From assembly GCF_014077005.1 (NCBI RefSeq), contig NZ_JACGVC010000049.1, positions 372,001-436,000 on the forward strand: a stretch of 64,000 bases of DNA, given 5' to 3'. The DNA comes from Colwellia sp. MB3u-45. Its GTDB lineage: Bacteria; Pseudomonadota; Gammaproteobacteria; Enterobacterales; Alteromonadaceae. The notes under the pieces are model-generated. The model had not been told where the DNA came from. It was given only the letters and a program-made list of their open reading frames with translations, and ran no database searches. Numbering within the stretch: position 1 is the first letter of the stretch; each line of letters starts with the position of its first letter. A program made the translations under genes and the position numbers. Below are positions 1 through 64,000 of the stretch, one piece after another.

Positions 1-2559
1 AATGGCGCCGACATCAATTTAATATTAAATGAATTAGCTAACGCATTGATGTTATCTAAACAATACCAACAAGTTATTGCATTAAACGACTTAGGGAAAT
101 TAAATAACAACAACCACTTACAATGGTTATTATTAGCTGCTAATGCCTATAGTACTCTAGATAAAACAGAAAAAACCAACTCATATTTACAACAAGCCTA
201 TGTGATAGCGCCTGATAATATTAAGGTACTACAAAGCCTCTCCACTCATTTTTTAGCGCAAAAAAAACACCTCCAAGCAAATGAAAAAATAACGCAGCTG
301 TTATCTTTATTTCCTGAAGATGCAAAAGGTTGGTATTTGCAAGGGCAATTACACATAGCCAAATTTGAATATAAGCAGGCCTTAATCGCATTGGAAAAAG
401 CCTATCAGCTTGCGCCATTAGACCCCTTTATTCAACGTACACTTGCCAATGTATATACTGGTGAAAATCGTATAAATGATGCTTTAAGCATTATTGATTT
501 AGTGCTAAAAAATAGCCCTGAAGACCCCTTCGCACTATTACTAAAAAGCCGATTGCTATCAAATAGCCATCAAGAAGCAGAGTCTCGCTTAATTTTAGAC
601 GACATCAGCAATCGCTTATCTTTACTGAGTGATGAAGACAAGCGAAGTAATCAGTCGTTGCTCTATGTCGCTAGTGTCAGTGCTTATGTCAAAGGGGATT
701 TTGAGCTAGCACAAACACAACTGCAAGCTTATCTAAAGGATAATTCAGACGACTTATTTGCCATTAATTTACTGGTGTCTATTTATATAAGCCAAGGACA
801 GTGGTCTAAAGCACAAACGACACTTGAAAATAAGCCGGCGTTAATTAAAAATGATCTAAAATTATCACTGCAGTTAGTTGAAATATACCTGAAAAAAAAT
901 AAACTCTTTAAAGCTGAGCAAATGTTAAATAATTTGCCTGTTCACTTTCAAAAAACAGCTGACTACCTTCGTGCAGAAGCGCTATTGTTAACTCGTCTTA
1001 ACCAATCAACTAGCGCTTTAGCGTTACTTGATAGTGCGCTAAACCTAGATGCACATCCAAAATTACTGATCACCAAAGCGCTAATTTTAAAAGAAAATAA
1101 TAATATTGCTGCTGCAATGCTTATCGCAGATAACTTACTGATAACTGATGTAAACAATAGTGATTACTTAAAATTGAAATCTACACTGCTTTTAGCACAA
1201 AACAAATGGCTTGAAGCATTAACCATTATTGAACAAATTTTAGTGATAAAACCCAATGATTATACCAGCCTTTTCAATAAAGCTTCTGCCCTTGCCTTAG
1301 TGAATCAACTCGCGCCAGCGTTAACTATTTGTCATGACTTATTAGCACGCACACCCAATGCAAGTCAGGTATTAATATTGCAAGCAAAAATCAATCGAGA
1401 TTTGGGTGAAGTTGACCACGCCATTGCAACACTTGTTCAGCTGTTACAAAAAGAACAAAGCAATATCTCTGCATTGGAGACTTTGCTGTATATTTATATT
1501 AGCCAGCAAAAGAACATAGCGGCAATGAGTTTATTGGATCAATTAACCAAGTTAAGTTTTTTAAATCCTAAATATGTACGCTTAAAAGCGCAAGTTTACT
1601 TAGCCTTAAAAGATCAAGACAACAGCAACAAGCAAATAGATATATTATCGAGTTTGGCAAAATCTTCACAAGAATTTTATGCGTTAGCCGAACTTCAAGC
1701 TAAAGCAAACATGTTAGTCGCAAGTAAGGTGAGTCTTGAGCAAGCTCTTTCTACTATAGAGGGTAACTCAGCTGATAAACTTAACATTGAATTTGCGCTG
1801 GTTAATATAAATTTAATTTTGCAAGATTATGCTGTAAGCAACAAGCTTTTGAATAGCATTGAACAGCAACATCCAAAAAATAGTCTTACAGCACTACTTC
1901 GTGGCCATTATTATTATGCCCAACAACAATTTCTACCCGCTCAAGCGTATTACTTTAAAACCTTAATACTTGATAAGAAAAATACCCAAGCATTAATTAA
2001 ACTCTATCAACTCGCGCAGCTAAATATAAAAAATGATGAATTTATTCAGCTGGTAACTGCACTGCTGGAAGATTTTCCTGACTACCATTTAGCACGCAAT
2101 TTACTTGCTGATCATTATTTAAATAATGTCAATTTATTAGCCGCTAAGCCGCACTACGAAAAACTGGCTAGCGTTAAATCGCTAGAAAATCAGGCGGCGA
2201 TATTAAATAATTTAGCCAGTATTTTACAATTTGAAGATTTGGAATCCGCTAGGTTTTACGCAAAGCAAGCCGTTGAGATTAACTCGACGTCAGCCGCATT
2301 TTCAGATACTTATGCTTGGATCATCGCTCAACAAGGCGATTATGACTTAGCCTTAAATCTACTACGTAATGCTTATGCTATGGACTCAAACAACCCAAGT
2401 ATTACTTATCATTTAGCCTTCACATTGACCAAGCTTGAACGTAACAAAGAAGCATTAACCGTACTTAGAAAAAGCTTAGATAACACATCAATATTTAGTG
2501 AAAGAGTACAAGCTGAAAAACTTTTTCAACGTTTAACTCAAGCCACAAGTCAATCGTAA
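1..2559 (+). CDS. TPR-repeat protein, 5' end outside window (possibly PrsT of the PEP-CTERM system)
   Basis: The frame is open from the first base to a TAA, giving 852 residues with no stop or convincing start, so the N-terminus lies upstream. The whole visible protein is helical TPR-like repeats with typical W/G/Y/A/P spacing (for example WYLQGQLHIAKFEYKQA, then ALEKAYQLAPLDP) and no catalytic domain. Size and architecture resemble the TPR lipoprotein PrsT found in exosortase/PEP-CTERM exopolysaccharide loci, but the lipobox that would help is off the window. A scaffold role in envelope or polysaccharide assembly is inferred. It is followed at once by an intrinsic terminator, so it ends its transcript. 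TPR architecture is certain; the PrsT name is about even odds. Confidence 0.7.
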   Translation, partial: NGADINLILNELANALMLSKQYQQVIALNDLGKLNNNNHLQWLLLAANAYSTLDKTEKTNSYLQQAYVIAPDNIKVLQSLSTHFLAQKKHLQANEKITQLLSLFPEDAKGWYLQGQLHIAKFEYKQALIALEKAYQLAPLDPFIQRTLANVYTGENRINDALSIIDLVLKNSPEDPFALLLKSRLLSNSHQEAESRLILDDISNRLSLLSDEDKRSNQSLLYVASVSAYVKGDFELAQTQLQAYLKDNSDDLFAINLLVSIYISQGQWSKAQTTLENKPALIKNDLKLSLQLVEIYLKKNKLFKAEQMLNNLPVHFQKTADYLRAEALLLTRLNQSTSALALLDSALNLDAHPKLLITKALILKENNNIAAAMLIADNLLITDVNNSDYLKLKSTLLLAQNKWLEALTIIEQILVIKPNDYTSLFNKASALALVNQLAPALTICHDLLARTPNASQVLILQAKINRDLGEVDHAIATLVQLLQKEQSNISALETLLYIYISQQKNIAAMSLLDQLTKLSFLNPKYVRLKAQVYLALKDQDNSNKQIDILSSLAKSSQEFYALAELQAKANMLVASKVSLEQALSTIEGNSADKLNIEFALVNINLILQDYAVSNKLLNSIEQQHPKNSLTALLRGHYYYAQQQFLPAQAYYFKTLILDKKNTQALIKLYQLAQLNIKNDEFIQLVTALLEDFPDYHLARNLLADHYLNNVNLLAAKPHYEKLASVKSLENQAAILNNLASILQFEDLESARFYAKQAVEINSTSAAFSDTYAWIIAQQGDYDLALNLLRNAYAMDSNNPSITYHLAFTLTKLERNKEALTVLRKSLDNTSIFSERVQAEKLFQRLTQATSQS

Positions 2560-2574
2560 GTATTAATTAAAAGC

Positions 2575-2603
2575 AAAAAATTCGGCATAATAGCCGAATT
2601 TTT
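2575..2603 (+). terminator. Intrinsic terminator after the TPR gene
   Basis: An A-run leads into stem TTCGGC, loop ATAATA, stem GCCGAA and then five T. It begins about 15 bases after the stop codon of the TPR gene. Arms extend through A/T pairs, so it may also work leftward for the DUF748 gene. Confidence 0.75.
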
Positions 2604-2861
2604 AACACACAAGTACGAGAAATTTCGCTCTATTGCAGCAACTGTTGTAGCAGTTATTGTCGTATCAATTTAAGCGGGTCTTGCCTTTTGCTTGTGTTGT
2701 ATGCGAAGAAATTAACTATAGGCTAACTATGGCATTTCTTGCTATCTCTTTATACTTGATGCTTGATGCTATTATAAAATAACACCCCTACTTTTTTAAA
2801 AACACTAAAGTTAGACTCATTTGATTAATTAAGTGAACGACTTATTAAGCAAGTAAATAAC

Positions 2862-5270
2862 CTAAATAACAAACTTTATACGTGGTTTAGCCCCGTTTGA
2901 AGTGTCTATTTGTGGCGTACAAAACAAAAGCCGTGCGGAAGGAACTTTTAATTGCTCAACCATGTGCGCTTTAAATATCTCCACACGTTGTTGCGATAGT
3001 ATATTTAAGCGCGCTATGTTTTCCGGCTGATGCGCTTGTGAAGCATCAGTCAATGCAATATCGCTCGCGGTTGCTACAGCACAAAGCTTAACATTAACCT
3101 TGTCTCTATCGGCAAGCATCACAGACATTTGGCGACTAAATTCTAATTGTTCTGTATTCAATTCAGTTGCACTGGCCGGATAAGTTAAGTCGTTAATTCT
3201 TAGTTTAAGGGCAAATTCACCCGCTGCCATGGCCACTTTCATCACACTGGCATAAGGGACAAACGTGGTGATCAAATAATCTTTTGCCGCTGACATCGTC
3301 GCCTGTTTAACCAATAAGGTTAACAAGCCTGACAAGCCAAATGAAGGTGAACTCGTATCGCCAGTAAGTGGTAGCGACAAGGCCACATTACCATCAGAAT
3401 CTTTTAACATACCCAAAGCAACATTAAATGGCACACTAAATTGCTCTTTTATCACACCTCTTTCGTGATCATCCGCTGAAGTGAACTCTATACCTCGAAG
3501 TAATAAATCAATATCGCCATCCAGTTGCTTACCCGTCAAGGCGGCTTTAAGCGTTATATCAAGTTGGCCACTTTCAATCTCGTATTGTAAGGCCTCTTTA
3601 ATATAGCTAGAAATACCCGGTAAACTCACCTCTTTAACCACAGCATCTAGCGTGAACTTCTGCTGGGGAGCAAAGGGTAAGCCTCGTCCTTTTAGGTCAA
3701 AACTAGCATATTTATCGCTTTTTCCTTGTATATTAAGCACAACTTCCTGCTCAGGCTTGCCACTATCAAGATCTGACAAAAGCAAATGAGTAATGTTTAC
3801 GTTACGCTCATAATAGGGTGTAACACTCGTATCTTTAAAGTCTATCTGTGCGCCATCAAGCAAGCTAAACTGCCCTAGTCTAAATATAGGCTTAATAGGT
3901 TTATTCGTTTCATCAACTAAAAGCTCTGGTGTAACAAGCTCATTATCAGCCGTTTTACTTTCTTGCTCAGTGCCAAGTGTTTTTTTATCCTCGTTATTAG
4001 CAAGTGCAACCAGTGTCGCCAATTGCTTTTCTTTATCTAATAAAACGTTAGCCACAAGTCCGGATAAAGTTATGTTATTAACGGCGATAAGCTCAGGCGT
4101 ATACTCAATATTATTTACCGACAAGCTATTAAAGGCCGCTAATGCTGGCATATTTTGTTGCCTATTTTTTGAAAACTCACTGTTAGCCACTTGCACATTT
4201 TCAATCGTTACTTTAGCCCTGTTTTGCTGGTATTGAAGGGCAATATTATTGGCTGATAAATTTTCTATTTCAGCTAAGAGCGCATTACTCTCTTTCGATT
4301 TTGCCGCAAGTCCTTCAATAACATAATTCAACATGACATCAAGATTGATGGGTTTGTTTGGCTGTAATAATACCGCTAAATCTTGCACCTGAATTTTTTG
4401 ACGCTTAATAGCTAGAGCAATATTATTTTGCTCGACATGCAGATCATCAACTGAGGCTATTAGGTCACTAGTATTGACTGATGTTTGCTCATTGCTGATA
4501 ACAATATCCATTTTACTGTCAAAACTTACTTTGCCATCCAATGCTGATATAGAACTAGGCAAAAAAGTTTTTGCTGAACTTAAGGCAATATTTTTCGCAT
4601 TCAAATCTATACTAATTTTGCCTTGTTGTTTCAACAAACGACCATCTAACGCCACTTCTATTAGTGCGCCATTTAAATGACTGACTAGATTTAATTTAAT
4701 CTCTTGTTCATTTTGTGCAAGTAAAATGTTCTGTAAAGAAAATGAATCTAATTGAATGTTATGTGTTTGTGAAAAATGCACTAATTCGATGTCAGCATCG
4801 GTTAAGGTAAATTCAGGGATAATAACTTGATAAGGAAAGTCAGTGCTTGCTTGCTCTGTTTCTGCTTCTGTTGCTAACGGGGTAGAATTTTCGCTACGTA
4901 ATTCAATGCCGGCAACATTGAGTGACGACTCATTGACCGTGACAGGAATAAATAAGCCATTGACCGTAAATTCGGCCACATAAATTTTATCAAACAATAA
5001 CTGATGTAAATGTAATTCTGCGTTCAGACTTTGCAGTTTAAGTGCGCTGCTTTGCTGATTAGTTTTAACTTCTAAATGACTAATAGTTAAATGAGCTGTA
5101 AACGGGTTATAGCGAATACTAGATGCAGAAGTTAGCAATAAAGGCTTAGGCAATCCATAAGTATTAAGAGCATAACGTATTATAATCGGTGAGAGTAACC
5201 AAATGAGACCATAAAGGAGGATAAAGGTAATAACTAAAATTTGACTTAGGCGTTTAAAATAACGACCCAT
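2862..5270 (-). CDS. DUF748 (AsmA-like) domain protein
   Basis: 802 residues. A single N-terminal membrane helix (about residues 10-32) anchors a large periplasmic part. The body has the repeated beta-rich pattern of DUF748/AsmA-like proteins, and the C-terminal third (FDLKGRGLPFAP, GQLDITLKAALTGKQLDGDIDLLLRGIEF) matches the DUF748 core. AsmA-like proteins are thought to bridge the inner and outer membranes and shuttle lipids; that role is inferred here. The two leftward genes to its right (DUF2959 and a small membrane protein) are separated by about 150 bases and may be a different transcript. Family assignment is strong, function open. Confidence 0.8.
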   Translation of the reverse strand: MGRYFKRLSQILVITFILLYGLIWLLSPIIIRYALNTYGLPKPLLLTSASSIRYNPFTAHLTISHLEVKTNQQSSALKLQSLNAELHLHQLLFDKIYVAEFTVNGLFIPVTVNESSLNVAGIELRSENSTPLATEAETEQASTDFPYQVIIPEFTLTDADIELVHFSQTHNIQLDSFSLQNILLAQNEQEIKLNLVSHLNGALIEVALDGRLLKQQGKISIDLNAKNIALSSAKTFLPSSISALDGKVSFDSKMDIVISNEQTSVNTSDLIASVDDLHVEQNNIALAIKRQKIQVQDLAVLLQPNKPINLDVMLNYVIEGLAAKSKESNALLAEIENLSANNIALQYQQNRAKVTIENVQVANSEFSKNRQQNMPALAAFNSLSVNNIEYTPELIAVNNITLSGLVANVLLDKEKQLATLVALANNEDKKTLGTEQESKTADNELVTPELLVDETNKPIKPIFRLGQFSLLDGAQIDFKDTSVTPYYERNVNITHLLLSDLDSGKPEQEVVLNIQGKSDKYASFDLKGRGLPFAPQQKFTLDAVVKEVSLPGISSYIKEALQYEIESGQLDITLKAALTGKQLDGDIDLLLRGIEFTSADDHERGVIKEQFSVPFNVALGMLKDSDGNVALSLPLTGDTSSPSFGLSGLLTLLVKQATMSAAKDYLITTFVPYASVMKVAMAAGEFALKLRINDLTYPASATELNTEQLEFSRQMSVMLADRDKVNVKLCAVATASDIALTDASQAHQPENIARLNILSQQRVEIFKAHMVEQLKVPSARLLFCTPQIDTSNGAKPRIKFVI

Positions 5271-5424
5271 GTTGGATTCCTATACGTTGAAGAAATAACA
5301 CAGAGCCATACACAAAGTAGTTTGCTTATGCTCCTGTTTTACATGATTAATTATATATAATAAAAAGACAAAAAAACTATCGTAATGTGAGCACCATGGT
5401 CGGTAAAATAAAAAGCTTCACAAG

Positions 5425-6096
5425 CTATTCTGCTTTTAACAAGTTGATGAATTGCTGTGATTGCGCTATCGCTTTACTCATTTCTGACACTAAAGATTCA
5501 ACATCGCGTTTAATGGTTTTATACTCGCCTTGTAAGGCGCCAATAGCCTGCGCATTTAAATTATGCTTGAGATATAAACTATTATCTTTTAAAGCTGATA
5601 ACACAGGTGCCATTCCGTCTTTAGCTCGGTACATCGACTTAATCAAACTTTGGTAATTACGCTCGGTTTTTCTCAGTTTTTGCTGGCTTTTTTGCTTCAA
5701 GCTATTACTTGAATATTGTTGAATTTCTTCATTCCATTCAGCAAACAGTGCATCGGCAACGCTTTCAATAGCCTCAATACGAGAAGCCACTTCTTCAGCC
5801 GAAGCTTTACTGGCTTGATATTGGTCATTGACCAATTCATATTGCGTGGTCAAATCACCACCGTCATAATTTATCAATTGAGACAGCTGCTCTAATGCCG
5901 ATTGAAACTGTTGCTGAGCATCTTCTTGAGCGCCTTGGGCGTTTTCAACCCGATCGAGCATAATATCGCGCTTATGCACACCCACTTTTTCCATGGCAGA
6001 ATAATAAGCCGATTGACAGCCAACCAGTAACACTAGGGCAATAACAACCAAGTATAATCTTGATACTGCGCTATTTTGCGTTTTTAATGTTTTCAA
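5425..6096 (-). CDS. DUF2959 lipoprotein
   Basis: 223 residues. The N-terminus has a hydrophobic segment ending in a lipobox (LVGC at about residues 24-27, followed by QSAYYSAMEKVG), so it is probably a lipid-anchored envelope protein. The rest is almost entirely charged heptad-like helix with long coiled-coil stretches. The YYSAMEKVGVHKRDI start and overall length fit the DUF2959 family, which has no established function. Its start codon overlaps the stop of the preceding small membrane gene by four bases (ATGA-type), showing translational coupling. Confidence 0.85.
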   Translation of the reverse strand: MKTLKTQNSAVSRLYLVVIALVLLVGCQSAYYSAMEKVGVHKRDIMLDRVENAQGAQEDAQQQFQSALEQLSQLINYDGGDLTTQYELVNDQYQASKASAEEVASRIEAIESVADALFAEWNEEIQQYSSNSLKQKSQQKLRKTERNYQSLIKSMYRAKDGMAPVLSALKDNSLYLKHNLNAQAIGALQGEYKTIKRDVESLVSEMSKAIAQSQQFINLLKAE

Positions 6097-6323
6097 AATC
6101 TGTTACCGCTGGAGAATTTTGCAGCGTCAATAATTGCCCACAAGTGTGTAATAAGTGCGAAGGCAATCGGGAAGATTAACCATGAAAGTGCCCAGAAAAT
6201 ACTGGCGAAAACAAAAAACAAAATAGCAGGCAGTAAACGCCCTTGCACCAATTGGCCTAAACCTGGAATAAAAAAACTGCATATAGCTGCTAAAACATTA
6301 CCGCCAGAACCTTGTTGTGCCAT
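6093..6323 (-). CDS. Small two-helix membrane protein, TM2-like
   Basis: 76 residues with two hydrophobic segments. The motif FFIPGLGQLVQGRLLPAILF resembles the glycine/proline-rich turn of TM2-type small membrane proteins, and the C-terminus (AIIDAAKFSSGNRF) is polar. It overlaps the DUF2959 lipoprotein by four bases and is translated first, so the two are an operon. No function is known; a partner role with the coiled-coil lipoprotein is plausible from coupling alone. Confidence 0.7.
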   Translation of the reverse strand: MAQQGSGGNVLAAICSFFIPGLGQLVQGRLLPAILFFVFASIFWALSWLIFPIAFALITHLWAIIDAAKFSSGNRF

Positions 6324-6593
6324 AAAAACCTCTTAAATGTAGAATATTTGTCACTGGAATATCGTGTTATTGTCAAAAGTATAGCATTACATTAATCTGT
6401 AAGCTGCTGTTATTAAGTCGACATAATGTAAATAAATAAGACCGAACGTTTAGCCAAAACAGCGAATGTTTTAGGACAACGTCCAACTGTTATTGAAAGT
6501 TTATTTTAAATCAAAGTAATAGCATAAAGCTATTTTACTCATACCAGCATCAAAGGTTAGAACCCATATCAATAATGGAGACTTACCTTAAGT

Positions 6594-6627
6594 ATAAAAA
6601 AACCAATCGTCTACACGATTGGCTTTA
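6594..6627 (-). terminator. Intrinsic terminator of the FadL-type porin gene
   Basis: Stem CCAATCGT/ACGATTGG with a four-base loop. Read leftward it is followed by a run of seven T. It lies about 100 bases past the stop codon of the porin gene. The remaining bases of the 6324-6726 gap show no gene. Confidence 0.75.
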
Positions 6628-6726
6628 ACTGAAGCACGGTTTAGCTGATATAAAGCTAAAAAAACGCTTTAAACTACCGGTAAATAAGGTGAATATTTAA
6701 TTAACTGCGCAAAACACCTTATCACC

Positions 6727-8043
6727 TTAAAAGCTTTTGTTGTACTGCACGGCCAACAGCAAGGCGTTACCTTCTGAGCTAAAGCTCCAGTCTTTATTAC
6801 CAACAAATGCACTAAGTGATTCAGGTAATTGACCTAATAAAGCATCTTCTTCAGTGACCACGACATTATCGCCGTTAATATATGAAATACCAAAATCGAT
6901 GCTCTCAGTGCTACTTAACTGATATGTAGCGCCAGCGCTGTACCATAATCGGTCACTATCAGGTATTGAAATTGAACGATAGTCTTCAGCAGCAGATTGG
7001 TCAAACGCAACACCAAGTCTTAACGCGAGTACTGGATTAACATCATAGGTTGCGCCTAAAGCAAAGCGATAGCTATCTTCAAAATTCTCTTGCTTTTCAA
7101 ACGCTAGTTCATTGCCGGCATAGGCTTCAAGTTTTTCAAAACTCGACCATTGCGTATACATAATGCTGTAATGTGTAGCCCATTGCGGTGTAACTTGATG
7201 AAAACCTGAAAACTCTGACACGGCTGGCATATCTACCGATAAGCTAGCCGCAGTTTCCGGTACTGCAAGTCCAGAAAATTCGCCTTCAAATGCAAGTTCT
7301 ACTTTACTACGATAAGAAAGCGCAAATCGGTGATCTTCATTGATTTCATAAACAACACCGGCATTCCAACCATAACCAAAATCATCACCTGCCATATTAA
7401 CAATTTCAGTACTGGTTGGTACTGGTGCAACAAGGGTACCAACGCCAGGAATAGTAACACCCGCTTTTAACACGCTACCTGCATGCCTAATTAATTCAGC
7501 CTCACCGTAGACTAGGTTCATACCTAAACCTAGACTAAGCTGTGAATTGACACGGTATGAGCCACTAATATTAGCGTTGACCGTTTTCAGGTCGGTTTTA
7601 CCACCAATCGAGCCAGCAGCATAATCGTTGTCGTACTCACTTTTAAGGCCAAAATTTGAATTAATGCCAATACCATAAGCAAAAGTATCATTGACCGGGT
7701 TAATAAAATACATGGCTGGAATAATAGCGGTTGGTACCACACCATCTTGGTCAAGTTGACTAACATCGTAGTCTGCGCCAAGCATATCGGGTGCATCTAT
7801 ACCTTTAATATTGACACCGGGATCGATATATGTGGCGGCTAATGAAAAAGAGCTTTTGTCGAATAAGGCCATGGCTGCTGGGTTGCGCGCTAAAACAGCC
7901 GCGTCGTCGGCGATCACTGAATCACCAGCAAATGCACGACCTAAGCCAGAAGCACTGGTTTCGTTTAACTGAAAAGAAGCTGAATAGCTGTTAAACGTTG
8001 CCAATGTGATGGCAGCGGCAAGTATTGATTTTTGTAATGTCAT
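6727..8043 (-). CDS. FadL/OmpP1-family outer membrane transport protein
   Basis: 438 residues. A signal peptide (cleavage near SYSA, about residue 22) is followed by the family N-terminal hatch: SASGLGRAFAGDSVIADDAA and then RNPAAMALF, the NPA motif of FadL proteins. The remainder is alternating beta-strand and the chain ends in F (QYNKSF), as expected for a 14-stranded outer-membrane barrel inserted by BAM. FadL proteins import long-chain fatty acids or other hydrophobic substrates. It stands alone between a terminator and the amylase gene, so its substrate cannot be read from context. Confidence 0.88.
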   Translation of the reverse strand: MTLQKSILAAAITLATFNSYSASFQLNETSASGLGRAFAGDSVIADDAAVLARNPAAMALFDKSSFSLAATYIDPGVNIKGIDAPDMLGADYDVSQLDQDGVVPTAIIPAMYFINPVNDTFAYGIGINSNFGLKSEYDNDYAAGSIGGKTDLKTVNANISGSYRVNSQLSLGLGMNLVYGEAELIRHAGSVLKAGVTIPGVGTLVAPVPTSTEIVNMAGDDFGYGWNAGVVYEINEDHRFALSYRSKVELAFEGEFSGLAVPETAASLSVDMPAVSEFSGFHQVTPQWATHYSIMYTQWSSFEKLEAYAGNELAFEKQENFEDSYRFALGATYDVNPVLALRLGVAFDQSAAEDYRSISIPDSDRLWYSAGATYQLSSTESIDFGISYINGDNVVVTEEDALLGQLPESLSAFVGNKDWSFSSEGNALLLAVQYNKSF

Positions 8044-8452
8044 ATTAGTTCTCGGAAATTATGGGGAATAAAATATTTATCGTATTGTAAAGAATGGATT
8101 AAATACTGAAGAGTCATGTAATAATACCCGAAAAAACGTATTCGCCTTGTTAAGAAGTGTAACGCGATGATCAAAAAATATTTTTAATAAGCTGTGTTCA
8201 GGATGATAGTGAAAATACTGAAAAAATAAATAACAGCACTATAATCGCCGAATTGAACCGCTAATTGGATTGTGAGAAGAGAACCACGAATATCGTGATC
8301 CCTATTGTAGCGTTAATCATTTAGATACCTGCCTTGTTAATGCATGCCAGTTTAAAGGCATAAACAACCGTCGGTTTAGTTATCGGCTGTCTAAGGTATC
8401 GTCAGTAAGGTCAGTAAAAGGTTGAGATAAAAGTTGCTAACCTGATGGTAGG
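8044..8452. other. Intergenic region, no gene seen
   Basis: About 400 AT-rich bases between the amylase 3' end and the porin start. It should contain the porin promoter and the end of the amylase transcript. I see no open frame with a credible ribosome site and no clear operator. Confidence 0.5.
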
Positions 8453-10252
8453 TTATGGCAACTGATAAATAGCAAAGCTTAATGGGGCTATTTTATCATC
8501 GCCTTGGCTATCGGCTGATAAATAAAGCCGCTTCGCATGCTTATCGTTATAAATACCGCTATTAAGTACCTTAAGTGATTTAACCTGATCGGCCGTATTA
8601 AAAACAATCAGTAAAGTTTGCTCTTTTTCTTGTTCATTTAACGAAAAGGTATGTGAGCGCGTAATAGCAAAAACACCGGGTTTACCTTGCGCGTATACCG
8701 TACTTTGTTTGCCAAAACGTAACGCCGGGTATTGTTGGTATAACTCGGCATACTGAGCAAATTTCTGATAAAACAAGTGGCTGGTATCAAAATTATCATC
8801 TGCAGTCGTATGATTGCTTGCCAGTAAATCATCATTATTATAACTCACCACTTGAGATGGCATCATGTCTTGGCGTGAGGCTTGATCACCACCATCGCCA
8901 ACAAAACCTTGCTCATCACCATAATAAATAACCGGCACACCACGACTAAAATACAACAGGGCGTGGGCTAACAAATTGCGTTGAATTTGCTCTGCTTCGC
9001 TATAGTTATAGTCACTTTCTTTTAAGGTATAAGCAAAGCGCCCCATGTCGTGATTACCAGTAAAGTTAACCAGTTGGTTTGCATTAGTATTTTCAATATC
9101 CTGATGCGACGTTTGGTATAAATAATCTTGAGCAAATAATTTTGCGAGCACATCAGTGCCTTTTTGCTCAACCAAGGTTTGTTGAAGTGCACCTTGTAGC
9201 GCAAAATCTAAAACTGATTGTAGCTTTCCCTCTACGGTAAAAGGGCTTAGCAGCTCAGGCTCAAAGCTATAGACTTCGCCATACATAAAAAAGTTATCAA
9301 TACCTTGTGTTTTGGCATGTGCTATCAAGGCAGGTGAAAACGTTTGCCAAAAAGCCATATTAACGTGTTTTACTGTATCAATACGAAAGCCGTCAGGTTT
9401 AAACTCATCAATAATGGCGGTGTAAATATCAATCATGCCTTTAACCACTTTCTCACTATTGGTATCAACATCATCAAGACCGGCAAAGTCACCACGAATG
9501 GCGCTTTCACCTACCCAATTAGAATCACCTTGATTATGGTAAACATCAACACTATTTAGCCATGCCGGTGTTTTCAGGTTTTCACTACCTTGTGGAATAA
9601 AGGGTGTGTAGGTATCGCCTTGTGCAAGTTGTGCTAGTGACTTAAACGGGCAGTTTTTATCTTCAAGCAGCCAAGTTAAGCCATCACTGCTGTGACATTC
9701 TTTATACTTAATAACATCAGCTGTGTGGTTGGTAATAATATCGAAAAATACCTTAATATTGCGCTCGTGGGCTTTATCAATAAAGTTTTTTAATGCTGCA
9801 TTCGTGCCTAAATGTGGGTCTATCTCACTAAAATCTACAATCCAATAACCGTGATAACCTGAACTGCCGTTTTGCACCGCTTGATTGCGTAATACCGGTG
9901 TTAACCAAATAGCGCTTATGCCCATATTATCAAGGTAAGGTAATTTCTCTGTCAGCCCGGCTAAATCACCACCGTGATACATACCTTTATTTTTTTTATC
10001 AAAGCCACCACGTGATATAGCACGTTTGGTATCATTTGCTGCTGCGCCTAAATCATTACTTTTATCTCCATTATAAAATCGGTCCGGTAAGACAAAGTAA
10101 AAAATTTCATCCTGAAAGTCTCGTTGTTGATAAGGCGCTAATTTAACCGCTTTTGCCGTAAATTTTTCACTGACATCGCTAGCATATACTTTTACATTAA
10201 CCACTAAGGTTAGCGCGCATAAACTGCAAAGGGATAACAATTTTCTCATCAT
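8453..10252 (-). CDS. Secreted alpha-amylase, glycoside hydrolase family 13
   Basis: 599 residues. A signal peptide with probable cleavage after VYA (residue 24) sends it across the inner membrane. The GH13 catalytic regions are all present: DIITNHTAD (about 171-179), DGFRIDTVKH with nucleophile D292, MYGEVYS with acid/base E326, and FTGNHD with H401 and D402. A C-terminal beta domain follows. It should hydrolyse alpha-1,4-glucans or maltodextrins outside the cytoplasm. It is 19 bases downstream of the GH13 alpha-glucosidase gene in the same orientation, so the two form an operon, probably under the LacI-type operators at 12061-12105. The chain begins with two methionines; either may be the start. 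Confidence 0.88.
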   Translation of the reverse strand: MMRKLLSLCSLCALTLVVNVKVYASDVSEKFTAKAVKLAPYQQRDFQDEIFYFVLPDRFYNGDKSNDLGAAANDTKRAISRGGFDKKNKGMYHGGDLAGLTEKLPYLDNMGISAIWLTPVLRNQAVQNGSSGYHGYWIVDFSEIDPHLGTNAALKNFIDKAHERNIKVFFDIITNHTADVIKYKECHSSDGLTWLLEDKNCPFKSLAQLAQGDTYTPFIPQGSENLKTPAWLNSVDVYHNQGDSNWVGESAIRGDFAGLDDVDTNSEKVVKGMIDIYTAIIDEFKPDGFRIDTVKHVNMAFWQTFSPALIAHAKTQGIDNFFMYGEVYSFEPELLSPFTVEGKLQSVLDFALQGALQQTLVEQKGTDVLAKLFAQDYLYQTSHQDIENTNANQLVNFTGNHDMGRFAYTLKESDYNYSEAEQIQRNLLAHALLYFSRGVPVIYYGDEQGFVGDGGDQASRQDMMPSQVVSYNNDDLLASNHTTADDNFDTSHLFYQKFAQYAELYQQYPALRFGKQSTVYAQGKPGVFAITRSHTFSLNEQEKEQTLLIVFNTADQVKSLKVLNSGIYNDKHAKRLYLSADSQGDDKIAPLSFAIYQLP

Positions 10253-10271
10253 TTATATTCTCTATATCACG

Positions 10272-11933
10272 TTATAACGAAGCATAAAAACAGCCAAAAG
10301 CGGGTAATATTATTTTGCTATCAAGCGTTTTACCGTCAACAGTTTTTCCCTTAATAACCTGAGCGGTTGTTAAGTTATGATCGCTTAGCGCTAAGAGTTC
10401 ATCGCTGAATAAATCAAGTGAGAACGCTTGAGTTTGATCACTAAAATTAAAACACACTAAGAGTTTTTCAACGCTATCTTGTCGGATAAAAGCCAGTATC
10501 GGCTCTGGCGAATCAACAAAAGCAATATCGCCATAAAGCAATGCACTGTGTTGTTTACGCCATTGGGTAAAATGACGATAACTATTGAGCACTGAGTCTG
10601 CTGAACTGTCTTGTAAATTCACCGATTTTTCTTGATGTTCAACCGCCACAGGTAACCAAGGCTTAGCTTGGCTAAAGCCGGCATTAATTTCATCATGTTG
10701 CCATGGATGCGGCGTACGACAACCATCACGTCCTTTAAATTGCGGCCAAAAAGTAATACCGTAAGGGTCTTGAATATCTTCAAAAGCAATGTCAGCTTCA
10801 GTTAAACCAAGCTCTTCCCCTTGAAAACTACAGACACTACCGCGTAAAGAGGAAATCATGGCGAATAGCATTTTAGCTAAATCAGCATTTTGCGCTGCAT
10901 TTTGACTCTTCCCCCAACGACTGATCACCCGTTGCACGTCATGATTTGAAATCGCCCAACAAGGCCAACCATCAGACACACGTTCTTCAAGCGTTTGTAC
11001 AACTTGCTTAATGTAAGTAGCTGAAAATTCATCGGTCAATAAATCAAAACTGTAGCCCATATGTAATCTATGATCACCTTGGGTATATTCTGCCATGGTT
11101 TTTAATGAGTCTTCTGAAGATATTTCACCTAAAGTGACGGTACCAGGGTATTGATCTAATAAGGTTCGAATAGATTCAATAAAAACTAAGTTTTCATCTT
11201 GGGTGTTATTAAAATAATGATATTGATAAGCATAAGGATTTTTTTCATCAAAGCCGATACTTTGTCTTAACGCTTTTGGTTTAGCCGGATTGTCACGCAG
11301 TTGAGCATCATGAAAACAGAAGTTTATCGCATCTAACCTAAAACCATCAACACCGCGCTTTAACCAAAATTCAACATTATCAAGCACAGCTTTTCGCACT
11401 TTTGGCTGATGAAAATTAAGATCTGGCTGGCTAGTTAAAAAGTTATGCAAATAATATTGCTGACGACGAGGCTCCCATGTCCAACCGCTACCACCAAAAA
11501 TAGATAACCAATTATTAGGCGCGGTACCGTCTTCTTTAGCATCAGCCCAAACATACCAGTCAGATTTATCATTGCTTTGGTCTTCACGGCTATCAATAAA
11601 CCATTGATGCTGATCTGATGTATGGCTCAACACTTGATCTATCATGATTTTAATATTGCGTTCATGTGCTTTAGCAATTAATTCATCAAAATCGGCTAAA
11701 GTACCAAAAATAGCATCGACATCACGATAATCACTAATATCATAGCCAAAGTCTTTCATGGGTGATTTAAAAAATGGCGAGATCCAAATAGCATCAACGC
11801 CTAAACTAGCAATATAATCTAACTTACTGATTATGCCAGGTAAATCACCGATACCATCTTGATTACTATCATAGAAGCTGCGCGGATAAATTTGATAAAT
11901 TACTGCACCACGCCACCACATTTGTTCACTCAT
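10272..11933 (-). CDS. Cytoplasmic alpha-glucosidase, GH13 (oligo-glucosidase type)
   Basis: 553 residues without a signal peptide. The N-terminus WWRGAVIYQIYPRSFYDSN is typical of oligo-1,6-glucosidase/alpha-glucosidase GH13 enzymes. Catalytic regions: DGFRLDAINF with nucleophile D201, TLGEISSED with acid/base E270, ISNHDVQR with H331/D332. It probably releases glucose from short malto- or isomalto-oligosaccharides taken up by the MFS transporter in this locus. First gene of the leftward pair with the secreted amylase. Two palindromic operators lie 128-172 bases upstream. Subfamily 23 (alpha-1,4-glucosidase) is likely but cannot be separated from oligo-1,6-glucosidase by eye. Confidence 0.88.
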   Translation of the reverse strand: MSEQMWWRGAVIYQIYPRSFYDSNQDGIGDLPGIISKLDYIASLGVDAIWISPFFKSPMKDFGYDISDYRDVDAIFGTLADFDELIAKAHERNIKIMIDQVLSHTSDQHQWFIDSREDQSNDKSDWYVWADAKEDGTAPNNWLSIFGGSGWTWEPRRQQYYLHNFLTSQPDLNFHQPKVRKAVLDNVEFWLKRGVDGFRLDAINFCFHDAQLRDNPAKPKALRQSIGFDEKNPYAYQYHYFNNTQDENLVFIESIRTLLDQYPGTVTLGEISSEDSLKTMAEYTQGDHRLHMGYSFDLLTDEFSATYIKQVVQTLEERVSDGWPCWAISNHDVQRVISRWGKSQNAAQNADLAKMLFAMISSLRGSVCSFQGEELGLTEADIAFEDIQDPYGITFWPQFKGRDGCRTPHPWQHDEINAGFSQAKPWLPVAVEHQEKSVNLQDSSADSVLNSYRHFTQWRKQHSALLYGDIAFVDSPEPILAFIRQDSVEKLLVCFNFSDQTQAFSLDLFSDELLALSDHNLTTAQVIKGKTVDGKTLDSKIILPAFGCFYASL

Positions 11934-12060
11934 TATAAAACTCCAGGCTGTATTTTGAATTCATTTAAGACACTAAAAATAGGGTTATTACTTGCTCTTG
12001 AATTCTCTCTTTATTATTACAGCATAAGAATACGCAATTCATTTGGTGGGGAATAGCCTT

Positions 12061-12074
12061 TGCATACGTATGCA
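12061..12074. promoter_or_regulatory. LacI-type operator, copy 1
   Basis: TGCATACGTATGCA, a perfect 14-base palindrome with the central CG typical of LacI-family operators. It lies between the divergent GH13 and GH31 genes, beside a second copy 31 bases away. The regulator is presumed to be the LacI-family protein at 16710-17732. Confidence 0.8.
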
Positions 12075-12091
12075 TTGATTTTCCTTAATTT

Positions 12092-12105
12092 TGCATACGT
12101 ATGTA
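12092..12105. promoter_or_regulatory. LacI-type operator, copy 2
   Basis: TGCATACGTATGTA, one mismatch to the palindrome of copy 1. Centre-to-centre distance from copy 1 is 31 bases, about three helical turns, so both could be bound on the same face of the DNA. Confidence 0.78.
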
Positions 12106-12293
12106 GTCGCTTGTGGGGGGAATATTTCCCATGACTTATACCCGATCTGCTCGACATAAAGTGATCAGCTAAAACTGACGAGCTAAACTTTACTAGCTGA
12201 AAATTACGAGCTGAAAATATAGCCCGACATAACACCATGTCTTTACCTATTAACCTAGTGATGACTAATAACATAATATAACTAACACAAGCT

Positions 12294-12307
12294 TGCATAC
12301 GTATTCA
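12294..12307. promoter_or_regulatory. LacI-type operator, copy 3
   Basis: TGCATACGTATTCA, ending 71 bases before the GH31 start codon, placed to control the rightward promoter. The 11934-12378 interval otherwise shows no gene. Confidence 0.78.
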
Positions 12308-12378
12308 AAGTGCTGTGTTAGCTTGAGTCAGGTTATTATCTTGGTTATTAGATAAAAAATTCAATAAAGGGCTTTATC

Positions 12379-14955
12379 TTGCGTTCACTTTTACTGATAA
12401 AAAGTACTTGTCTATTTGTACTCTTATTCGCGGTCCAAACCATGGCCAGCGAAAAAAATAGCTACCTAAACCATCAACTAAAAGATCAAAGCTTAGTGAT
12501 CACCACAACACTAGGACCCTTGACCTTAAGTGCCTATAGCGACTATGCGATTGAAGCACATTATCAATATAAAAATAAACGCAATAATGCCGCATTTTTA
12601 CCTTCATATGCCATTAAAGAACAGGCCCTAAAGCAAAGTTTTGTGGTCAGCGAAAATCCCCAGCAACTGATACTGTCTGCTGGAAAAATTAACGCGGTCA
12701 TTAATAAATCGCCTTTTAGCATTAGCTATTATCAAGGCGACAAATTGTTAGTTTCAGAAGAAGCTGGATTTTTTCTAACTACGGCGACAGAAGATAATCA
12801 AGCGTATAATGTGCAAGGCTTTCGTTTTAAGTTAAGTGCAAACGAAAAGCTCTTGGGTGGTGGTGAACGGGTATTAGGTATGGACAGGCGTGGTCATCGT
12901 ATGCCGTTATATAATCGCGCACATTACGGTTATGAAACCCAATCAAACCAAATGAATTTCAGTTTACCTGCCGTATTCTCGAGTAATAAATACATTTTGT
13001 TATTTGATAACTCAGCAAAAGGTTGGATGGATTTAGGCAAGTCAGAACAAAAAATCATGCAATTTGAAGCGGTATCAGGTCGTATGTCTTATCTGGTTTT
13101 TGCTGGCAAGACTTACCCTGAACTTATCAATAATTATGTTGATGTTACCGGTAAGCAACCCATGCCACCACGCTGGGCGCTAGGTAACTACGCCTCGCGT
13201 TTTGGTTATCGTACTGAACAAGAAGTACGAGATACGGTTAATAAATTTATCGACTTAGACTTTCCTCTTGACGCGTTAATACTCGACCTATACTGGTTTG
13301 GTAAAGACATTAAAGGCCACATGGGTAACTTAGCATGGGATAAAGGCGCCTTTCCCACCCCAACAAAAATGATCAGTGACATTAAAGCGCAAGGCGTGAA
13401 CACCATACTAATTACCGAGCCGTTTGTACTGACCAGCTCGAACAAATGGGCTGATGCCGAAAAAAGTCAGGCTTTAGCGAAAAACACTGACGGTAACGCC
13501 AAGCGTTTTGACTTTTACTTTGGCAATACCGGCTTAGTCGATGTCTTTAGCGATAAAGGAAAAACCTGGTTCAATAGCATATATAAAACCTTATATCAGC
13601 AAGGCGTAACGGGTTGGTGGGGTGATTTAGGTGAGCCAGAGGTTCACCCGAGTGACATTTTACATACCTTAAGCGACGGTAACGTGGTCAATGGCGATGC
13701 TATTCATAATGTGTATGGTCATCAGTGGGCTAAAATGGTTTTTGAAAATCAGCTCAGCTTAGCGCCCAACGAGCGGCCATTTATTTTGATGCGTTCAGGT
13801 TTTGCCGGTTCACAACGCTATGGCATGATCCCATGGACTGGTGATGTCAGTCGCGCTTGGGGCGGATTAAAACCCCAAGTAGAGCTTAGCCTACAAATGG
13901 GTGTGTTAGGCATGGCTTATACCCATTCAGATTTAGGCGGCTTTGCTGGCGGTGAAACTTTTAATAAAGAGCTATATATTCGCTGGTTACAATACGGTGT
14001 ATTTCAACCTATATACCGTCCACATGCACAAGATAATATAGCGCCAGAAGTCGTATTTCATGATAAAGAAACCCAAGATATTTTGCGAAAATTTATCAAG
14101 CTTAGATATAACTTACTACCTTACAATTACACCTTAGCCTATCAAAATAGCACCACGGGTATGCCCTTAATGCGCCCGCTATTTTTTGCTAATGAGCTTA
14201 ATGAAACGACTGTATATAAGCTTGATGGCGCGCTTAAAGATAAGTCTGAAAATGAGCTTAAAGATAAGTTTGAAAATGAAAGAAGCCTAAGTTTAATGGA
14301 CAATGCGACCAGTTATTTTTGGGGCGATGCTTTTTTAGTAACACCCATTGTAGATGCTGGCGTAAAATCAGTATCAATACCTTTACCCAAAGGCGTTTGG
14401 TTTGATTACTTCACCGATAAAAAGTATCAAGGCGAGCAGACCATTTCTTTAGCCACTAACCTAGAAACGCTGCCTGTATTGGTTCGCGCGGGTGCGTTTA
14501 TTCCCATGATTGACGATATTCAATCAACCCAAGATTACGATAGCAGCCAACTAAGGCTACATTATTACGCCGATGATTCAGTTAAGCGCAGTGCAGGAGA
14601 AATGTATGAAGATGATGGTAAAAGCTTGCAGTCATTATCAAAAAACCAGTATGAAATATTACATTTTAGCGCCAAGCAAAATAATCTCAACAAGCATGGC
14701 TCAGGAGAAAAAAACACAGTATTCTCCTTTAATCGCAGCGGTGAAGGTTACCCTAACATGCCAGAAAACAGGCAGATTTCTTTAATCATTCATCATTGGC
14801 TTACTATGCCTAAAAACATTACGCTTGCAGGTGAGAAATTGCCAATAGGCCCTAATACAGCCGAGTCTGAGGTTTATTGGCATAAAACAGAAAAGACACT
14901 AACAGTGAAATTTAATTGGCAACACCAACCATTAACACTCAGCATAGATAATTAA
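12379..14955 (+). CDS. Exported glycoside hydrolase family 31 alpha-glucosidase
   Basis: 858 residues. A signal peptide (LLLIKSTCLFVLLFAVQTMA) directs export. The N-terminal beta domain is followed by a GH31 barrel: nucleophile D416 in GWWGDLGEPE and acid/base D489 in PWTGDVSRAW. The C-terminal beta domains include a DUF5110-like end. It should cleave terminal alpha-linked glucose (or xylose) from oligosaccharides in the periplasm. Context of amylase, alpha-glucosidase, sugar transporter and LacI regulator favours maltodextrins. A start codon directly upstream of the signal peptide and operator copy 3 at -72 fit a regulated promoter. Oddity: residues near 619-634 contain a tandem duplication (LKDKSENE, LKDKFENE). 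Confidence 0.88.
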   Translation: MRSLLLIKSTCLFVLLFAVQTMASEKNSYLNHQLKDQSLVITTTLGPLTLSAYSDYAIEAHYQYKNKRNNAAFLPSYAIKEQALKQSFVVSENPQQLILSAGKINAVINKSPFSISYYQGDKLLVSEEAGFFLTTATEDNQAYNVQGFRFKLSANEKLLGGGERVLGMDRRGHRMPLYNRAHYGYETQSNQMNFSLPAVFSSNKYILLFDNSAKGWMDLGKSEQKIMQFEAVSGRMSYLVFAGKTYPELINNYVDVTGKQPMPPRWALGNYASRFGYRTEQEVRDTVNKFIDLDFPLDALILDLYWFGKDIKGHMGNLAWDKGAFPTPTKMISDIKAQGVNTILITEPFVLTSSNKWADAEKSQALAKNTDGNAKRFDFYFGNTGLVDVFSDKGKTWFNSIYKTLYQQGVTGWWGDLGEPEVHPSDILHTLSDGNVVNGDAIHNVYGHQWAKMVFENQLSLAPNERPFILMRSGFAGSQRYGMIPWTGDVSRAWGGLKPQVELSLQMGVLGMAYTHSDLGGFAGGETFNKELYIRWLQYGVFQPIYRPHAQDNIAPEVVFHDKETQDILRKFIKLRYNLLPYNYTLAYQNSTTGMPLMRPLFFANELNETTVYKLDGALKDKSENELKDKFENERSLSLMDNATSYFWGDAFLVTPIVDAGVKSVSIPLPKGVWFDYFTDKKYQGEQTISLATNLETLPVLVRAGAFIPMIDDIQSTQDYDSSQLRLHYYADDSVKRSAGEMYEDDGKSLQSLSKNQYEILHFSAKQNNLNKHGSGEKNTVFSFNRSGEGYPNMPENRQISLIIHHWLTMPKNITLAGEKLPIGPNTAESEVYWHKTEKTLTVKFNWQHQPLTLSIDN
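14233..14280 (+). repeat. In-frame 24-base tandem duplication inside the GH31 gene
   Basis: Two adjacent 24-base units differ at only two positions and encode LKDKSENE and LKDKFENE. The insert sits in a surface-like charged stretch between the catalytic barrel and the C-terminal beta domain, so it is probably tolerated. Confidence 0.8.
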
Positions 14956-15011
14956 CTAAAATACAACTAAATAGTAACGTTCATACAAAAAATACCATTT
15001 TATTATACCGC

Positions 15012-15025
15012 TGAATACGTATGTA
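15012..15025. promoter_or_regulatory. LacI-type operator, copy 4
   Basis: TGAATACGTATGTA, in the 150-base gap between GH31 and the transporter. It suggests the transporter has its own promoter under the same regulator. Confidence 0.75.
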
Positions 15026-15105
15026 GGAGATAGCTGTTCAGCGGTATAATGAGTATATTTAGATTATTAAACTCGCTAAAATCATTAATTATAAGAGTCC
15101 GCTAC

Positions 15106-16644
15106 ATGACCACAACTGATGCCGATACTAATAAAAGTATCAATGAACATATAAATAAAAATAAAAATAAAAACACCCCTACCGCTCATCAAAAACCCCG
15201 CCTTAATTTTTGGCAAATATGGAACGTAAGTTTTGGTTTTTTAGGCGTGCAGTTTGGCTTTGCTTTGCAAAATGCCAATGCCAGCCGAATACTTTCAGAC
15301 TTAGGGGCTGATCTACACTCTTTATCGTTATTTTGGTTAGTCGCGCCCATTATGGGCTTGTTAATTCAACCCATAGTAGGCGCCGCATCAGACAAAACCT
15401 GGAATCGTTTAGGTCGACGTAACCCTTACATTTTAGCGGGCGGATTTGCGGCGGCTATTGGCATGCTATTAATGCCAAATTCAGCGACCTTAGCTAGCGT
15501 TATTACGCCCTTATTTTTTGGCGCTATGATGCTAGCCTTAATGGATGCGTCGTTCAATTTAGCCTTTCAGCCGTTCCGCGCTTTGGTATCTGACATGGTG
15601 CCCGCTGAGCAGCGTAATATTGGCTATTCAATCCAATCTTTTTTAATTAATATTGGTGCCGTTTTTGGCTCCATACTGCCCTTCGTGCTGACCAATGTTG
15701 TTGGCCTAGAAAACACCGCTAGCAGCGCAGGGTCGGTTGCCCCTTCCGTTATTTGGGCCTTTTATATTGGCGCCTCAGTGATGCTAGGATCAGTATTGTG
15801 GACAGTATTTAGAACCAAAGAATATGCCCCGGGCACTCATGGCTTAGCCCCATTAGAACAAAGCGATACTGAGCAGACTCTTAGCGATAAATTGGTTGAA
15901 TTTTTTGGCCTAATGAAAACTATGCCCAGTACCATGAAGCAATTAGCCTTGGTGCAATTTTTCTCTTGGTTTGCATTATTTATTATGTGGGTTTATACCA
16001 TGCCAGCTATCGCTCAGCATATTTGGGGTATTGAGGCCAAATGGTTTGACCCAGATTATTTAGCGTCTATCGGTACCATACCTACACATATTGCTAACGC
16101 AAAAGGCAGCGCTGGAGATTGGGTGGGCATCATTTTCGCTGCTTACTCTTTTTTTGCCGCGATAGCTTCATTGTTTATGGCTAAAGTAGCCAGTAAAATT
16201 GGTCGTAAACTCACTTACTCTGTCTCGTTACTTGCCGGTGGTATAGGTTACTTAAGTATTATGCTGATGCAAAATCCTGAGTTAATCATGGTCAACTTGG
16301 GGATTACTCAAATTGAAGTGCCACAAGGCGCAGTAGACCTATTCTTACCTATGGTAGGTATTGGTATTGCTTGGGCGGCAATATTAGCCATGCCATACGC
16401 CATTTTAGCGGGCTCATTACCCGTGAAACAAACAGGCGTTTATATGGGAATATTTAACTTCACCATTGCTGCGCCGCAAATTGTTTCAGGTATTTTTGCT
16501 GGCTGGATATTAACCGCCGTTTTTGATAACCAAGCGGTTTACATTATAATGATGGCGGGTGTCTCAATGATATTAGCGGCTCTGTCGGTCTATTTTGTCA
16601 AAGATGGTACCGAGGATAAAATAGCAAGCCAAAATGCTGACTAA
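15106..16644 (+). CDS. MFS sugar transporter (SLC45/GPH-like, probable maltose/maltodextrin permease)
   Basis: 512 residues from the ATG at 15106, preceded by AAGAG at a usable distance; an in-frame ATG at 15049 would add 19 residues that do not look conserved. There are twelve predicted membrane segments. SDKTWNRLGRRNPYILAGG after the second helix is the R-x-GRR-x-P-[FY]-I signature of the SLC45/sucrose-type MFS branch, which includes bacterial maltose transporters. It probably imports maltose or short maltodextrins by cation symport for the cytoplasmic GH13 glucosidase. Own operator copy 4 lies upstream. It converges on the LacI gene. Confidence 0.85.
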   Translation: MTTTDADTNKSINEHINKNKNKNTPTAHQKPRLNFWQIWNVSFGFLGVQFGFALQNANASRILSDLGADLHSLSLFWLVAPIMGLLIQPIVGAASDKTWNRLGRRNPYILAGGFAAAIGMLLMPNSATLASVITPLFFGAMMLALMDASFNLAFQPFRALVSDMVPAEQRNIGYSIQSFLINIGAVFGSILPFVLTNVVGLENTASSAGSVAPSVIWAFYIGASVMLGSVLWTVFRTKEYAPGTHGLAPLEQSDTEQTLSDKLVEFFGLMKTMPSTMKQLALVQFFSWFALFIMWVYTMPAIAQHIWGIEAKWFDPDYLASIGTIPTHIANAKGSAGDWVGIIFAAYSFFAAIASLFMAKVASKIGRKLTYSVSLLAGGIGYLSIMLMQNPELIMVNLGITQIEVPQGAVDLFLPMVGIGIAWAAILAMPYAILAGSLPVKQTGVYMGIFNFTIAAPQIVSGIFAGWILTAVFDNQAVYIIMMAGVSMILAALSVYFVKDGTEDKIASQNAD

Positions 16645-16709
16645 CCATTTAAGCGCAGCGTTACGGGTATTAACTATTAGGCTTTATGCTAGTAGTTAAT
16701 ATCCAGTAG

Positions 16710-17732
16710 TTAATAGCCAGAAGATTTTCTAATCACTAATTCTGGCGTTATTAAGGTCGTTGAAGTCTCTTTACCATTAATTGAGTCAAGCAAGGTGTTT
16801 ACTAATAGCTCACCGGCTATTTGAGTATCTTGCTTAACCGTTGTTAAAGGTGGAAAGGTAAAGCTAGCAATGGCAATATCATCAAAGCCAACAACAGCCA
16901 CTTGCTCAGGTATGTTGATATCACGTTCTTTAAGTGCTCTCATCGCGCCAATGGCAATTAAATCGCTAGCCGCACAAATTGCATCAAATTCTTGCCCACT
17001 TGCTATCAATTCACAAGCCGCCTTGTAACCTGCCTCTTCAGTGTAAAAGGCATTAAACTGCATGTTAGTGTTCACTACTAAGCTATTATCTTCTAGTGCT
17101 TGGCAATGGCCTTTATAGCGATCGAAAAATTCAGGCGCATGACTAGAGGCACTGCCTAAAAAAGCAAAGTGTTTTCTCCCTTGCTTGATCACGTGCTCAG
17201 TAATTTCTTTGCCACCAAGAAAATTATCACAACCTATAGAGACCACAGGTAAATTTTTAACTTCTGCACCCCAGCGCACAAAGTGTGTTCCTTGTTCGCT
17301 CAATTTAATTAACTTTTCTTCATAATCAACGTAATCGCCATAGCCCAATAATATCAGGCCGTCTGCTTTATTACTGTCTTCAAAATCTGCGTGCCAGTCA
17401 TTACTCGATTGTTGAAAAGAGACTAATAAATCATAACCTTTATGTGCGCAAGCTCTCGTTATGCTACCTAACATAGAAAGGAAAAAGGGATTAATCGCTG
17501 AATTGTCATTGGTGGGGTCTTCAAATAATAACAAGGCAATAGTGTCACAATGCTGTGAGCGTAAGTTGCTGGCATTTTTATCTACTTTGTAATTTAATGC
17601 TTTAGCAATAGCCTGAATTTTTTGTCGAGTTTCTGCATTAACTAAAGGACTATTGCGTAGTGCTCTAGAAACTGTTGACTGAGAAACACCGGCTTGATAG
17701 GCGATATCAAAAGAAGTAGCTTTTTCTTTCAC
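16710..17732 (-). CDS. LacI-family transcriptional regulator of the alpha-glucan locus
   Basis: 340 residues. The N-terminal helix-turn-helix (FDIAYQAGVSQSTVSRALR, about residues 8-26) and hinge helix region are of LacI type. Residues about 60-340 form the periplasmic-binding-protein-like effector domain (ICAASDLIAIGAMRALKERD, then AVVGFDDIAIASFTFPPLTT). It probably represses the GH13, GH31 and transporter genes by binding the four TGMATACGTATKYA palindromes, with a maltodextrin or glucose derivative as effector. That is inferred from position and operator shape. No operator copy is seen in front of its own gene. Confidence 0.88.
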   Translation of the reverse strand: MKEKATSFDIAYQAGVSQSTVSRALRNSPLVNAETRQKIQAIAKALNYKVDKNASNLRSQHCDTIALLLFEDPTNDNSAINPFFLSMLGSITRACAHKGYDLLVSFQQSSNDWHADFEDSNKADGLILLGYGDYVDYEEKLIKLSEQGTHFVRWGAEVKNLPVVSIGCDNFLGGKEITEHVIKQGRKHFAFLGSASSHAPEFFDRYKGHCQALEDNSLVVNTNMQFNAFYTEEAGYKAACELIASGQEFDAICAASDLIAIGAMRALKERDINIPEQVAVVGFDDIAIASFTFPPLTTVKQDTQIAGELLVNTLLDSINGKETSTTLITPELVIRKSSGY

Positions 17733-18592
17733 TTGGATAATCTCTAAAAAATATGTTTAAAAAACAATGTCTTTAAAGGGATATTTAAAGGTGTATTTAA
17801 AAACGAAGATAATGAGAATATACCTGAGCAAGTAACAGATGTATATAGTGTATGTAGCGCGCAAACGTCATAACCAGATCATTATAAATTCTGCCTATGA
17901 TTGATAATAATATCCCTGTAAAAATGTTAATACCATGGCAAGCATGATGGCTTTTCTCAATAGTATTAATACTAAGAAAACAACAAAGCTCATCAGCAAA
18001 TTATTGATTTAATTGCGCCTGTAACAGATTTTGTTACAGGCTCATTAACTTATACAGACAATATTGCTTCAATAGTAAAAATAACATCTTTGATGATACC
18101 GCAGCGCTAATGGATGATAAATAAATTCTCTATGGCGTTTTGTACACAAAGCAGCATAAAAGAATAACAATTTTTGTCACCATTAAAAGTCGATACAAGC
18201 ATCAATTAAGCATAATTTAGCTAGGTAAAAGGTCGTTCATCATAAAACTGCTAATGCTAATTTGTCTGCATTACTGACATTGCAGTTAAAAATTTTGCCA
18301 TATATTTTTTTTGAATTATCTATTAGCGTAAACGATGTAATGCCCTTTTATATGGAAGTCAGTATGATTTTTCGAGGTGTGTTACTAAGGCGTCTTAGTA
18401 ACACACCCTAATATACATGTGATTTAGCATTACTAGTTTCTAATGCTTTGAAAGTACCGGACATTAATGTTAATTTAATGTTACTTTTGGCGAGTGTGAT
18501 GCTTAAACGCATACATACATACATATATAAGCTGTTATGCAGAAAATTAAGATTTGGCAATAGTCGCCAACTTTACTAAAACGAGATAAATC
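17733..18592. other. Gene-free region with several inverted repeats
   Basis: 860 bases with no supported gene. It holds a palindrome TAGTATTAATACTA at 17961-17974, a 10-base inverted repeat GCCTGTAACA/TGTTACAGGC at 18017-18041, and a perfect 14-base inverted repeat at 18376-18407. A GCTGTTATGC at 18531-18540 resembles the right edge of an attC site and may mark the left end of the cassette array. Confidence 0.5.
18376..18407. repeat. Perfect 14-base inverted repeat with 4-base loop
   Basis: Arms GGTGTGTTACTAAG and CTTAGTAACACACC flank GCGT. No T-run follows on either strand, so it is not a normal intrinsic terminator. Confidence 0.7.
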
Positions 18593-19735
18593 ATGATAAA
18601 AAAGTTAGCTTTCCTTTCTTTATTCCTTATTCCACCAGTATTCGCTCAGACTACTCTAGTAGATAAGCTTAAAATCGAACAACAAGTTAAAAGCTTTATG
18701 GCTAAGGAAAATATTCCGGCAATAGCTGTTGGCATTATTCAACAAGGAAAAGTTGTGTTTACATCTGGACTAGGTGTAAGAGATAGAGAAACTAATCAAG
18801 CAATAAACTCCAAAACGTTATTTCAAATTGGCTCTCAGTCGAAAGTATTAACCAGTATTATTACATTGGAGCTCATTGATAAGGGGGAGCTTAAGCTAAC
18901 TGACCGTGTTATTGGCCTTTTACCCGATGCTTTCCCAAAAAACTCTCTGTCAAAGTTTGAATCATTAACGATTGAACATTTATTGACACATCGTTCTGGT
19001 TTACCAAATTATCCCAAAAACGTCACTAGGATTGATGGTGATGCATTTTTAGGTGGTTATGATGAACAAATGCTATTAAGTGCATTAAAAGTGATGAAAT
19101 TAAGCTTTAAAGTGAATGAAAAATGGGACTATTCAAACTTTAATTACGCCCTACTTGGATATGTCTTGAGCAAAGTGACAAATAAAAATTATGCTCAATT
19201 AGTTAAATATTATATTTCTGATAAATATGAGCTTCCAAACACACTGGTAAATTTATCTGAAAGCCAAAAGAACACTCAACAAGCTTTTCCTTACAGAAAA
19301 GATGATCGCCAAGTTCTGACTAAGCCATGGGATATGGGATTGTTAACGCCACATGGCGGTGTTTACTCAAGCATTGATGATATGGCTCATCTTATGGTGT
19401 TACAAATGAAGGCATACTCGTTATTTAGTAAAAGTGGAGAGAACTCACCGCTCGTTTCAACTCAAATAAAATATGATACGAAATTTACTCAGGGTGGAGA
19501 GAAATACCCTGGATTAAGCTATGGCCTTGGAATGTTTGAAGCAAGTAATCAGTTTCCTCTGTTTTCTGAAACAGTATTGTTTCACGGTGGCGATTTAGAT
19601 GGTTATGGCTGTGAGTATTTATTTTCTCCAGAATATGGTGTTGGAGTAGTTATGTTAACTTCAAGTGGTGGAGGTAAGTTTGTCAACTTTGGCAGACAAA
19701 TGATGAGAGAATTATTAGAGATAAGCGTTAAATAA
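18593..19735 (+). CDS. Exported serine hydrolase of the beta-lactamase class C/PBP family
   Basis: 380 residues with a signal peptide (IKKLAFLSLFLIPPVFAQ). Motifs of the family are present: SxxK as S81-Q-S-K84, YxN as Y180-S-N182, and a C-terminal HGG (LFHGGDLDG) in place of KTG. Such proteins include carboxylesterases, D-aminopeptidases and class C beta-lactamases; the substrate cannot be read here. It is the first gene of the same-strand run interspersed with attC-like sites and is followed by attC 1, so it may be a cassette gene. At 1.14 kb it is large for a cassette. Confidence 0.85.
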   Translation: MIKKLAFLSLFLIPPVFAQTTLVDKLKIEQQVKSFMAKENIPAIAVGIIQQGKVVFTSGLGVRDRETNQAINSKTLFQIGSQSKVLTSIITLELIDKGELKLTDRVIGLLPDAFPKNSLSKFESLTIEHLLTHRSGLPNYPKNVTRIDGDAFLGGYDEQMLLSALKVMKLSFKVNEKWDYSNFNYALLGYVLSKVTNKNYAQLVKYYISDKYELPNTLVNLSESQKNTQQAFPYRKDDRQVLTKPWDMGLLTPHGGVYSSIDDMAHLMVLQMKAYSLFSKSGENSPLVSTQIKYDTKFTQGGEKYPGLSYGLGMFEASNQFPLFSETVLFHGGDLDGYGCEYLFSPEYGVGVVMLTSSGGGKFVNFGRQMMRELLEISVK

Positions 19736-19830
19736 TAAAAGATTAACATTGAAAATAATTGTCTAAATAACCTCAAATATTTTCTAGCATAACGAGTTAA
19801 ATGAAAAGAAGTATTTACGTTTACTTTCTA

Positions 19831-19931
19831 CATAACAAGGTATTACAGTAAGACAAATAACAGTTGGCTGTTTGCTCCTGCGTCGCTTATTTTAGCCAAC
19901 ATAGTATTTGCCTCTCAATGAGGCGTTAGTG
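19831..19931 (+). other. Integron attC-like recombination site 1
   Basis: Left core-like CATAAC (19831-19836), internal complementary arms GTTGGCT (19863-19869) and AGCCAAC (19894-19900), and right core GGCGTTAG (19922-19929) behind GCCTCTCAATGA. The inner segment TTTGCTCCTGC and TTATTTTAGCCAACA recur nearly unchanged in site 5. Layout and length match attC sites of marine chromosomal integrons. Confidence 0.75.
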
Positions 19932-19945
19932 CACATGGAGTTTGT

Positions 19946-20221
19946 ATGTTCTCGAAAGTTTCAGTAAAAATTACCATAATCTCATGTTTAGTTTCTTTAG
20001 GTGGTTGCTCAACAACTAAGCCAACGAATGTTGCATGTGATTTTGTTGTCGGTGCAGGTGATAATGCAATCGAAAGACATGAGAATAAAAACAAGAGTGG
20101 CACTCACGGAAACAAGGTTAAAAACAATCAAAATTCAGATACTCTTGAAGGCATTTTAAATATTTTTGGTGGCATGCTTACACGAAGCTTAAACAATGAC
20201 TCAAGTAAGAAGTGCACATAA
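19946..20221 (+). CDS. Small putative lipoprotein, cassette gene
   Basis: 91 residues. A hydrophobic N-terminus ends in the lipobox LGGC (about residues 18-21), followed by STTKPTN. The mature part is short, polar and rich in N and K. It starts 15 bases after attC 1 and its TAA lies at the left edge of attC 2, the tight packing expected of an integron cassette. I do not recognise a family. Confidence 0.6.
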   Translation: MFSKVSVKITIISCLVSLGGCSTTKPTNVACDFVVGAGDNAIERHENKNKSGTHGNKVKNNQNSDTLEGILNIFGGMLTRSLNNDSSKKCT

Positions 20222-20315
20222 GCAATTCAACCGGACTAAAAACAGTGGGCTGTTCGCTTCGCTTTCATTTTAGACCACAATTTTTAGCCTATTAATGCTT
20301 AATGGGGCGTTATGT
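20216..20315 (+). other. Integron attC-like recombination site 2
   Basis: Left end ACATAAG (overlapping the previous stop codon), arms GTGGGCT and AGACCAC with one mismatch, right core GGGGCGTTATG (20304-20314). The right half TTTTTAGCCTATTAATGCTTAATGG is degenerate compared with site 1. Confidence 0.65.
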
Positions 20316-20342
20316 GTCATTCAAATATGGACGTTAAATCAA

Positions 20343-20612
20343 ATGAAAGATGATCAATTTAAAGTTTGGGAATCAACGCGAACAAAAGGGAAATTAAATT
20401 TTGTGCTATTTACCGGTGTCTTATCATGGGGCTTACCAATGTTTATTTTTATGGCTTTTATGAATAAGCCTTTTGCTGATGGCTTCACATCGAAATCCGC
20501 CATTATTCATTATATAGTTTGGCCATTAGCTGGAGTATTGTTTGGTGTATTAACTTGGTTTATGTCGGAACGAAAGTATAAAAAAGAACTAGCCAGTCGA
20601 AGTAACACTTAG
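20343..20612 (+). CDS. Small membrane protein, unknown, cassette gene
   Basis: 89 residues from the ATG at 20343 (MKDDQFKVWESTRTKGKLN). An in-frame upstream methionine codon at 20295 lies inside attC 2 and is unlikely to be used. Two hydrophobic segments (NFVLFTGVLSWGLPMFIFMA and the YIVWPLAGVLFGVLTWFM region) predict a two-helix membrane protein with a basic C-terminus. No family recognised. Only 29 bases and no attC separate it from the next gene, so the two may share one cassette. Confidence 0.6.
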   Translation: MKDDQFKVWESTRTKGKLNFVLFTGVLSWGLPMFIFMAFMNKPFADGFTSKSAIIHYIVWPLAGVLFGVLTWFMSERKYKKELASRSNT

Positions 20613-20641
20613 TATCAAGGTGCTTAAACGGATAGAGTTGA

Positions 20642-21028
20642 ATGAATCCCGATTATACGAAATATACTCTTGTAGAGTTGTACGATGTTAAAGATAACAT
20701 TGATAAAAAGTGTTATCCCGAACGATACGATTTATTATTAAATGAAATAAGAAAACGAGAAAAAAACCCTGAGAATGAACCTAAACCTCTGAAACTTATT
20801 AATAAAAAAGATAAAGCTTACCTTAAAATTTTTTTAATGTTTCTTTGTATTCCTTTTTTTTCATGGCAATTAATTAATGCATATAAATATGGAGTAATTC
20901 ATTCCAGAAATGATCATGTTTTGCATCTGAATTCAGACCCTATAGGGTTTTATGTGGTTGTTTTAATTCATGCTAGTTGTCTTGTGATAGCTTTGAGCTC
21001 TGTGTTTAAAGGCTTGAGCGCTAAGTAG
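20642..21028 (+). CDS. Membrane protein, unknown, cassette gene
   Basis: 128 residues. The N-terminal half is charged and soluble (TLVELYDVKDNIDKKCYPER), followed by two hydrophobic helices (about 62-78 and 103-122). No family recognised. It sits directly behind the 89-residue membrane protein with no recombination site between, and ends at short attC 3. The pair could act together, for instance as an envelope stress or immunity-type module, but nothing in the sequence proves this. Confidence 0.55.
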   Translation: MNPDYTKYTLVELYDVKDNIDKKCYPERYDLLLNEIRKREKNPENEPKPLKLINKKDKAYLKIFLMFLCIPFFSWQLINAYKYGVIHSRNDHVLHLNSDPIGFYVVVLIHASCLVIALSSVFKGLSAK

Positions 21029-21083
21029 TAGCTAAGAAATTAAACAGGGAAAAAAACAGTTGGCTGTAATTTAGGCGTTATAC
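21025..21083 (+). other. Short integron attC-like site 3
   Basis: About 60 bases: GTAGTAGCTAAG at the left, CAGTTGGCT in the middle and TTAGGCGTTATAC at the right. The GTTGGCT arm is present but its AGCCAAC partner is missing, so this is a short or internally deleted site. Confidence 0.55.
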
Positions 21084-21107
21084 GTATGCTATAGGAATCG
21101 AGGTTAT

Positions 21108-21572
21108 ATGAAAAAATTAAGTATATTTTTATTTGTATTTGTATTTTTATCAATGCAATCATTGGCTAATGAAGCTCCTTTGGAGGACAAAATGAAAGTT
21201 CTTGATACAGAGCTTTTTGAATTTTTTAACAACTGTCAGAGCCCTGGAGAGTTAAAAAAATATGCTAGTTATTTCTCTCCTGATGTAGAGTTTTATCACG
21301 ATAACGGTGGTGTTACTTGGGATCGGAAAAGTATGATCTCAAATACTAAAAAAAACGCATGCGGTAACTACACTCGTAAACTTGTAGCAGGTTCCTTCAA
21401 AGCCTATCCAATTAATCAGTTTGGTGCAATCACTGAAGGTGTTCACATTTTTTGTGAAACTAAAACTAAAAAATGCGAAGGAAAATCTGATTTTGTTATG
21501 GTTTGGCGTAATCTAAATAATAAATGGGAAATTACTCGAGCATTGAGTTATGGGCACCGTGAAAATAAATAA
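21108..21572 (+). CDS. Exported NTF2-like/DUF4440 protein, cassette gene
   Basis: 154 residues. A signal peptide (LSIFLFVFVFLSMQSLANEA) is followed by an NTF2-like cone-fold domain with the DUF4440 pattern: YASYFSPDVEFYHDNGG, FGAITEGVHIF and FVMVWRNLNNKWEITRALSYGHR. Such domains bind small ligands or act as hydrolases or isomerases; no catalytic assignment is possible. It lies alone between attC 3 and attC 4, so it forms one clean cassette of about 580 bases. Confidence 0.75.
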   Translation: MKKLSIFLFVFVFLSMQSLANEAPLEDKMKVLDTELFEFFNNCQSPGELKKYASYFSPDVEFYHDNGGVTWDRKSMISNTKKNACGNYTRKLVAGSFKAYPINQFGAITEGVHIFCETKTKKCEGKSDFVMVWRNLNNKWEITRALSYGHRENK

Positions 21573-21577
21573 AATAC

Positions 21578-21662
21578 GTATAACAAAATACAGCTGGCTT
21601 TTTGTTCACTACGATCACTAATATTAGCCAATTATATTATTGCCCGTTAACAGGCGTTGAGT
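21578..21662 (+). other. Integron attC-like recombination site 4
   Basis: Left core GTATAAC (21578-21584), arms around CTGGCT and AGCCAA, right core CAGGCGTTGAGT (21651-21662) behind TGCCCGTTAA. It begins five bases after the stop codon of the NTF2-like gene. Confidence 0.75.
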
Positions 21663-21669
21663 ATTACAT

Positions 21670-22221
21670 TTGAGCATTAATCTCCGACCACTAAATCAAA
21701 ATGACGATAACTACTCGAAGGTTATCGATCTGTATAAGAAAGCGTTTACCACCGCTCAACGTATTCCCACCTGGATCCTTAAATTTAAACTGAGAAAAGG
21801 TAAGGTAGGCTTTAACGTTCTTTATGCAGATGATACTTGGATAGGTCTCATTTATACCACTGAGTTTAAAGACATTATATTGGTACACTTTTTAGCTATA
21901 TCGGAATCTTTTCGCTCAGGTGGGTATGGCAGTAAAGTGATGGATTCAATGAAAGTTATGCACTCAGGAAAAAGAATTGTACTGAACATTGAGAAACTTG
22001 ATAAGCAAGAAAAAAACTTCGAACAAAGGATCAAGCGTAAAGCTTTTTATGAAAAAAACGGATTCAGTTCATCAGGGTATTTTGTGAAAGAACCAGGAGA
22101 AAAACTTGAGATGCTTATCTTTGGCGGCAGTATCAGTAAAGAAGAGATAGAAGCAATGTACAAGAATCTCTTTGGTAGCATTATTGGCTTCTTACTTAGA
22201 CCTAAAATAATAAATACATGA
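21670..22221 (+). CDS. GNAT-family N-acetyltransferase, cassette gene
   Basis: 183 residues with a TTG start at 21670, eight bases past attC 4; no better ATG exists before conserved sequence. The GNAT core is clear: VHFLAISESFRSGGYGSKVM is motif A with the R/Q-x-x-G-x-G/A acetyl-CoA loop (here RSGGYGS), followed by the FYEKNGFSSSGYF beta-bulge segment. Substrate is unknown. Acetyltransferases are among the commonest recognised integron cassette products, which fits the flanking attC sites 4 and 5. Confidence 0.8.
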   Translation: MSINLRPLNQNDDNYSKVIDLYKKAFTTAQRIPTWILKFKLRKGKVGFNVLYADDTWIGLIYTTEFKDIILVHFLAISESFRSGGYGSKVMDSMKVMHSGKRIVLNIEKLDKQEKNFEQRIKRKAFYEKNGFSSSGYFVKEPGEKLEMLIFGGSISKEEIEAMYKNLFGSIIGFLLRPKIINT

Positions 22222-22244
22222 TGCATCCCTTTGTTGCCACGTAC

Positions 22245-22343
22245 TCATAACAAGCGACCCAAGCAGGAAAAAAAACAACTGGTTTTGCTCCTGCATTGCT
22301 TATTTTAGCCAACAATTTTTTGCCTCTTAACGAGGCGCTATCG
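22245..22343 (+). other. Integron attC-like recombination site 5, altered core
   Basis: Left core TCATAACAAGCG (22245 onward), inner TTTGCTCCTGC and TTATTTTAGCCAACA shared with site 1, right end TGCCTCTTAACGAGGCGCTATC. The right core reads GCTATC where GTTATC is expected, so the crossover triplet is changed. It is the last site and ends 31 bases before the oppositely oriented glycerophosphodiesterase gene. Confidence 0.7.
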
Positions 22344-22373
22344 ATACTGGTATCACATGTAATATTGTCTTAA

Positions 22374-23063
22374 TTATAGTCTTTCTGGAAAATTACAAAA
22401 AATACCATCAATATTCAGTTTTTCCATTTCGGCAATATCATCATAATCATTAACCGTATACACATAAACTTTTAAACCGTTGTTATGGGCGTGATTGACA
22501 AAGTCCTGGTTAATAAAATCTACACTTAAATTAATCGACTGCGCATTAAGTTCAACCGCACAATCGGAATAAGAAAGTGGTATGCCGTCAAGTAAGGCAC
22601 CAATAGGTATTTGGGGAGCTAGCTGTTTAAATTTATTTAATTCATGATGGTCGAATGAAGAGACCATAAAATCAAGCGCTGACCAAGCATGTTTTTTAAT
22701 ATATTTATCTATCACTTGATACGTTGCAATCGCTGTGTTTCTGCCCTTTAGTTCTATGTTTACCATCACTCTTTTATCAACAAAGTCTAAGACCTCTTCG
22801 AGTGTTGGGATAAGTTCACCTTTACCGGCATCTAGTTGTCTTAATTCTGCAAACGTTTTATCTTGGGTATAGCCAACACCATTAGTGGTTCTGTCTACTT
22901 TATCGTCATGGATAACGACAAGCTCACCTGTCTTGCATACGTATACATCTAACTCTATCGCATCAACATTTAATTCTATTGCTTTTTTAAAAGACCTTAT
23001 GGTGTTTTCTGGCTCATGTCCCATGGCACCACGATGTCCAATTTTTAGTATTTTTTTAGCCAA
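22374..23063 (-). CDS. Glycerophosphodiester phosphodiesterase (cytoplasmic, UgpQ-like)
   Basis: 229 residues, no signal peptide. The GDPD signature is intact: IGHRGAMGHEPENT at the N-terminus, then AIELDVYVCKTGELVVIHDD with the catalytic His and acidic metal ligands. It hydrolyses glycerophosphodiesters to sn-glycerol-3-phosphate and an alcohol. Length matches bacterial cytoplasmic GDPDs. It is the last of four leftward genes, downstream of a TPR-sulfotransferase, a TonB receptor and an OPA-like transporter. That context suggests uptake and use of a phosphodiester. It abuts the right end of the cassette array tail to tail. Confidence 0.88.
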   Translation of the reverse strand: MAKKILKIGHRGAMGHEPENTIRSFKKAIELNVDAIELDVYVCKTGELVVIHDDKVDRTTNGVGYTQDKTFAELRQLDAGKGELIPTLEEVLDFVDKRVMVNIELKGRNTAIATYQVIDKYIKKHAWSALDFMVSSFDHHELNKFKQLAPQIPIGALLDGIPLSYSDCAVELNAQSINLSVDFINQDFVNHAHNNGLKVYVYTVNDYDDIAEMEKLNIDGIFCNFPERL

Positions 23064-23207
23064 GATTGATTCCTTTATATTTTAGATATAATAATAGTTA
23101 ACGGGTACTAAAAACTGCTGATTAATTGCAGACACCGCTGCTTCTTGATTGACCGTTAATGCCAATAAAGAACATGCAGCGTTTACATATTTGAGGCTTA
23201 CTTATGC

Positions 23208-25184
23208 TTACTTAGGATTGCTTAATGCTTTTTTCAGTGGCCCTAGATGTGATTCATAGTTGCGCCATTGTTCCAGACCACTTTGATAAATAGGTTGGCG
23301 AACCTGCTCAGAACTTGGTGTACGAACAGCACGTTTATTGGTGTGAAAATCAATACAGGCCTGTTCAAAAGGCAAACCACAGTAGTCCAATATACGCCGA
23401 ACTTGAGTGTCTAAATCAGCAACTACATCTTCATATTGTACCCGTAAAATTTTGCCTGGTAATGCTTTGTCCCAGTGGTCCATTATTTCAACATAGTTGC
23501 GATAATAATTGCCAATGTCCTCAAGATCATAGGAAAACTGTTGGCCTTCGCCAAATAATTGTTTATAACCGCTAAAACAACAAGATAAGGCGTCACGTCT
23601 GGCATCAATAATTTTAGCGTTAGGGAGGATCAGATTGATAAGAGCGATATGTCTAAAATTATTTGGCATCTTGTCGATGAAAAAAATCGCTCCTTGGCGA
23701 TGATGCTGAGTGTCTTCAATATAACGTTCGCCCATTTTAGTCAGCTCATCAGCTGATAACTCTTTTAGGATACTGGGATATCTTGGCTCATCCTGCTTGG
23801 CTTGTCGTCCATTCAAGCGGTGTGCTAATCCGATGATATTGGCCAATTCCATCGTGCCATCAACCTGTGAGTGTGAAGCAAGAATTTGTTCTAAAAGTGT
23901 TGAACCCGCGCGTGGTAGTCCAACAATAAATATCGGATCAGGGGCAGAACAACCGGCCAGTTTATTGCGTTCGAAAAACGCGGCATCAAAATTATTTTGC
24001 TGAAATTCAAACGATAATTCTAGAGATTTACTATCAAATTGGTCTTGTTCGCTTTTCAGCTTGTTGCCGCGATGGTAAAAAAAGAAGGCTTCATCAAAGT
24101 GTTCGCTATCTTCCAAATCTTTACCTAGAGCAAAGCAGAAATGAATTTTATCATTTATCGCGGTTGTCGGGCTTGCTTCCTGATCCCGCATTTGCTGACG
24201 TTCATTGGCAGTAAATCGGTAAGTTTTTAAATTGGCCAAACTCCAGAACGCATCGCCAAAGTCAGGTTTGATGCTATAGCTTTTACGGTACGCTGTAATA
24301 GCGTCGTCAACACGGCCCATTGTTTTTAAAGCATGGCCTAGGGTTAGGTAGATTGAATTATTGGCGGCGTTGTTATGCAAGACACTTTCAAAGGTGCTAA
24401 TAGCCGCTTCAAAATCTCCGGTTGCCTGTTGCGCATTACCAAGACCAATTTTAAAATTTGAATTTTTTGGGTCTGAATCTAACAGAATTTTTGCTTGCTC
24501 AAGTGCCTTTTGAAATTTTTGTCGTTTATGCAACACATGAACATAGTCCAAACGGGCCCTTTTATAGTTTGGTTCAAATTCAAGGCAGCTGGCTAATAAG
24601 AATTCTGCGTCGTCAAGAATTTGAAACTTTGTCCCTAACTCAGCCAGTAAGCGCATAGCTTCTGGTTGATGTGGATTGTCTTTGAGGAAGTGACGACAGA
24701 GCCATTCTGCGCGATGTAATTTTTTTTGGTATATTAGGCTGGAAACAGAAACTAATGCCGGTGGCAGGCTAGAGAGCCATTCAACCCGATTTTTAGCTTC
24801 TTCACGCATTGGATAGTCAGGCTCTGCAGCAAGTACACGCCAACTGCCAAACAATGCTGGGTTTAAGGTAACGGCTTTTTCAAAAGACGCTATGGCTTGG
24901 GTGGTGTTCGCCATTGCTTTGTGAATATAACCTTGCTCTTGATGAGCTCTGCCGTGCTCAGGCATTTTTACTAGAATTTGATCAAGACTTGCCATGGCTT
25001 GGCTATGCTTTTGTTGTTTACGCTGACAAACTGCAAGACAATAAACACCTTCAATATGTCCTGGATTTTCCACCAGCATATCTTCAAGATTTGCAGATGC
25101 TTGGCTTAAGTGGCCTTTCTTAATCAAGAGTTGACACTGTTTAATCACTTGGTCAGGTTGGAGGTTTTTCAATTGATTTGGCAA
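23208..25184 (-). CDS. TPR-repeat sulfotransferase, copy 1
   Basis: 658 residues. Residues about 10-320 are TPR repeats; about 410-650 are a sulfotransferase domain. The PAPS 5'-phosphosulfate loop is IFIVGLPRAGSTLLEQILAS (P-R-A-G-S-T at 424-429), and a 3'-phosphate-type segment follows (IIDARRDALSCCFSGYKQLF). There is no signal peptide, so it should be cytoplasmic and use PAPS. The closest well-studied architecture is tyrosylprotein sulfotransferase-like domains fused to TPRs, but the acceptor is unknown. It lies 142 bases downstream of a TonB receptor in the same orientation. A second pair of the same kind is at 38185-42634. Confidence 0.85.
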   Translation of the reverse strand: MPNQLKNLQPDQVIKQCQLLIKKGHLSQASANLEDMLVENPGHIEGVYCLAVCQRKQQKHSQAMASLDQILVKMPEHGRAHQEQGYIHKAMANTTQAIASFEKAVTLNPALFGSWRVLAAEPDYPMREEAKNRVEWLSSLPPALVSVSSLIYQKKLHRAEWLCRHFLKDNPHQPEAMRLLAELGTKFQILDDAEFLLASCLEFEPNYKRARLDYVHVLHKRQKFQKALEQAKILLDSDPKNSNFKIGLGNAQQATGDFEAAISTFESVLHNNAANNSIYLTLGHALKTMGRVDDAITAYRKSYSIKPDFGDAFWSLANLKTYRFTANERQQMRDQEASPTTAINDKIHFCFALGKDLEDSEHFDEAFFFYHRGNKLKSEQDQFDSKSLELSFEFQQNNFDAAFFERNKLAGCSAPDPIFIVGLPRAGSTLLEQILASHSQVDGTMELANIIGLAHRLNGRQAKQDEPRYPSILKELSADELTKMGERYIEDTQHHRQGAIFFIDKMPNNFRHIALINLILPNAKIIDARRDALSCCFSGYKQLFGEGQQFSYDLEDIGNYYRNYVEIMDHWDKALPGKILRVQYEDVVADLDTQVRRILDYCGLPFEQACIDFHTNKRAVRTPSSEQVRQPIYQSGLEQWRNYESHLGPLKKALSNPK

Positions 25185-25255
25185 AATAATCTCTCGCTAA
25201 ATATCAAGATACCATTGATATTATCTATGAAGGTCCAGAATCTATAAAGGTCCAG

Positions 25256-25290
25256 AAAAAAATAGGTCGGCGTGATTAAACGCCGACCCT
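25256..25290 (-). terminator. Intrinsic terminator between TonB receptor 1 and TPR-sulfotransferase 1
   Basis: Stem GGTCGGCG/CGCCGACC with an eight-base loop, followed on the leftward strand by seven T. It can separate receptor and sulfotransferase transcripts, or set a ratio between them. Confidence 0.75.
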
Positions 25291-25326
25291 AACTTATCTT
25301 AAAGTACTTTAAAATAAGGTCAAATG

Positions 25327-27726
25327 CTAATAATCATAGCTTATTCTAAAGCCAATAGTACGAGGTCTTGTCGGTGAAACCCTATAAACATTATCGGCTG
25401 AACCTGCGGCAACTTGTCCAAGAGAGTCGGTAGCATTGTCAACAAAGAGCGTTGCTTTCCAGTCATCTTTGCCAATAGAGGCTGACAGGTTAACCTGAGT
25501 ATAAGACGGTAACTCGACGCGATCAGCATCAACTAGACTATTAAAACGTGAGTCTGTCCATTTGAATACGCCTTGGAAAACAGCAGAGAAATCGCCGATT
25601 TCTTGATAGTAACGTCCGCCAATAACGCCTTCACTTTCTGGTGCGTAAGGCAGGTTTGACCCTACAGGTGTTATATTCACTAGCGTATTTGGAATATCGG
25701 TCAATTCTGAATCGATATAGCTCAATGAGCCAAAAAGGTCGACATTTTCGGTCGCCGCCCAATTAAGTTCAAATTCAAGACCATTGATTTCAGACGAGCC
25801 AACATTGTCAAAAAATGAGTTATTGGCGATACTAAGATCTAGAACACCTTGTTGCATATCACTGAAGTCAACATGATATATAGCGCCGTTAAAACGTAAG
25901 GTATTGTCAAGCCAAGCTGTTTTCCAGCCAAATTCAACACTGACAACAGTATCGGTATCAAAGGTCGCTGGAATGCCACCTGTGCCCGCTGAACGATTGA
26001 ATCCACCGCCTCTAAAGCCTTCTGAATACGTGCCATAAAACATCGCGTCAGCATTCATTTTCCAGCGTATATTGGCTTTGTAAATAGTTCCTGATATCGT
26101 TGCAGGAGTCAAACCAGCCAGTCTTGAATCGACATTTGTTCCGTTAGCAGCTTCTGGTCCAGATGCTCTTTGGCCATTAGACGAATGTCCCATCAAGCCC
26201 ATTTCAATCTCGTAGTGACGAGCACCTACGGTTACGGTGACATCGTCAGTAACATCGTAAGCAAGTTCACCAAATACCGATAGCTCTTCACGATCTGTTT
26301 GGTAATCATTGAAGTAGGTTACGCCAGGAGGTCGAGCACTACCATCTGTATTAGTAAAAGCGCCCGGTATCGGAAAGTTTGGTGAGAAACCTGCGGCAAT
26401 AGACCCTGCATAGTTGAAGTCGGTTAAGGTGTTAAGTTGCTGATCATCATAGAAAACACCACCAATCGCTCGAAAACGATCTTCCGCATTGGTTGCCACA
26501 CGAATTTCGTGCACAACACGCTCTGTTTCGAATTGTTCAGAAGTCGTCATCACAGGACTAAAACATTCATCATAACCTGGGTAACTACAAGTGTAGTAAG
26601 GAACATATGGGCCTATTTCAATATAAGCCGTATAATCAGTATTACCTTGGAACGTTCGGTTGGTGAACGAGCCGTTATAGATAACTTCAAGTCCGCCAAG
26701 CATACCATTTAGCGTCCATTGTGTGAGGTCGACCTTATCATCACCTTCAGTGGGAGAGAAAGTCGAAGCATTCAAGTCATCTTCAGTACTAATAGACGGG
26801 TCGTATTCGAAAGAGCCTTCAGTATCAAGCTGTTGGTTTGTGTGTTGTATTAACAAATCCCAATCGTTATCGATTTGCCATAATGCACTAACTCTCATGC
26901 CTCTATGTGTCGCTTCATTGTAATCATCTTTTGCAAGCGTAGCGTTACTTACCACTTGTCGAGATGAAGGAACGCCGCCACCTAATCCTGGATTAGTCAA
27001 TGGTAATTGAGTCGTGCTAAGGGCATTATCAATAAAGCCAGCATCAGTAGAATTATAAGCCGCAATTCGTAGTGCAAATGTATCGTCTACAATGGGAATA
27101 TTAAGATAACCCTCAGTTTTATTACTGATGCCACCACTCTTAGTAGATGACATACCTACCTCACCACCTGCCCTGAATTCGTCCAATACCGGTTTATTGG
27201 TAATAAGACGTACAGTACCTGCCTGTGAACTAGCGCCAAATAATGTACCTTGAGGACCTTTTAAAACTTCAATGCGTTGTAGATCAACTGCATATAAATC
27301 TATATTACGACCAGGCGTGGTGATTGGTGCTTCATCGAGATAAAAGGCAACACTTGGCTCGCCGCCAATGCCAGCAAGTCTGACATCAGAACGACCCGCG
27401 GATACACCACGGATATATGTTTCTTGTTTACCGGGCCCTTGACCTTCAGAGCTAACACCTGGTAGCAATGCAATGTAGTCTTCAAAGCTATCAATGCCTA
27501 GTTCTTGAAGTTTTGCTCCACTCATTGCCTGTACAGCGAGCGGTACAGTTTGTTGGTTCTCTGCTCTTCGAGTTGAAGTAACAACGATAGTTTCGACCTG
27601 ACGTTCAGTCTCAACTTTTTTGTCTTCTACTGTACTATTTTCTTGAGCTTGTACTGTGCCATTGCTCAATGCCAGAGCGATCGCCATAGTCAATGCTGTT
27701 TTAGCGGGTCGGTTTATTTGATACAT
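25327..27726 (-). CDS. TonB-dependent outer-membrane receptor 1
   Basis: 799 residues. Signal peptide (ALTMAIALALSNGTVQAQ), a TonB-box-like ETIVVTSTRR near residue 45, and a plug domain (VPLAVQAMSGAKLQELGI, then ETYIRGVSAGRSDVR and LKGPQGTLFGASSQAGTVRL). The remainder is a 22-strand barrel ending in an aromatic (GFRISYDY). It imports a scarce or large substrate using TonB energy. Neighbours are an OPA-like transporter upstream and a TPR-sulfotransferase and GDPD downstream, so a phosphorylated glycerol compound is one candidate substrate (inference). The start is supported by GAGG upstream. Confidence 0.9.
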   Translation of the reverse strand: MYQINRPAKTALTMAIALALSNGTVQAQENSTVEDKKVETERQVETIVVTSTRRAENQQTVPLAVQAMSGAKLQELGIDSFEDYIALLPGVSSEGQGPGKQETYIRGVSAGRSDVRLAGIGGEPSVAFYLDEAPITTPGRNIDLYAVDLQRIEVLKGPQGTLFGASSQAGTVRLITNKPVLDEFRAGGEVGMSSTKSGGISNKTEGYLNIPIVDDTFALRIAAYNSTDAGFIDNALSTTQLPLTNPGLGGGVPSSRQVVSNATLAKDDYNEATHRGMRVSALWQIDNDWDLLIQHTNQQLDTEGSFEYDPSISTEDDLNASTFSPTEGDDKVDLTQWTLNGMLGGLEVIYNGSFTNRTFQGNTDYTAYIEIGPYVPYYTCSYPGYDECFSPVMTTSEQFETERVVHEIRVATNAEDRFRAIGGVFYDDQQLNTLTDFNYAGSIAAGFSPNFPIPGAFTNTDGSARPPGVTYFNDYQTDREELSVFGELAYDVTDDVTVTVGARHYEIEMGLMGHSSNGQRASGPEAANGTNVDSRLAGLTPATISGTIYKANIRWKMNADAMFYGTYSEGFRGGGFNRSAGTGGIPATFDTDTVVSVEFGWKTAWLDNTLRFNGAIYHVDFSDMQQGVLDLSIANNSFFDNVGSSEINGLEFELNWAATENVDLFGSLSYIDSELTDIPNTLVNITPVGSNLPYAPESEGVIGGRYYQEIGDFSAVFQGVFKWTDSRFNSLVDADRVELPSYTQVNLSASIGKDDWKATLFVDNATDSLGQVAAGSADNVYRVSPTRPRTIGFRISYDY

Positions 27727-27735
27727 GTATATCCT

Positions 27736-27761
27736 CGTTGATTATCTTCGTTGATTATCTT
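27736..27761 (-). repeat. 13-base perfect tandem repeat in the leader of TonB receptor 1
   Basis: CGTTGATTATCTT occurs twice without a gap, ending just before the ribosome-binding site of the receptor gene. The rest of 27762-28114 shows no gene; a GC-rich hairpin CCGCC/GGCGG at about 28052-28075 probably ends the MFS transcript. Confidence 0.8.
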
Positions 27762-28114
27762 ACTGCGACTTAGCCAATTTTAATTGCTACTAAGTAAATT
27801 AATATCTTAATTGTGAAGCAAAGCGCTTATCAACAGCGACATCCTTTTGCCTCTTAGCGACAAACCGTTAACAATAATTAGAAAACGGCTGTAGCCTAGA
27901 AGTTATCTGGTTTATAACTTCATTATTTAATATGGCAGAAATTTTGACGCTGTAGCATACTACAATATTTAAAATATTACTGGATATAGAGGAAATAAAC
28001 AGTAATCTTCGGTGAAAAGGGTCTATTTAGAAGAAGTTGTTTTTTGAACCACCCGCCAATATTACTTAGGCGGATGGCGTTAAAATGTTTATAAACATTA
28101 AGCAATTGACGTGA

Positions 28115-29464
28115 TCAGCGCTTAATTAACACTTCCCCTGACTTTGCCGCTTTATATTCTGCATGCATAAATGCCCAAACAGATATAATACCAACCGCTG
28201 AAATCAATATAAGCATATTCATAAAACTAGACCAACCGCCCGCACTATCAGCCAATCTTCCACCAATAAAAGCAAATGTTGCACTGGCCGCAAAGCCAAA
28301 AGCATCAATAAAGCTCACTAGTTTTGCGCTATGGGGGCCACCATATTCGATGGAAAATATTGACATAGGTAAGTAATAAGCGGGAGAAATTGAAAAAGCG
28401 AATAAGAAAATTGCACTCAAAGCCACCATGTAGTTCACCTCAACACTGAGATTAAACCAAGATAAATATTTCAAGGTCAGTACACTCAATAAACTCAGCG
28501 TCATGGCTATAGTTAAAACTGTCCGGATGCCCTTTTTGGAAAAACGGTCGTAAAATGCGATCGACGCTAACAGTCCGGCTAAAGAACCGACGGGAAATAT
28601 AGTAGAGGCCATTGCTGCCTGTGAGGGCGATAATTGGTAAGTTTCCATAAGATAGACCGCAACAAAATCTAAAAAGGCCATCATACAAGTAAGCATCATT
28701 AGCATGAGCACGACCAACCAGACTCTAGGGCTTTTAACAAATGCCAGCATACCCGCCAGCATACTTGTGCCTTGAAGGGGGTGATTATATTTGTTATCAA
28801 TCGCCTGTTTTGATGCTTTCGCCAACTCTATACCTTCGGCACTAGTGTCGGTATTATCACCTTCATTTTCTCTGAAAAAATTTGGGTTTTCAGGTTTTTC
28901 TTTCAGGAAAAAATAACAACCAATAAATATAACCAAGGCAAAAGCCGCAGCGATGAAGCCTACTGAACGCCAATGCATAAAGCTCAACAACCAACCAAAA
29001 AATAAAGTCGCCAACACCACACTAAATCTAGAACTGGTAGAGATAATACTCCACACCCGTCCGTAATGATGAGGGTGATACCATTCTCCAACCAGTTTAG
29101 TCATACCTGGCCAGCCTGAAGACTTTGTGCAGTAAAGCAAGAATGAAAAGACAGTAAAAGCCATTACATTAGGCGAAAGTCCAAAGGCGATAACAAACAG
29201 TGCGGTAAGAAAAATTCCAATTAAAAAAGTAAAGCGCCCACCAATCACATCAGCAAGAGGCCCCCAGATGAGTTTACCCACAAGTGCACCTAGGGTGCCA
29301 TAAGCCGCGAAGTCTCCAATATTTGTTTTTGTTAAGCCTAAGGTATCATCGGCAAGCATGGCAGGACTTAGAATAGTAATCATTTGACGGCAGATCATCA
29401 TGGCAGCATAACCAAGATACATGGCGATAATAATGTTTAATTGCTTTGGGGGTCGGATAGACAT
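28115..29464 (-). CDS. MFS transporter, organophosphate:phosphate antiporter (OPA/GlpT)-like
   Basis: 449 residues with twelve predicted membrane helices. Segment CTKSSGWPGMTKLVGEWYHP followed by RVWSIISTSSR resembles the GWPP...W and RG-x-W signature of OPA transporters (GlpT, UhpT). The central loop is hydrophilic. OPA carriers exchange organic phosphates such as glycerol-3-phosphate for phosphate. A GDPD is encoded three genes downstream in the same direction, supporting a glycerol-phosphate or glycerophosphodiester substrate, but other MFS groups share part of this pattern. Confidence 0.78.
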   Translation of the reverse strand: MSIRPPKQLNIIIAMYLGYAAMMICRQMITILSPAMLADDTLGLTKTNIGDFAAYGTLGALVGKLIWGPLADVIGGRFTFLIGIFLTALFVIAFGLSPNVMAFTVFSFLLYCTKSSGWPGMTKLVGEWYHPHHYGRVWSIISTSSRFSVVLATLFFGWLLSFMHWRSVGFIAAAFALVIFIGCYFFLKEKPENPNFFRENEGDNTDTSAEGIELAKASKQAIDNKYNHPLQGTSMLAGMLAFVKSPRVWLVVLMLMMLTCMMAFLDFVAVYLMETYQLSPSQAAMASTIFPVGSLAGLLASIAFYDRFSKKGIRTVLTIAMTLSLLSVLTLKYLSWFNLSVEVNYMVALSAIFLFAFSISPAYYLPMSIFSIEYGGPHSAKLVSFIDAFGFAASATFAFIGGRLADSAGGWSSFMNMLILISAVGIISVWAFMHAEYKAAKSGEVLIKR

Positions 29465-29799
29465 AATTTCTCTGTGAACTGTTGCAATATAGTTGACGGG
29501 GCTGCTATAGAACTAGGGTTCAATTGGGGGTTAATTGTTATTATTATTGTTTAGACGAGACTATGTTGCTCAGTAGCTTACGTCAAATTAACGCATAAAC
29601 AGTCAGCATTGAATGATACTAGACTTAAGTAAAATAAGGAAATTTCTGTCAGTACTATTTCTATTAGTCAGATTTTGGTAAAAAAACTTAAATTTTTAGT
29701 ATCAATAATGTTAAAAATATTGTCATCGGTAGTCATAAATTCAAATGGCGTAAATGAAAATAGCGGTTAAATTTTTATGGAGGTGTTCAAGAGGTAGTA

Positions 29800-29904
29800 T
29801 TGAAGGCTTATGCTAATAGTCATGATACAAGTATTAGTGAACTTATCCGTAATGAACTTGTGCGTGGTAAATTTAAACAAGGGTTTAAGCCGTTAAAAGC
29901 ATAA
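29800..29904 (+). pseudogene. Fragment resembling the C-terminal part of a ribbon-helix-helix antitoxin
   Basis: An open stretch of 34 residues, with TTG at 29800 behind AGAGG, encodes KAYANSHDTSISELIRNELV and then a basic tail. The S-x-S-E-L-I-R-x-x-L pattern is that of RHH (Arc/CopG-like) antitoxins, but the first strand is missing and the upstream frame is closed by a stop. No toxin gene is next to it. It may be a remnant or a real very small protein. Elsewhere in 29465-30082 I see nothing. Confidence 0.35.
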
Positions 29905-30082
29905 GAATCTTGAAAAAATCTAAATATTAATACAAAACATCAAGTCTAGTTAGCAACTATTACAGAGAGGTAGTTAAAAATATTTGTATAGAAGATATTG
30001 GCAAGGATTTGATTATATTGGGAAAAAATTTAATTACTATAGAATTTTTTTAATTTACTCAACAGAACGTAAAGTAAAAAGA

Positions 30083-30170
30083 TGGTACCCGAGGCCGGAC
30101 TTGAACCGGCACACTCTTACAAGCGAGGGATTTTAAATCCCTTGTGTCTACCAATTCCACCACTCGGGCA
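30083..30170 (-). tRNA. tRNA-Leu(UAA), copy 1 (promoter-distal)
   Basis: 88 bases including encoded CCA. Anticodon loop TTTAAAA gives UAA; long class II variable arm. Identical to the copies at 30348 and 30782. Confidence 0.95.
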
Positions 30171-30231
30171 TCGAGAGTTTTTTTTATAGTAGAGATTGGG
30201 ACCCTACTTTGACAGTAATAACTGTCATATT

Positions 30232-30307
30232 TGGAGCGGCTGACGAGACTCGAACTCGTGACATTCACGTTGGCAACGTGATGCTCTACCAGCTGAGCTA
30301 CAGCCGC
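30232..30307 (-). tRNA. tRNA-Gly(GCC), copy 1
   Basis: 76 bases with CCA. Acceptor GCGGCTG/CAGCCGC, anticodon loop TTGCCAA gives GCC. Confidence 0.95.
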
Positions 30308-30347
30308 TTCGGTATTCTACAATACATCCAACTGATATAATCAGTAA

Positions 30348-30435
30348 TGGTACCCGAGGCCGGACTTGAACCGGCACACTCTTACAAGCGAGGGATTTTA
30401 AATCCCTTGTGTCTACCAATTCCACCACTCGGGCA
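30348..30435 (-). tRNA. tRNA-Leu(UAA), copy 2
   Basis: Same sequence as copy 1, anticodon UAA, CCA encoded. Confidence 0.95.
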
Positions 30436-30496
30436 TCGAGAGTATTTTTTATAGTAGAGATTGGGACCCTACTTTGACAGTAATAACTGTCAGATT

Positions 30497-30572
30497 TGGA
30501 GCGGCTGACGAGACTCGAACTCGTGACATTCACGTTGGCAACGTGATGCTCTACCAGCTGAGCTACAGCCGC
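30497..30572 (-). tRNA. tRNA-Gly(GCC), copy 2
   Basis: Same sequence as copy 1, anticodon GCC, CCA encoded. Confidence 0.95.
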
Positions 30573-30641
30573 TTCATGGTCTTAATTTATAACCAGTAAA
30601 CTTATAACTAGCAAACTAAGATTTTTAACACGTTTAAAATT

Positions 30642-30717
30642 TGGAGCGGCTGACGAGACTCGAACTCGTGACATTCACGTTGGCAACGTGATGCTCTACC
30701 AGCTGAGCTACAGCCGC
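30642..30717 (-). tRNA. tRNA-Gly(GCC), copy 3
   Basis: Same sequence as the other Gly copies; its upstream and downstream spacers differ, so it is an older copy. Confidence 0.95.
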
Positions 30718-30781
30718 TTCATTATTTTAAACTTTCCCGTACATACGCCAATATGTATTAATTCTTACTGCACAAATGAAA

Positions 30782-30869
30782 TGGTACCCGAGGCCGGACT
30801 TGAACCGGCACACTCTTACAAGCGAGGGATTTTAAATCCCTTGTGTCTACCAATTCCACCACTCGGGCA
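30782..30869 (-). tRNA. tRNA-Leu(UAA), copy 3
   Basis: Same sequence as copies 1 and 2. It follows tRNA-Cys by three bases, as in the Escherichia coli glyW-cysT-leuZ order. Confidence 0.95.
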
Positions 30870-30872
30870 ATG

Positions 30873-30946
30873 TGGAGGCGGGTCCCGGAGTCGAACCGAG
30901 GTACACGGATTTGCAATCCGCTGCATAGCCACTCTGCCAACCCGCC
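30873..30946 (-). tRNA. tRNA-Cys(GCA)
   Basis: 74 bases with CCA. Acceptor GGCGGGT/ACCCGCC, anticodon loop TTGCAAA gives GCA. Confidence 0.95.
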
Positions 30947-31017
30947 ACTTACATTAAAACTATTTTCATTTACTACCCTTAAGGTAGTATTCCCTGTACA
31001 TTCTCTTAAAGAGAAAT

Positions 31018-31093
31018 TGGAGCGGCTGACGAGACTCGAACTCGTGACATTCACGTTGGCAACGTGATGCTCTACCAGCTGAGCTACAGCCGC
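31018..31093 (-). tRNA. tRNA-Gly(GCC), copy 4 (promoter-proximal)
   Basis: First tRNA after pgsA, position of glyW in E. coli. Anticodon GCC, CCA encoded. Confidence 0.95.
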
Positions 31094-31235
31094 TTCATGT
31101 GCTGACTCCCTGTCAACTGGAAACGCATTCTACATTGAAAAACTTATGAGTCAACCCTTTAATATCAATTTTATTTTGACTGCTCAAAAAGCGACTAATG
31201 TGGTGTTTTTTTAACTAAAAACAAGCTATTTAACA

Positions 31236-31820
31236 CTAATTAATCTTAGTTAACTCTGGCCAAGCCGCTTTGAAATAAATCACCATAGACCAAAAAGTAA
31301 GCACAGTGGCAATGGCATAAAAACTAAAAGCGGCAAAAAGTAATATTTCATGCGGAAATTCAAACAAAATTAATGGGATATCATAAGTTGGATACCAAAT
31401 TAATCCCATAATACCTAACATTTGTGTGGCCGTTTTATATTTACCCATTTGTGAAACAGCGATTATTTCTCTTTTACCTCGTGAAGACATAAACTCACGT
31501 AAAGCACTAATAAATATTTCGCGCGCGATCATTAATATCGCTGATATTGATATCCACCACACTTGTAAGTCTTGAATCAAAATTACCAGAGCAGCAACCA
31601 CCATTAACTTATCAGCAACGGGGTCAATAAAAGCACCAAAGGCAGACGACTGATTAAGTTTTCTTGCTAAGTAGCCATCAAGCGCATCACTCACAGCGGC
31701 AAACCAAAAAACAACAAAGGCACCAAAATGATTCCACGACACGGGCAAATAAAACACCACGATAAAAACCGGGATTAAAACAATTCTAAATAAAGTAATT
31801 TGGTTGGGGATTGTCCACAT
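31236..31820 (-). CDS. pgsA: CDP-diacylglycerol--glycerol-3-phosphate 3-phosphatidyltransferase
   Basis: 194 residues with several membrane helices. It carries the CDP-alcohol phosphotransferase signature D-G-x2-A-R-x8-G-x3-D-x3-D as DALDGYLARKLNQSSAFGAF followed by IDPVADK. It makes phosphatidylglycerophosphate, the committed step to phosphatidylglycerol and cardiolipin, in the inner membrane. It stands between uvrC and the Gly-Cys-Leu tRNA genes, the same order as in E. coli (uvrY-uvrC-pgsA-glyW-cysT-leuZ), so the tRNAs are probably cotranscribed and processed out. Confidence 0.95.
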   Translation of the reverse strand: MWTIPNQITLFRIVLIPVFIVVFYLPVSWNHFGAFVVFWFAAVSDALDGYLARKLNQSSAFGAFIDPVADKLMVVAALVILIQDLQVWWISISAILMIAREIFISALREFMSSRGKREIIAVSQMGKYKTATQMLGIMGLIWYPTYDIPLILFEFPHEILLFAAFSFYAIATVLTFWSMVIYFKAAWPELTKIN

Positions 31821-31894
31821 AATATGTCTTATATTCTTATCGTTAACTAATTAAAATTGTATCGAAGTAAAAGACATTTTACACAGATTGTGAG

Positions 31895-33748
31895 TTAATT
31901 GTCATGCAAGGCGTCATAAATATTTTCTGCCAATACTTTACTGATACCCGGCACTTTTTCTAGCGCGGTTCTGTCTGCCTTTAATACTTCTTGTAAGCCC
32001 CCTAAATATTGTAAAAGCGCTTGTCTTTTTTTAGCCCCTATTCCTGGAATATCTTCTAATGTAGATTTTTTACTAGCTTTTTGTCGTTTTGCTCTGTGGC
32101 CCGTGATGGCAAACCGATGCGACTCATCTCGTATATGTTGTACAAGGTGCAGTGCCGGTGACGTAGCAGGTAATGATATTAATTGATGACTACCAGCTAA
32201 TATTAAGGTTTCTAGCCCAGGTTTTCTTGACTCACCTTTCGCAACCCCGACCAATAACGGAGTTTTTACTTTATCTACGCCGGCAAAAAATTCTTCCGCT
32301 TTTGCCAACTGCCCTTTACCACCATCGATAAAAATAATGTCTGGCATTTTTTCTTCACTGGTGACTTTGCTATAGCGTTTGTCTAAAGCAAATGCCATAG
32401 CGGCATAGTCATCACCTGGCGTAATGCCATACACGTTGTAACGTCGATAATCACTTTTTAATGGCCCTTCTTGATTAAACACCACATTTGACGCGACGGT
32501 TTGTTGTCCCATAGTATGGCTAATATCAAAACATTCAATGCGTGATATGCCATTGGTTAGCTCAAACACTTCATTTAATGCGACAAATCTTGCCTGCATT
32601 GATTCTTTATGAGAGTTTCTCGTCATTAAAGCTGTTGCAGCATTAGTGCAAGCTAATTTAAGGTATTGCGCGCGCTCGGTGCGAACATTGTGTGATATTT
32701 TTACTTCATGCTCTGCTTGGGCGCTAATGACCTGAACGATGTCTTGCTGGTTATCAATGGCCTCAGGGATAATAATTTCTTTTGGGATAGCCCCTAAGTT
32801 AAGTTCATTACCAATATAATGTTGGCTAATAAAAGCCGCCATTATTTCCGCATCGCTGGTATCAACGGGCACAGTTGGAAAATAACTTTTACTGCCTAAT
32901 ATTTTATGTTCTCGAACAAATAATAAGTGGATACAAGCTTGCGACTTATGACGATGAAGCCCGATAACATCCATTTCCGCGGCAGAGCCACTGACAAACT
33001 GTTGCTGCTGAACTTTTCTTAAGGTCGCAATTTGATCTCGGTATTTTGCCGCATGTTCAAAATTGAGCGTTTTACTGGCGTTTTCCATATTCTCTACTAG
33101 GTGCTCAATCACAATCGAACTTTTGCCTTTGAGAAACAATTTGGCTAACTGCACTTGCTTTTGATAATCCGTTGGCGATATTTTATCTACACAAGGTGCT
33201 GAACATCGGCCCAATTGGTGCTGTAAGCATGGCCGACTTCGGGCCCGATAGTAGCTGTCTTCACACTGTCTAAGTGGAAAAATCTTTTGCATTAAGCGCA
33301 AACTCTCCCAGACAGCACCTACCGTTGGATATGGACCAAAGTAATCACCTTTAACTTTTTTACCGCCACGGTGTAAACCTAATTTTGGATGTTTGTGGTC
33401 AGTGATCAGTAAATAGGGATAGGTTTTATCGTCGCGCAGTAAAATATTATATTTTGGTTGATACTTTTTAATATAATTATTTTCGAGGATCAGCGCTTCG
33501 CCTTCCGTATGGGTTACGGTAACGTCAATAGCAGAAATTTGTTTAACCAGTGCGCGAGTTTTATTACTGCCCACATCTTTGCGAAAATAACTCGCTAAAC
33601 GTTTTTTTAGTTGCTTCGCTTTACCAACATAGATCACCGTTTGGGCTATGTTGTACATGCGATAAACGCCAGCTTGTTCAGAAACGGCCGCTAGGAAGGC
33701 TTTATGATCAAATGAGCTTTCATCATTTGATAAAATTTTATCAGACAA
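31895..33748 (-). CDS. uvrC: Excinuclease ABC subunit C
   Basis: 617 residues. N-terminal GIY-YIG nuclease (GVYRMYN, then TVIYVGKAKQLKKRLASYF), a Cys-rich region (CSAPCVDKI), the UVR helix pair (MENASKTLNFEHAAKYRDQI), an RNase H-like nuclease domain (IECFDISHTMGQQTVASNVV), and C-terminal tandem helix-hairpin-helix (LEDIPGIGAKKRQALL and LEKVPGISKVLAENI). It makes the two incisions around lesions in nucleotide excision repair with UvrAB. Two bases separate it from the uvrY stop, so they are cotranscribed. Confidence 0.97.
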   Translation of the reverse strand: MSDKILSNDESSFDHKAFLAAVSEQAGVYRMYNIAQTVIYVGKAKQLKKRLASYFRKDVGSNKTRALVKQISAIDVTVTHTEGEALILENNYIKKYQPKYNILLRDDKTYPYLLITDHKHPKLGLHRGGKKVKGDYFGPYPTVGAVWESLRLMQKIFPLRQCEDSYYRARSRPCLQHQLGRCSAPCVDKISPTDYQKQVQLAKLFLKGKSSIVIEHLVENMENASKTLNFEHAAKYRDQIATLRKVQQQQFVSGSAAEMDVIGLHRHKSQACIHLLFVREHKILGSKSYFPTVPVDTSDAEIMAAFISQHYIGNELNLGAIPKEIIIPEAIDNQQDIVQVISAQAEHEVKISHNVRTERAQYLKLACTNAATALMTRNSHKESMQARFVALNEVFELTNGISRIECFDISHTMGQQTVASNVVFNQEGPLKSDYRRYNVYGITPGDDYAAMAFALDKRYSKVTSEEKMPDIIFIDGGKGQLAKAEEFFAGVDKVKTPLLVGVAKGESRKPGLETLILAGSHQLISLPATSPALHLVQHIRDESHRFAITGHRAKRQKASKKSTLEDIPGIGAKKRQALLQYLGGLQEVLKADRTALEKVPGISKVLAENIYDALHDN

Positions 33749-33750
33749 TG

Positions 33751-34395
33751 CTATAGCACTTCAGTTTTTAACATACCATGGCGAATAGCCAAATGCGTTA
33801 GCTCAACGTCATTACCGACATTAAGCTTATCAAACATACGATAGCGGTAGCTATTAATGGTTTTAGTACTTAGCACTAATTGTTGTGAGATATCAGGTAC
33901 TTTTTCGCCACGCGTGATCATTAACATGATTTGCAATTCACGTTCAGACAAACTACTAAAAGGATTTTCATCTGGGGATTTGAATTGGCTTAACGCCATT
34001 TGCTGGGCAATCTCGGGTGTTATATAACGTTGGCCGCTATGAACAGCACGAATCGCATTGATCATTTCATCAGGACCGGCACCTTTGGTTAAATAGCCTG
34101 CCGCGCCAATCTGCATAACTTTTGTCGGAATGGGGTCAGTGCAATAAACGGTTAACACAATAACTTTTACATCAGGCGCATAACGAATAATTTTTTTTGT
34201 TGCCTCTAAGCCGCCAATGCCTGGCATGTTCATGTCCATAAGGACAACATTAGGCTCGACTTTACGACAAAATTGTACGGCTTCCTCGCCTGTTTTAGCT
34301 TCACCAATCACCTTAAGTCCTTTTACTTCGTCTAGGATTTTTCGTATTCCAGTACGAACCAACTCATGGTCATCAACTAACAAAACATTTATCAA
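33751..34395 (-). CDS. uvrY: Response regulator UvrY/GacA/SirA
   Basis: 214 residues. N-terminal receiver domain with acidic pocket at residues 8-9, phosphoacceptor D54 (VVLMDMNMPGIGG) and conserved lysine region; C-terminal LuxR/NarL-type helix-turn-helix (ISQQLVLSTKTINSYRYRMF). It is the partner of BarA/GacS and activates Csr small-RNA genes in gammaproteobacteria. Size, sequence and position before uvrC all agree with UvrY. Confidence 0.94.
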   Translation of the reverse strand: MINVLLVDDHELVRTGIRKILDEVKGLKVIGEAKTGEEAVQFCRKVEPNVVLMDMNMPGIGGLEATKKIIRYAPDVKVIVLTVYCTDPIPTKVMQIGAAGYLTKGAGPDEMINAIRAVHSGQRYITPEIAQQMALSQFKSPDENPFSSLSERELQIMLMITRGEKVPDISQQLVLSTKTINSYRYRMFDKLNVGNDVELTHLAIRHGMLKTEVL

Positions 34396-34533
34396 CGTAG
34401 AATTACCTTATTTATCACTTTATAAAAAGCAGCAGAATTAATAAAAAGAATATAGCGAATTGGTCTCTAACACAATATAAATTCTTGCTTTTTCTCTAAT
34501 TCATTTCCTTAATCAAGGTCGTTTAAGTCATTA

Positions 34534-34791
34534 TTACAGCTCGTTTTTATTTAGCCAGTTATTTAACAAGTGAATTTGGCCATTTTTATATGCCGCATAA
34601 GTCAAACGCACTGCATTACTTAAAATGATACTGTCATTCCATTTTGTTTGCTCGGCAATTAGTTCGTAACATTTTTGTGCTTCTGGTGTCAGATAACCGC
34701 GCATTTCTTTTTTACCGCGATCTTTTTGCCGTTCACGATAACGTTTTTGTTTTTCCGCATTAGTTAATGCTTTCTTTTTTATATTCATCAA
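34534..34791 (-). CDS. Small basic protein of unknown function, possibly ribbon-helix-helix
   Basis: 85 residues. A strongly basic start (KKKALTNAEKQKRYRERQKD) is followed by KKEMRGYLTPEAQKCYELI, which looks like an RHH strand and helix (R-G-Y-L-T-P-E-A), and by a helical C-terminus. DNA binding is plausible. The same N-terminal pattern occurs in small proteins of related marine bacteria as I remember them, but I cannot name a family. It is leftward, divergent from fabA, with its own likely promoter. Confidence 0.6.
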   Translation of the reverse strand: MMNIKKKALTNAEKQKRYRERQKDRGKKEMRGYLTPEAQKCYELIAEQTKWNDSIILSNAVRLTYAAYKNGQIHLLNNWLNKNEL

Positions 34792-34964
34792 TACCTTACC
34801 TATTAAAAGTTTAAAACCTTAGTAGTTATGTATAACCAATTCTTACAAAATATTGTGAATTTGTTAAGTCATATATAAATTTATTTAACTGTTCGGAGTT
34901 GTTTAGCGTACAAGTGTTAGCTAAAGTATGGTCTTTGAAATTATTAATAAACGTAAGTGATGAC

Positions 34965-35480
34965 ATGGAACAACAAAATTCGTTCTCAAAAGAAGACCTA
35001 GTAAAAGCAGGTACTGGTGAAATGTTTGGCCCTGGCAACAGCCAGTTACCATCTGACAATATGTTAATGATGGATAGAATTGTTAGCATTAATGATGATG
35101 GCGGCGAACATGGCAAAGGCGAAATTATCGCTGAATTAGACATAAATCCAGATCTTTGGTTTTTTGATTGTCATTTTAAAGGTGACCCTGTTATGCCGGG
35201 TTGTCTTGGCTTAGATGCAATGTGGCAATTAACAGGTTTTTTCTTAGCATGGTCAGGTGGTCCAGGTCATGGTAGAGCTTTGGGTGTAGGTGAAGTTAAA
35301 TTTACTGGCCAAATTTTGCCAACAGCGAAAAAAGTCACTTATAAGATTACCTTAAAACGCGTTATTAAGCGTAAATTATTTATGGGTATTGCTGACGGTA
35401 CGGTTTCTGTTGATGGTCGTGTTATCTACACAGCGAAAGATTTAAAAGTGGGCTTGTTTACCGATACTACTAAGTTTTAA
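34965..35480 (+). CDS. fabA: 3-hydroxydecanoyl-ACP dehydratase/isomerase
   Basis: 171 residues from the ATG at 34965, the same length as E. coli FabA; an upstream in-frame ATG at 34899 would add 22 unconserved residues. Active-site H70 ([19 protein letters not shown]) and D84 are at the E. coli positions. It introduces the cis double bond in unsaturated fatty acid synthesis, central to membrane fluidity in a probably cold-adapted organism. It is monocistronic, with a terminator shared with gltX. Confidence 0.96.
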
Positions 35481-35524
35481 TCACTATTTAACTAAGTGTT
35501 ATCAGTAACATCGTCCTGAACATA

Positions 35525-35550
35525 AAAAGCCAGCAATTACGCTGGCTTTT
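35525..35550. terminator. Bidirectional terminator between fabA and gltX
   Basis: AAAAGCCAGC, loop AATTAC, GCTGGCTTTT. Convergent genes end on both sides, and T-runs are found on both strands. Confidence 0.85.
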
Positions 35551-35585
35551 GTTTATCTTTTTTCACAAAACGTTAATTTTATAAA

Positions 35586-36998
35586 TTAACTATTTGCGAT
35601 ACGCGCATCAACCACGGCAATAGCTTGATCAATTCTAGCCAAAACTTTTTGCTGATCTAACAATGCTAAGGTAATGTCTAATGAGGGTGAATTGCCACCA
35701 CCTGTGGCAGCAACACGTAAAGGCATGCCCACTTTACCCATGCCTACTTCAAGCTCTGTTGCTGTGTCGTTAATCGCAGCATGAATGGGTGCAGCTGACC
35801 AATCAGTCAAAGCCGCTAATTTCTCTTTTACTAACAACAGAGGTGCTTTTACTACCGGGCGTAAATGTTTTTTCACCGCACCCGCATCAAGTTCAGTAAA
35901 ATCTTCATAAAAGTATCGGCTAATTTGTGCCATTTCTTTTAATGTTTTTACTCGGTCCGCTTGTATTTTTACAATTTCTTCAAGGGCTGGGCCATTTTCA
36001 ACATTGATACCCTGCTCTTTCATATGCCACGCAAGATGAGAGGCAACATAAACCGGATCGAGTGTTTTCATGTAATGCTGATTAACCCAGATAAGTTTGT
36101 CAGTATTAAAGCCTGAAGCTGCTCGGTTACAGTCCTTAAGATCAAATAACTCAATCATTTCTTCACGAGAAAAAATTTCTTTATCACCATGTGACCAGCC
36201 TAAACGCACTAAATAATTCAATAGTGCTTCTGGCAAGAAACCGTCATCACGATATTGCATTACACTTACAGCGCCATGACGTTTTGACAAACGTTTACCG
36301 TCATCACCTAATATCATCGGGATATGGGCATATTCAGGTACGGTTGCACCTAATGCTTTTAAGATATTAATTTGTTTTGGCGTATTGCTGATGTGGTCAT
36401 CACCGCGAACTACATGTGATACTTTCATATCCCAGTCATCAACAACAACTGTTAAGTTATAAGTGGGTGTACCATCTGAGCGAGCAATGATTAAATCATC
36501 CAGTTGCTCATTACTAATAGTAATATCGCCTTTAACCATATCTTTAATAACAACATCGCCGCCTAATGGATTTTTAAAACGAATCGCATAAGGCTTATCT
36601 GTTGGATAATCGGTGCGTTCACGCCATAAACCATTGTATTTCTCAATTTCACCTTTCTCTTTCGCTTCTGCACGCATAGCATCAACTTCTTCAGCAGTGC
36701 TGTAACAACGATAAGCGTTACCAGAAGTGAGTAGTTGCTCAATCACTTCTTTGTAGCGATCAAAGCGTTGAGTTTGAAAATAAGGCCCATGAGTCCATGG
36801 TAGGTTTAACCAATTCATGCCGTCCATAATGGCGTCAACGGATGCCTGTGTTGAACGCTCTAAATCCGTGTCTTCTATTCTAAGAATAAAGTCACCACCA
36901 TTTTTTTGCGCATAGAGCCAACTATATAAAGCAGTACGAGCACCACCAACATGTAAATATCCCGTAGGGCTAGGGGCGAATCGAGTTGTTAAAGTCAT
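35586..36998 (-). CDS. gltX: Glutamyl-tRNA synthetase
   Basis: 470 residues from the ATG at 36998 ([19 protein letters not shown]), which matches the E. coli start; a further upstream in-frame ATG at 37046 would add 16 residues not seen in the family. The HIGH-type motif PTGYLHVGG and the KMSKS-type motif GKRLSKRHG are present. It charges tRNA-Glu with glutamate. It lies divergent to the tRNA-Val cluster and its promoter must lie in 37000-37230. Confidence 0.97.
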
Positions 36999-37231
36999 AA
37001 AAGTCTCAATGAAATATTTATTTGCGTAAGTCAGCAAATAAAACAAAGGTTATTAAAAAAGTTGCGCCATTTTATCAGGCAAGTGCATGAAATACACCTT
37101 TTAGCGCGTTAAATTTCCTGACGACCTGAGACAACAAATAAAAATAAAGTTCACAAAACCATCAGTCTGTCCAAATTTAAAGCATTCAAGCTCAATAGTG
37201 AAAATAAATATAAATAATTACTGAGTTTTGG

Positions 37232-37259
37232 TTGACAGCTTTTATGATCTCCCTATAAT
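37232..37259 (+). promoter_or_regulatory. Strong sigma-70 promoter of the tRNA-Val cluster
   Basis: TTGACA at 37232-37237 and TATAAT at 37254-37259, both perfect consensus, with 16 bases between. The GC-rich stretch right after (CGCCCCC) is a discriminator typical of stringently controlled stable-RNA promoters. Confidence 0.88.
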
Positions 37260-37275
37260 ACGCCCCCACAGAGAA

Positions 37276-37351
37276 GGACGATTAGCTCAGTTGGGAGAGC
37301 ACCGCCCTTACAAGGCGGGGGTCACTGGTTCAAGCCCAGTATCGTCCACCA
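37276..37351 (+). tRNA. tRNA-Val(UAC), copy 1
   Basis: 76 bases with CCA; GGACGAT acceptor, anticodon loop CTTACAA gives UAC. Identical to copies 2-4. Confidence 0.96.
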
Positions 37352-37430
37352 CTTCATTAGAAGTGAGGTAGACAATTTAGCGTTGGGAAAGAAATAAGGT
37401 CAACACCTTCTACTCTTTATCACCCGCGCC

Positions 37431-37462
37431 GAATCACTGGTTCAGATCAGTATCGTCCACCA
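37431..37462 (+). pseudogene. 3' fragment of tRNA-Val, remnant 1
   Basis: 32 bases covering the T-arm and acceptor 3' strand through CCA, with two substitutions. The 5' half is absent and replaced by unrelated sequence that includes CCGCGCC, shared with remnant 2. Confidence 0.8.
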
Positions 37463-37520
37463 TCTTCTCTGTTAGTACTGTATAAATATTATATTTAAAT
37501 AGTATGTGTAAATTTATATC

Positions 37521-37596
37521 GGACGATTAGCTCAGTTGGGAGAGCACCGCCCTTACAAGGCGGGGGTCACTGGTTCAAGCCCAGTATCGTCCACCA
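37521..37596 (+). tRNA. tRNA-Val(UAC), copy 2
   Basis: 76 bases with CCA, same sequence as copy 1. Confidence 0.96.
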
Positions 37597-37628
37597 CTTC
37601 TTTTACCATAAAGAAGCAAAACTAAAAT

Positions 37629-37704
37629 GGACGATTAGCTCAGTTGGGAGAGCACCGCCCTTACAAGGCGGGGGTCACTGGTTCAAGCCCAGTATCGTCC
37701 ACCA
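37629..37704 (+). tRNA. tRNA-Val(UAC), copy 3
   Basis: 76 bases with CCA. The 32-base spacers before and after it are near-identical (CTTCTTTT-CCATAAAGAAG), showing a tandem duplication. Confidence 0.96.
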
Positions 37705-37736
37705 CTTCTTTTGCCATAAAGAAGTAAAACTTAAAT

Positions 37737-37812
37737 GGACGATTAGCTCAGTTGGGAGAGCACCGCCCTTACAAGGCGGGGGTCACTGGTTCAAGCCCAG
37801 TATCGTCCACCA
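37737..37812 (+). tRNA. tRNA-Val(UAC), copy 4
   Basis: 76 bases with CCA, same sequence as copy 1. Confidence 0.96.
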
Positions 37813-37900
37813 TCTTTATTTCCAGTTAAAATTTCCATACCATTAATATTCCTCTTAAAGTAAAACTAAAAGCACCTTCACATCTTTATTATCCGCGCCA

Positions 37901-37932
37901 AATCACTAGTTCAAGCACAGTATCGTCCACCA
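37901..37932 (+). pseudogene. 3' fragment of tRNA-Val, remnant 2
   Basis: 32 bases matching the tRNA-Val 3' end through CCA with a few changes, preceded by CCGCGCCAA as in remnant 1. The rest of 37933-38184 shows no gene. Confidence 0.78.
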
Positions 37933-38184
37933 TCTTTATTGCTTATTTAATTTCCTTATTATTAATATAAATAAGAAATTAAAGTCATATCTGCTCTTTT
38001 AAATTATCACCTTCATCGTTAGCCAGATGGCTCAAGAAAGACTTTAGGCTGATATTCAGCTATCGACACAAAGTGATTGATCGATCAAAAACATGTGTAT
38101 TTTCTAGCTTTAGTGCTAATGCATACTATTAATTTCTTTTACAAATTCGCCAGAGTTTTCTAAAAATCAATCTAGATGAAAAAA

Positions 38185-39756
38185 CTAAGTTTGCTCTCTG
38201 CTGGCTAATATCGCTTTTACGCCATCTAGATAAGCGTCATATTTTTTCCAGTTACCCACTGAACTATTATTAATTGGACTACGAACTTGCATTGCACTGG
38301 CTGTAGCGACAGGCGCAGAATTTTGCTCAATATCAACACATTGCTCTTGCCAAGAAAGATTACAAAATTCAATCAGCTGCTTGGCTTCATTTACTGGGTC
38401 ATTAACCAACTTCTCATAATTAATAAAATAAAAATTTTCTGGAAAAAGTGCTAACCATAAAGCCGCTAACTGTTTAAATAGTAAATAAAATTCTGTGGTG
38501 CTTTCTAAATCATATGAATAACTATAATAGGATTGATTAACCGCAAAAAGCTGTCGAAAATTACTAACAATGGTATCCAGTGGATTTCTATCTAAGCAGA
38601 CAATTTTAGCTTTTGGTAATGCTTTTAAAATAAAGCCAACATAAAGTACATTTAATGGCATTTTATCAACAAATTTTGCTGTTTTACCGGTTATTGCCCG
38701 TGTACTTTCAATATAATCTTCGCCTAACTTGGCAAAATTTATATTTTCTGTCGCTGCTATTGTTTCTGCATCAATCACACGCTTACTGGTGGTTTTAGCC
38801 ATTTTTTTAAGTAGCAAACCAAAGTGCTGCAATTCACCTGCACTTGTTACTTCGCTGTGCTGTGAAATAATTCGTTCAACCAGCGTTGTGCCTGATCTTG
38901 GCATACCAACGACAAATATTGGCTCATCAGTGTCGAAACCTTGAACCTTTGAACTATCAACATTTTTAAAGTGACTTTCAAGACGGCTAAACAGCGCTTT
39001 ATCTTCATCAAAATGGTAGTTAAATTGTTTGAGTTTACATTTTTTTGCCGTATCTAAGTAGAAAAATGCTTTATCAAAATCTTTCAATGCTTCATATTCT
39101 CGGGCAAGAGCATGGCCTATATATAAGCTGTCGTCTGCATGTTGCGTTTGTGAAAACAATTGTTCAAGTAGAGGTATATGGTTTGATGTTGCCGATATGC
39201 CGCCTAAACCCGTTAACGCGGCATGAGCTTTGTAATGATTTGGAGCCATTGCGATAGTTTTTTCATAGGCTTTTTTAGCGCCGTCAAAATCACCAACAAA
39301 CTTGAGTGCTGCGCCTAAATTAAAGAAATAATTAGGATTTTTATCGTTAATGGCTACGGCTTGTTGAAAAAAAATCACCGCTTTTTCGTGTAAGCCAATT
39401 TTACTATAGGCCACACCAAGCGTATCTAGCGTTAATGATGATTTTGAGGCAAGTTGAGCCGTAAGTTCAGCAAAGTACACCGCCTGCACATGATTATTTT
39501 CCAGTGCATAGTGCTTGGCCAGTTGTGATAAGTATTCGGCATTGTTAGGAGCAAGCTTGTTGGCCTGTTCAATTAGCTCAATAGCTTTAAGAAAATTATG
39601 ATGCGCACTAGCAATCATGGCTAGCAAAAAATAAGCATCCGAAAAATATTTATCTTGTTGTAAAATAGCGATTAGTTTTTGATGGGCTTGTTGATACAAA
39701 CCTTGATTTAAAGCTTGTTGCGCCTGCTGATGCAATATTTTTGTTGTGTTAGACAT
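38185..39756 (-). CDS. TPR-repeat sulfotransferase, copy 2
   Basis: 523 residues. Residues about 5-235 are TPR repeats (for example AKHYALENNHVQAVYFAELT, then NPNYFFNLGAALKFVGDFDG) and about 275-515 a sulfotransferase domain with PAPS loop IFVVGMPRSGTTLVERIISQ (P-R-S-G-T-T at 286-291) and 3'-phosphate segment IVCLDRNPLDTIVSNFRQLF. No signal peptide, so it is cytoplasmic. It is shorter than copy 1 (fewer TPRs) but has the same architecture and the same place, immediately downstream of a TonB receptor. The acceptor is unknown. Confidence 0.86.
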   Translation of the reverse strand: MSNTTKILHQQAQQALNQGLYQQAHQKLIAILQQDKYFSDAYFLLAMIASAHHNFLKAIELIEQANKLAPNNAEYLSQLAKHYALENNHVQAVYFAELTAQLASKSSLTLDTLGVAYSKIGLHEKAVIFFQQAVAINDKNPNYFFNLGAALKFVGDFDGAKKAYEKTIAMAPNHYKAHAALTGLGGISATSNHIPLLEQLFSQTQHADDSLYIGHALAREYEALKDFDKAFFYLDTAKKCKLKQFNYHFDEDKALFSRLESHFKNVDSSKVQGFDTDEPIFVVGMPRSGTTLVERIISQHSEVTSAGELQHFGLLLKKMAKTTSKRVIDAETIAATENINFAKLGEDYIESTRAITGKTAKFVDKMPLNVLYVGFILKALPKAKIVCLDRNPLDTIVSNFRQLFAVNQSYYSYSYDLESTTEFYLLFKQLAALWLALFPENFYFINYEKLVNDPVNEAKQLIEFCNLSWQEQCVDIEQNSAPVATASAMQVRSPINNSSVGNWKKYDAYLDGVKAILASREQT

Positions 39757-40056
39757 ACTTCAACTACTCAAATTTAGTTATTTTAAATCACACTTGTTGA
39801 TATACTTTGCCAGCTTTTATCACAAAAAAATATCTACAAGGGTATTAATTCTTTCTATTGGATTATCATTAACCACAATAATATCCACAAAATTTCCCGT
39901 TTTTATTTATGCCACTTTTTTTACCCATTTAATCATCGCGCACTGTTAATAAATCACTGCTTGCATCGCTTGTAATGGTGTCATAACAAACTGTGTTATA
40001 CAGTTTAAAGCTTCGGCGTTGGCGTTATGGGGATAAATCGCTGAAAAAAATGCTAA

Positions 40057-40108
40057 AAAGGCACAGTATCATTTAAACGTTTAACTGATACTGTGCCTTT
40101 GTTTTTTT
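40057..40108. terminator. Terminator downstream of TonB receptor 2
   Basis: 14-base stem AAAGGCACAGTATC/GATACTGTGCCTTT with T-runs on both strands. It lies between receptor 2 and TPR-sulfotransferase 2, as the hairpin at 25256-25290 does in the first pair. No gene is seen in 39757-40144. Confidence 0.8.
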
Positions 40109-40144
40109 ATACTTTTGATTTAAGTAAAAATTATACTTAAATCA

Positions 40145-42634
40145 TTACAAATCGAATAAATATTCGAAACGTACTCCTACTTTGCGTGGAGTGATTAAGT
40201 AATGTCCATAGTTACGCTGAAGACTCGCATCGTTCGAGTTCATCACAGGAAACTTTGCTAAGCCAATATCACCTTGATCACGACGTACCGAGCTATAGGC
40301 ATATTTATCAAACATATTATCCACGTATAAGGTTACCGACCAAGAACCTTCTGTTAATTTTGCTGACACATTACTTATCGCATAGCCGGCTAAAGCCTCA
40401 CCATCTGCGCGTAAACCGACCTTAGAGTAAACATCACTTTGATAAGTTAAGCCGTAATTGATATCTAAACCTGTGCGACCAAAAATCTCGGTAGAATAGC
40501 TTGCGCCTAATGAAAACTGCTGTTCAGGTGAGCCGGGTAAACGATCACCATTTTTACCATCATAAAAACTTTGCTCTACACCTGCATCAAGCTGATCTTC
40601 ACTTAAGACTTGAAATAGAAAAGGGGCGTCACTGGTTAATTCTGCATTGGTATAAGCGTAAGTAGCATAGGCGGTAATATTATCACTCAGCATGGCGCGA
40701 GTTGATATTTCAACCCCTTTTGATTCTGCTGCTGCGGCATTGCTGGTAATAGGTTGCTGACCATAAAAAGTAGCACCCGCGACTTGAGCATTGTCCCACT
40801 CAACCATAAATACCGCGGCATTAAAATGTAATTGGTTACTCCACCAAGTACTCTTAAAACCTAATTCATAGTTAGTTGTAGTATCTGCTTCGTAAAGAGC
40901 TTCATCGGGTAAGGCACAAACATTTTGAAAGCCCGATTCTTCGACGTCATCAGGGCAGGCAGCAACACCATTAGAGCCACCAATTCTGAAGCCTTCACTT
41001 AACGTGGCATAAGCCATCACATCATCACTAAATTGATAACTGGCATTAACTTTCAATAAGTTGCCATCACCATCAGCAGGCGGAGTGCTTTCAAGATCTA
41101 AATTGATTTCACTTGCTGCATAATTATCAAATAAGGTGTTATACAAAGGTAAGTCTACTGCTGAAGACGAGTTAACTTCATAGTCATAAAAACGAGCACC
41201 AATCATCAGCGTTAATTGATCGGTTACGCTATAAGTTAACTCACCAAACAAAGCTGATTCAGTGATGTCAGTATTACCCACCGAAATATACTCTAATGAA
41301 TCAGGACGTAATTGATTGCCACCCCAGTTATCAACAGCATATTGATCGAAGCCAGGCGCATATTCACGGCTATCACCAAAACTTTCGAATTGGTTGTAAT
41401 AAGCACCTACAATCCAAGAAAGTGCTGAATCTCCTGTCGATACTAAACGAATTTCTTGGGTAAAGTTTTCAGCTTCATCCACTTCTCGAGTAAAAGTGGA
41501 AAAACCTGGAAATTCTTCATAGCTGTAATCTAAACGGATAAGTAAGTCGGTTTGATCACGTTGCCCCAGTGCTTCAAATTCTGAATAACCGGTAGCAGAA
41601 GTCAGTTCAGCAAAACCTAAATCAAGGGTGATTTCTAAACTCAGTAAAGTGTCTTCTTTTTCTCTTGGTTCTTGATAGCGATAACCTGAGTCATATTCTC
41701 CTATAACTGTCGTTAAAGGATTTGTCTCGCTTAAGCTACTGTTATGAACAATAGAGCGACCGCCAATGTCTTGTTTTTGATAAAAATACGACAAAGTTGC
41801 ATCAAAAACTTCATTCGGCTGCCAGCGGATCATCGCTTTAGCTGTACTGGTTTTTTCATCGTTAGCATCTTTCACCTGTTTTAGGTTAGCGTTAACTGCA
41901 TCAGCATCTGACCAATCTGGATCAGGTAATGAAACACCTCCCTCGCGCACCACATAATTGTAATCAATATAGCCAGGTTCATTTAAATAATTAAAGGCAA
42001 AACGCACGGCTAATTCATCTTGAATTAATGGCGTGTTAAAAACAAAACCTGCTTCACCACCGGTATCATCACTTTCAGATAAAGTGAAAATGTCACCATA
42101 GAGCGAACCCGAGGTTACATCAAGCACAGGTTTATTCGGTAAATAGCGAATAGCGCCACCTAAAGTGCCTGCACCATATAAGGTCCCTTGTGGACCAATT
42201 AATATTTCAACTCGTTCAACATCAATGAGTTTCATGTCAACGACTAGGGGAATTTCACCAATGTAAGTGGCCACAGTGCCACCATCAGAGCCAGGGCCTG
42301 ATGAGTTAGTATTTAAACCGCGGACAACAATCGGAGAGCCCGTACGACCCCCTTGATCAGCAACACTTAAACCTGGTACCCAACGAGCAACATCTGATAA
42401 TTGTGTAATGTTTTGATCTTTCATCACATCACTATCAAGTGCGGTGATATTTAAAGGAGCCTCTTGCACAGTCGATGCACGACGTGAGGCCGTAACTTGA
42501 ATGCGTTCAATGCCTTCAACAGCAAGTTTTCCGGCAACTGCTTCAGCGTAACTATAGGTGGTTACAGATAATGCGGAACTGAGTGCTAAACATAAAACAG
42601 ATTTTTTAAAGGTTTGCGAATTTTTTACATACAT
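40145..42634 (-). CDS. TonB-dependent outer-membrane receptor 2
   Basis: 829 residues. Signal peptide (VLCLALSSALSVTTYSYAEA), TonB-box-like IERIQVTASRR near residue 42, plug domain (APLNITALDSDVMKDQNI, PIVVRGLNTNSSGPG, EILIGPQGTLYGAGTLGGAI) and a large barrel. The plug has the same organisation as receptor 1, so the two are paralogues of one subgroup, distinct from receptor 3. The end (GVRFEYLFDL) lacks the usual terminal aromatic, which is two residues in. Substrate unknown. The TPR-sulfotransferase downstream is the only clue. Confidence 0.9.
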   Translation of the reverse strand: MYVKNSQTFKKSVLCLALSSALSVTTYSYAEAVAGKLAVEGIERIQVTASRRASTVQEAPLNITALDSDVMKDQNITQLSDVARWVPGLSVADQGGRTGSPIVVRGLNTNSSGPGSDGGTVATYIGEIPLVVDMKLIDVERVEILIGPQGTLYGAGTLGGAIRYLPNKPVLDVTSGSLYGDIFTLSESDDTGGEAGFVFNTPLIQDELAVRFAFNYLNEPGYIDYNYVVREGGVSLPDPDWSDADAVNANLKQVKDANDEKTSTAKAMIRWQPNEVFDATLSYFYQKQDIGGRSIVHNSSLSETNPLTTVIGEYDSGYRYQEPREKEDTLLSLEITLDLGFAELTSATGYSEFEALGQRDQTDLLIRLDYSYEEFPGFSTFTREVDEAENFTQEIRLVSTGDSALSWIVGAYYNQFESFGDSREYAPGFDQYAVDNWGGNQLRPDSLEYISVGNTDITESALFGELTYSVTDQLTLMIGARFYDYEVNSSSAVDLPLYNTLFDNYAASEINLDLESTPPADGDGNLLKVNASYQFSDDVMAYATLSEGFRIGGSNGVAACPDDVEESGFQNVCALPDEALYEADTTTNYELGFKSTWWSNQLHFNAAVFMVEWDNAQVAGATFYGQQPITSNAAAAESKGVEISTRAMLSDNITAYATYAYTNAELTSDAPFLFQVLSEDQLDAGVEQSFYDGKNGDRLPGSPEQQFSLGASYSTEIFGRTGLDINYGLTYQSDVYSKVGLRADGEALAGYAISNVSAKLTEGSWSVTLYVDNMFDKYAYSSVRRDQGDIGLAKFPVMNSNDASLQRNYGHYLITPRKVGVRFEYLFDL

Positions 42635-42682
42635 GGGTGGGTTCTCTTCCTCAGAGTTATTTATATAGCTTGTTACTATTTT

Positions 42683-42719
42683 TATATTGAATTTTTTATA
42701 TTGAATTTTTTATATTAAG
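42683..42719. repeat. 14-base-period tandem repeat upstream of TonB receptor 2
   Basis: TATATTGAA recurs at 42683 and 42697, and TATATTAAG at 42711, each followed by a T-run. It lies 49-85 bases before the receptor start codon, in the likely promoter or leader. The rest of 42720-43144 shows no gene; a weak hairpin AGCGG/CCGCT is near 42889-42906. Confidence 0.75.
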
Positions 42720-43144
42720 TGTTTTTATGATTGGTTTTTATTCGTTCAAATCTCGTTATTCATAAGTTATAAAGCGTTACAATTAATGCTTTGACAAAAA
42801 TTAACCACCAAACTTATCAAATGAAAATATCGTTTAAAATGAAAAAACCTAATATTTTAATGTCTTACAGAATTTAGGCATCAAAAAAGCGGACAACAGC
42901 CCGCTTGTTTACATTAATAAATGCAATAATACTTTAATTTAACCATTAATGCATTTATTGCCGCTGTGGTTAATGCTGGCGAAATAATGGTTACTAATGA
43001 GGTTTTATCCTATTATCTAGGCATTGATAATTGACGAGACTCTAGTTATTAACTTTACTTGCCGTTCTCGCTAATACGACAACGACATCACAAAACAACT
43101 AAGATATAATCAGTTTTTTCGTTAACTACAAGAATAGACTTTAC

Positions 43145-43540
43145 ATGCCTTCAAACTTTCCACTTATTGATGTTTCTATACAACCTATTGAACTTTGCAA
43201 ATTATTAAAAATAGCGAATATGGTCAGTGGTGGCGGTGAAGCTAAAATAGTGATCAGTGAGGGATATGTGCTATTGAATAACGAAGTAGAATTTCAAAAG
43301 CGCAAAAAAGTTTATCACGCTGATATTATAGAATTTAACAGTGAAATTATTCAGGTTAATGTGGTTAAACTAGGTAAAGACGAATTACCCCTAACAACAA
43401 AAAAACAAGCAGAGGCGACCTTAACTAAACAGAACGCGTTTAAAAAAGCTAAAAAGAAAAAATCCAGTAATAATGACAAAGCACAAAGTGTTCAAGTCAC
43501 TGACAAGCCTCGCTCAAAGCGTAAACCAATTTCTTTTTAA
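43145..43540 (+). CDS. S4-domain RNA-binding protein, YbcJ-like
   Basis: 131 residues. Residues about 8-75 are an S4 domain (IELCKLLKIANMVSGGGEAK, then GYVLLNNEVEFQKRKKVYHAD) with the G-G-E-A-K pattern of the YbcJ family. E. coli YbcJ is only about 70 residues; here a basic, lysine-rich tail of about 55 residues follows (KAKKKKSSNNDK and KPRSKRKPISF), which would strengthen RNA contact. A role on structured RNA or ribosome is inferred. It is monocistronic and ends before a strong shared terminator. Confidence 0.82.
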   Translation: MPSNFPLIDVSIQPIELCKLLKIANMVSGGGEAKIVISEGYVLLNNEVEFQKRKKVYHADIIEFNSEIIQVNVVKLGKDELPLTTKKQAEATLTKQNAFKKAKKKKSSNNDKAQSVQVTDKPRSKRKPISF

Positions 43541-43820
43541 TTTCGCTTAGTATGCGATTGTCGCAAGTAAGCGTGTAAACTGAACCTAGTCTGTTAAATT
43601 GACTACATAAAGTTGACTACATAAATTCCATCCTACAGGTAATATTGTGCCTATAAACGGCTTTACTCATTCAAGTACTTAGCGCAAAACGCTATAACTT
43701 AATTTTATATCTGTTGGTCGCCAAAAATTTAGCAAGCCGAACTGTATTAAACAACTGAATGCATTGATTACCTTTAAACAAGCTAAATTTTTTTGATAAC
43801 CTGAGTTAAATTACTCAAAA

Positions 43821-43854
43821 AAAAGCAATAATACCTAAGTATTATTGCTTTTAT
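43821..43854. terminator. Bidirectional terminator between the S4 gene and TonB receptor 3
   Basis: Arms AAAAGCAATAATAC and GTATTATTGCTTTT with loop CTAA: a perfect 14-base stem flanked by A and T runs between convergent genes. No gene is seen in 43541-43912. Confidence 0.85.
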
Positions 43855-43876
43855 AATAAATTGGCTATGTGCCAAT

Positions 43877-43916
43877 TTATTAGTCAGTTATTAGTCAGTT
43901 ATTAGTCAGTTATTAG
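43877..43916. repeat. 11-base tandem repeat ending at the stop codon of TonB receptor 3
   Basis: TTATTAGTCAG occurs three times plus a partial fourth copy whose TTA is the receptor's stop codon on the leftward strand. On that strand every unit carries TAA, so extra stops follow the first. Confidence 0.85.
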
Positions 43917-46813
43917 AATCTTACGTTAACACCGGCAAATGCTCTACGACCAACTAAGTCATAAATAGCGTTTGCTGTATAGCCTGGCGCTAATTTGTCT
44001 GTTAGGTTTCGAATACCGGCACTTACTGATACGTTATCATTTACTAGGTAATTAAATGATACGTCATGTGTCGTTATAGAGCCAATGTACGCAGGAGATG
44101 TATCTTCTGCTGTATCGCCAGTAGGAGAAATATCTAACGTAAAACTACGCTCGATAAAACGAGTTGACCAGCTTACAACTAAATCATCAATTTCATAATC
44201 TAAACCAAAGCGCAGTTGAAGTCCTGGATCACCTACTTCACCATCTTCAACGTTTATTTCGTCTGGGCGGTCTTGGAATTCAAATTGTTCCAACTCTAGT
44301 AACTTACTCACCATTAGGGTGGTTTTTAACTCACCAGGAAGCTCAAAAGCGCCTAGATCTGTAGTGTATCTAAATACAGCTTCAACACCTTTAGTGTTTA
44401 ACGCCGCAGCATTTAAATAACCAGAACGAACAAGTTCAATGTCATTTGTTGTTGGGTTACGATCAATTTGACTACAGAAACCAGCATCTGGGCTGCCGGT
44501 CGCATCTACACAGTTATCAGCAACATTTTGTGCTGCAACGAATGTAATGGCATCAGTGATTTCAATATCATAATAATCAACTGTAACAGAGAAGTCCTCA
44601 ACAAACGAAGGAGTCCAAACAAAACCAGCAGTCATAGACTCTGAGTCTTCCGATTGTAAATCAGGGTTACCGCCTGAAAGTAGATCTACCGATACATTAT
44701 CGTTTGCTTGGAAATCAGCAGGAACACCTAAAGCAGCACAGTTTCCTGCGCGATCTGGATCATCTGAAATATTATCAGCATCACATGGATCGCTTACACG
44801 CGCAAAACCAGGAGAAACTGGATCAAATGCTTCTGCGATATTTGGAGCACGTACCGCTTCACCAATTGTACCGCGAATACGTAAATCTTCGAATGGTGCA
44901 TACATTAAACCAACTTTCCATGCTTCTGCTTTACCAGCATGAGAATAGTCAGCGGTACGAAACGCTGCATCTACAGTGAGTTCATGTGCGAATTTCATAC
45001 CAGCAAGTAGAGGTAAACTTACTTCAACAAAAAATTCACTTACATCGTATTCACCGTATGAGTCTGGTGAAGCAGCACTCGTTAAAAAACCGCGCTGAGT
45101 GAATTCATCAGTAACTGACTCTGAAGATTCTTCTCGGTATTCAAAGCCCGCAGCAAAACCGATACCACCACCTTGTAATTTTATAAATTCTGCTGAATCA
45201 AACGAGATTACACCACCAACAAATTCTTGTTTGATAATATCCGATCTCGTTACATCTGCAGATACATAGTCACGAGCTTCTTGTGAAGCACTTTGACCAA
45301 ATGGGTTGTAAGCAACACAATTATTACCATTTACAGAGGCTGGATCTTGGTAATCATCACCTTGAGCACTAGCTACTTGGCTACGACAAGCTGCTAGGCC
45401 AGTATCAGGATCGATTACTGAGTCAACAGCTGCAACAAAGTTATCCGGTATTAAGTCATTAAGTATTTTACGTACGTTAGTTGTTTCACCGTTAACGTAA
45501 TATAATTCCCAATCCATGGCAGTGTTACTAACTGAAAACTGCCCTTCAAAACCTGCTGTATATCTAAATAAGTCACGGCGGTTAGCTGCAGAGCGGTTAC
45601 CAAGCTCATCAAAAAACTTCGCCATACCTACATTAGTTTGACCCGCGTCTAATAATGTTTGACGCAAACCCGCATCTAGAAAGGCATTCTCTTCTACATC
45701 AATAGCAATGCTACCAAATCTAAATGAAGGCTGAAATTGTTGTACTACATCAGAACGAACGTATTTAAAATCACTGTTAAAAGAAATATTATCGGTAAGA
45801 TCAAATCTTAATGTTGAACCTACGTTAATCTTCTTAACACCTGGTGAATAGTTTTCGTAATCTTCACCATTGAAACAGTACTGACAACCATCAGGAAAGT
45901 TACCAAATGCAAAGCTGTTACTAAATTCACGATCTGTTTGAACTATAGGGGAACCTGCATTGTCGAAAACAAAACGTCCCGCAGCACCGCCAAAAGGGTT
46001 AATAACACCATTTGCATGGATCATTTCTGATGATACGTTACGTCTTCTAAGTTTATCAGGAATACCGTCATCTTCGCCGCCGTCATCTGGGTTTATTACT
46101 GTACCCCAACCTTCAAATTGGCGAATATCTGCAGACATCACCTCACCAACACGCTCAATACCAGTAAAGAATGTTAAGTTACCTTTACCATCAGCAAAGT
46201 CTGTACCCGCTAAAATATTGAAAGTGTGATTTCTGTCATTCACACCTTCAGTAGATTTTGTTCCGGTTAAGTTTGCCGAAAAACCTTCAAAATCTTTTTT
46301 CAATATAACGTTAATTACACCCGAAACAGCATCTGAGCCGTAAATAGCAGAAGCGCCACCCGTGATAATTTCAACTCGTTGAATAAGCGCCGCAGGAATT
46401 GTTGATAAATCAACCGTCGATTCTCCAGGAGTACCAGCTACATGACGTTTACCATCGATTAAAACTAATGTTCTAGCTGACCCCAGACGACGTAAATCTG
46501 CAGAGCTTGTTCCTGCAGCTGCATTACTATTATTGTTACCGATTAAAGTGTCTGTTGAACCAATAGCTGGCAATTCACTTAAAATACTACCTAAGTCTGG
46601 TGAACCAAACTTAGCGATATCTTTAGCGTCAAGTACGATAATTGGCGTTGGTTGGGAAAGCTCTGAACGAGCAATACGTGAACCTGTAACCGCAATACGC
46701 TCTACTTCACTCACTGCTTGCTCTTGCTCTTCAAAAGCTACAGCAGGCATGGTAATTATGCTACCAAAAATAGCTAGTGAAATAGCTTTTTTTATTTTTG
46801 TAAATTCTCTCAT
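43913..46813 (-). CDS. TonB-dependent outer-membrane receptor 3
   Basis: 966 residues. Signal peptide (AISLAIFGSIITMPAVAFEE), TonB-box-like VERIAVTGSRIARSE, plug domain (PTPIIVLDAKDIAKFG, SADLRRLGSARTLVLIDGKR, ITGGASAIYGSDAVSGVINV) and a barrel ending in the canonical terminal phenylalanine (GVNVRF). The RTLVLIDGKRH and IYGSDAVSGVINV features are those of the large receptors common in Alteromonadales and Xanthomonadales for carbohydrate, peptide or other carbon substrates rather than siderophores. It stands alone, divergent from a kelch protein. Substrate unknown. No sulfotransferase accompanies it. Confidence 0.9.
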   Translation of the reverse strand: MREFTKIKKAISLAIFGSIITMPAVAFEEQEQAVSEVERIAVTGSRIARSELSQPTPIIVLDAKDIAKFGSPDLGSILSELPAIGSTDTLIGNNNSNAAAGTSSADLRRLGSARTLVLIDGKRHVAGTPGESTVDLSTIPAALIQRVEIITGGASAIYGSDAVSGVINVILKKDFEGFSANLTGTKSTEGVNDRNHTFNILAGTDFADGKGNLTFFTGIERVGEVMSADIRQFEGWGTVINPDDGGEDDGIPDKLRRRNVSSEMIHANGVINPFGGAAGRFVFDNAGSPIVQTDREFSNSFAFGNFPDGCQYCFNGEDYENYSPGVKKINVGSTLRFDLTDNISFNSDFKYVRSDVVQQFQPSFRFGSIAIDVEENAFLDAGLRQTLLDAGQTNVGMAKFFDELGNRSAANRRDLFRYTAGFEGQFSVSNTAMDWELYYVNGETTNVRKILNDLIPDNFVAAVDSVIDPDTGLAACRSQVASAQGDDYQDPASVNGNNCVAYNPFGQSASQEARDYVSADVTRSDIIKQEFVGGVISFDSAEFIKLQGGGIGFAAGFEYREESSESVTDEFTQRGFLTSAASPDSYGEYDVSEFFVEVSLPLLAGMKFAHELTVDAAFRTADYSHAGKAEAWKVGLMYAPFEDLRIRGTIGEAVRAPNIAEAFDPVSPGFARVSDPCDADNISDDPDRAGNCAALGVPADFQANDNVSVDLLSGGNPDLQSEDSESMTAGFVWTPSFVEDFSVTVDYYDIEITDAITFVAAQNVADNCVDATGSPDAGFCSQIDRNPTTNDIELVRSGYLNAAALNTKGVEAVFRYTTDLGAFELPGELKTTLMVSKLLELEQFEFQDRPDEINVEDGEVGDPGLQLRFGLDYEIDDLVVSWSTRFIERSFTLDISPTGDTAEDTSPAYIGSITTHDVSFNYLVNDNVSVSAGIRNLTDKLAPGYTANAIYDLVGRRAFAGVNVRF

Positions 46814-47090
46814 AGTTCTCTCTTAGGTTTAAAAAACTAACCTTCAAATTTATTAGTGTATTTAGATGAAGGACTAAAAAATATTAATATAAATCAGCAT
46901 GAAACTGATGATTTATATTGAACTCGCTAGCGATACTAACATCAGAATTAACACTTTTAAAACCTTTAATTACAATTTAATGACAAAAAAATTACAAATT
47001 ATGACCTCACCTATTTACAACAAACTAACACTGGTACTCTAAGTCACATTTGATAAAAAAATATCAATTAATGAGTTACTCAGCATATAA

Positions 47091-47135
47091 AAATCAAGCA
47101 GTTAAGTAATTGAAAATTATTTAACTGCTTGATTT
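47091..47135. repeat. Long hairpin between divergent receptor 3 and kelch genes
   Basis: AAATCAAGCAGTTAA pairs with TTAACTGCTTGATTT, with further A/T pairs inside. It resembles a terminator, yet genes on both sides start away from it. No other element is clear in 46814-47213. Confidence 0.7.
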
Positions 47136-47213
47136 ATTAGGAATTATTCTGCTCATTATATTCCATGGTAGGATTACTGATTAAATCGCTTAAATTAATT
47201 CCATGAGTCACCC

Positions 47214-48296
47214 ATGCCAAAAGTACGACCTTTTACCTTGTTAACCTTGTTTTTTGCTCTACCTACTGTGATTTTTCAAGTAATAGCCAAAGCCAGTGAG
47301 CACAGCCAACTACCCCAAGCCGTTAGTAATAATGCCGTTGCGCAAGTGAAAATTAATAATAAAGACTACATTATTTCGTTTTCCGGACTAGCAAACGGCA
47401 AAGGCTACCAAGATGTTCATAATCGCAGCTTTGTTTATAATGTGACTAAAAATCAATGGCGTGAGAAATCTGCTGTACCAATACAAGAAACAGTCAATGG
47501 CTTGATTGGTCGCTTAGCAAGTGTTGCTACGGCCATTAATGAGGTAGCTTATGTTTTTGGTGGTTATACCCTTGCTAAAAATCATAGTGAAGTGTCGGTG
47601 CCTGACGTTTATGCTTATCATGTTTTAGAAGATCACTATCAAGCATTAACCCCTATGCCCGTACCCGTTGATGACAGTATTGCGCTGCCTTATCAAAGCC
47701 GTTATATCTACTTAATCAGTGGTTGGCATAATGACGGTAACGTTAATTTAGTGCAATTGTATGATACAAAAACCAACCAATGGCAGCAGGCATCACCCTT
47801 TCCAGGTAAAGCGGTATTTGGCCAAGCCGGTGGTATTATTGATAATAAAATACTGGTTTGCGATGGTGTTGGCATTGATGTTCACTTTAATAAACGTCGA
47901 AGCTATGCAGCACAAAGCGCCTGCTATCGCGGGGAAATAAACCCGCAAAGTCCAAGTGAAATTTCGTGGTTTAAAGTCAAACACCCAACGGGGCAGTCAC
48001 GATACCGTATGGCGGCAAAAGGCACGATAAATATCACATCGAACACAAAAGAAATTGTTTTTATTGGTGGTAGTAATAATCCTTATAATTACAACGGCAT
48101 AGGTTATAACGGCGAACCATCAAAGCCAAGCAATGAAGTCTGGCGCTATAATCTCGACACAGATAAATGGCAAGTTACCTATAGCAAAACCGCCACTATG
48201 GACCATCGTGGCCTGTTAGAACTCAACGGAAAATTACTGACCATTGGCGGTATGGGCGAAAACCAACAAGTACTTAAGAGTATTAACTACTATTAA
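47214..48296 (+). CDS. Exported kelch-repeat protein
   Basis: 360 residues. An N-terminal hydrophobic segment (FTLLTLFFALPTVIFQVIA) acts as signal peptide or anchor. Five to six kelch blades follow, with pairs such as EVAYVFGGYTLAKN, IYLISGWHNDGN, IVFIGGSNNPYN and LLTIGGMGENQ, each ending near a W-x-x-x-[ST/SP] strand. This is a beta-propeller; relatives include mutarotases such as N-acetylneuraminate epimerase and galactose-oxidase-like domains, but no catalytic residues can be assigned. It lies divergent from TonB receptor 3 and upstream of proS on the same strand. Confidence 0.75.
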   Translation: MPKVRPFTLLTLFFALPTVIFQVIAKASEHSQLPQAVSNNAVAQVKINNKDYIISFSGLANGKGYQDVHNRSFVYNVTKNQWREKSAVPIQETVNGLIGRLASVATAINEVAYVFGGYTLAKNHSEVSVPDVYAYHVLEDHYQALTPMPVPVDDSIALPYQSRYIYLISGWHNDGNVNLVQLYDTKTNQWQQASPFPGKAVFGQAGGIIDNKILVCDGVGIDVHFNKRRSYAAQSACYRGEINPQSPSEISWFKVKHPTGQSRYRMAAKGTINITSNTKEIVFIGGSNNPYNYNGIGYNGEPSKPSNEVWRYNLDTDKWQVTYSKTATMDHRGLLELNGKLLTIGGMGENQQVLKSINYY

Positions 48297-48413
48297 TCTT
48301 CATTTATAGGCAAATTTTATCTATTGGCGCGATTTAAACCTTTTGTGGCTGAAACTGCCCTGCTAGAATAAGCGTCATATTTTATACTTGTTTATTAATG
48401 GAATTTTTTCTCA

Positions 48414-50123
48414 ATGCGTACAAGCCAATATTTACTTTCAACTTTGAAAGAAACCCCTGCTAGTGCTGAAGTTATCAGTCATCAATTAATGTTACGTGCT
48501 GGTTTAGTGCGTAATGTCGCATCAGGTTTATATACTTGGTTGCCGACAGGCTTAAAGGTACTTCGTAAAGTTGAAAACATTGTGCGTGAAGAAATGGAAC
48601 GAGCTGGCGCATTAGAAGTACTAATGCCTATGGTTCAGCCGGCTGACTTATGGGAAGAGTCGGGACGCTGGGAAGATTACGGCCCAGAATTATTACGTTT
48701 AAATGACCGCCATAATCGTGCTTTTGTTTTAGGCCCAACGCATGAAGAAGTGATCACTAAGCTGGTTAGTAACGAAATTAGTAGTTATAAACAACTGCCA
48801 TTAAACTTGTTTCAAATTCAAACAAAATTCCGTGATGAAATTCGTCCTCGTTTTGGCGTAATGCGTGGCCGTGAATTTTTAATGAAAGATGCTTACTCTT
48901 TTCATTTAGGCGAAGAGTGTTTGAAGAAAACATATCAGGCGATGTTTGATGCCTATTGTCGTATTTTCGACCGTTTAGGCCTAGATTACCGCCCAGTTAT
49001 TGCTGATACTGGCTCTATTGGTGGTGAAGCGTCGCATGAATTTCACGTTTTAGCCGACTCAGGCGAAGATGACATCGCCTTTAGTGATGTTAGCGATTTC
49101 GCTGCTAATGTTGAAAAAGCAGAAGCGCTAGCGCCAACGGGTGAACGACCTGCAGCAACACAAAGTTTAGCAAAGGTTTCAACCCCTGACGTGCGTACAA
49201 TAGAAGATCTTGCCAAGTGCTTATCTGTTGATGCCAGCCATACGGTTAAAACATTATTGATTGCTGGTGTAGCGACAAAAGAAAATAAAGCCCCTATTGT
49301 TGCTTTAGTCTTGCGCGGCGATCATCAGTTAAATGAAGTTAAAGCTGAAAATTTAGCACAAATCGCCTCGCCATTAACTTTTGCTACTGACGAACAAATT
49401 TTAGCCTCCGCTGGTTGCAATGCGGGCTCAATTGGTCCGGTTGGTTTAAGTATTGAGGTTATTGTTGACCGAAGTGCAGCGCATTTAGCTGACTTTGTTT
49501 GTGGCGCAAATACAAATGACATGCATTTAACCGGCGTAAACTGGGAGCGTGACGCACAGAACTACAGCGTTGCCGACTTACGTAGTGTAGTAGCGGGTGA
49601 CCCTAGCCCTTGTGGTCAAGGTAGCATTGTTATTAAACGTGGTATTGAAGTAGGTCATATTTTCCAACTGGGTGAAAAGTACGCTCAAACAATGAACTGT
49701 GGCGTATTAACGGAAAATGGTAAAAACCAAATTTTGACTATGGGCTGTTACGGTATTGGCGTTTCACGCATTGTTGCCGCTGCCATTGAACAAAACCACG
49801 ATAAATATGGTATTAAATGGCCGGCAGCGATTGCACCTTATCAAGTTGCCATTGTACCAATGAACATGGCAAAATCAGCTCGTGTTAAAGAAACTGCTGA
49901 AGCCTTATACCAACAATTACAAACCGCTGGTATAGAAGTTATATTTGATGATCGCAAAGAGCGCCCTGGCGTTATGTTTGCCGATCATGAATTAATTGGC
50001 ACACCATTATTGCTTATTATTGGTGAGCGTAATCTCGACAACCAAGAAATTGAAGTAAAAAATCGTATTACTGGTGATAAGTCTCTGTTGGCAATAAGCG
50101 ATGTTATGTCATTGTTTGCCTAA
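48414..50123 (+). CDS. proS: Prolyl-tRNA synthetase
   Basis: 569 residues, the bacterial long type. Class II motif 1-2 region ([20 protein letters not shown], then [13 protein letters not shown] and [20 protein letters not shown]), then the YbaK-like editing insertion (about 225-400, [16 protein letters not shown]), motif 3 ([20 protein letters not shown]) and an anticodon-binding domain. The editing domain removes Ala mischarged onto tRNA-Pro. A terminator follows. Confidence 0.97.
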
Positions 50124-50175
50124 TCACGGCTCTTTGCAAGTTTGGTCCTAAAGGTCAAACCAAGCTAAATATAAT

Positions 50176-50209
50176 AACGGCTTTGCAGTTTGTGCACAGC
50201 CGTTTTTTT
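50176..50209 (+). terminator. Intrinsic terminator of proS
   Basis: Stem AACGGCT/AGCCGTT with an inner TGCA/TGCA pairing and a run of seven T. Confidence 0.85.
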
Positions 50210-50770
50210 ATCTCATTTTTTATCTCATTATGTTACATACTATGCCACAAACAATGGCAGCTATCCCATCCCAATAAAGCACTCGGTCAACCTATTGGCT
50301 AATTCTCCTGAGTAAAACTTATTATACCAAGTTGAATAAATGGTTGAACAATCAATCATAATAACAAGATGATATAGTTATTAGCGATTTATTATAAAAA
50401 AGTTGCAAGTAACTGTTTCAAAGTTAAGCAATATTAGCAACAATGGACGTAAGCAAATTAATGAAATACCACTGGCATTAAGTTTGTGAACTTGTTGTGT
50501 GCAAGGAAATAAATTAAGGTACGGCGCTCGGTTAACCCATCACGAGCTATTGGGGTAGGACACAGGTTTTTAGTGCCAGACAACACCTAACCACTCACAT
50601 ATATGTGAGCAGTACCTTAAGCTATTTTTAACTAGCAAAAGTGGGTAATAACTGAATGAAATTATTATGAAATACGCTCACACAATGACTCTAGCTTTAT
50701 GCTTAGCTTAATTTTCTTTTAACGATGACGATAACGTTAATTCACTTTTATCATTTATAAGACTGCCATT
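50210..50770. other. Intergenic region with a 16-base palindrome
   Basis: No gene supported. CTCACATATATGTGAG at 50594-50609 is a perfect palindrome. The aminotransferase start is 162 bases further on, so it could be an operator of alaA. Confidence 0.5.
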
Positions 50771-51997
50771 ATGAAAACTATCACCAAATCTTCAAAATTA
50801 AAAAACGTCTACTACGAAATTCGTGGACAAGTTGCCGCAGAAGCCAAACGTTTAGAAGATGAAGGCTATAAAATTTTAAAACTTAATATTGGCAACCCTG
50901 CTCCCTTTGGCTTTGAAGCCCCTGATGATATTTTAAAAGATGTTATTCGTAACCTGCCAACAGCCCAGGGTTACTGTGAGTCAAAAGGTATCTACCCTGC
51001 ACGAGTAGCAATAATGCAGTATTTTCAACAACAAGGCATTTTAGATGTCAGTGTTGACGATATTTATATCGGTAACGGCGTCAGCGAACTCATTGTTATG
51101 GCGATGCAAGGCTTGTTAGATAATGGTGATGAAGTGCTCATTCCAGCACCTGATTACCCATTATGGACTGCAGCTGTTGCTCTGTCTGGCGGCAAACCTG
51201 TGCATTATCGTTGTGATGAAGAAAACCAGTGGTTTCCAGATCTGGAGGATATCGCCAGCAAAATATCGTCAAAAACCAAAGCTCTTGTTTTGATCAACCC
51301 TAATAATCCTACGGGTGCAGTTTATAGCGAAGAAGTGCTTCAGGGTATTATCACACTTGCGCGTGAACATAACTTGATCATATTCAGTGATGAAATATAC
51401 GATAAGATTCTTTATGACCAAGCACAACATATTCCAACCGCAAGATTAGCAAACGATGTTTTAATCATTACTATGGGTGGTTTGTCTAAAAACTATCGTA
51501 TCGCTGGCTTTCGTGCCGGTTGGATGGTGATTACTGGCCCTAAAATTCATGCCGAAGATTATTTAAAAGGCTTAGATATTCTCTCTTCAATGCGCTTGTG
51601 TGCCAATGTGCCTGCCCAACATGCGATTCAAACCGCACTCGGTGGCTATCAAAGCATTAATGAACTAATTAAAAATGATGGCCGTTTATTAAAACAGCGC
51701 AACCTTGCACATAAAATGATCAATGAAATTGATGGTTTGTCATGTAACCCAGCTATGGGCGCTTTATATTTGTTTGTTAAAGTAGACCAAGAAAAATTTA
51801 ACATCCATGATGATGAAAAAATGGTTTTAGACTTACTCAAGCAAGAGAAAATACTCTTGGTACACGGTCGCGCCTTTAATATTAAGCAAGACAATTACTT
51901 TCGCTTAGTGTTTCTACCGCATGTGGACGAATTAAAACCTGCATTGGAAAAACTAGCCAAATTTTTCCGTACTTACCGTCAGTCAACCAGTGAATAA
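50771..51997 (+). CDS. alaA: Alanine aminotransferase, PLP-dependent
   Basis: 408 residues, fold type I aminotransferase. The PLP lysine is in MGGLSKNYRIAGFRAGWMV, and LINPNNPTGAVY plus FSDEIYDKILYD are the cofactor-binding segments. Length and sequence match E. coli AlaA (YfbQ, 405 residues), which makes alanine from pyruvate and glutamate. It is nine bases ahead of the yfbR gene, an adjacency conserved with E. coli, which secures the name. Confidence 0.93.
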   Translation: MKTITKSSKLKNVYYEIRGQVAAEAKRLEDEGYKILKLNIGNPAPFGFEAPDDILKDVIRNLPTAQGYCESKGIYPARVAIMQYFQQQGILDVSVDDIYIGNGVSELIVMAMQGLLDNGDEVLIPAPDYPLWTAAVALSGGKPVHYRCDEENQWFPDLEDIASKISSKTKALVLINPNNPTGAVYSEEVLQGIITLAREHNLIIFSDEIYDKILYDQAQHIPTARLANDVLIITMGGLSKNYRIAGFRAGWMVITGPKIHAEDYLKGLDILSSMRLCANVPAQHAIQTALGGYQSINELIKNDGRLLKQRNLAHKMINEIDGLSCNPAMGALYLFVKVDQEKFNIHDDEKMVLDLLKQEKILLVHGRAFNIKQDNYFRLVFLPHVDELKPALEKLAKFFRTYRQSTSE

Positions 51998-52006
51998 GGT
52001 TATATA

Positions 52007-52612
52007 ATGCAAAGTACTTTTCTTGCCTGGATGTTCAGAATGCCACTGATTAAACGTTGGTCATTGATGTTTTGTGTTAAACCAGAAAATGTTGCTGAGC
52101 ATTCTCACCAAGTGGCTATTGTCGCCCATTTGCTGGCAGTGATTAGAAATCAAAAATTTTCGGGCAACATTAATGCGGATAAAGTGGCTACTGTTGCACT
52201 TTATCATGAAGCCAGTGAAACCCGTTTTGGTGATATTGTTAGCCCAACAAAATATGCTAATCCTGAGATTGCTCGAGAGTTTAAAAAAATTGAATATATA
52301 GCTGAAAAACAATGTCTTCAGTCTTTACCTGAAGAGTTTCAAGCAATGTTTGCCGATATAATTGTGCAAGATAACGTGGATGAACAATACAAAAAAATTG
52401 TCAAAGCGGCTGATATTTTAGTAGCTTATATTAAAGCGCTTGATGAATTAAATCATCAAAACCATGAGTTTGACCATGTAAAAGAACGCTTAGAATTGAA
52501 GCTAGACACCATTAAACAGCAAATGCCTGAAGTCGGCTATTTTATGGATGTTTTTCTGCAATCATGCTCAGCAACTGTTGATAAACTGACCGAAGTTCAA
52601 GTTAAAAAATAG
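52007..52612 (+). CDS. yfbR: 5'-deoxynucleotidase
   Basis: 201 residues, HD-domain phosphohydrolase. Metal ligands are visible in VAEHSHQVAIVAH and the HD-equivalent ALYHEASETRFGDIVSPTKY, with a later Asp in IVKAADILVAYIKALDEL. It dephosphorylates deoxynucleoside 5'-monophosphates, an alternative dUMP route. Length equals E. coli YfbR. It shares an operon with alaA. Confidence 0.93.
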   Translation: MQSTFLAWMFRMPLIKRWSLMFCVKPENVAEHSHQVAIVAHLLAVIRNQKFSGNINADKVATVALYHEASETRFGDIVSPTKYANPEIAREFKKIEYIAEKQCLQSLPEEFQAMFADIIVQDNVDEQYKKIVKAADILVAYIKALDELNHQNHEFDHVKERLELKLDTIKQQMPEVGYFMDVFLQSCSATVDKLTEVQVKK

Positions 52613-52693
52613 TTCTAGATCACCCGTGATGCTTGCTAGAGATGCTAATAAGATTATATACCTGCTCGACTTCATTTTGGAAAATTTTATAAC

Positions 52694-53305
52694 ATGATGA
52701 TTAAAAAACATTTAGGTTTTTTCTTTAACCTTATTGCCATCGCATTATTTATTCCGGGTATATTATTGCCAATGTTTTCTCTCAATATGGCCATGACAGC
52801 TAATGTGAGTGGTGCAAAAATTACTAATACAATCATTGATAAAAACTTGTCATTGTTGCAAACCATACAAGAACTTTGGCAAGATGATCGCCTGTTAGTG
52901 GCGTTATTAATTTTTGCTTTTTCTATTTCAATACCGGTATTGAAATTTATTTTACTTAGTATTGCTTACGCAAATAAAAACTCTAGATTAGAGATTACCG
53001 TTTATAAGTTTATTAGCCAAATTGGCAAATGGTCAATGGCTGACGTTTTTGTTGTCGCCATTTTTCTTGCGGTACTATCAACTAATCACGCTGAAACCGC
53101 AACACAACAACAATTCGCGGTATTTGGTTTTAAGTTAGATTTTATTGTCAGCAGTGAAACATTGTCCGCATTAGGACCAGGCTTTTATTTCTTTACTGGC
53201 TATTGCCTATTATCTTTATTAGGGTCAAGTATTAGTAACAGTAGTATTAACACCAAGGCCAAAACGCTATCACCATCAACATCAGTTAACACTTTGATAG
53301 ATTAA
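52694..53305 (+). CDS. PqiA-domain inner-membrane protein
   Basis: 203 residues, four membrane segments: about 8-28, 66-87, 115-135 and 165-185. The motifs IPGILLPMFSLNM and WSMADVFVVAIFLAVL are typical of the paraquat-inducible protein A domain, but only one domain is present where E. coli PqiA has two. PqiA partners with MCE proteins in lipid transport across the envelope; no MCE gene is in the window. Two methionines at the start leave the exact first residue open by one. Confidence 0.82.
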   Translation: MMIKKHLGFFFNLIAIALFIPGILLPMFSLNMAMTANVSGAKITNTIIDKNLSLLQTIQELWQDDRLLVALLIFAFSISIPVLKFILLSIAYANKNSRLEITVYKFISQIGKWSMADVFVVAIFLAVLSTNHAETATQQQFAVFGFKLDFIVSSETLSALGPGFYFFTGYCLLSLLGSSISNSSINTKAKTLSPSTSVNTLID

Positions 53306-53374
53306 AACTATTGATAATATAGAGTAAGTTCTTCTATAGTTACTATACTTAAGCACTTAATAAGGGAGTATTTT

Positions 53375-53608
53375 ATGGATCTTTCAAAACACAATATGAC
53401 AAGTTTGTTCGCTCAATTGGGTCTTAAGAATAGTGATGAGGAAATAGAACGTTTTATTGCGTCTAACCGTGGTATCCCAGTAAATCAGGCACTTGCTGAT
53501 GCTGATTTTTGGAGCAATGGCCAAGCGCAATTTTTACAAGAAGCTATTGTGCTTGATTCTGACTGGAGTGAAGTTGTTGATAGCTTAGACGCTTTATTAA
53601 GAAGCTAA
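53375..53608 (+). CDS. DUF2789 protein
   Basis: 77 residues, soluble and acidic. The sequence DLSKHNMTSLFAQLGLKNSD through FWSNGQAQFLQEAIVLDSDW is characteristic of DUF2789, a small family of marine and soil gammaproteobacteria with no known function. It has its own ribosome site (AAGGGAG). A short hairpin GGCTTAG/CTAAGCC follows at 53635-53654. Confidence 0.87.
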   Translation: MDLSKHNMTSLFAQLGLKNSDEEIERFIASNRGIPVNQALADADFWSNGQAQFLQEAIVLDSDWSEVVDSLDALLRS

Positions 53609-53792
53609 ACTTAAGAGACTAAACCATTAAAAAAGGCTTAGGTTCTACTAAGCCGGTACGTTAAAAAATTACCTATTATAATTCTTCGACAGTTTCTTAT
53701 AATTTATTAACAGATTATTCATAAATATTTCACTACCAAGTTATATTTATCTTACTGGACGTTAGTGCTTTATTTATTAAGCTTAACTAACA

Positions 53793-53810
53793 ATCACCTA
53801 TATAGGTGAT
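53793..53810. promoter_or_regulatory. Perfect 18-base palindrome
   Basis: ATCACCTATATAGGTGAT, in the gap between the 3' ends of DUF2789 (rightward) and the gene at 53938 (leftward). No promoter is expected there. The rest of 53655-53937 shows nothing else. Confidence 0.5.
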
Positions 53811-53937
53811 ATCCATTAACTGAATTTGATATTGTCCTCTACTTTTTATTTTGAAATACATAACATCAGGTAGTTTATTTAATGGTTATTTGAACTAAGT
53901 ACTTTATTCATATAAATAATTGATTTAACTAAGTTTC

Positions 53938-54366
53938 TTATTTAATGATGTCATATAAAAATTGATCTTGATTTAAAGAAAAACCTTCGGAGTCAAGCCA
54001 ATTAATGGCATCATTTAAATTGTCAAAGACAGCACGCTCATAGCCCTGCTCTGTGTGTGGTATCATTTTTTCTAATTGCATTTCTTTAACTGAACTAGGT
54101 CGGTAAACATGGCAATCTTTAATACAACCCTGTGCTTTAAACCATTCACAATGCTCAACCACATGTTGTTCTATTTCTGGTACACCTAATTCCCACTGCT
54201 CAAAAATAGAAATTATTGCCCAATCACTACCCATCAAGGGTGCAGCTGCTGCTTTAAACTCTTTTACGTAAGCAATAATTGCTTCTTCATTCCATGAATC
54301 TGCAAACCACTGCATAAGTACTTTATCAGTAACCTTTATTTTCCAGCGACCGTGAATTTCTAACAT
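53938..54366 (-). CDS. Uncharacterised protein
   Basis: 142 residues from the ATG at 54366 (MLEIHGRWKIKVTDKVL), which has GGA eight bases upstream; an upstream in-frame ATG at 54387 adds seven unlikely residues. It is soluble and mixes helix and strand: WAIISIFEQWELGVPEIEQH and a C-terminal NLNDAINWLDSEGF helix. The layout is reminiscent of SpoIIAA/STAS-like proteins, but I cannot confirm it. It seems to be a single-gene unit. Confidence 0.65.
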   Translation of the reverse strand: MLEIHGRWKIKVTDKVLMQWFADSWNEEAIIAYVKEFKAAAAPLMGSDWAIISIFEQWELGVPEIEQHVVEHCEWFKAQGCIKDCHVYRPSSVKEMQLEKMIPHTEQGYERAVFDNLNDAINWLDSEGFSLNQDQFLYDIIK

Positions 54367-54586
54367 AAAAAGTCCAAATGAAATCAAAGCTATTTACAAT
54401 ATAGCGTTTACGGCGGTCATAAGCTAACTCTGTTTCAAAAGACCACAAAAATCAATCATGTCATAAAGGACATTATAATAACCTAATGGCCAACTACTTA
54501 ATTGTATCACTGAGTGGTTTTGAAAAAATTTCTTATAAGCAATCGTATCTTAAGTCTGATTTTTTTAGTGCTAACATCAAAGCTGA

Positions 54587-55477
54587 TTAACTGTGCTTAC
54601 AACCACTCGCTTCAATTTGCAGTACGCTGGTATTAACATCGAATTGTTCTTTTAGCACGCGCTCGATTTGAAAGCGGCATACTTCATCATGCTTTTCTAA
54701 AGTACATTGGTGTTTTAGTACGATATGAGCACCCACCACTACTTGGCCGTTGTCACTTTTAACAATTAAATTGTGCACATTGTCTATATGCTCTAAACCT
54801 TGCAGGGCCGTTTCAATTTTCTTCAATGCCGGTAAGCGAACGCCATTAAAAAATAAACCTTTAATGCATTTATAAAGTAGTTTAGAGCCGGTATAAAGTA
54901 CAAATACAGAAATAAGTATGCTCGACAACGAATCGACAATTGTCCAACCCGTAACATGAATGACAATGCTGGTGACGAATGTGACTATGGTAGATAGTAG
55001 ATCAAAAAAGGTATGTAAAAATACCGCATAAACGTTAACACTATCTTTACGGCCTTTATATAAGACATAAGCTGACGCGCCGTGAAATAGAAAGCCTAAC
55101 GAGGCAACCGCCGACATAACAAAGGTGTTTATTTCATGTTCATCATGATGCTCGTGGCCAAATAATCGCTCGGCCCCTTGCAGTAAAATCCAACAACTGA
55201 TCAGTAAATATAAGGTACCGTTGATCAAACCACCTGAAAGCTCTAAACGACGATAACCATCACTAAACGTTCGACCAAATTTTATCGCTAAGGTTGAAGC
55301 TATTAAGGCGATAAATAGTGAACTATTATGCACAAACAAGTGCCCTGCATCTGCATATACCGCCAAAGAATTTGCATAGGCGGCGCCAACAAGCTGCAGC
55401 AACATAAATACACTGGTAATAGCCAGTGCAATCAGTAAGCGTCGTTGTGATGATTTATGTGTTGTTAGAGTAGTCAT
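54587..55477 (-). CDS. Cation diffusion facilitator metal transporter, altered metal site
   Basis: 296 residues, six membrane helices and a C-terminal cytoplasmic ferredoxin-like domain (IETALQGLEHIDNVHNLIVK). A short His-rich loop (GHEHHDEHE) sits between helices 3 and 4, as in ZitB-like zinc exporters. The second half of the transport site is normal (H-x3-D in FLHTFFDLL, helix 5), but helix 2 reads DAGHLFVHN where the family has DAGHxxxD: the Asp is His at residue 50. The site is thus H-H-H-D, which could change metal choice. It exports Zn, Co, Cd or another divalent metal by proton exchange. Confidence 0.87.
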   Translation of the reverse strand: MTTLTTHKSSQRRLLIALAITSVFMLLQLVGAAYANSLAVYADAGHLFVHNSSLFIALIASTLAIKFGRTFSDGYRRLELSGGLINGTLYLLISCWILLQGAERLFGHEHHDEHEINTFVMSAVASLGFLFHGASAYVLYKGRKDSVNVYAVFLHTFFDLLSTIVTFVTSIVIHVTGWTIVDSLSSILISVFVLYTGSKLLYKCIKGLFFNGVRLPALKKIETALQGLEHIDNVHNLIVKSDNGQVVVGAHIVLKHQCTLEKHDEVCRFQIERVLKEQFDVNTSVLQIEASGCKHS

Positions 55478-55638
55478 GCAAAAAAGTAATGTCTCATTAA
55501 AGTAATTAAATAGTATGTACCATGTGCTTTCATCAGTTAGAAAAGCGTCGTTATTGTAGTTTTAATTTAGCTAATTAAATAGTTGCCACCATAACAATAG
55601 CAAACGCTACTGGATTTTATCCGCAGGTTTACCGTTAA

Positions 55639-56943
55639 CTACTGCGACCAATAGGCTTGGTCTAAGCTGTCTTCTCGCTCCGGTAAACCACGCGACAAAC
55701 GCGGAGAATGTTGTACCAATACCTCATAACTGACTCTGTTGGCGTATTTACTCATTTGCGATAACGACGAGTAAGTTAAGGCTAATTGCTCATGCTTACT
55801 TGAGTTTGCCACCGTATTTTTATGATAAACATTAGCACTTAAGTCATGTAATATAGCCGCAAGCGCAGCATCTCCAGCACCATTGGTATTTTTTATACTT
55901 TCAGGGCCACCCATATAAGGGGCAGAATGGGTATATATTCGCATTGGTTGATGGCAATCTTTCAATAACATGGGACGAGAATATTCATAACGATTAAACT
56001 CATCTATCTCGCCCGATAATAATGGGTATTCACTTTCTCGTTTAAAGGTTTCATCAACATAGCCCGCCATATATAAGCCGTGTTTACCAGCGGTGCAAAT
56101 AACCATATCAACCCAATCCAAGCATTTATTCGCAGCGAGTAGTGGTTCTTCAATACCCGTTATGGCTAATGCTTCTTCTTCGTTCATGGTCAGTATGTTG
56201 ACATGCTTTTGGACAAAATCACGCCAAAAATCAGGTTCTTCTTCAATTAAAAATTTAGTACCTAAGGTCAGCACCACAGGTACGCCAGCAGCATTTGCAC
56301 ATTTTACCGCTTTAATTGCTGCTTCGGTCATGGTGTCGCCAGCTTGTGTGCGCATCAAATAAGAGCTAATAACCAGTGCTGAAGCTCCGGCAATTAATGA
56401 CTCGTCAATAGAATCAGGATGTAGACGATTGATTAAGCCGGCATTAATACCAAAAGTGCGCTCACCGTGATCATCAATTAAGGTAAAACAACGACCAATA
56501 GGGCCGTCGACAGGCTGAAGATAGTTAAGATCAACACGTGAAGAGGTGTTACTTATAAACCGGTAAGCATAGTCACCAACATGTATGTTTTTGGACATAA
56601 CACCCAGTAAAACTGAACGGTCATCCGCTAGCACAGAGTAATTATGCATAGTATTGCCAATAGTGCCGCCGGCAAATTCGTAATTGATCAGCGATTCATC
56701 TTTCAAACGTTGATAAAGGCGCTGAGTAACTTCGTCTGAGATAACCTGTGACATACCAAGTTTTAAATCAAATTCATTCAAAAATGCTTGATCAACTTTA
56801 GCTTCAATATCCACTAAAACCTGATCTATACCAACAATATAGTTTTGAGCCGCTTGAGCGCTAGGATTTACTTGGTTTGTTAATGGGTTTTTATGGTCGA
56901 CAGGAAAATAATGTCGATGTTGACGGCGTCCGGGAAACTTCAT
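55639..56943 (-). CDS. gsk: Inosine/guanosine kinase
   Basis: 434 residues from the ATG at 56943 (MKFPGRRQHRHYFPV), which aligns with the E. coli Gsk start and equals its length; the upstream ATG at 56967 is unlikely. PfkB/ribokinase fold: FAGGTIGNTMHNYSVLADD near the N-terminus and the ATP/anion-hole motif NTNGAGDAALAAI. It phosphorylates inosine and guanosine in purine salvage. Monocistronic. Confidence 0.94.
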   Translation of the reverse strand: MKFPGRRQHRHYFPVDHKNPLTNQVNPSAQAAQNYIVGIDQVLVDIEAKVDQAFLNEFDLKLGMSQVISDEVTQRLYQRLKDESLINYEFAGGTIGNTMHNYSVLADDRSVLLGVMSKNIHVGDYAYRFISNTSSRVDLNYLQPVDGPIGRCFTLIDDHGERTFGINAGLINRLHPDSIDESLIAGASALVISSYLMRTQAGDTMTEAAIKAVKCANAAGVPVVLTLGTKFLIEEEPDFWRDFVQKHVNILTMNEEEALAITGIEEPLLAANKCLDWVDMVICTAGKHGLYMAGYVDETFKRESEYPLLSGEIDEFNRYEYSRPMLLKDCHQPMRIYTHSAPYMGGPESIKNTNGAGDAALAAILHDLSANVYHKNTVANSSKHEQLALTYSSLSQMSKYANRVSYEVLVQHSPRLSRGLPEREDSLDQAYWSQ

Positions 56944-57156
56944 GAAGTAATACACGGTTAATGACAAAAAACGGATTATAGCGCAATGCCATTTGGTTTG
57001 ACCAGAACCATCACCTAAATTATGGAGAAATGTCTATAATCGCTGGTTTGGATACCATGATCAGTACAAATTAAATTAAAGAACGCAAACTACGACAAAA
57101 AAATGTCAATCATTTGCGCTCCAACATAATATAGCTGAGTATTAATACATTCCATA

Positions 57157-57333
57157 TTAATGTGTTACATAATCATCATAAGATGCCATTTCTCGCTGCA
57201 TTCTTTGTTTTTCCTTAAAAGCCTCTATTTCTTGCCACTTACGCTTAGCCTGTTTACTATTTTTTTTCTTCTGATTATCGAAGTAAGCATCGATATCATT
57301 AAGGTTTTCTTCTTGCCATTCTTTAGATTGCAT
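57157..57333 (-). CDS. DUF3545 small protein
   Basis: 58 residues, encoded on the leftward strand: a start at 57333 behind AGGAGT, then MQSKEWQEENLNDIDAYF, AKRKWQEIEAFKEKQRMQRE and an acidic tail, stop TAA at 57157-57159. The K-R-K-W-[QR]-E-I-E-A core is that of DUF3545, a short helical family of gammaproteobacteria without known role. It is a real gene rather than the low-complexity hydrophobic frame on the other strand. Confidence 0.75.
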   Translation of the reverse strand: MQSKEWQEENLNDIDAYFDNQKKKNSKQAKRKWQEIEAFKEKQRMQREMASYDDYVTH

Positions 57334-57696
57334 CACAAATACTCCTATTGATTGTTTCCTCTAAACTAATCAATTTATATGACAGTTATTTGAATGAAAT
57401 ATGACAATTTGGTTAACTCTATAGGTTAACTTGGTTGGTTTTATTTGATAGCAACAAAAGCTTAGCAGCTTGCACTTAAGTATGGCCCAGTGCTACTAGT
57501 CATTTTATTATCTATTTAGGTCTAAAGCTTTAAAGCAACTTTTAATCAATGCAGTTATGACATGACTAATACTTGTCACCTGTTCACCAAAAAAATTTTG
57601 CTAAATTGCCATACTTTTGGTCTAGTATGATATTTCTCTGCACTGTATTGTCAGATAAATTAGTTAGTTTGACACGGTCTAATACAGGGAAGAGAC

Positions 57697-57886
57697 ATGA
57701 AAACTTACCGCTGGAAAAATCTTGGGTTCAATCGTTTTAACCGCTTCAGTTCTTCAAATAGGTTGTAACAATAATGACGTTAGCGCTGTTGAAGTCCCAG
57801 AATCCAGTGTAATAATTGAGACTGGAGCAGTGGCCAAAGTAAGAGTAGGAGTGAAACTGTTATTTTTAATTAAAAATACAAATTAA
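57697..57886 (+). pseudogene. Frameshifted small lipoprotein gene
   Basis: ATG at 57697 has a strong ribosome site (GGGAAGAG) but the frame closes after about 20 codons. Dropping one A from the AAAA at 57700-57703 gives a complete lipoprotein start: MKLTAGKILGSIVLTASV then LQIGC lipobox and NNNDVSAVEVPESS, ending at TAA 57884-57886, about 63 residues in all. The gene therefore looks inactivated by a one-base homopolymer change, unless this is a sequencing error. 57334-57696 shows no other gene. Confidence 0.6.
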
Positions 57887-58141
57887 TAATGAAGCCTTCT
57901 GTGTGTTGAATACCTATTAAGTTATGCTAAAGAAAGAAAGAAATAAATACCCCCAAGGTACTGGCTTTTAGAAGCGTTTATCAGGCACAACATAAAAATA
58001 ACTAGCCGTTACTTATTTCGTTATTTGTACTAGTAAAGTGCAATAAAATTTATTTTTATTGCACTGCTAACTTAGCTAAATTATTGAGCCCATATCATTA
58101 AAAATTCAACGAGGTTATAAACCCCACCCTAGAGTCAGCAT

Positions 58142-58633
58142 TTACTTTTTCATCATATTTTTTCGTTGATTAACATGATACTGAGCAAACTCTTCCGACA
58201 ATATTTTTCCGTTACCATCGCTGTCAATATCTTCAAAGCTAGGGGCATTAGCGAGATTGCGCATAGGATAGCCTTGTTTGACACCCGCTTTTTTTCTTGC
58301 AGCTCTGGCATCAGAGAATTCCTGTTTTAAGATAACACCATCACCATTTAAATCGAATTTGGTGAAGCTAGCCATATTTCTGCCTTTACTCATACCATCG
58401 GCTTTTCTGCGTCCTGGTTCCATGCTGTGACCTTTGCCAGATTTTTTCGTTGCCATACGCTCACTTCTGACTTGGTCAAACTCTTGCTCACTAATGACCC
58501 CGTCACCATTACTATCATAGGTAGCAAAAGTAGTAGGGCCATGTACTGGTAAGTCAGCTGAGAGCGAAGATAGCGATATAACACTCAAAAAAGGGACTAA
58601 AATTAGGGGCATTACCTTGAATAGTTTTTTCAT
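58142..58633 (-). CDS. Exported EF-hand calcium-binding protein
   Basis: 163 residues from the ATG at 58633 (MKKLFKVMPLILVPFLSVI), giving a normal signal peptide; an upstream in-frame ATG at 58657 would lengthen the N-region. The mature part has three EF-hand loops: DSNGDGVISEQE, DLNGDGVILKQE and DSDGNGKILSEE. All have Asp at position 1 and Glu at 12, so they should bind calcium. Basic linkers (KKSGKGHSMEPGRRKADG) join them. A periplasmic or secreted calcium-responsive role is inferred. Confidence 0.85.
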   Translation of the reverse strand: MKKLFKVMPLILVPFLSVISLSSLSADLPVHGPTTFATYDSNGDGVISEQEFDQVRSERMATKKSGKGHSMEPGRRKADGMSKGRNMASFTKFDLNGDGVILKQEFSDARAARKKAGVKQGYPMRNLANAPSFEDIDSDGNGKILSEEFAQYHVNQRKNMMKK

Positions 58634-59118
58634 TATTATTTTCCTATAGATTGCCAATAAACTGATTAAAACTCTAATTTGTTAAAAGTATAATAGACCA
58701 ATTACACAGGAAAAACTAATCTAAATTAAGCCTTATAGTACATTTAATATCCGTGTAAATAGCCCGGTTTTCGTAAGCTATATTAGCTTAAATTTAAATT
58801 TTTCATTGAGCTACTTCAACTCAATAAGTCTTAGAAAACTTAATTAACAGGCATTACAGATAATCATGAAAACAACAATATAGTACCTTGATTATGTCCT
58901 AACTTTGAGTATTTAACACTAAGCTACTTAGCACATTTAATTTTTCTTTGTAAGCAGTTACTAACTACAGGTAAATTGCTTTTACTCTCAAAACAGACAA
59001 AAAACACGCAATGTAGCCAGCTCGATTAAGACTGTGAATAAAATTATGGTGATAAGCCAGTCCTGAAAATAATACATCTATATATCTTGTTAGGTAGCAT
59101 TCATCTCGCTTTTGATCA
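58634..59118. other. Gene-free AT-rich stretch
   Basis: I see only the promoter region of the EF-hand gene and no supported frame, RNA or repeat. Confidence 0.45.
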
Positions 59119-59367
59119 CCACACAGTGAAACGCTGCGTAATGAAAAACTTGATAATCATGTCATTGACCCTGATGCGCCTTATGCTGCTTGTGTTGTTT
59201 ATGATTACTATGGCAAATTAGAAACCTTCCCTGCAAGCTGAACAAGCATGATAGGAGCAGTTGATAAAGGCGATTCTGCGCAATTTAATATGGAAGAAGT
59301 TATACATGCTAAGCGCTGGGAATTACTTAATTTCATTATGGCTCTCGCACCGGCTTCAGTGTGGTAA
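59119..59367 (+). pseudogene. Degraded ORF interrupted by an in-frame TGA
   Basis: One frame reads KLDNHVIDPDAPYAACVVYD and on to FPAS, then TGA at 59239-59241, then continues in the same frame as SMIGAVDKGDSAQFNMEEVI and stops at TAA 59365-59367. Composition is protein-like on both sides of the stop, but no start codon fits and I do not recognise the family. It is probably a gene relic. Confidence 0.35.
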
Positions 59368-59614
59368 TTATTTCACATATCATATATCACCTGCTAAACA
59401 CCGATACCATGGTTTATTTAGCAACATAACAGATTGATTTTTAATATATTTTTGGCGTTAAAGCGGGAATAAACACAGAATTTTCTTTGCATTGCCCAAT
59501 GTGGCAACACTTAGTGAGAGTGAATAAAGCTTAAAGACATTACACAAAAAACTCAAGCAACCTTGACCCCATTGATTTCCATTAATTTAAATAAGTGAAA
59601 AGATAATTACGAAC

Positions 59615-60022
59615 GATAAATTAGACGCCAAGTGTGCTTCATTAAACGCCGAAATGATGACCAATATTCACGTTTCACAGGCATGGATGCCCGTGAAAGT
59701 GCTGTAATGCATAGATTATCTTCAGGATGAACGGTAAAGCGCGTTGCTATGGATGGCAAGGAGCGCAGTGCGTTCAGTGCTAGTACGTCAAGGAAGTATT
59801 GGCCATTACGGAGGAAACACGTTTAATGCAGCAGCGCCGAGGGTGTCGAGAGCTAAAGAAGTATGAGCGGCGTTAGCCTCCCTGCTCTTTTCTGGGTCTA
59901 GTCGGCACCCCAACGCCAAACAATTAAAAAAAATTCCAAAGCATTAATTAAAACCAAGAACCACCTAGTCCCTAGTTTGCTAACCTACATATGACAAAGT
60001 TATTATCGGTGACCTGATAAGT
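59615..60022 (+). repeat. Dispersed non-coding repeat, copy 1
   Basis: 408 bases, homologous to 60900-61208. Shared blocks: ATTAAACGCCG near the left, GGAGGAAACACGTTTAATGC, AGCAGCGCCGAGGG, ATGAGCGGCG, CTCTTTTCTGGGT and, at the right, GTTATTATCGGTG followed by CCTGATAAGTT. It contains hairpin TTTCAC-GGCA/TGCC-GTGAAA and about 100 bases absent from copy 2. No open frame explains the conservation. Confidence 0.8.
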
Positions 60023-60058
60023 TTGGCTTGATAAGTTATCAGCTAAAACATGAGCAAT

Positions 60059-60382
60059 TTAAGCTTCAATTCCCCAGCCATCCGTATAACCATTAAACTG
60101 AGTTACTATTTGTTCAAACTGAGCTTCTTGAGCAATAATTACATCATAAAGAGGGATCACTTTTATTGCACAATCTAAATCCCATGCTTTTGGATCTTCA
60201 TTAATGTGAACATCACAAATAATATCAGGTGCTATTTCAGCAAGATGAGCTGCCATAGCCTCTGCTTGTTCTTGTGTTTCAAATAAGTGAAAAAAAACAA
60301 TAGTATGCATTACGGTTAAATCGATACCCGCTTTTTGCATTTCAAACAATACTTTACCGGTTTCATCTTTTGGGAAGTTCAT
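60059..60382 (-). CDS. RraB-family protein (ribonuclease E regulator type)
   Basis: 107 residues from the ATG at 60382 (MNFPKDETGKVLFEMQKAG), with AAGAG upstream; a TTG at 60394 is in frame but less likely. Segments HTIVFFHLFETQEQAEAMAA and the C-terminal FNGYTDGWGIEA, with the conserved D-G-W-G, fit the RraB/RNase E inhibitor family. In E. coli RraB binds RNase E and changes which RNAs it cuts. This protein lacks the long acidic tail of E. coli RraB, so it may be a relative with another partner. It lies between two copies of a non-coding repeat. Confidence 0.75.
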   Translation of the reverse strand: MNFPKDETGKVLFEMQKAGIDLTVMHTIVFFHLFETQEQAEAMAAHLAEIAPDIICDVHINEDPKAWDLDCAIKVIPLYDVIIAQEAQFEQIVTQFNGYTDGWGIEA

Positions 60383-60582
60383 ATTACTCTTCAAAGCTAT
60401 AAAATTAATGCGGCATTATAAACGGCAATGTTTTAAATAAATAGAATAGAAATAAACAAAAGTAAATGAAATCTATTTAATGGTTGTAACGAGATCAGGG
60501 AAACCAATGTAACCTAGTTGTAAAATCAACAGTATTTATTGTTTATTTTATATTAGTACTTATCCGCTTGGAGCTCTTTTGT

Positions 60583-60670
60583 CTGCTTGGCGTCGCGGTG
60601 CCGACAACACCCAGAGGGGCGTTACACGCTGCTCATATTAAACTCGGCCTTTGGACTCCCCATGGCGCCC
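60583..60670 (-). repeat. Dispersed non-coding repeat, inverted partial copy
   Basis: Read leftward this matches the right-central part of copies 1 and 2: GGGGAGTCCA, ATGAGCAGCG, TCTGGGTGTTGTCGGCAC and GACGCCAAGC, with many substitutions. It is an old, inverted fragment. The rest of 60395-60899 shows no gene. Confidence 0.6.
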
Positions 60671-60899
60671 GACTCAGCAAACACTCCAACTCACTTTTCT
60701 TTAAACATAAGCGGCGCAATATTCATTCCTGCCGAAAATCGTCCCTTCACACAGCAGTCTGCGCCATCCATAGCTCCGATCAACATAGCACTTATCTAAA
60801 TTCAGTTTCCGCAGCTGAGATGGGATCAGGAGCTTGTTGCACTAGCGGTATTTTATAAAAAGTACTGTATTGGCTGAAAGATTAAAAAGAAACACCACA

Positions 60900-61208
60900 G
60901 ATAAACCAGACACTAAGTCTGCTTTATTAAACGCCGGAATATTGGCACACGGACGTGCCATCAGCGCGGGTACGTAGAGAATATTGGACAGCATGGAGGA
61001 AACACGTTTAATGCAGCAGCGCCGAGGGAGTCCATAGCCAAAGAAGCATGAGCGGCGCTAGTCTCCCTTCTCTTTTCTGGGTGTCGTAGGCACTCCGACG
61101 CCAAACCGGTAGGTAAACTCCAAACCATAAATTTAAAATCAGTAGCCATCAAATCCCTAGTTTACTAAGCTAAATATGAGACAGTTATTATCGGTGGCCT
61201 GATAAGTT
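60900..61208 (+). repeat. Dispersed non-coding repeat, copy 2
   Basis: 309 bases, same orientation as copy 1. Its hairpin TGGCAC-ACGGAC-GTGCCA at 60953-60970 lies where copy 1 has a different stem, so the pairing is kept while the bases are not. It ends 70 bases before the DUF2971 gene. Confidence 0.8.
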
Positions 61209-61277
61209 CTCGTCACCACCGCGACAATAAAAGTAAACACGCTTATAATATTGTAAAAAATATAGGGAAATAAATTT

Positions 61278-62252
61278 GTGTTAGTAAAATATTTTGGAAA
61301 AGTTTTCAATAAAGAACTTAATACATATTCAGTACGTACTGACTTTTTAAAAAATGGATTATTTAGATTTACCCAGCCTAACCAATTGAATGATAAAGGA
61401 AGTGAATTTAAGTTATATCCCTATTTTAACGAAATATCACCTTCTGACAGTGAATATGCAATTTCAAAATTAAAAAAAGACAATTGGAATTCTAATTCAA
61501 AAACACCAAATATAGAAGATTTAAAAATCTACTTAGGTATAAATCCAGATATGAGATATGACCCTGCTACGTGGAAAGGTTTAAATGGTCTTCCCTTAGC
61601 CGAAATGGATGAAAGTACTTGGATAAAAAATACAGAGCAGTTCAACGAAAAAATTATCAATATAATGAGCGCTAATCTGGGGGTTTTTTCCCTATCAACA
61701 GATGATTTGAATGAACATATGTGGGTTATGTATGCCAGTGAAGGAACAGGAGTAGCAGTAGAGTTTGATGAAAATCATCCATTCTTCCTAAAGAATGTTC
61801 CACAGACTGTATCATATTTAAAGAATAATAGAGCTACATACACTTACTATAATGGAATACAGTTAATTAATGGCATAAAACGAAAAAACTATAATATTGA
61901 AAAGTTATCAAGTACTGAAATGACAGATTTATTTAAAAGATTAGCGTTGTCAAAGAATGAATTATGGTTTCAAGAAAAGGAAAAACGAATAATTATAGAT
62001 TTAAATAAAGCGAGTAATAGCGATATTGATCATCAGCTCCACAGTAAATATCCAGGAATCTGCTTAAAAGAAATACCTTTTGAGGCATTTAAAAGTATTA
62101 TATTTGGCTATGCTTCTCCTCCAGAATTTGTTGATAGAGTTATATCTGTAATAAAAAATAATAATTCATTATCTCATATATGTATAAAGCACGTTAAGCA
62201 CGATCACTTCGGCAATGTGATTTATAATGATAATAAACAAAAAACCCGCTAG
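61278..62252 (+). CDS. DUF2971 protein
   Basis: 324 residues with a GTG start at 61278 (TAGGGA upstream). Family features are present: NGLFRFTQPNQLNDKGSEFK near the N-terminus, LGVFSLSTDDLNEHMWVMYA in the middle and GTGVAVEFDE. DUF2971 proteins are uncharacterised, patchily distributed and often seen in variable islands. The gene is clearly more AT-rich than its neighbours and sits beside a repeat copy, which suggests transfer. Its stop codon and last codons (KTR) lie inside the sucCD terminator hairpin, so its native C-terminus may have been replaced at insertion. Confidence 0.8.
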   Translation: MLVKYFGKVFNKELNTYSVRTDFLKNGLFRFTQPNQLNDKGSEFKLYPYFNEISPSDSEYAISKLKKDNWNSNSKTPNIEDLKIYLGINPDMRYDPATWKGLNGLPLAEMDESTWIKNTEQFNEKIINIMSANLGVFSLSTDDLNEHMWVMYASEGTGVAVEFDENHPFFLKNVPQTVSYLKNNRATYTYYNGIQLINGIKRKNYNIEKLSSTEMTDLFKRLALSKNELWFQEKEKRIIIDLNKASNSDIDHQLHSKYPGICLKEIPFEAFKSIIFGYASPPEFVDRVISVIKNNNSLSHICIKHVKHDHFGNVIYNDNKQKTR

Positions 62253-62264
62253 AAGCGGGTTTTT
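62239..62264. terminator. Terminator of sucCD, overlapping the DUF2971 3' end
   Basis: AAAACCCGCT, loop AGA, AGCGGGTTTT, with runs on both sides. It serves leftward sucCD; the DUF2971 stop TAG (62250-62252) is in its loop. Confidence 0.85.
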
Positions 62265-62294
62265 ATCAAGATTTACAAGCTGTAAGCGAATCGC

Positions 62295-63167
62295 TTACCA
62301 ACCTGTTTTCTCTTTAAGTGCTGAGCCAATTTCAGCTAAAGAACGTACAGTTTTAACACCGGCCGCTTCTAGTGCTGCAAATTTCTCATCAGCTGTACCT
62401 TTACCACCAGCGATAATCGCGCCAGCGTGACCCATACGCTTACCTTCTGGTGCAGTAACACCAGCAATGTAAGATACTACAGGTTTAGTAACATGAGCTT
62501 TGATATATTCCGCAGCTTCTTCTTCAGCAGTTCCGCCAATTTCACCAATCATTACGATTGCTTCAGTTTGTGGATCGTTTTGGAACATTTCCAATACGTC
62601 GATGAAGTTAGTGCCTGGGATAGGGTCGCCACCAATACCTACACAAGTAGATTGGCCAAAACCAGCATCAGTTGTTTGTTTAACGGCTTCGTACGTTAAT
62701 GTACCAGAACGTGAAACAATACCAACTTTACCTGGTAAATGGATGTGACCTGGCATGATACCAATCTTAGTTTCGCCTGGAGTGATAACACCTGGACAGT
62801 TAGGACCGATCATACGAACGCCAGATTGATCAAGCTTAGCTTTAACGTCAACCATATCTAAAGTTGGAATACCTTCAGTGATAGTAACGATAAGCTCGAT
62901 GCCTGCATCAATAGCTTCTAAAATTGCATCTTTACAAAACGGAGCTGGAACGTAGATAACTGTTGCTGTTGCGCCAGTTGCTTCTACTGCTTCACGTACT
63001 GTATTGAATACTGGTAGGCCTAAATGCGTTTGACCGCCTTTACCTGGGCTTACGCCACCAACCATTTGTGTACCGTACTCAAGTGCTTGTTCTGAATGGA
63101 ATGTACCTTGACCACCAGTGAAACCTTGACAGATTACTTTAGTATCTTTGTTAATTAAGACAGACAT
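62295..63167 (-). CDS. sucD: Succinyl-CoA ligase, alpha subunit
   Basis: 290 residues. CoA-binding Rossmann domain at the N-terminus ([20 protein letters not shown]), and the phosphohistidine loop [20 protein letters not shown] in the C-terminal half. With SucC it converts succinyl-CoA to succinate with substrate-level phosphorylation in the TCA cycle. Its ATG overlaps the sucC TAA by one base (TAATG) behind GGAGGG, so it is translationally coupled. Confidence 0.97.
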
Positions 63168-64000
63168 TATTTGCCCTCCGCAGCTGCTACAACTTTAGTC
63201 GCTGCATCAGTTAATGACTCAGCAGCAATGATATCTAAGCCAGAGTTTTTAAGAACTTCACGACCTAGTTCAGCATTAGTACCTTCTAAACGTACTACAA
63301 CAGGTACTTTAACGCCTACTTCTTTAACCGCGCCAATAATACCTTCAGCGATCATGTCACAACGAACGATGCCACCAAAGATGTTAACTAAAACAGCTTT
63401 AACGTTGTCGTCAGAAAGAATGATTTTGAATGCTTCAGAAACACGTTCTTTAGTCGCCCCGCCGCCAACATCTAGGAAGTTAGCTGGCTTGCCGCCGTGT
63501 AAGTTAACGATATCCATAGTACCCATTGCTAGGCCTGCACCGTTAACCATACAACCAACGTTACCGTCTAAGGCTACGTAGTTTAATTCAAAGCGTGCTG
63601 CATGAGCTTCACGTTCATCTTCTTGAGATGGATCGTGGAACGCGCGCATTTTAGGTTGACGGTATAAAGCATTACCATCGATACCAATTTTACCATCTAA
63701 ACAGTGAAGATTACCTTCGTCAGTAATAACTAACGGGTTGATTTCTAATAAGGCAAAATCGAAATCTTCAAACATTTTTGCAAGACCTAAAAAGATCTTA
63801 ACAAATTGCTTCATTTGCGTTGGGTTTAAACCTAACTTGAAGCCTAATTCACGTGCTTGGTACGGTTGAGCGCCAACAAGTGGATCGATTTCAGCTTGAT
63901 GAATTAACTCAGGAGTCTCTTCAGCAATCTTCTCGATATCAACACCGCCTTCAGTAGAGGCCATGAATACTACTCTACGACTTGCGCGGTCAACAACAGC
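63167..64000 (-). CDS. sucC: Succinyl-CoA ligase, beta subunit, N-terminal part outside window
   Basis: 277 residues to the window edge with the frame still open; the E. coli protein has 388, so about 110 N-terminal residues (part of the ATP-grasp domain) are missing. Visible are [20 protein letters not shown], the ATP-grasp metal segment [11 protein letters not shown], and the ligase domain with [20 protein letters not shown] and [16 protein letters not shown]. Upstream in the organism one expects the remaining TCA genes. Confidence 0.96.

Follow-up and report, generated by a model that had tools for sequence, protein, structure and literature searches.

An integrase-less cassette array headed by an attI-like repeat in Colwellia, and orphan attI-like modules across the genus

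The window, that is, the whole 64-kb stretch of Colwellia DNA that was analysed, carries what is probably an integrase-less cassette array (CALIN) on its own attI-like landing site. The array shares with CALINs at large at least two attC sites, cassettes on one strand and no intI nearby, and differs from them in being headed by an attI-like module. What is new here is that the array head lies on a dispersed attI-like repeat, and that orphan attI-like modules are found across the genus.

attC sites and cassettes of the array

The window's Rfam matches were all tRNAs, and the interval 17733-22400 had no match at E ≤ 1, so we built our own attC models. Covariance model R1 was made from 38 attC sites of 10 other genomes of the genus, with no sequence from the source genome. 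Because some of its training loci had been picked for their resemblance to the window, a second model, R2, was made solely from 17 attC sites adjoining intI, all in other genomes. Both were scanned over the 64-kb window. The features of the array are listed below, with model scores for the attC sites and, for the others, the evidence on which they were placed.

18219-18536, + strand: orphan attI-like module, a dispersed repeat copy ending in the core ATAAGCTGTT (dispersed copies; eight-copy alignment)
18535-19925, + strand: cassette 1, serine hydrolase ORF 18593-19735 (G|TT cores)
19830-19931, + strand: attC site 1 (R1 79.3 bits, E 1.2e-18; R2 74.2 bits)
19926-20309, + strand: cassette 2, small lipoprotein ORF 19946-20221 (G|TT cores)
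20216-20316, + strand: attC site 2 (R1 match 20216-20304, 52.8 bits, E 2e-11; R2 53.3 bits)
20310-21077, + strand: cassette 3, a fusion, ORFs 20343-20612 and 20642-21028 (comparison with genome G011)
20613-20641, + strand: 29-nt remnant of a lost attC between the halves of cassette 3 (comparison with loci L267 and L266)
21026-21083, + strand: attC site 3, truncated by loss of its second arm (R1 14.2 bits, E 0.62)
21078-21656, + strand: cassette 4, NTF2-like ORF 21108-21572 (match of start and left core)
21560-21662, + strand: attC site 4 (R1 25.0 bits, E 7e-4; R2 26.9 bits, E 1.6e-5)
21657-22337, + strand: cassette 5, GNAT ORF 21670-22221 (homologue in genome G013)
22245-22343, + strand: attC site 5, the last of the array (R1 55.5 bits, E 3.5e-12; R2 49.9 bits)

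An earlier, sequence-only reading of the window had called the array a CALIN, and attC hits, the lack of a nearby intI, boundaries at G|TT and a content that varies between relatives all support that call. It had proposed five attC-like sites and asked for at least three significant covariance-model hits; four sites were significant with both models, all four R2 matches having E 1.6e-5 or better and the best other R2 match in the 64-kb window scoring 14.0 bits, and the fifth (21026-21083) was not significant. With R1 this site, attC site 3, scored below a pair of hairpin matches located at 43.8 kb (15.1 and 15.0 bits), and it was absent from the R2 matches; its left arm survives over 35 nt with 80% likeness to site 2 (repeat family D1), and its right core, also kept, is the start of cassette 4. 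The uniform site architecture described earlier was too tidy in other respects as well: site 2 has a left core of AAG, not AAC, with its right core G at 20309, and site 5 has a right core of GCGCTA, not GCGTTA, with GCTATCG at that core. The array is decaying, with one attC gutted, one lost and two with altered cores. Promoter-like and terminator-like sites between 17733 and 22400 were at chance level (21 versus 20.7 in shuffles, and 3 versus 2.0, respectively).

The five cassettes, the third being two fused, have boundaries that fall at G|TT cores. The start of cassette 1 matches its own left core (11/12), that of cassette 2 does so with one gap, and that of cassette 4 is identical to its own left core over 11 nt in reverse complement (inverted repeat I15). 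Scores against the own left core were 20, 15, 22 and 12 for cassettes 1, 2, 4 and 5, versus 13, 13, 12 and 10 for the best other core. Cassette 3, whose start and the left core of site 3 do not agree, scored 6 with its own core and up to 16 with others, as expected of a fusion.

Single cassettes of the window recur elsewhere in other genomes, beside attC or an attI-like site. In G013 the homologue of cassette 1, matching at 86% across the first 1200 nt, begins at the same base with another attC immediately before it, and that of cassette 5 (L056, on G013 contig C16; 92.5%, positions 2-681 of the 683-nt query) ends in attC, as does the homologue of cassette 2 in G010 (L268), where the sequence directly before the cassette resembles, by eye, the attI of the second intI of G007. 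The first half of cassette 3 is a separate cassette between two attC sites in G011 (L267).

Of the genes named in the earlier reading, the serine hydrolase (PF00144 fold, 198 bits), the NTF2-like protein (DUF4440, PF14534) and the GNAT enzyme lie above Pfam cut-offs; the lipoprotein and the two membrane proteins belong to no Pfam or NCBIfam family above its cut-off. The serine hydrolase was not called a resistance gene, since its best 25 of 47 matched NCBIfam families all fell far under their cut-offs (class C, 109 of 415 bits; AmpH, 85.5 of 266). None of the six array ORFs had a PADLOC match at E ≤ 0.01.

The same locus in relatives

An unvarying gene block in related strains had been named as an outcome that would speak against a cassette array. 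Genome G012, probably Colwellia sp. MB02u-6 and the closest of those searched, has a 97-98% identical locus that differs from the window by one additional cassette at site 2 and by small indels; its second membrane-protein ORF is in two pieces. The extra cassette is HAD-like (named by reading its translation) and lies between near-identical copies of attC site 2, one of them without the GTT core, so that RecA deletion or slippage would explain the difference with no need for IntI. In G011 and G005, which share a flank that resumes at 22353, the two flanks of the array lie on different contigs (in G011 away from contig ends), and therefore no empty site is seen in these genomes. In empty-site searches at two other orphan loci, left flanks were conserved among the matches inspected, none of which showed a clean joined site.

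The attI-like module at the array head

The array starts at 18534|18535, with the core G at 18534 and cassettes from 18535. Its head has the shared core, the position at the 5' end of the array and the first cassette joined at G|TT that mark an attI, and in 14 of 17 regions beside intI in the genus the attI core is the same ATAAGCTGTT with at most one letter changed. All eight aligned copies of the repeat end at an attI-like core, which is ATAAGCTGTT itself in five and has one or two letters changed in the other three, and beyond this core their sequences differ; seven are followed by attC on their own strand at no more than about 1.5 kb, and in the eighth an island sits in the core.

Immediately ahead of its core the window module is expanded by 9 nt, and the exact 12-mer is missing from it, given which this attI may be dead. 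At E 1e-3 the module gave no alignment with the intI-linked region of G012. Two sister copies do align to the intI-linked attI region of that genome, over 176-197 bp at 69-70%, and the tie between the window module and intI-linked attI runs through the core and these sister copies only. Neither an intI remnant nor a LexA-like motif was found upstream of the module. The repeat also holds a strong internal palindrome (18376-18407) and, folded as RNA, gives z -3.15 versus shuffles; this folding has no bearing on attI.

attI-like modules across the genus

The exact core TAATAAGCTGTT was searched in 17 genomes of the genus, a query that excludes the variant copy in the window. It gave 118 matches versus 47 for the reversed control: 3 inside attC, 68 in four attI families (A-D) and 47 outside these families. 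Thirteen of the 68 family modules lie beside intI or a remnant of it and 55 are orphans, which belong to all four families and occur in 13/17 genomes. Same-strand attC was present within 2 kb downstream of 54/68 family modules versus 3/47 matches outside the families (Fisher p 8e-16), each of those three being the far end of an island that had inserted in attI, and no opposite-strand attC was found within that distance downstream. Among the orphans, 43/55 had same-strand attC within 2 kb downstream, at a median distance of 458 bp, and 12/55 had no attC within 2 kb. In the single-contig genome G010 there are 12 orphan modules and a single intI match.

Modules of families A and B are mostly about 200-300 bp and end near the intI start codon: left ends of orphans fell at -215 to -304 in 15/18 of family A (intI start at -258) and at -197 to -293 in 10/12 of family B (intI start at -246), the other 3 and 2 stopping early. 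In family C, 24/26 could be aligned, with left ends at -29 to -197, short of the intI start (-344). The nearest relative of a module was in the same genome in 37/57 cases versus 9.3 expected (family A, 17/22 with 5.4 expected; B, 9/11 with 0.9; C, 11/24 with 3.0).

Modules of families A and B often retain the LexA-box motif known from the promoter of intI. Regions upstream of orphans, each of at most 2.5 kb and some ended by the contig, were taken for the 55 modules and for four more copies of the repeat; a LexA-like motif was present in 19/59 of these orphan regions and in none of the 26 family C and 3 family D regions. Some modules share sequence past the intI-linked reference, IS-like in places. 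An IS110-type end was rejected as a general cause of dispersal, being present within 1 kb upstream in 2/59 orphan regions and 0/47 controls. Viral contigs searched with one family A attI pattern gave 0 matches.

Integrase genes and the origin of the array

As the earlier reading had stated, the window has no intI (no match at E ≤ 0.001); a single weak match, on contig C49, lies outside it, and a complete integron, with intI, attI and cassettes together, was not found at the window locus. A whole-genome search shows that the genome is not integrase-free: contig C25 carries one intI that is uninterrupted (445 bits). No intI of the window attI's own subtype was found. The intI on C25 had been missed in the earlier reading, as had the attI-like repeat at the array head and the decayed boundary between the membrane-protein genes.

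We infer that cassettes were inserted at the orphan attI or beside its attC sites, by IntI acting in trans from the uninterrupted gene on the other contig or by an integrase formerly present. attI modules, we think, have multiplied inside genomes, which would leave one integrase facing many landing sites. Our tentative wider reading, to which we give not quite an even chance, is that the Colwellia integron is a multi-platform system, in which multiplying integrase-free attI modules each seed and possibly drive an array of their own, one IntI located elsewhere serving all of them in trans, the window array being a decaying satellite.

It is also possible, if somewhat doubtful, that the orphan arrays are former complete integrons, several of them acquired over time, from which intI was deleted in place. 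Broken integrase genes do exist, both in the source genome (fragments on C50, profile 1-130, and C37, 12-77) and elsewhere (remnants of 41 and 32 aa beside two attI in G001; a split intI in G006), and attI families correspond to intI types. Deletion in place sits less well with the 59 orphan upstream regions, which have no intI match at E < 1e-3 bar one that is 27% identical, more than 1.4 kb away and looks like another recombinase, or with the left ends of families A and B, which cluster near the start codon rather than spreading through the gene. The closest likeness within a genome is likewise unexpected from independent acquisitions, unless gene conversion has homogenised the modules.

An unlikely reading takes the repeat at 18219-18536 as an unrelated small mobile element with an attI-like end, and the array as seeded at an ordinary attG-like genomic site. 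The dispersal of the repeat, its palindrome and folding, and the failure of the window copy to align to an intI-linked region suit this account; the stop of 8/8 aligned copies at the core, the likeness of the two sister copies to the G012 attI region, and the restriction of attC to one side and one strand of the family modules argue against it. A normal operon with unrelated hairpins as spacers would account for genes all on the same strand, and we regard it as refuted by the four matches from two training sets without the source genome, by the 12/22 pairs of the attC consensus that are changed on both sides, and by the cassette comparisons (the G012 difference, and homologues elsewhere with matching boundaries).

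Relation to known systems and significance

CALINs may originate as decayed integrons or as insertions away from the integrase. IntI also makes insertions into non-att genomic sites (attG), by which a CALIN can begin at a distance from intI; the window site differs in looking like an attI copy. An integrase located elsewhere can serve CALINs in trans (PMC12444791), and a CALIN with its own attI is in print, in the Shewanella prophage M16-3 (PMC9892861). As described there, that is one case, in a prophage, compared with 55 orphan modules in four families and 13/17 genomes in Colwellia. The delta-attI-type cassettes of classes 1 and 2 resemble the Colwellia modules in having attI sequence away from its usual place. 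In the account of PMC12901181, a partial attI, mostly of 14-18 nt, replaces attC at the cassette 3' end, a -238 variant and a single complete attI1 being described besides, and these sites are functional in recombination assays. The Colwellia modules, in contrast, reach about 300 bp and head arrays at separate chromosomal places.

According to PMC9024848, attI is poorly described outside class 1, and IntegronFinder detects no attI outside that class. Because of this poor description, attI-headed CALINs have so far been difficult to recognise. Should orphan attI modules prove to be genuine landing sites, a genome may hold a dozen cassette platforms, as with the 12 of G010, and one integrase, and the way in which cassette capture, expression and off-site insertion are counted would change.

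The array and its attC sites

The array consists of five cassettes, with boundaries set by cuts at G|TT cores:

18535-19925, cassette 1, serine hydrolase
19926-20309, cassette 2, lipoprotein
20310-21077, cassette 3, two membrane proteins
21078-21656, cassette 4, NTF2-like protein
21657-22337, cassette 5, GNAT enzyme

The attC sites were searched for with a covariance model (R1) trained on 38 complete attC of the 39 found, at loci from ten other genus genomes; its consensus hairpin has 22 pairs, 12 of them with both sides changed in at least one sequence. Across the whole window, R1 matched attC at 19830-19931 (79.3 bits), 22245-22343 (55.5 bits), 20216-20304 (52.8 bits), and 21560-21662 (25.0 bits, E 7e-4); next, at 15.1 and 15.0 bits, came AT-rich hairpins at 43801-43907, weak attC mimics on both strands. 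Because part of the R1 loci had been obtained by similarity to the window, the search was rerun with a second model (R2), trained on 17 attC adjoining intI in other genomes, which recovered the same four attC (next best, 14.0 bits). Three significant attC from a covariance model would have been enough to support the call, and four were obtained. The sequence-only reading had placed five attC-like sites among short genes of one strand at 18593-22343; the remaining one, 21026-21083, did not hold up as an intact site, with 14.2 bits and E 0.62 under R1, E 0.052 in an unfiltered search of 5.4 kb, and no R2 match. As it keeps the left arm and lacks the second, we read it as a deleted attC.

A true cassette begins with the complement of its own attC's left core. 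We found such complementarity for cassettes 1 (11/12 positions), 2 (with one gap), and 4 (11/11), for only 6 nt after a 2-nt shift in cassette 5, and not for cassette 3. The first half of cassette 3 is a cassette flanked by two attC in genome G011 (locus L267), and in G007 is followed by one attC; the G011 arrangement indicates that the window has lost the attC between the two halves. The left core of attC site 2 and the right core of site 5 are altered. The array is eroding.

Cassette 1, 4, and 5 homologues all occur in G013, the first directly 3′ of another attC, the second preceded by an attC, and the third (92.5% identity) with an attC at its end. The cassette 2 homologue in G010 is preceded by a different attI-like sequence (by eye) and followed by an attC. 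No convincing attC accompanied a further five GNAT homologues (70-78%), where the only matches were weak ones in G002 (28.6 bits, opposite strand) and G005 (21.6 bits); the GNAT gene is therefore also found outside arrays.

G012 carries the same locus at 97-98% identity. An unchanged block in a related strain would have spoken against a cassette array; G012 instead has one extra cassette, with an ORF judged by eye to be HAD-like and a near-identical copy of attC site 2 on either side, along with small indels and a second membrane-protein ORF split into two pieces. One copy of site 2 in this comparison lacks the GTT core, so the extra cassette may reflect loss elsewhere through RecA or slippage and is no proof of IntI activity.

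Integrase genes and the attI-like head

The absence of intI from the window was borne out by a profile search, which gave no match there. Elsewhere in the genome we found one uninterrupted intI (C25:19545-20492, 445 bits against a cut-off of 265) and fragments at C50:122656 and C37:60437. The whole genome has 44 attC matches at E≤0.01, three of them in the window array. Contig C25 has a single attC, at C25:8521, separated from the attI side by an 8.8-kb island and an IS110-type gene. The latter, at L008:8859-10121 on the same contig, is an IS110-family transposase gene (NF033542, above cut-off) that adjoins the attC at L008:8521-8620. Matches to intI at E≤1e-15 were present in 16/17 genus genomes, and above cut-off in 15/17.

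The stretch preceding cassette 1, at 18219-18517 (+), is a repeat with dispersed copies in this genome and G012. All eight aligned copies reach the same core and diverge after it; the core is ATAAGCTGTT in five, with one or two letters altered in three. Among 17 intI-linked regions, the core at the cassette start is TAATAAGCTGTT in 10, has one letter altered in four, is more divergent in two, and is not visible in the G014b region. A same-strand attC lies within about 1.5 kb downstream in 7/8 copies; in the remaining one, C49:29436, an island interrupts the core. The common core and the downstream attC therefore point to an attI-like site at the end of the head repeat. Two sister copies were 69-70% identical to the intI-linked region of G012 over 176-197 bp; the window copy, which has a 9-nt expansion ahead of its core, did not align to that region at E 1e-3. 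Short pieces of the left part of the repeat (18231-18319), possibly the end of a minus-strand gene for a LuxR-type regulator (a guess from reading the letters), recur at several other genus sites.

Orphan attI modules across the genus

The exact 12-mer core occurs 118 times in the 17 genomes, compared with 47 for a reversed control; surroundings were taken as stretches for 116 occurrences and as 3-kb loci for two in G004. Around these we mapped attC with R1; the counts were made with a profile HMM of the same alignment. Three occurrences lay inside attC left ends, and the remaining 115 were assigned to families by the 20 nt upstream: 68 fell into four families (A-D) and 47 outside, equal to the control count. 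An attC followed within 2 kb on the same strand in 54/68 family members versus 3/47 others (p 8e-16), and never, within the survey, on the opposite strand. Families A, B, and C also occur beside full-length intI, and D beside an intI fragment.

An intI or remnant lies within 1.5 kb of 13/68 modules, nine full length (two with an internal TAG) and four broken or fragments. The 55 orphan modules are spread over 13/17 genomes (G010, 12; G005, 9; G016, 7; G001 and this genome, 4 each; G006, G008, G012, G014, and G015, 3 each; G009, 2; G011 and G004, 1 each), and 43 have a downstream attC at a median distance of 458 bp. Three of the five single-contig genomes, G010, G008, and G014, together hold 18 orphans; G002 and G007 had none by the 12-mer motif. 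The window copy and C38:17125 have no exact 12-mer and stand outside these counts.

That orphan arrays are ordinary integrons with repeated intI loss seems to us somewhat unlikely, although a serious contender. Orphans match the intI-linked region to -215 to -304 in family A (15/18; intI start, -258) and to -197 to -293 in family B (10/12; -246); 24/26 family C orphans align, only to -29 to -197 (-344). CTGT-N8-ACAG, which we take to be a LexA-like motif, lies at -185 to -208 in 12/18 A and 7/12 B orphans, and in 0/26 C and 0/3 D. Upstream of 59 orphans no intI was found at E<1e-3 apart from one 27%-identical match, which looks like another recombinase. The nearest relative was in the same genome for 17/22 A (5.4 expected), 9/11 B (0.9), and 11/24 C modules (3.0), a likeness that fits multiplication inside genomes or homogenization by gene conversion. 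We infer movement of attI modules as such.

In G005 (L146:1600-2800, C3), two 99% identical modules stand in tandem, 717 bp apart, flanking one cassette whose attC is cut after the left core by an IS110-like end; the second module adjoins such an end. These ends, recognized by eye, recur beside one cut attC and one attI module, and lie near just 2/59 orphans. Downstream of one and the same conserved gene, G010 (L178, G010:1344793) has a family A attI, and G001 C22 (L277) and G014 (L278) family D, as though a platform had been exchanged for another or added to it.

Islands in attI cores

Three islands each occupy the exact attI core, every time in a different attI family, and the core AATAAGCTGTT is repeated on either side:

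C25:10549-19310, this genome (L008), 8.8 kb
C49:29436-39787, this genome (L059, L197), 10.4 kb
C27:90512-100110, G005 (L153), 9.6 kb

Their tyrosine integrases are related, those of C49 and G005 being 87 and 88% identical in amino acids to that of C25. A genomic island thus appears to use the integron attI as its integration site. Separately, the window has two clusters in which tRNA genes are repeated, at 30083-31093 (4 Gly[gcc], 3 Leu[taa], 1 Cys[gca]) and 37276-37812 (4 Val[tac]).

Precedents and interpretation

Earlier papers describe CALINs distant from the integrase locus in Xanthomonas (PMC12444791), functional partial attI sites as cassette ends (PMC12901181), and attI as poorly described outside class 1, for which reason IntegronFinder 2.0 does not detect it (PMC9024848). 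The single precedent found for a CALIN with its own attI is in a Shewanella prophage (PMC9892861). For orphan attI modules genus-wide, no earlier report was found in a literature search that left out preprints and most subscription journals. In our reading, the window holds a satellite cassette array, sited on an orphan attI and now decaying, that would owe its cassettes to an IntI working in trans or to one formerly in place.
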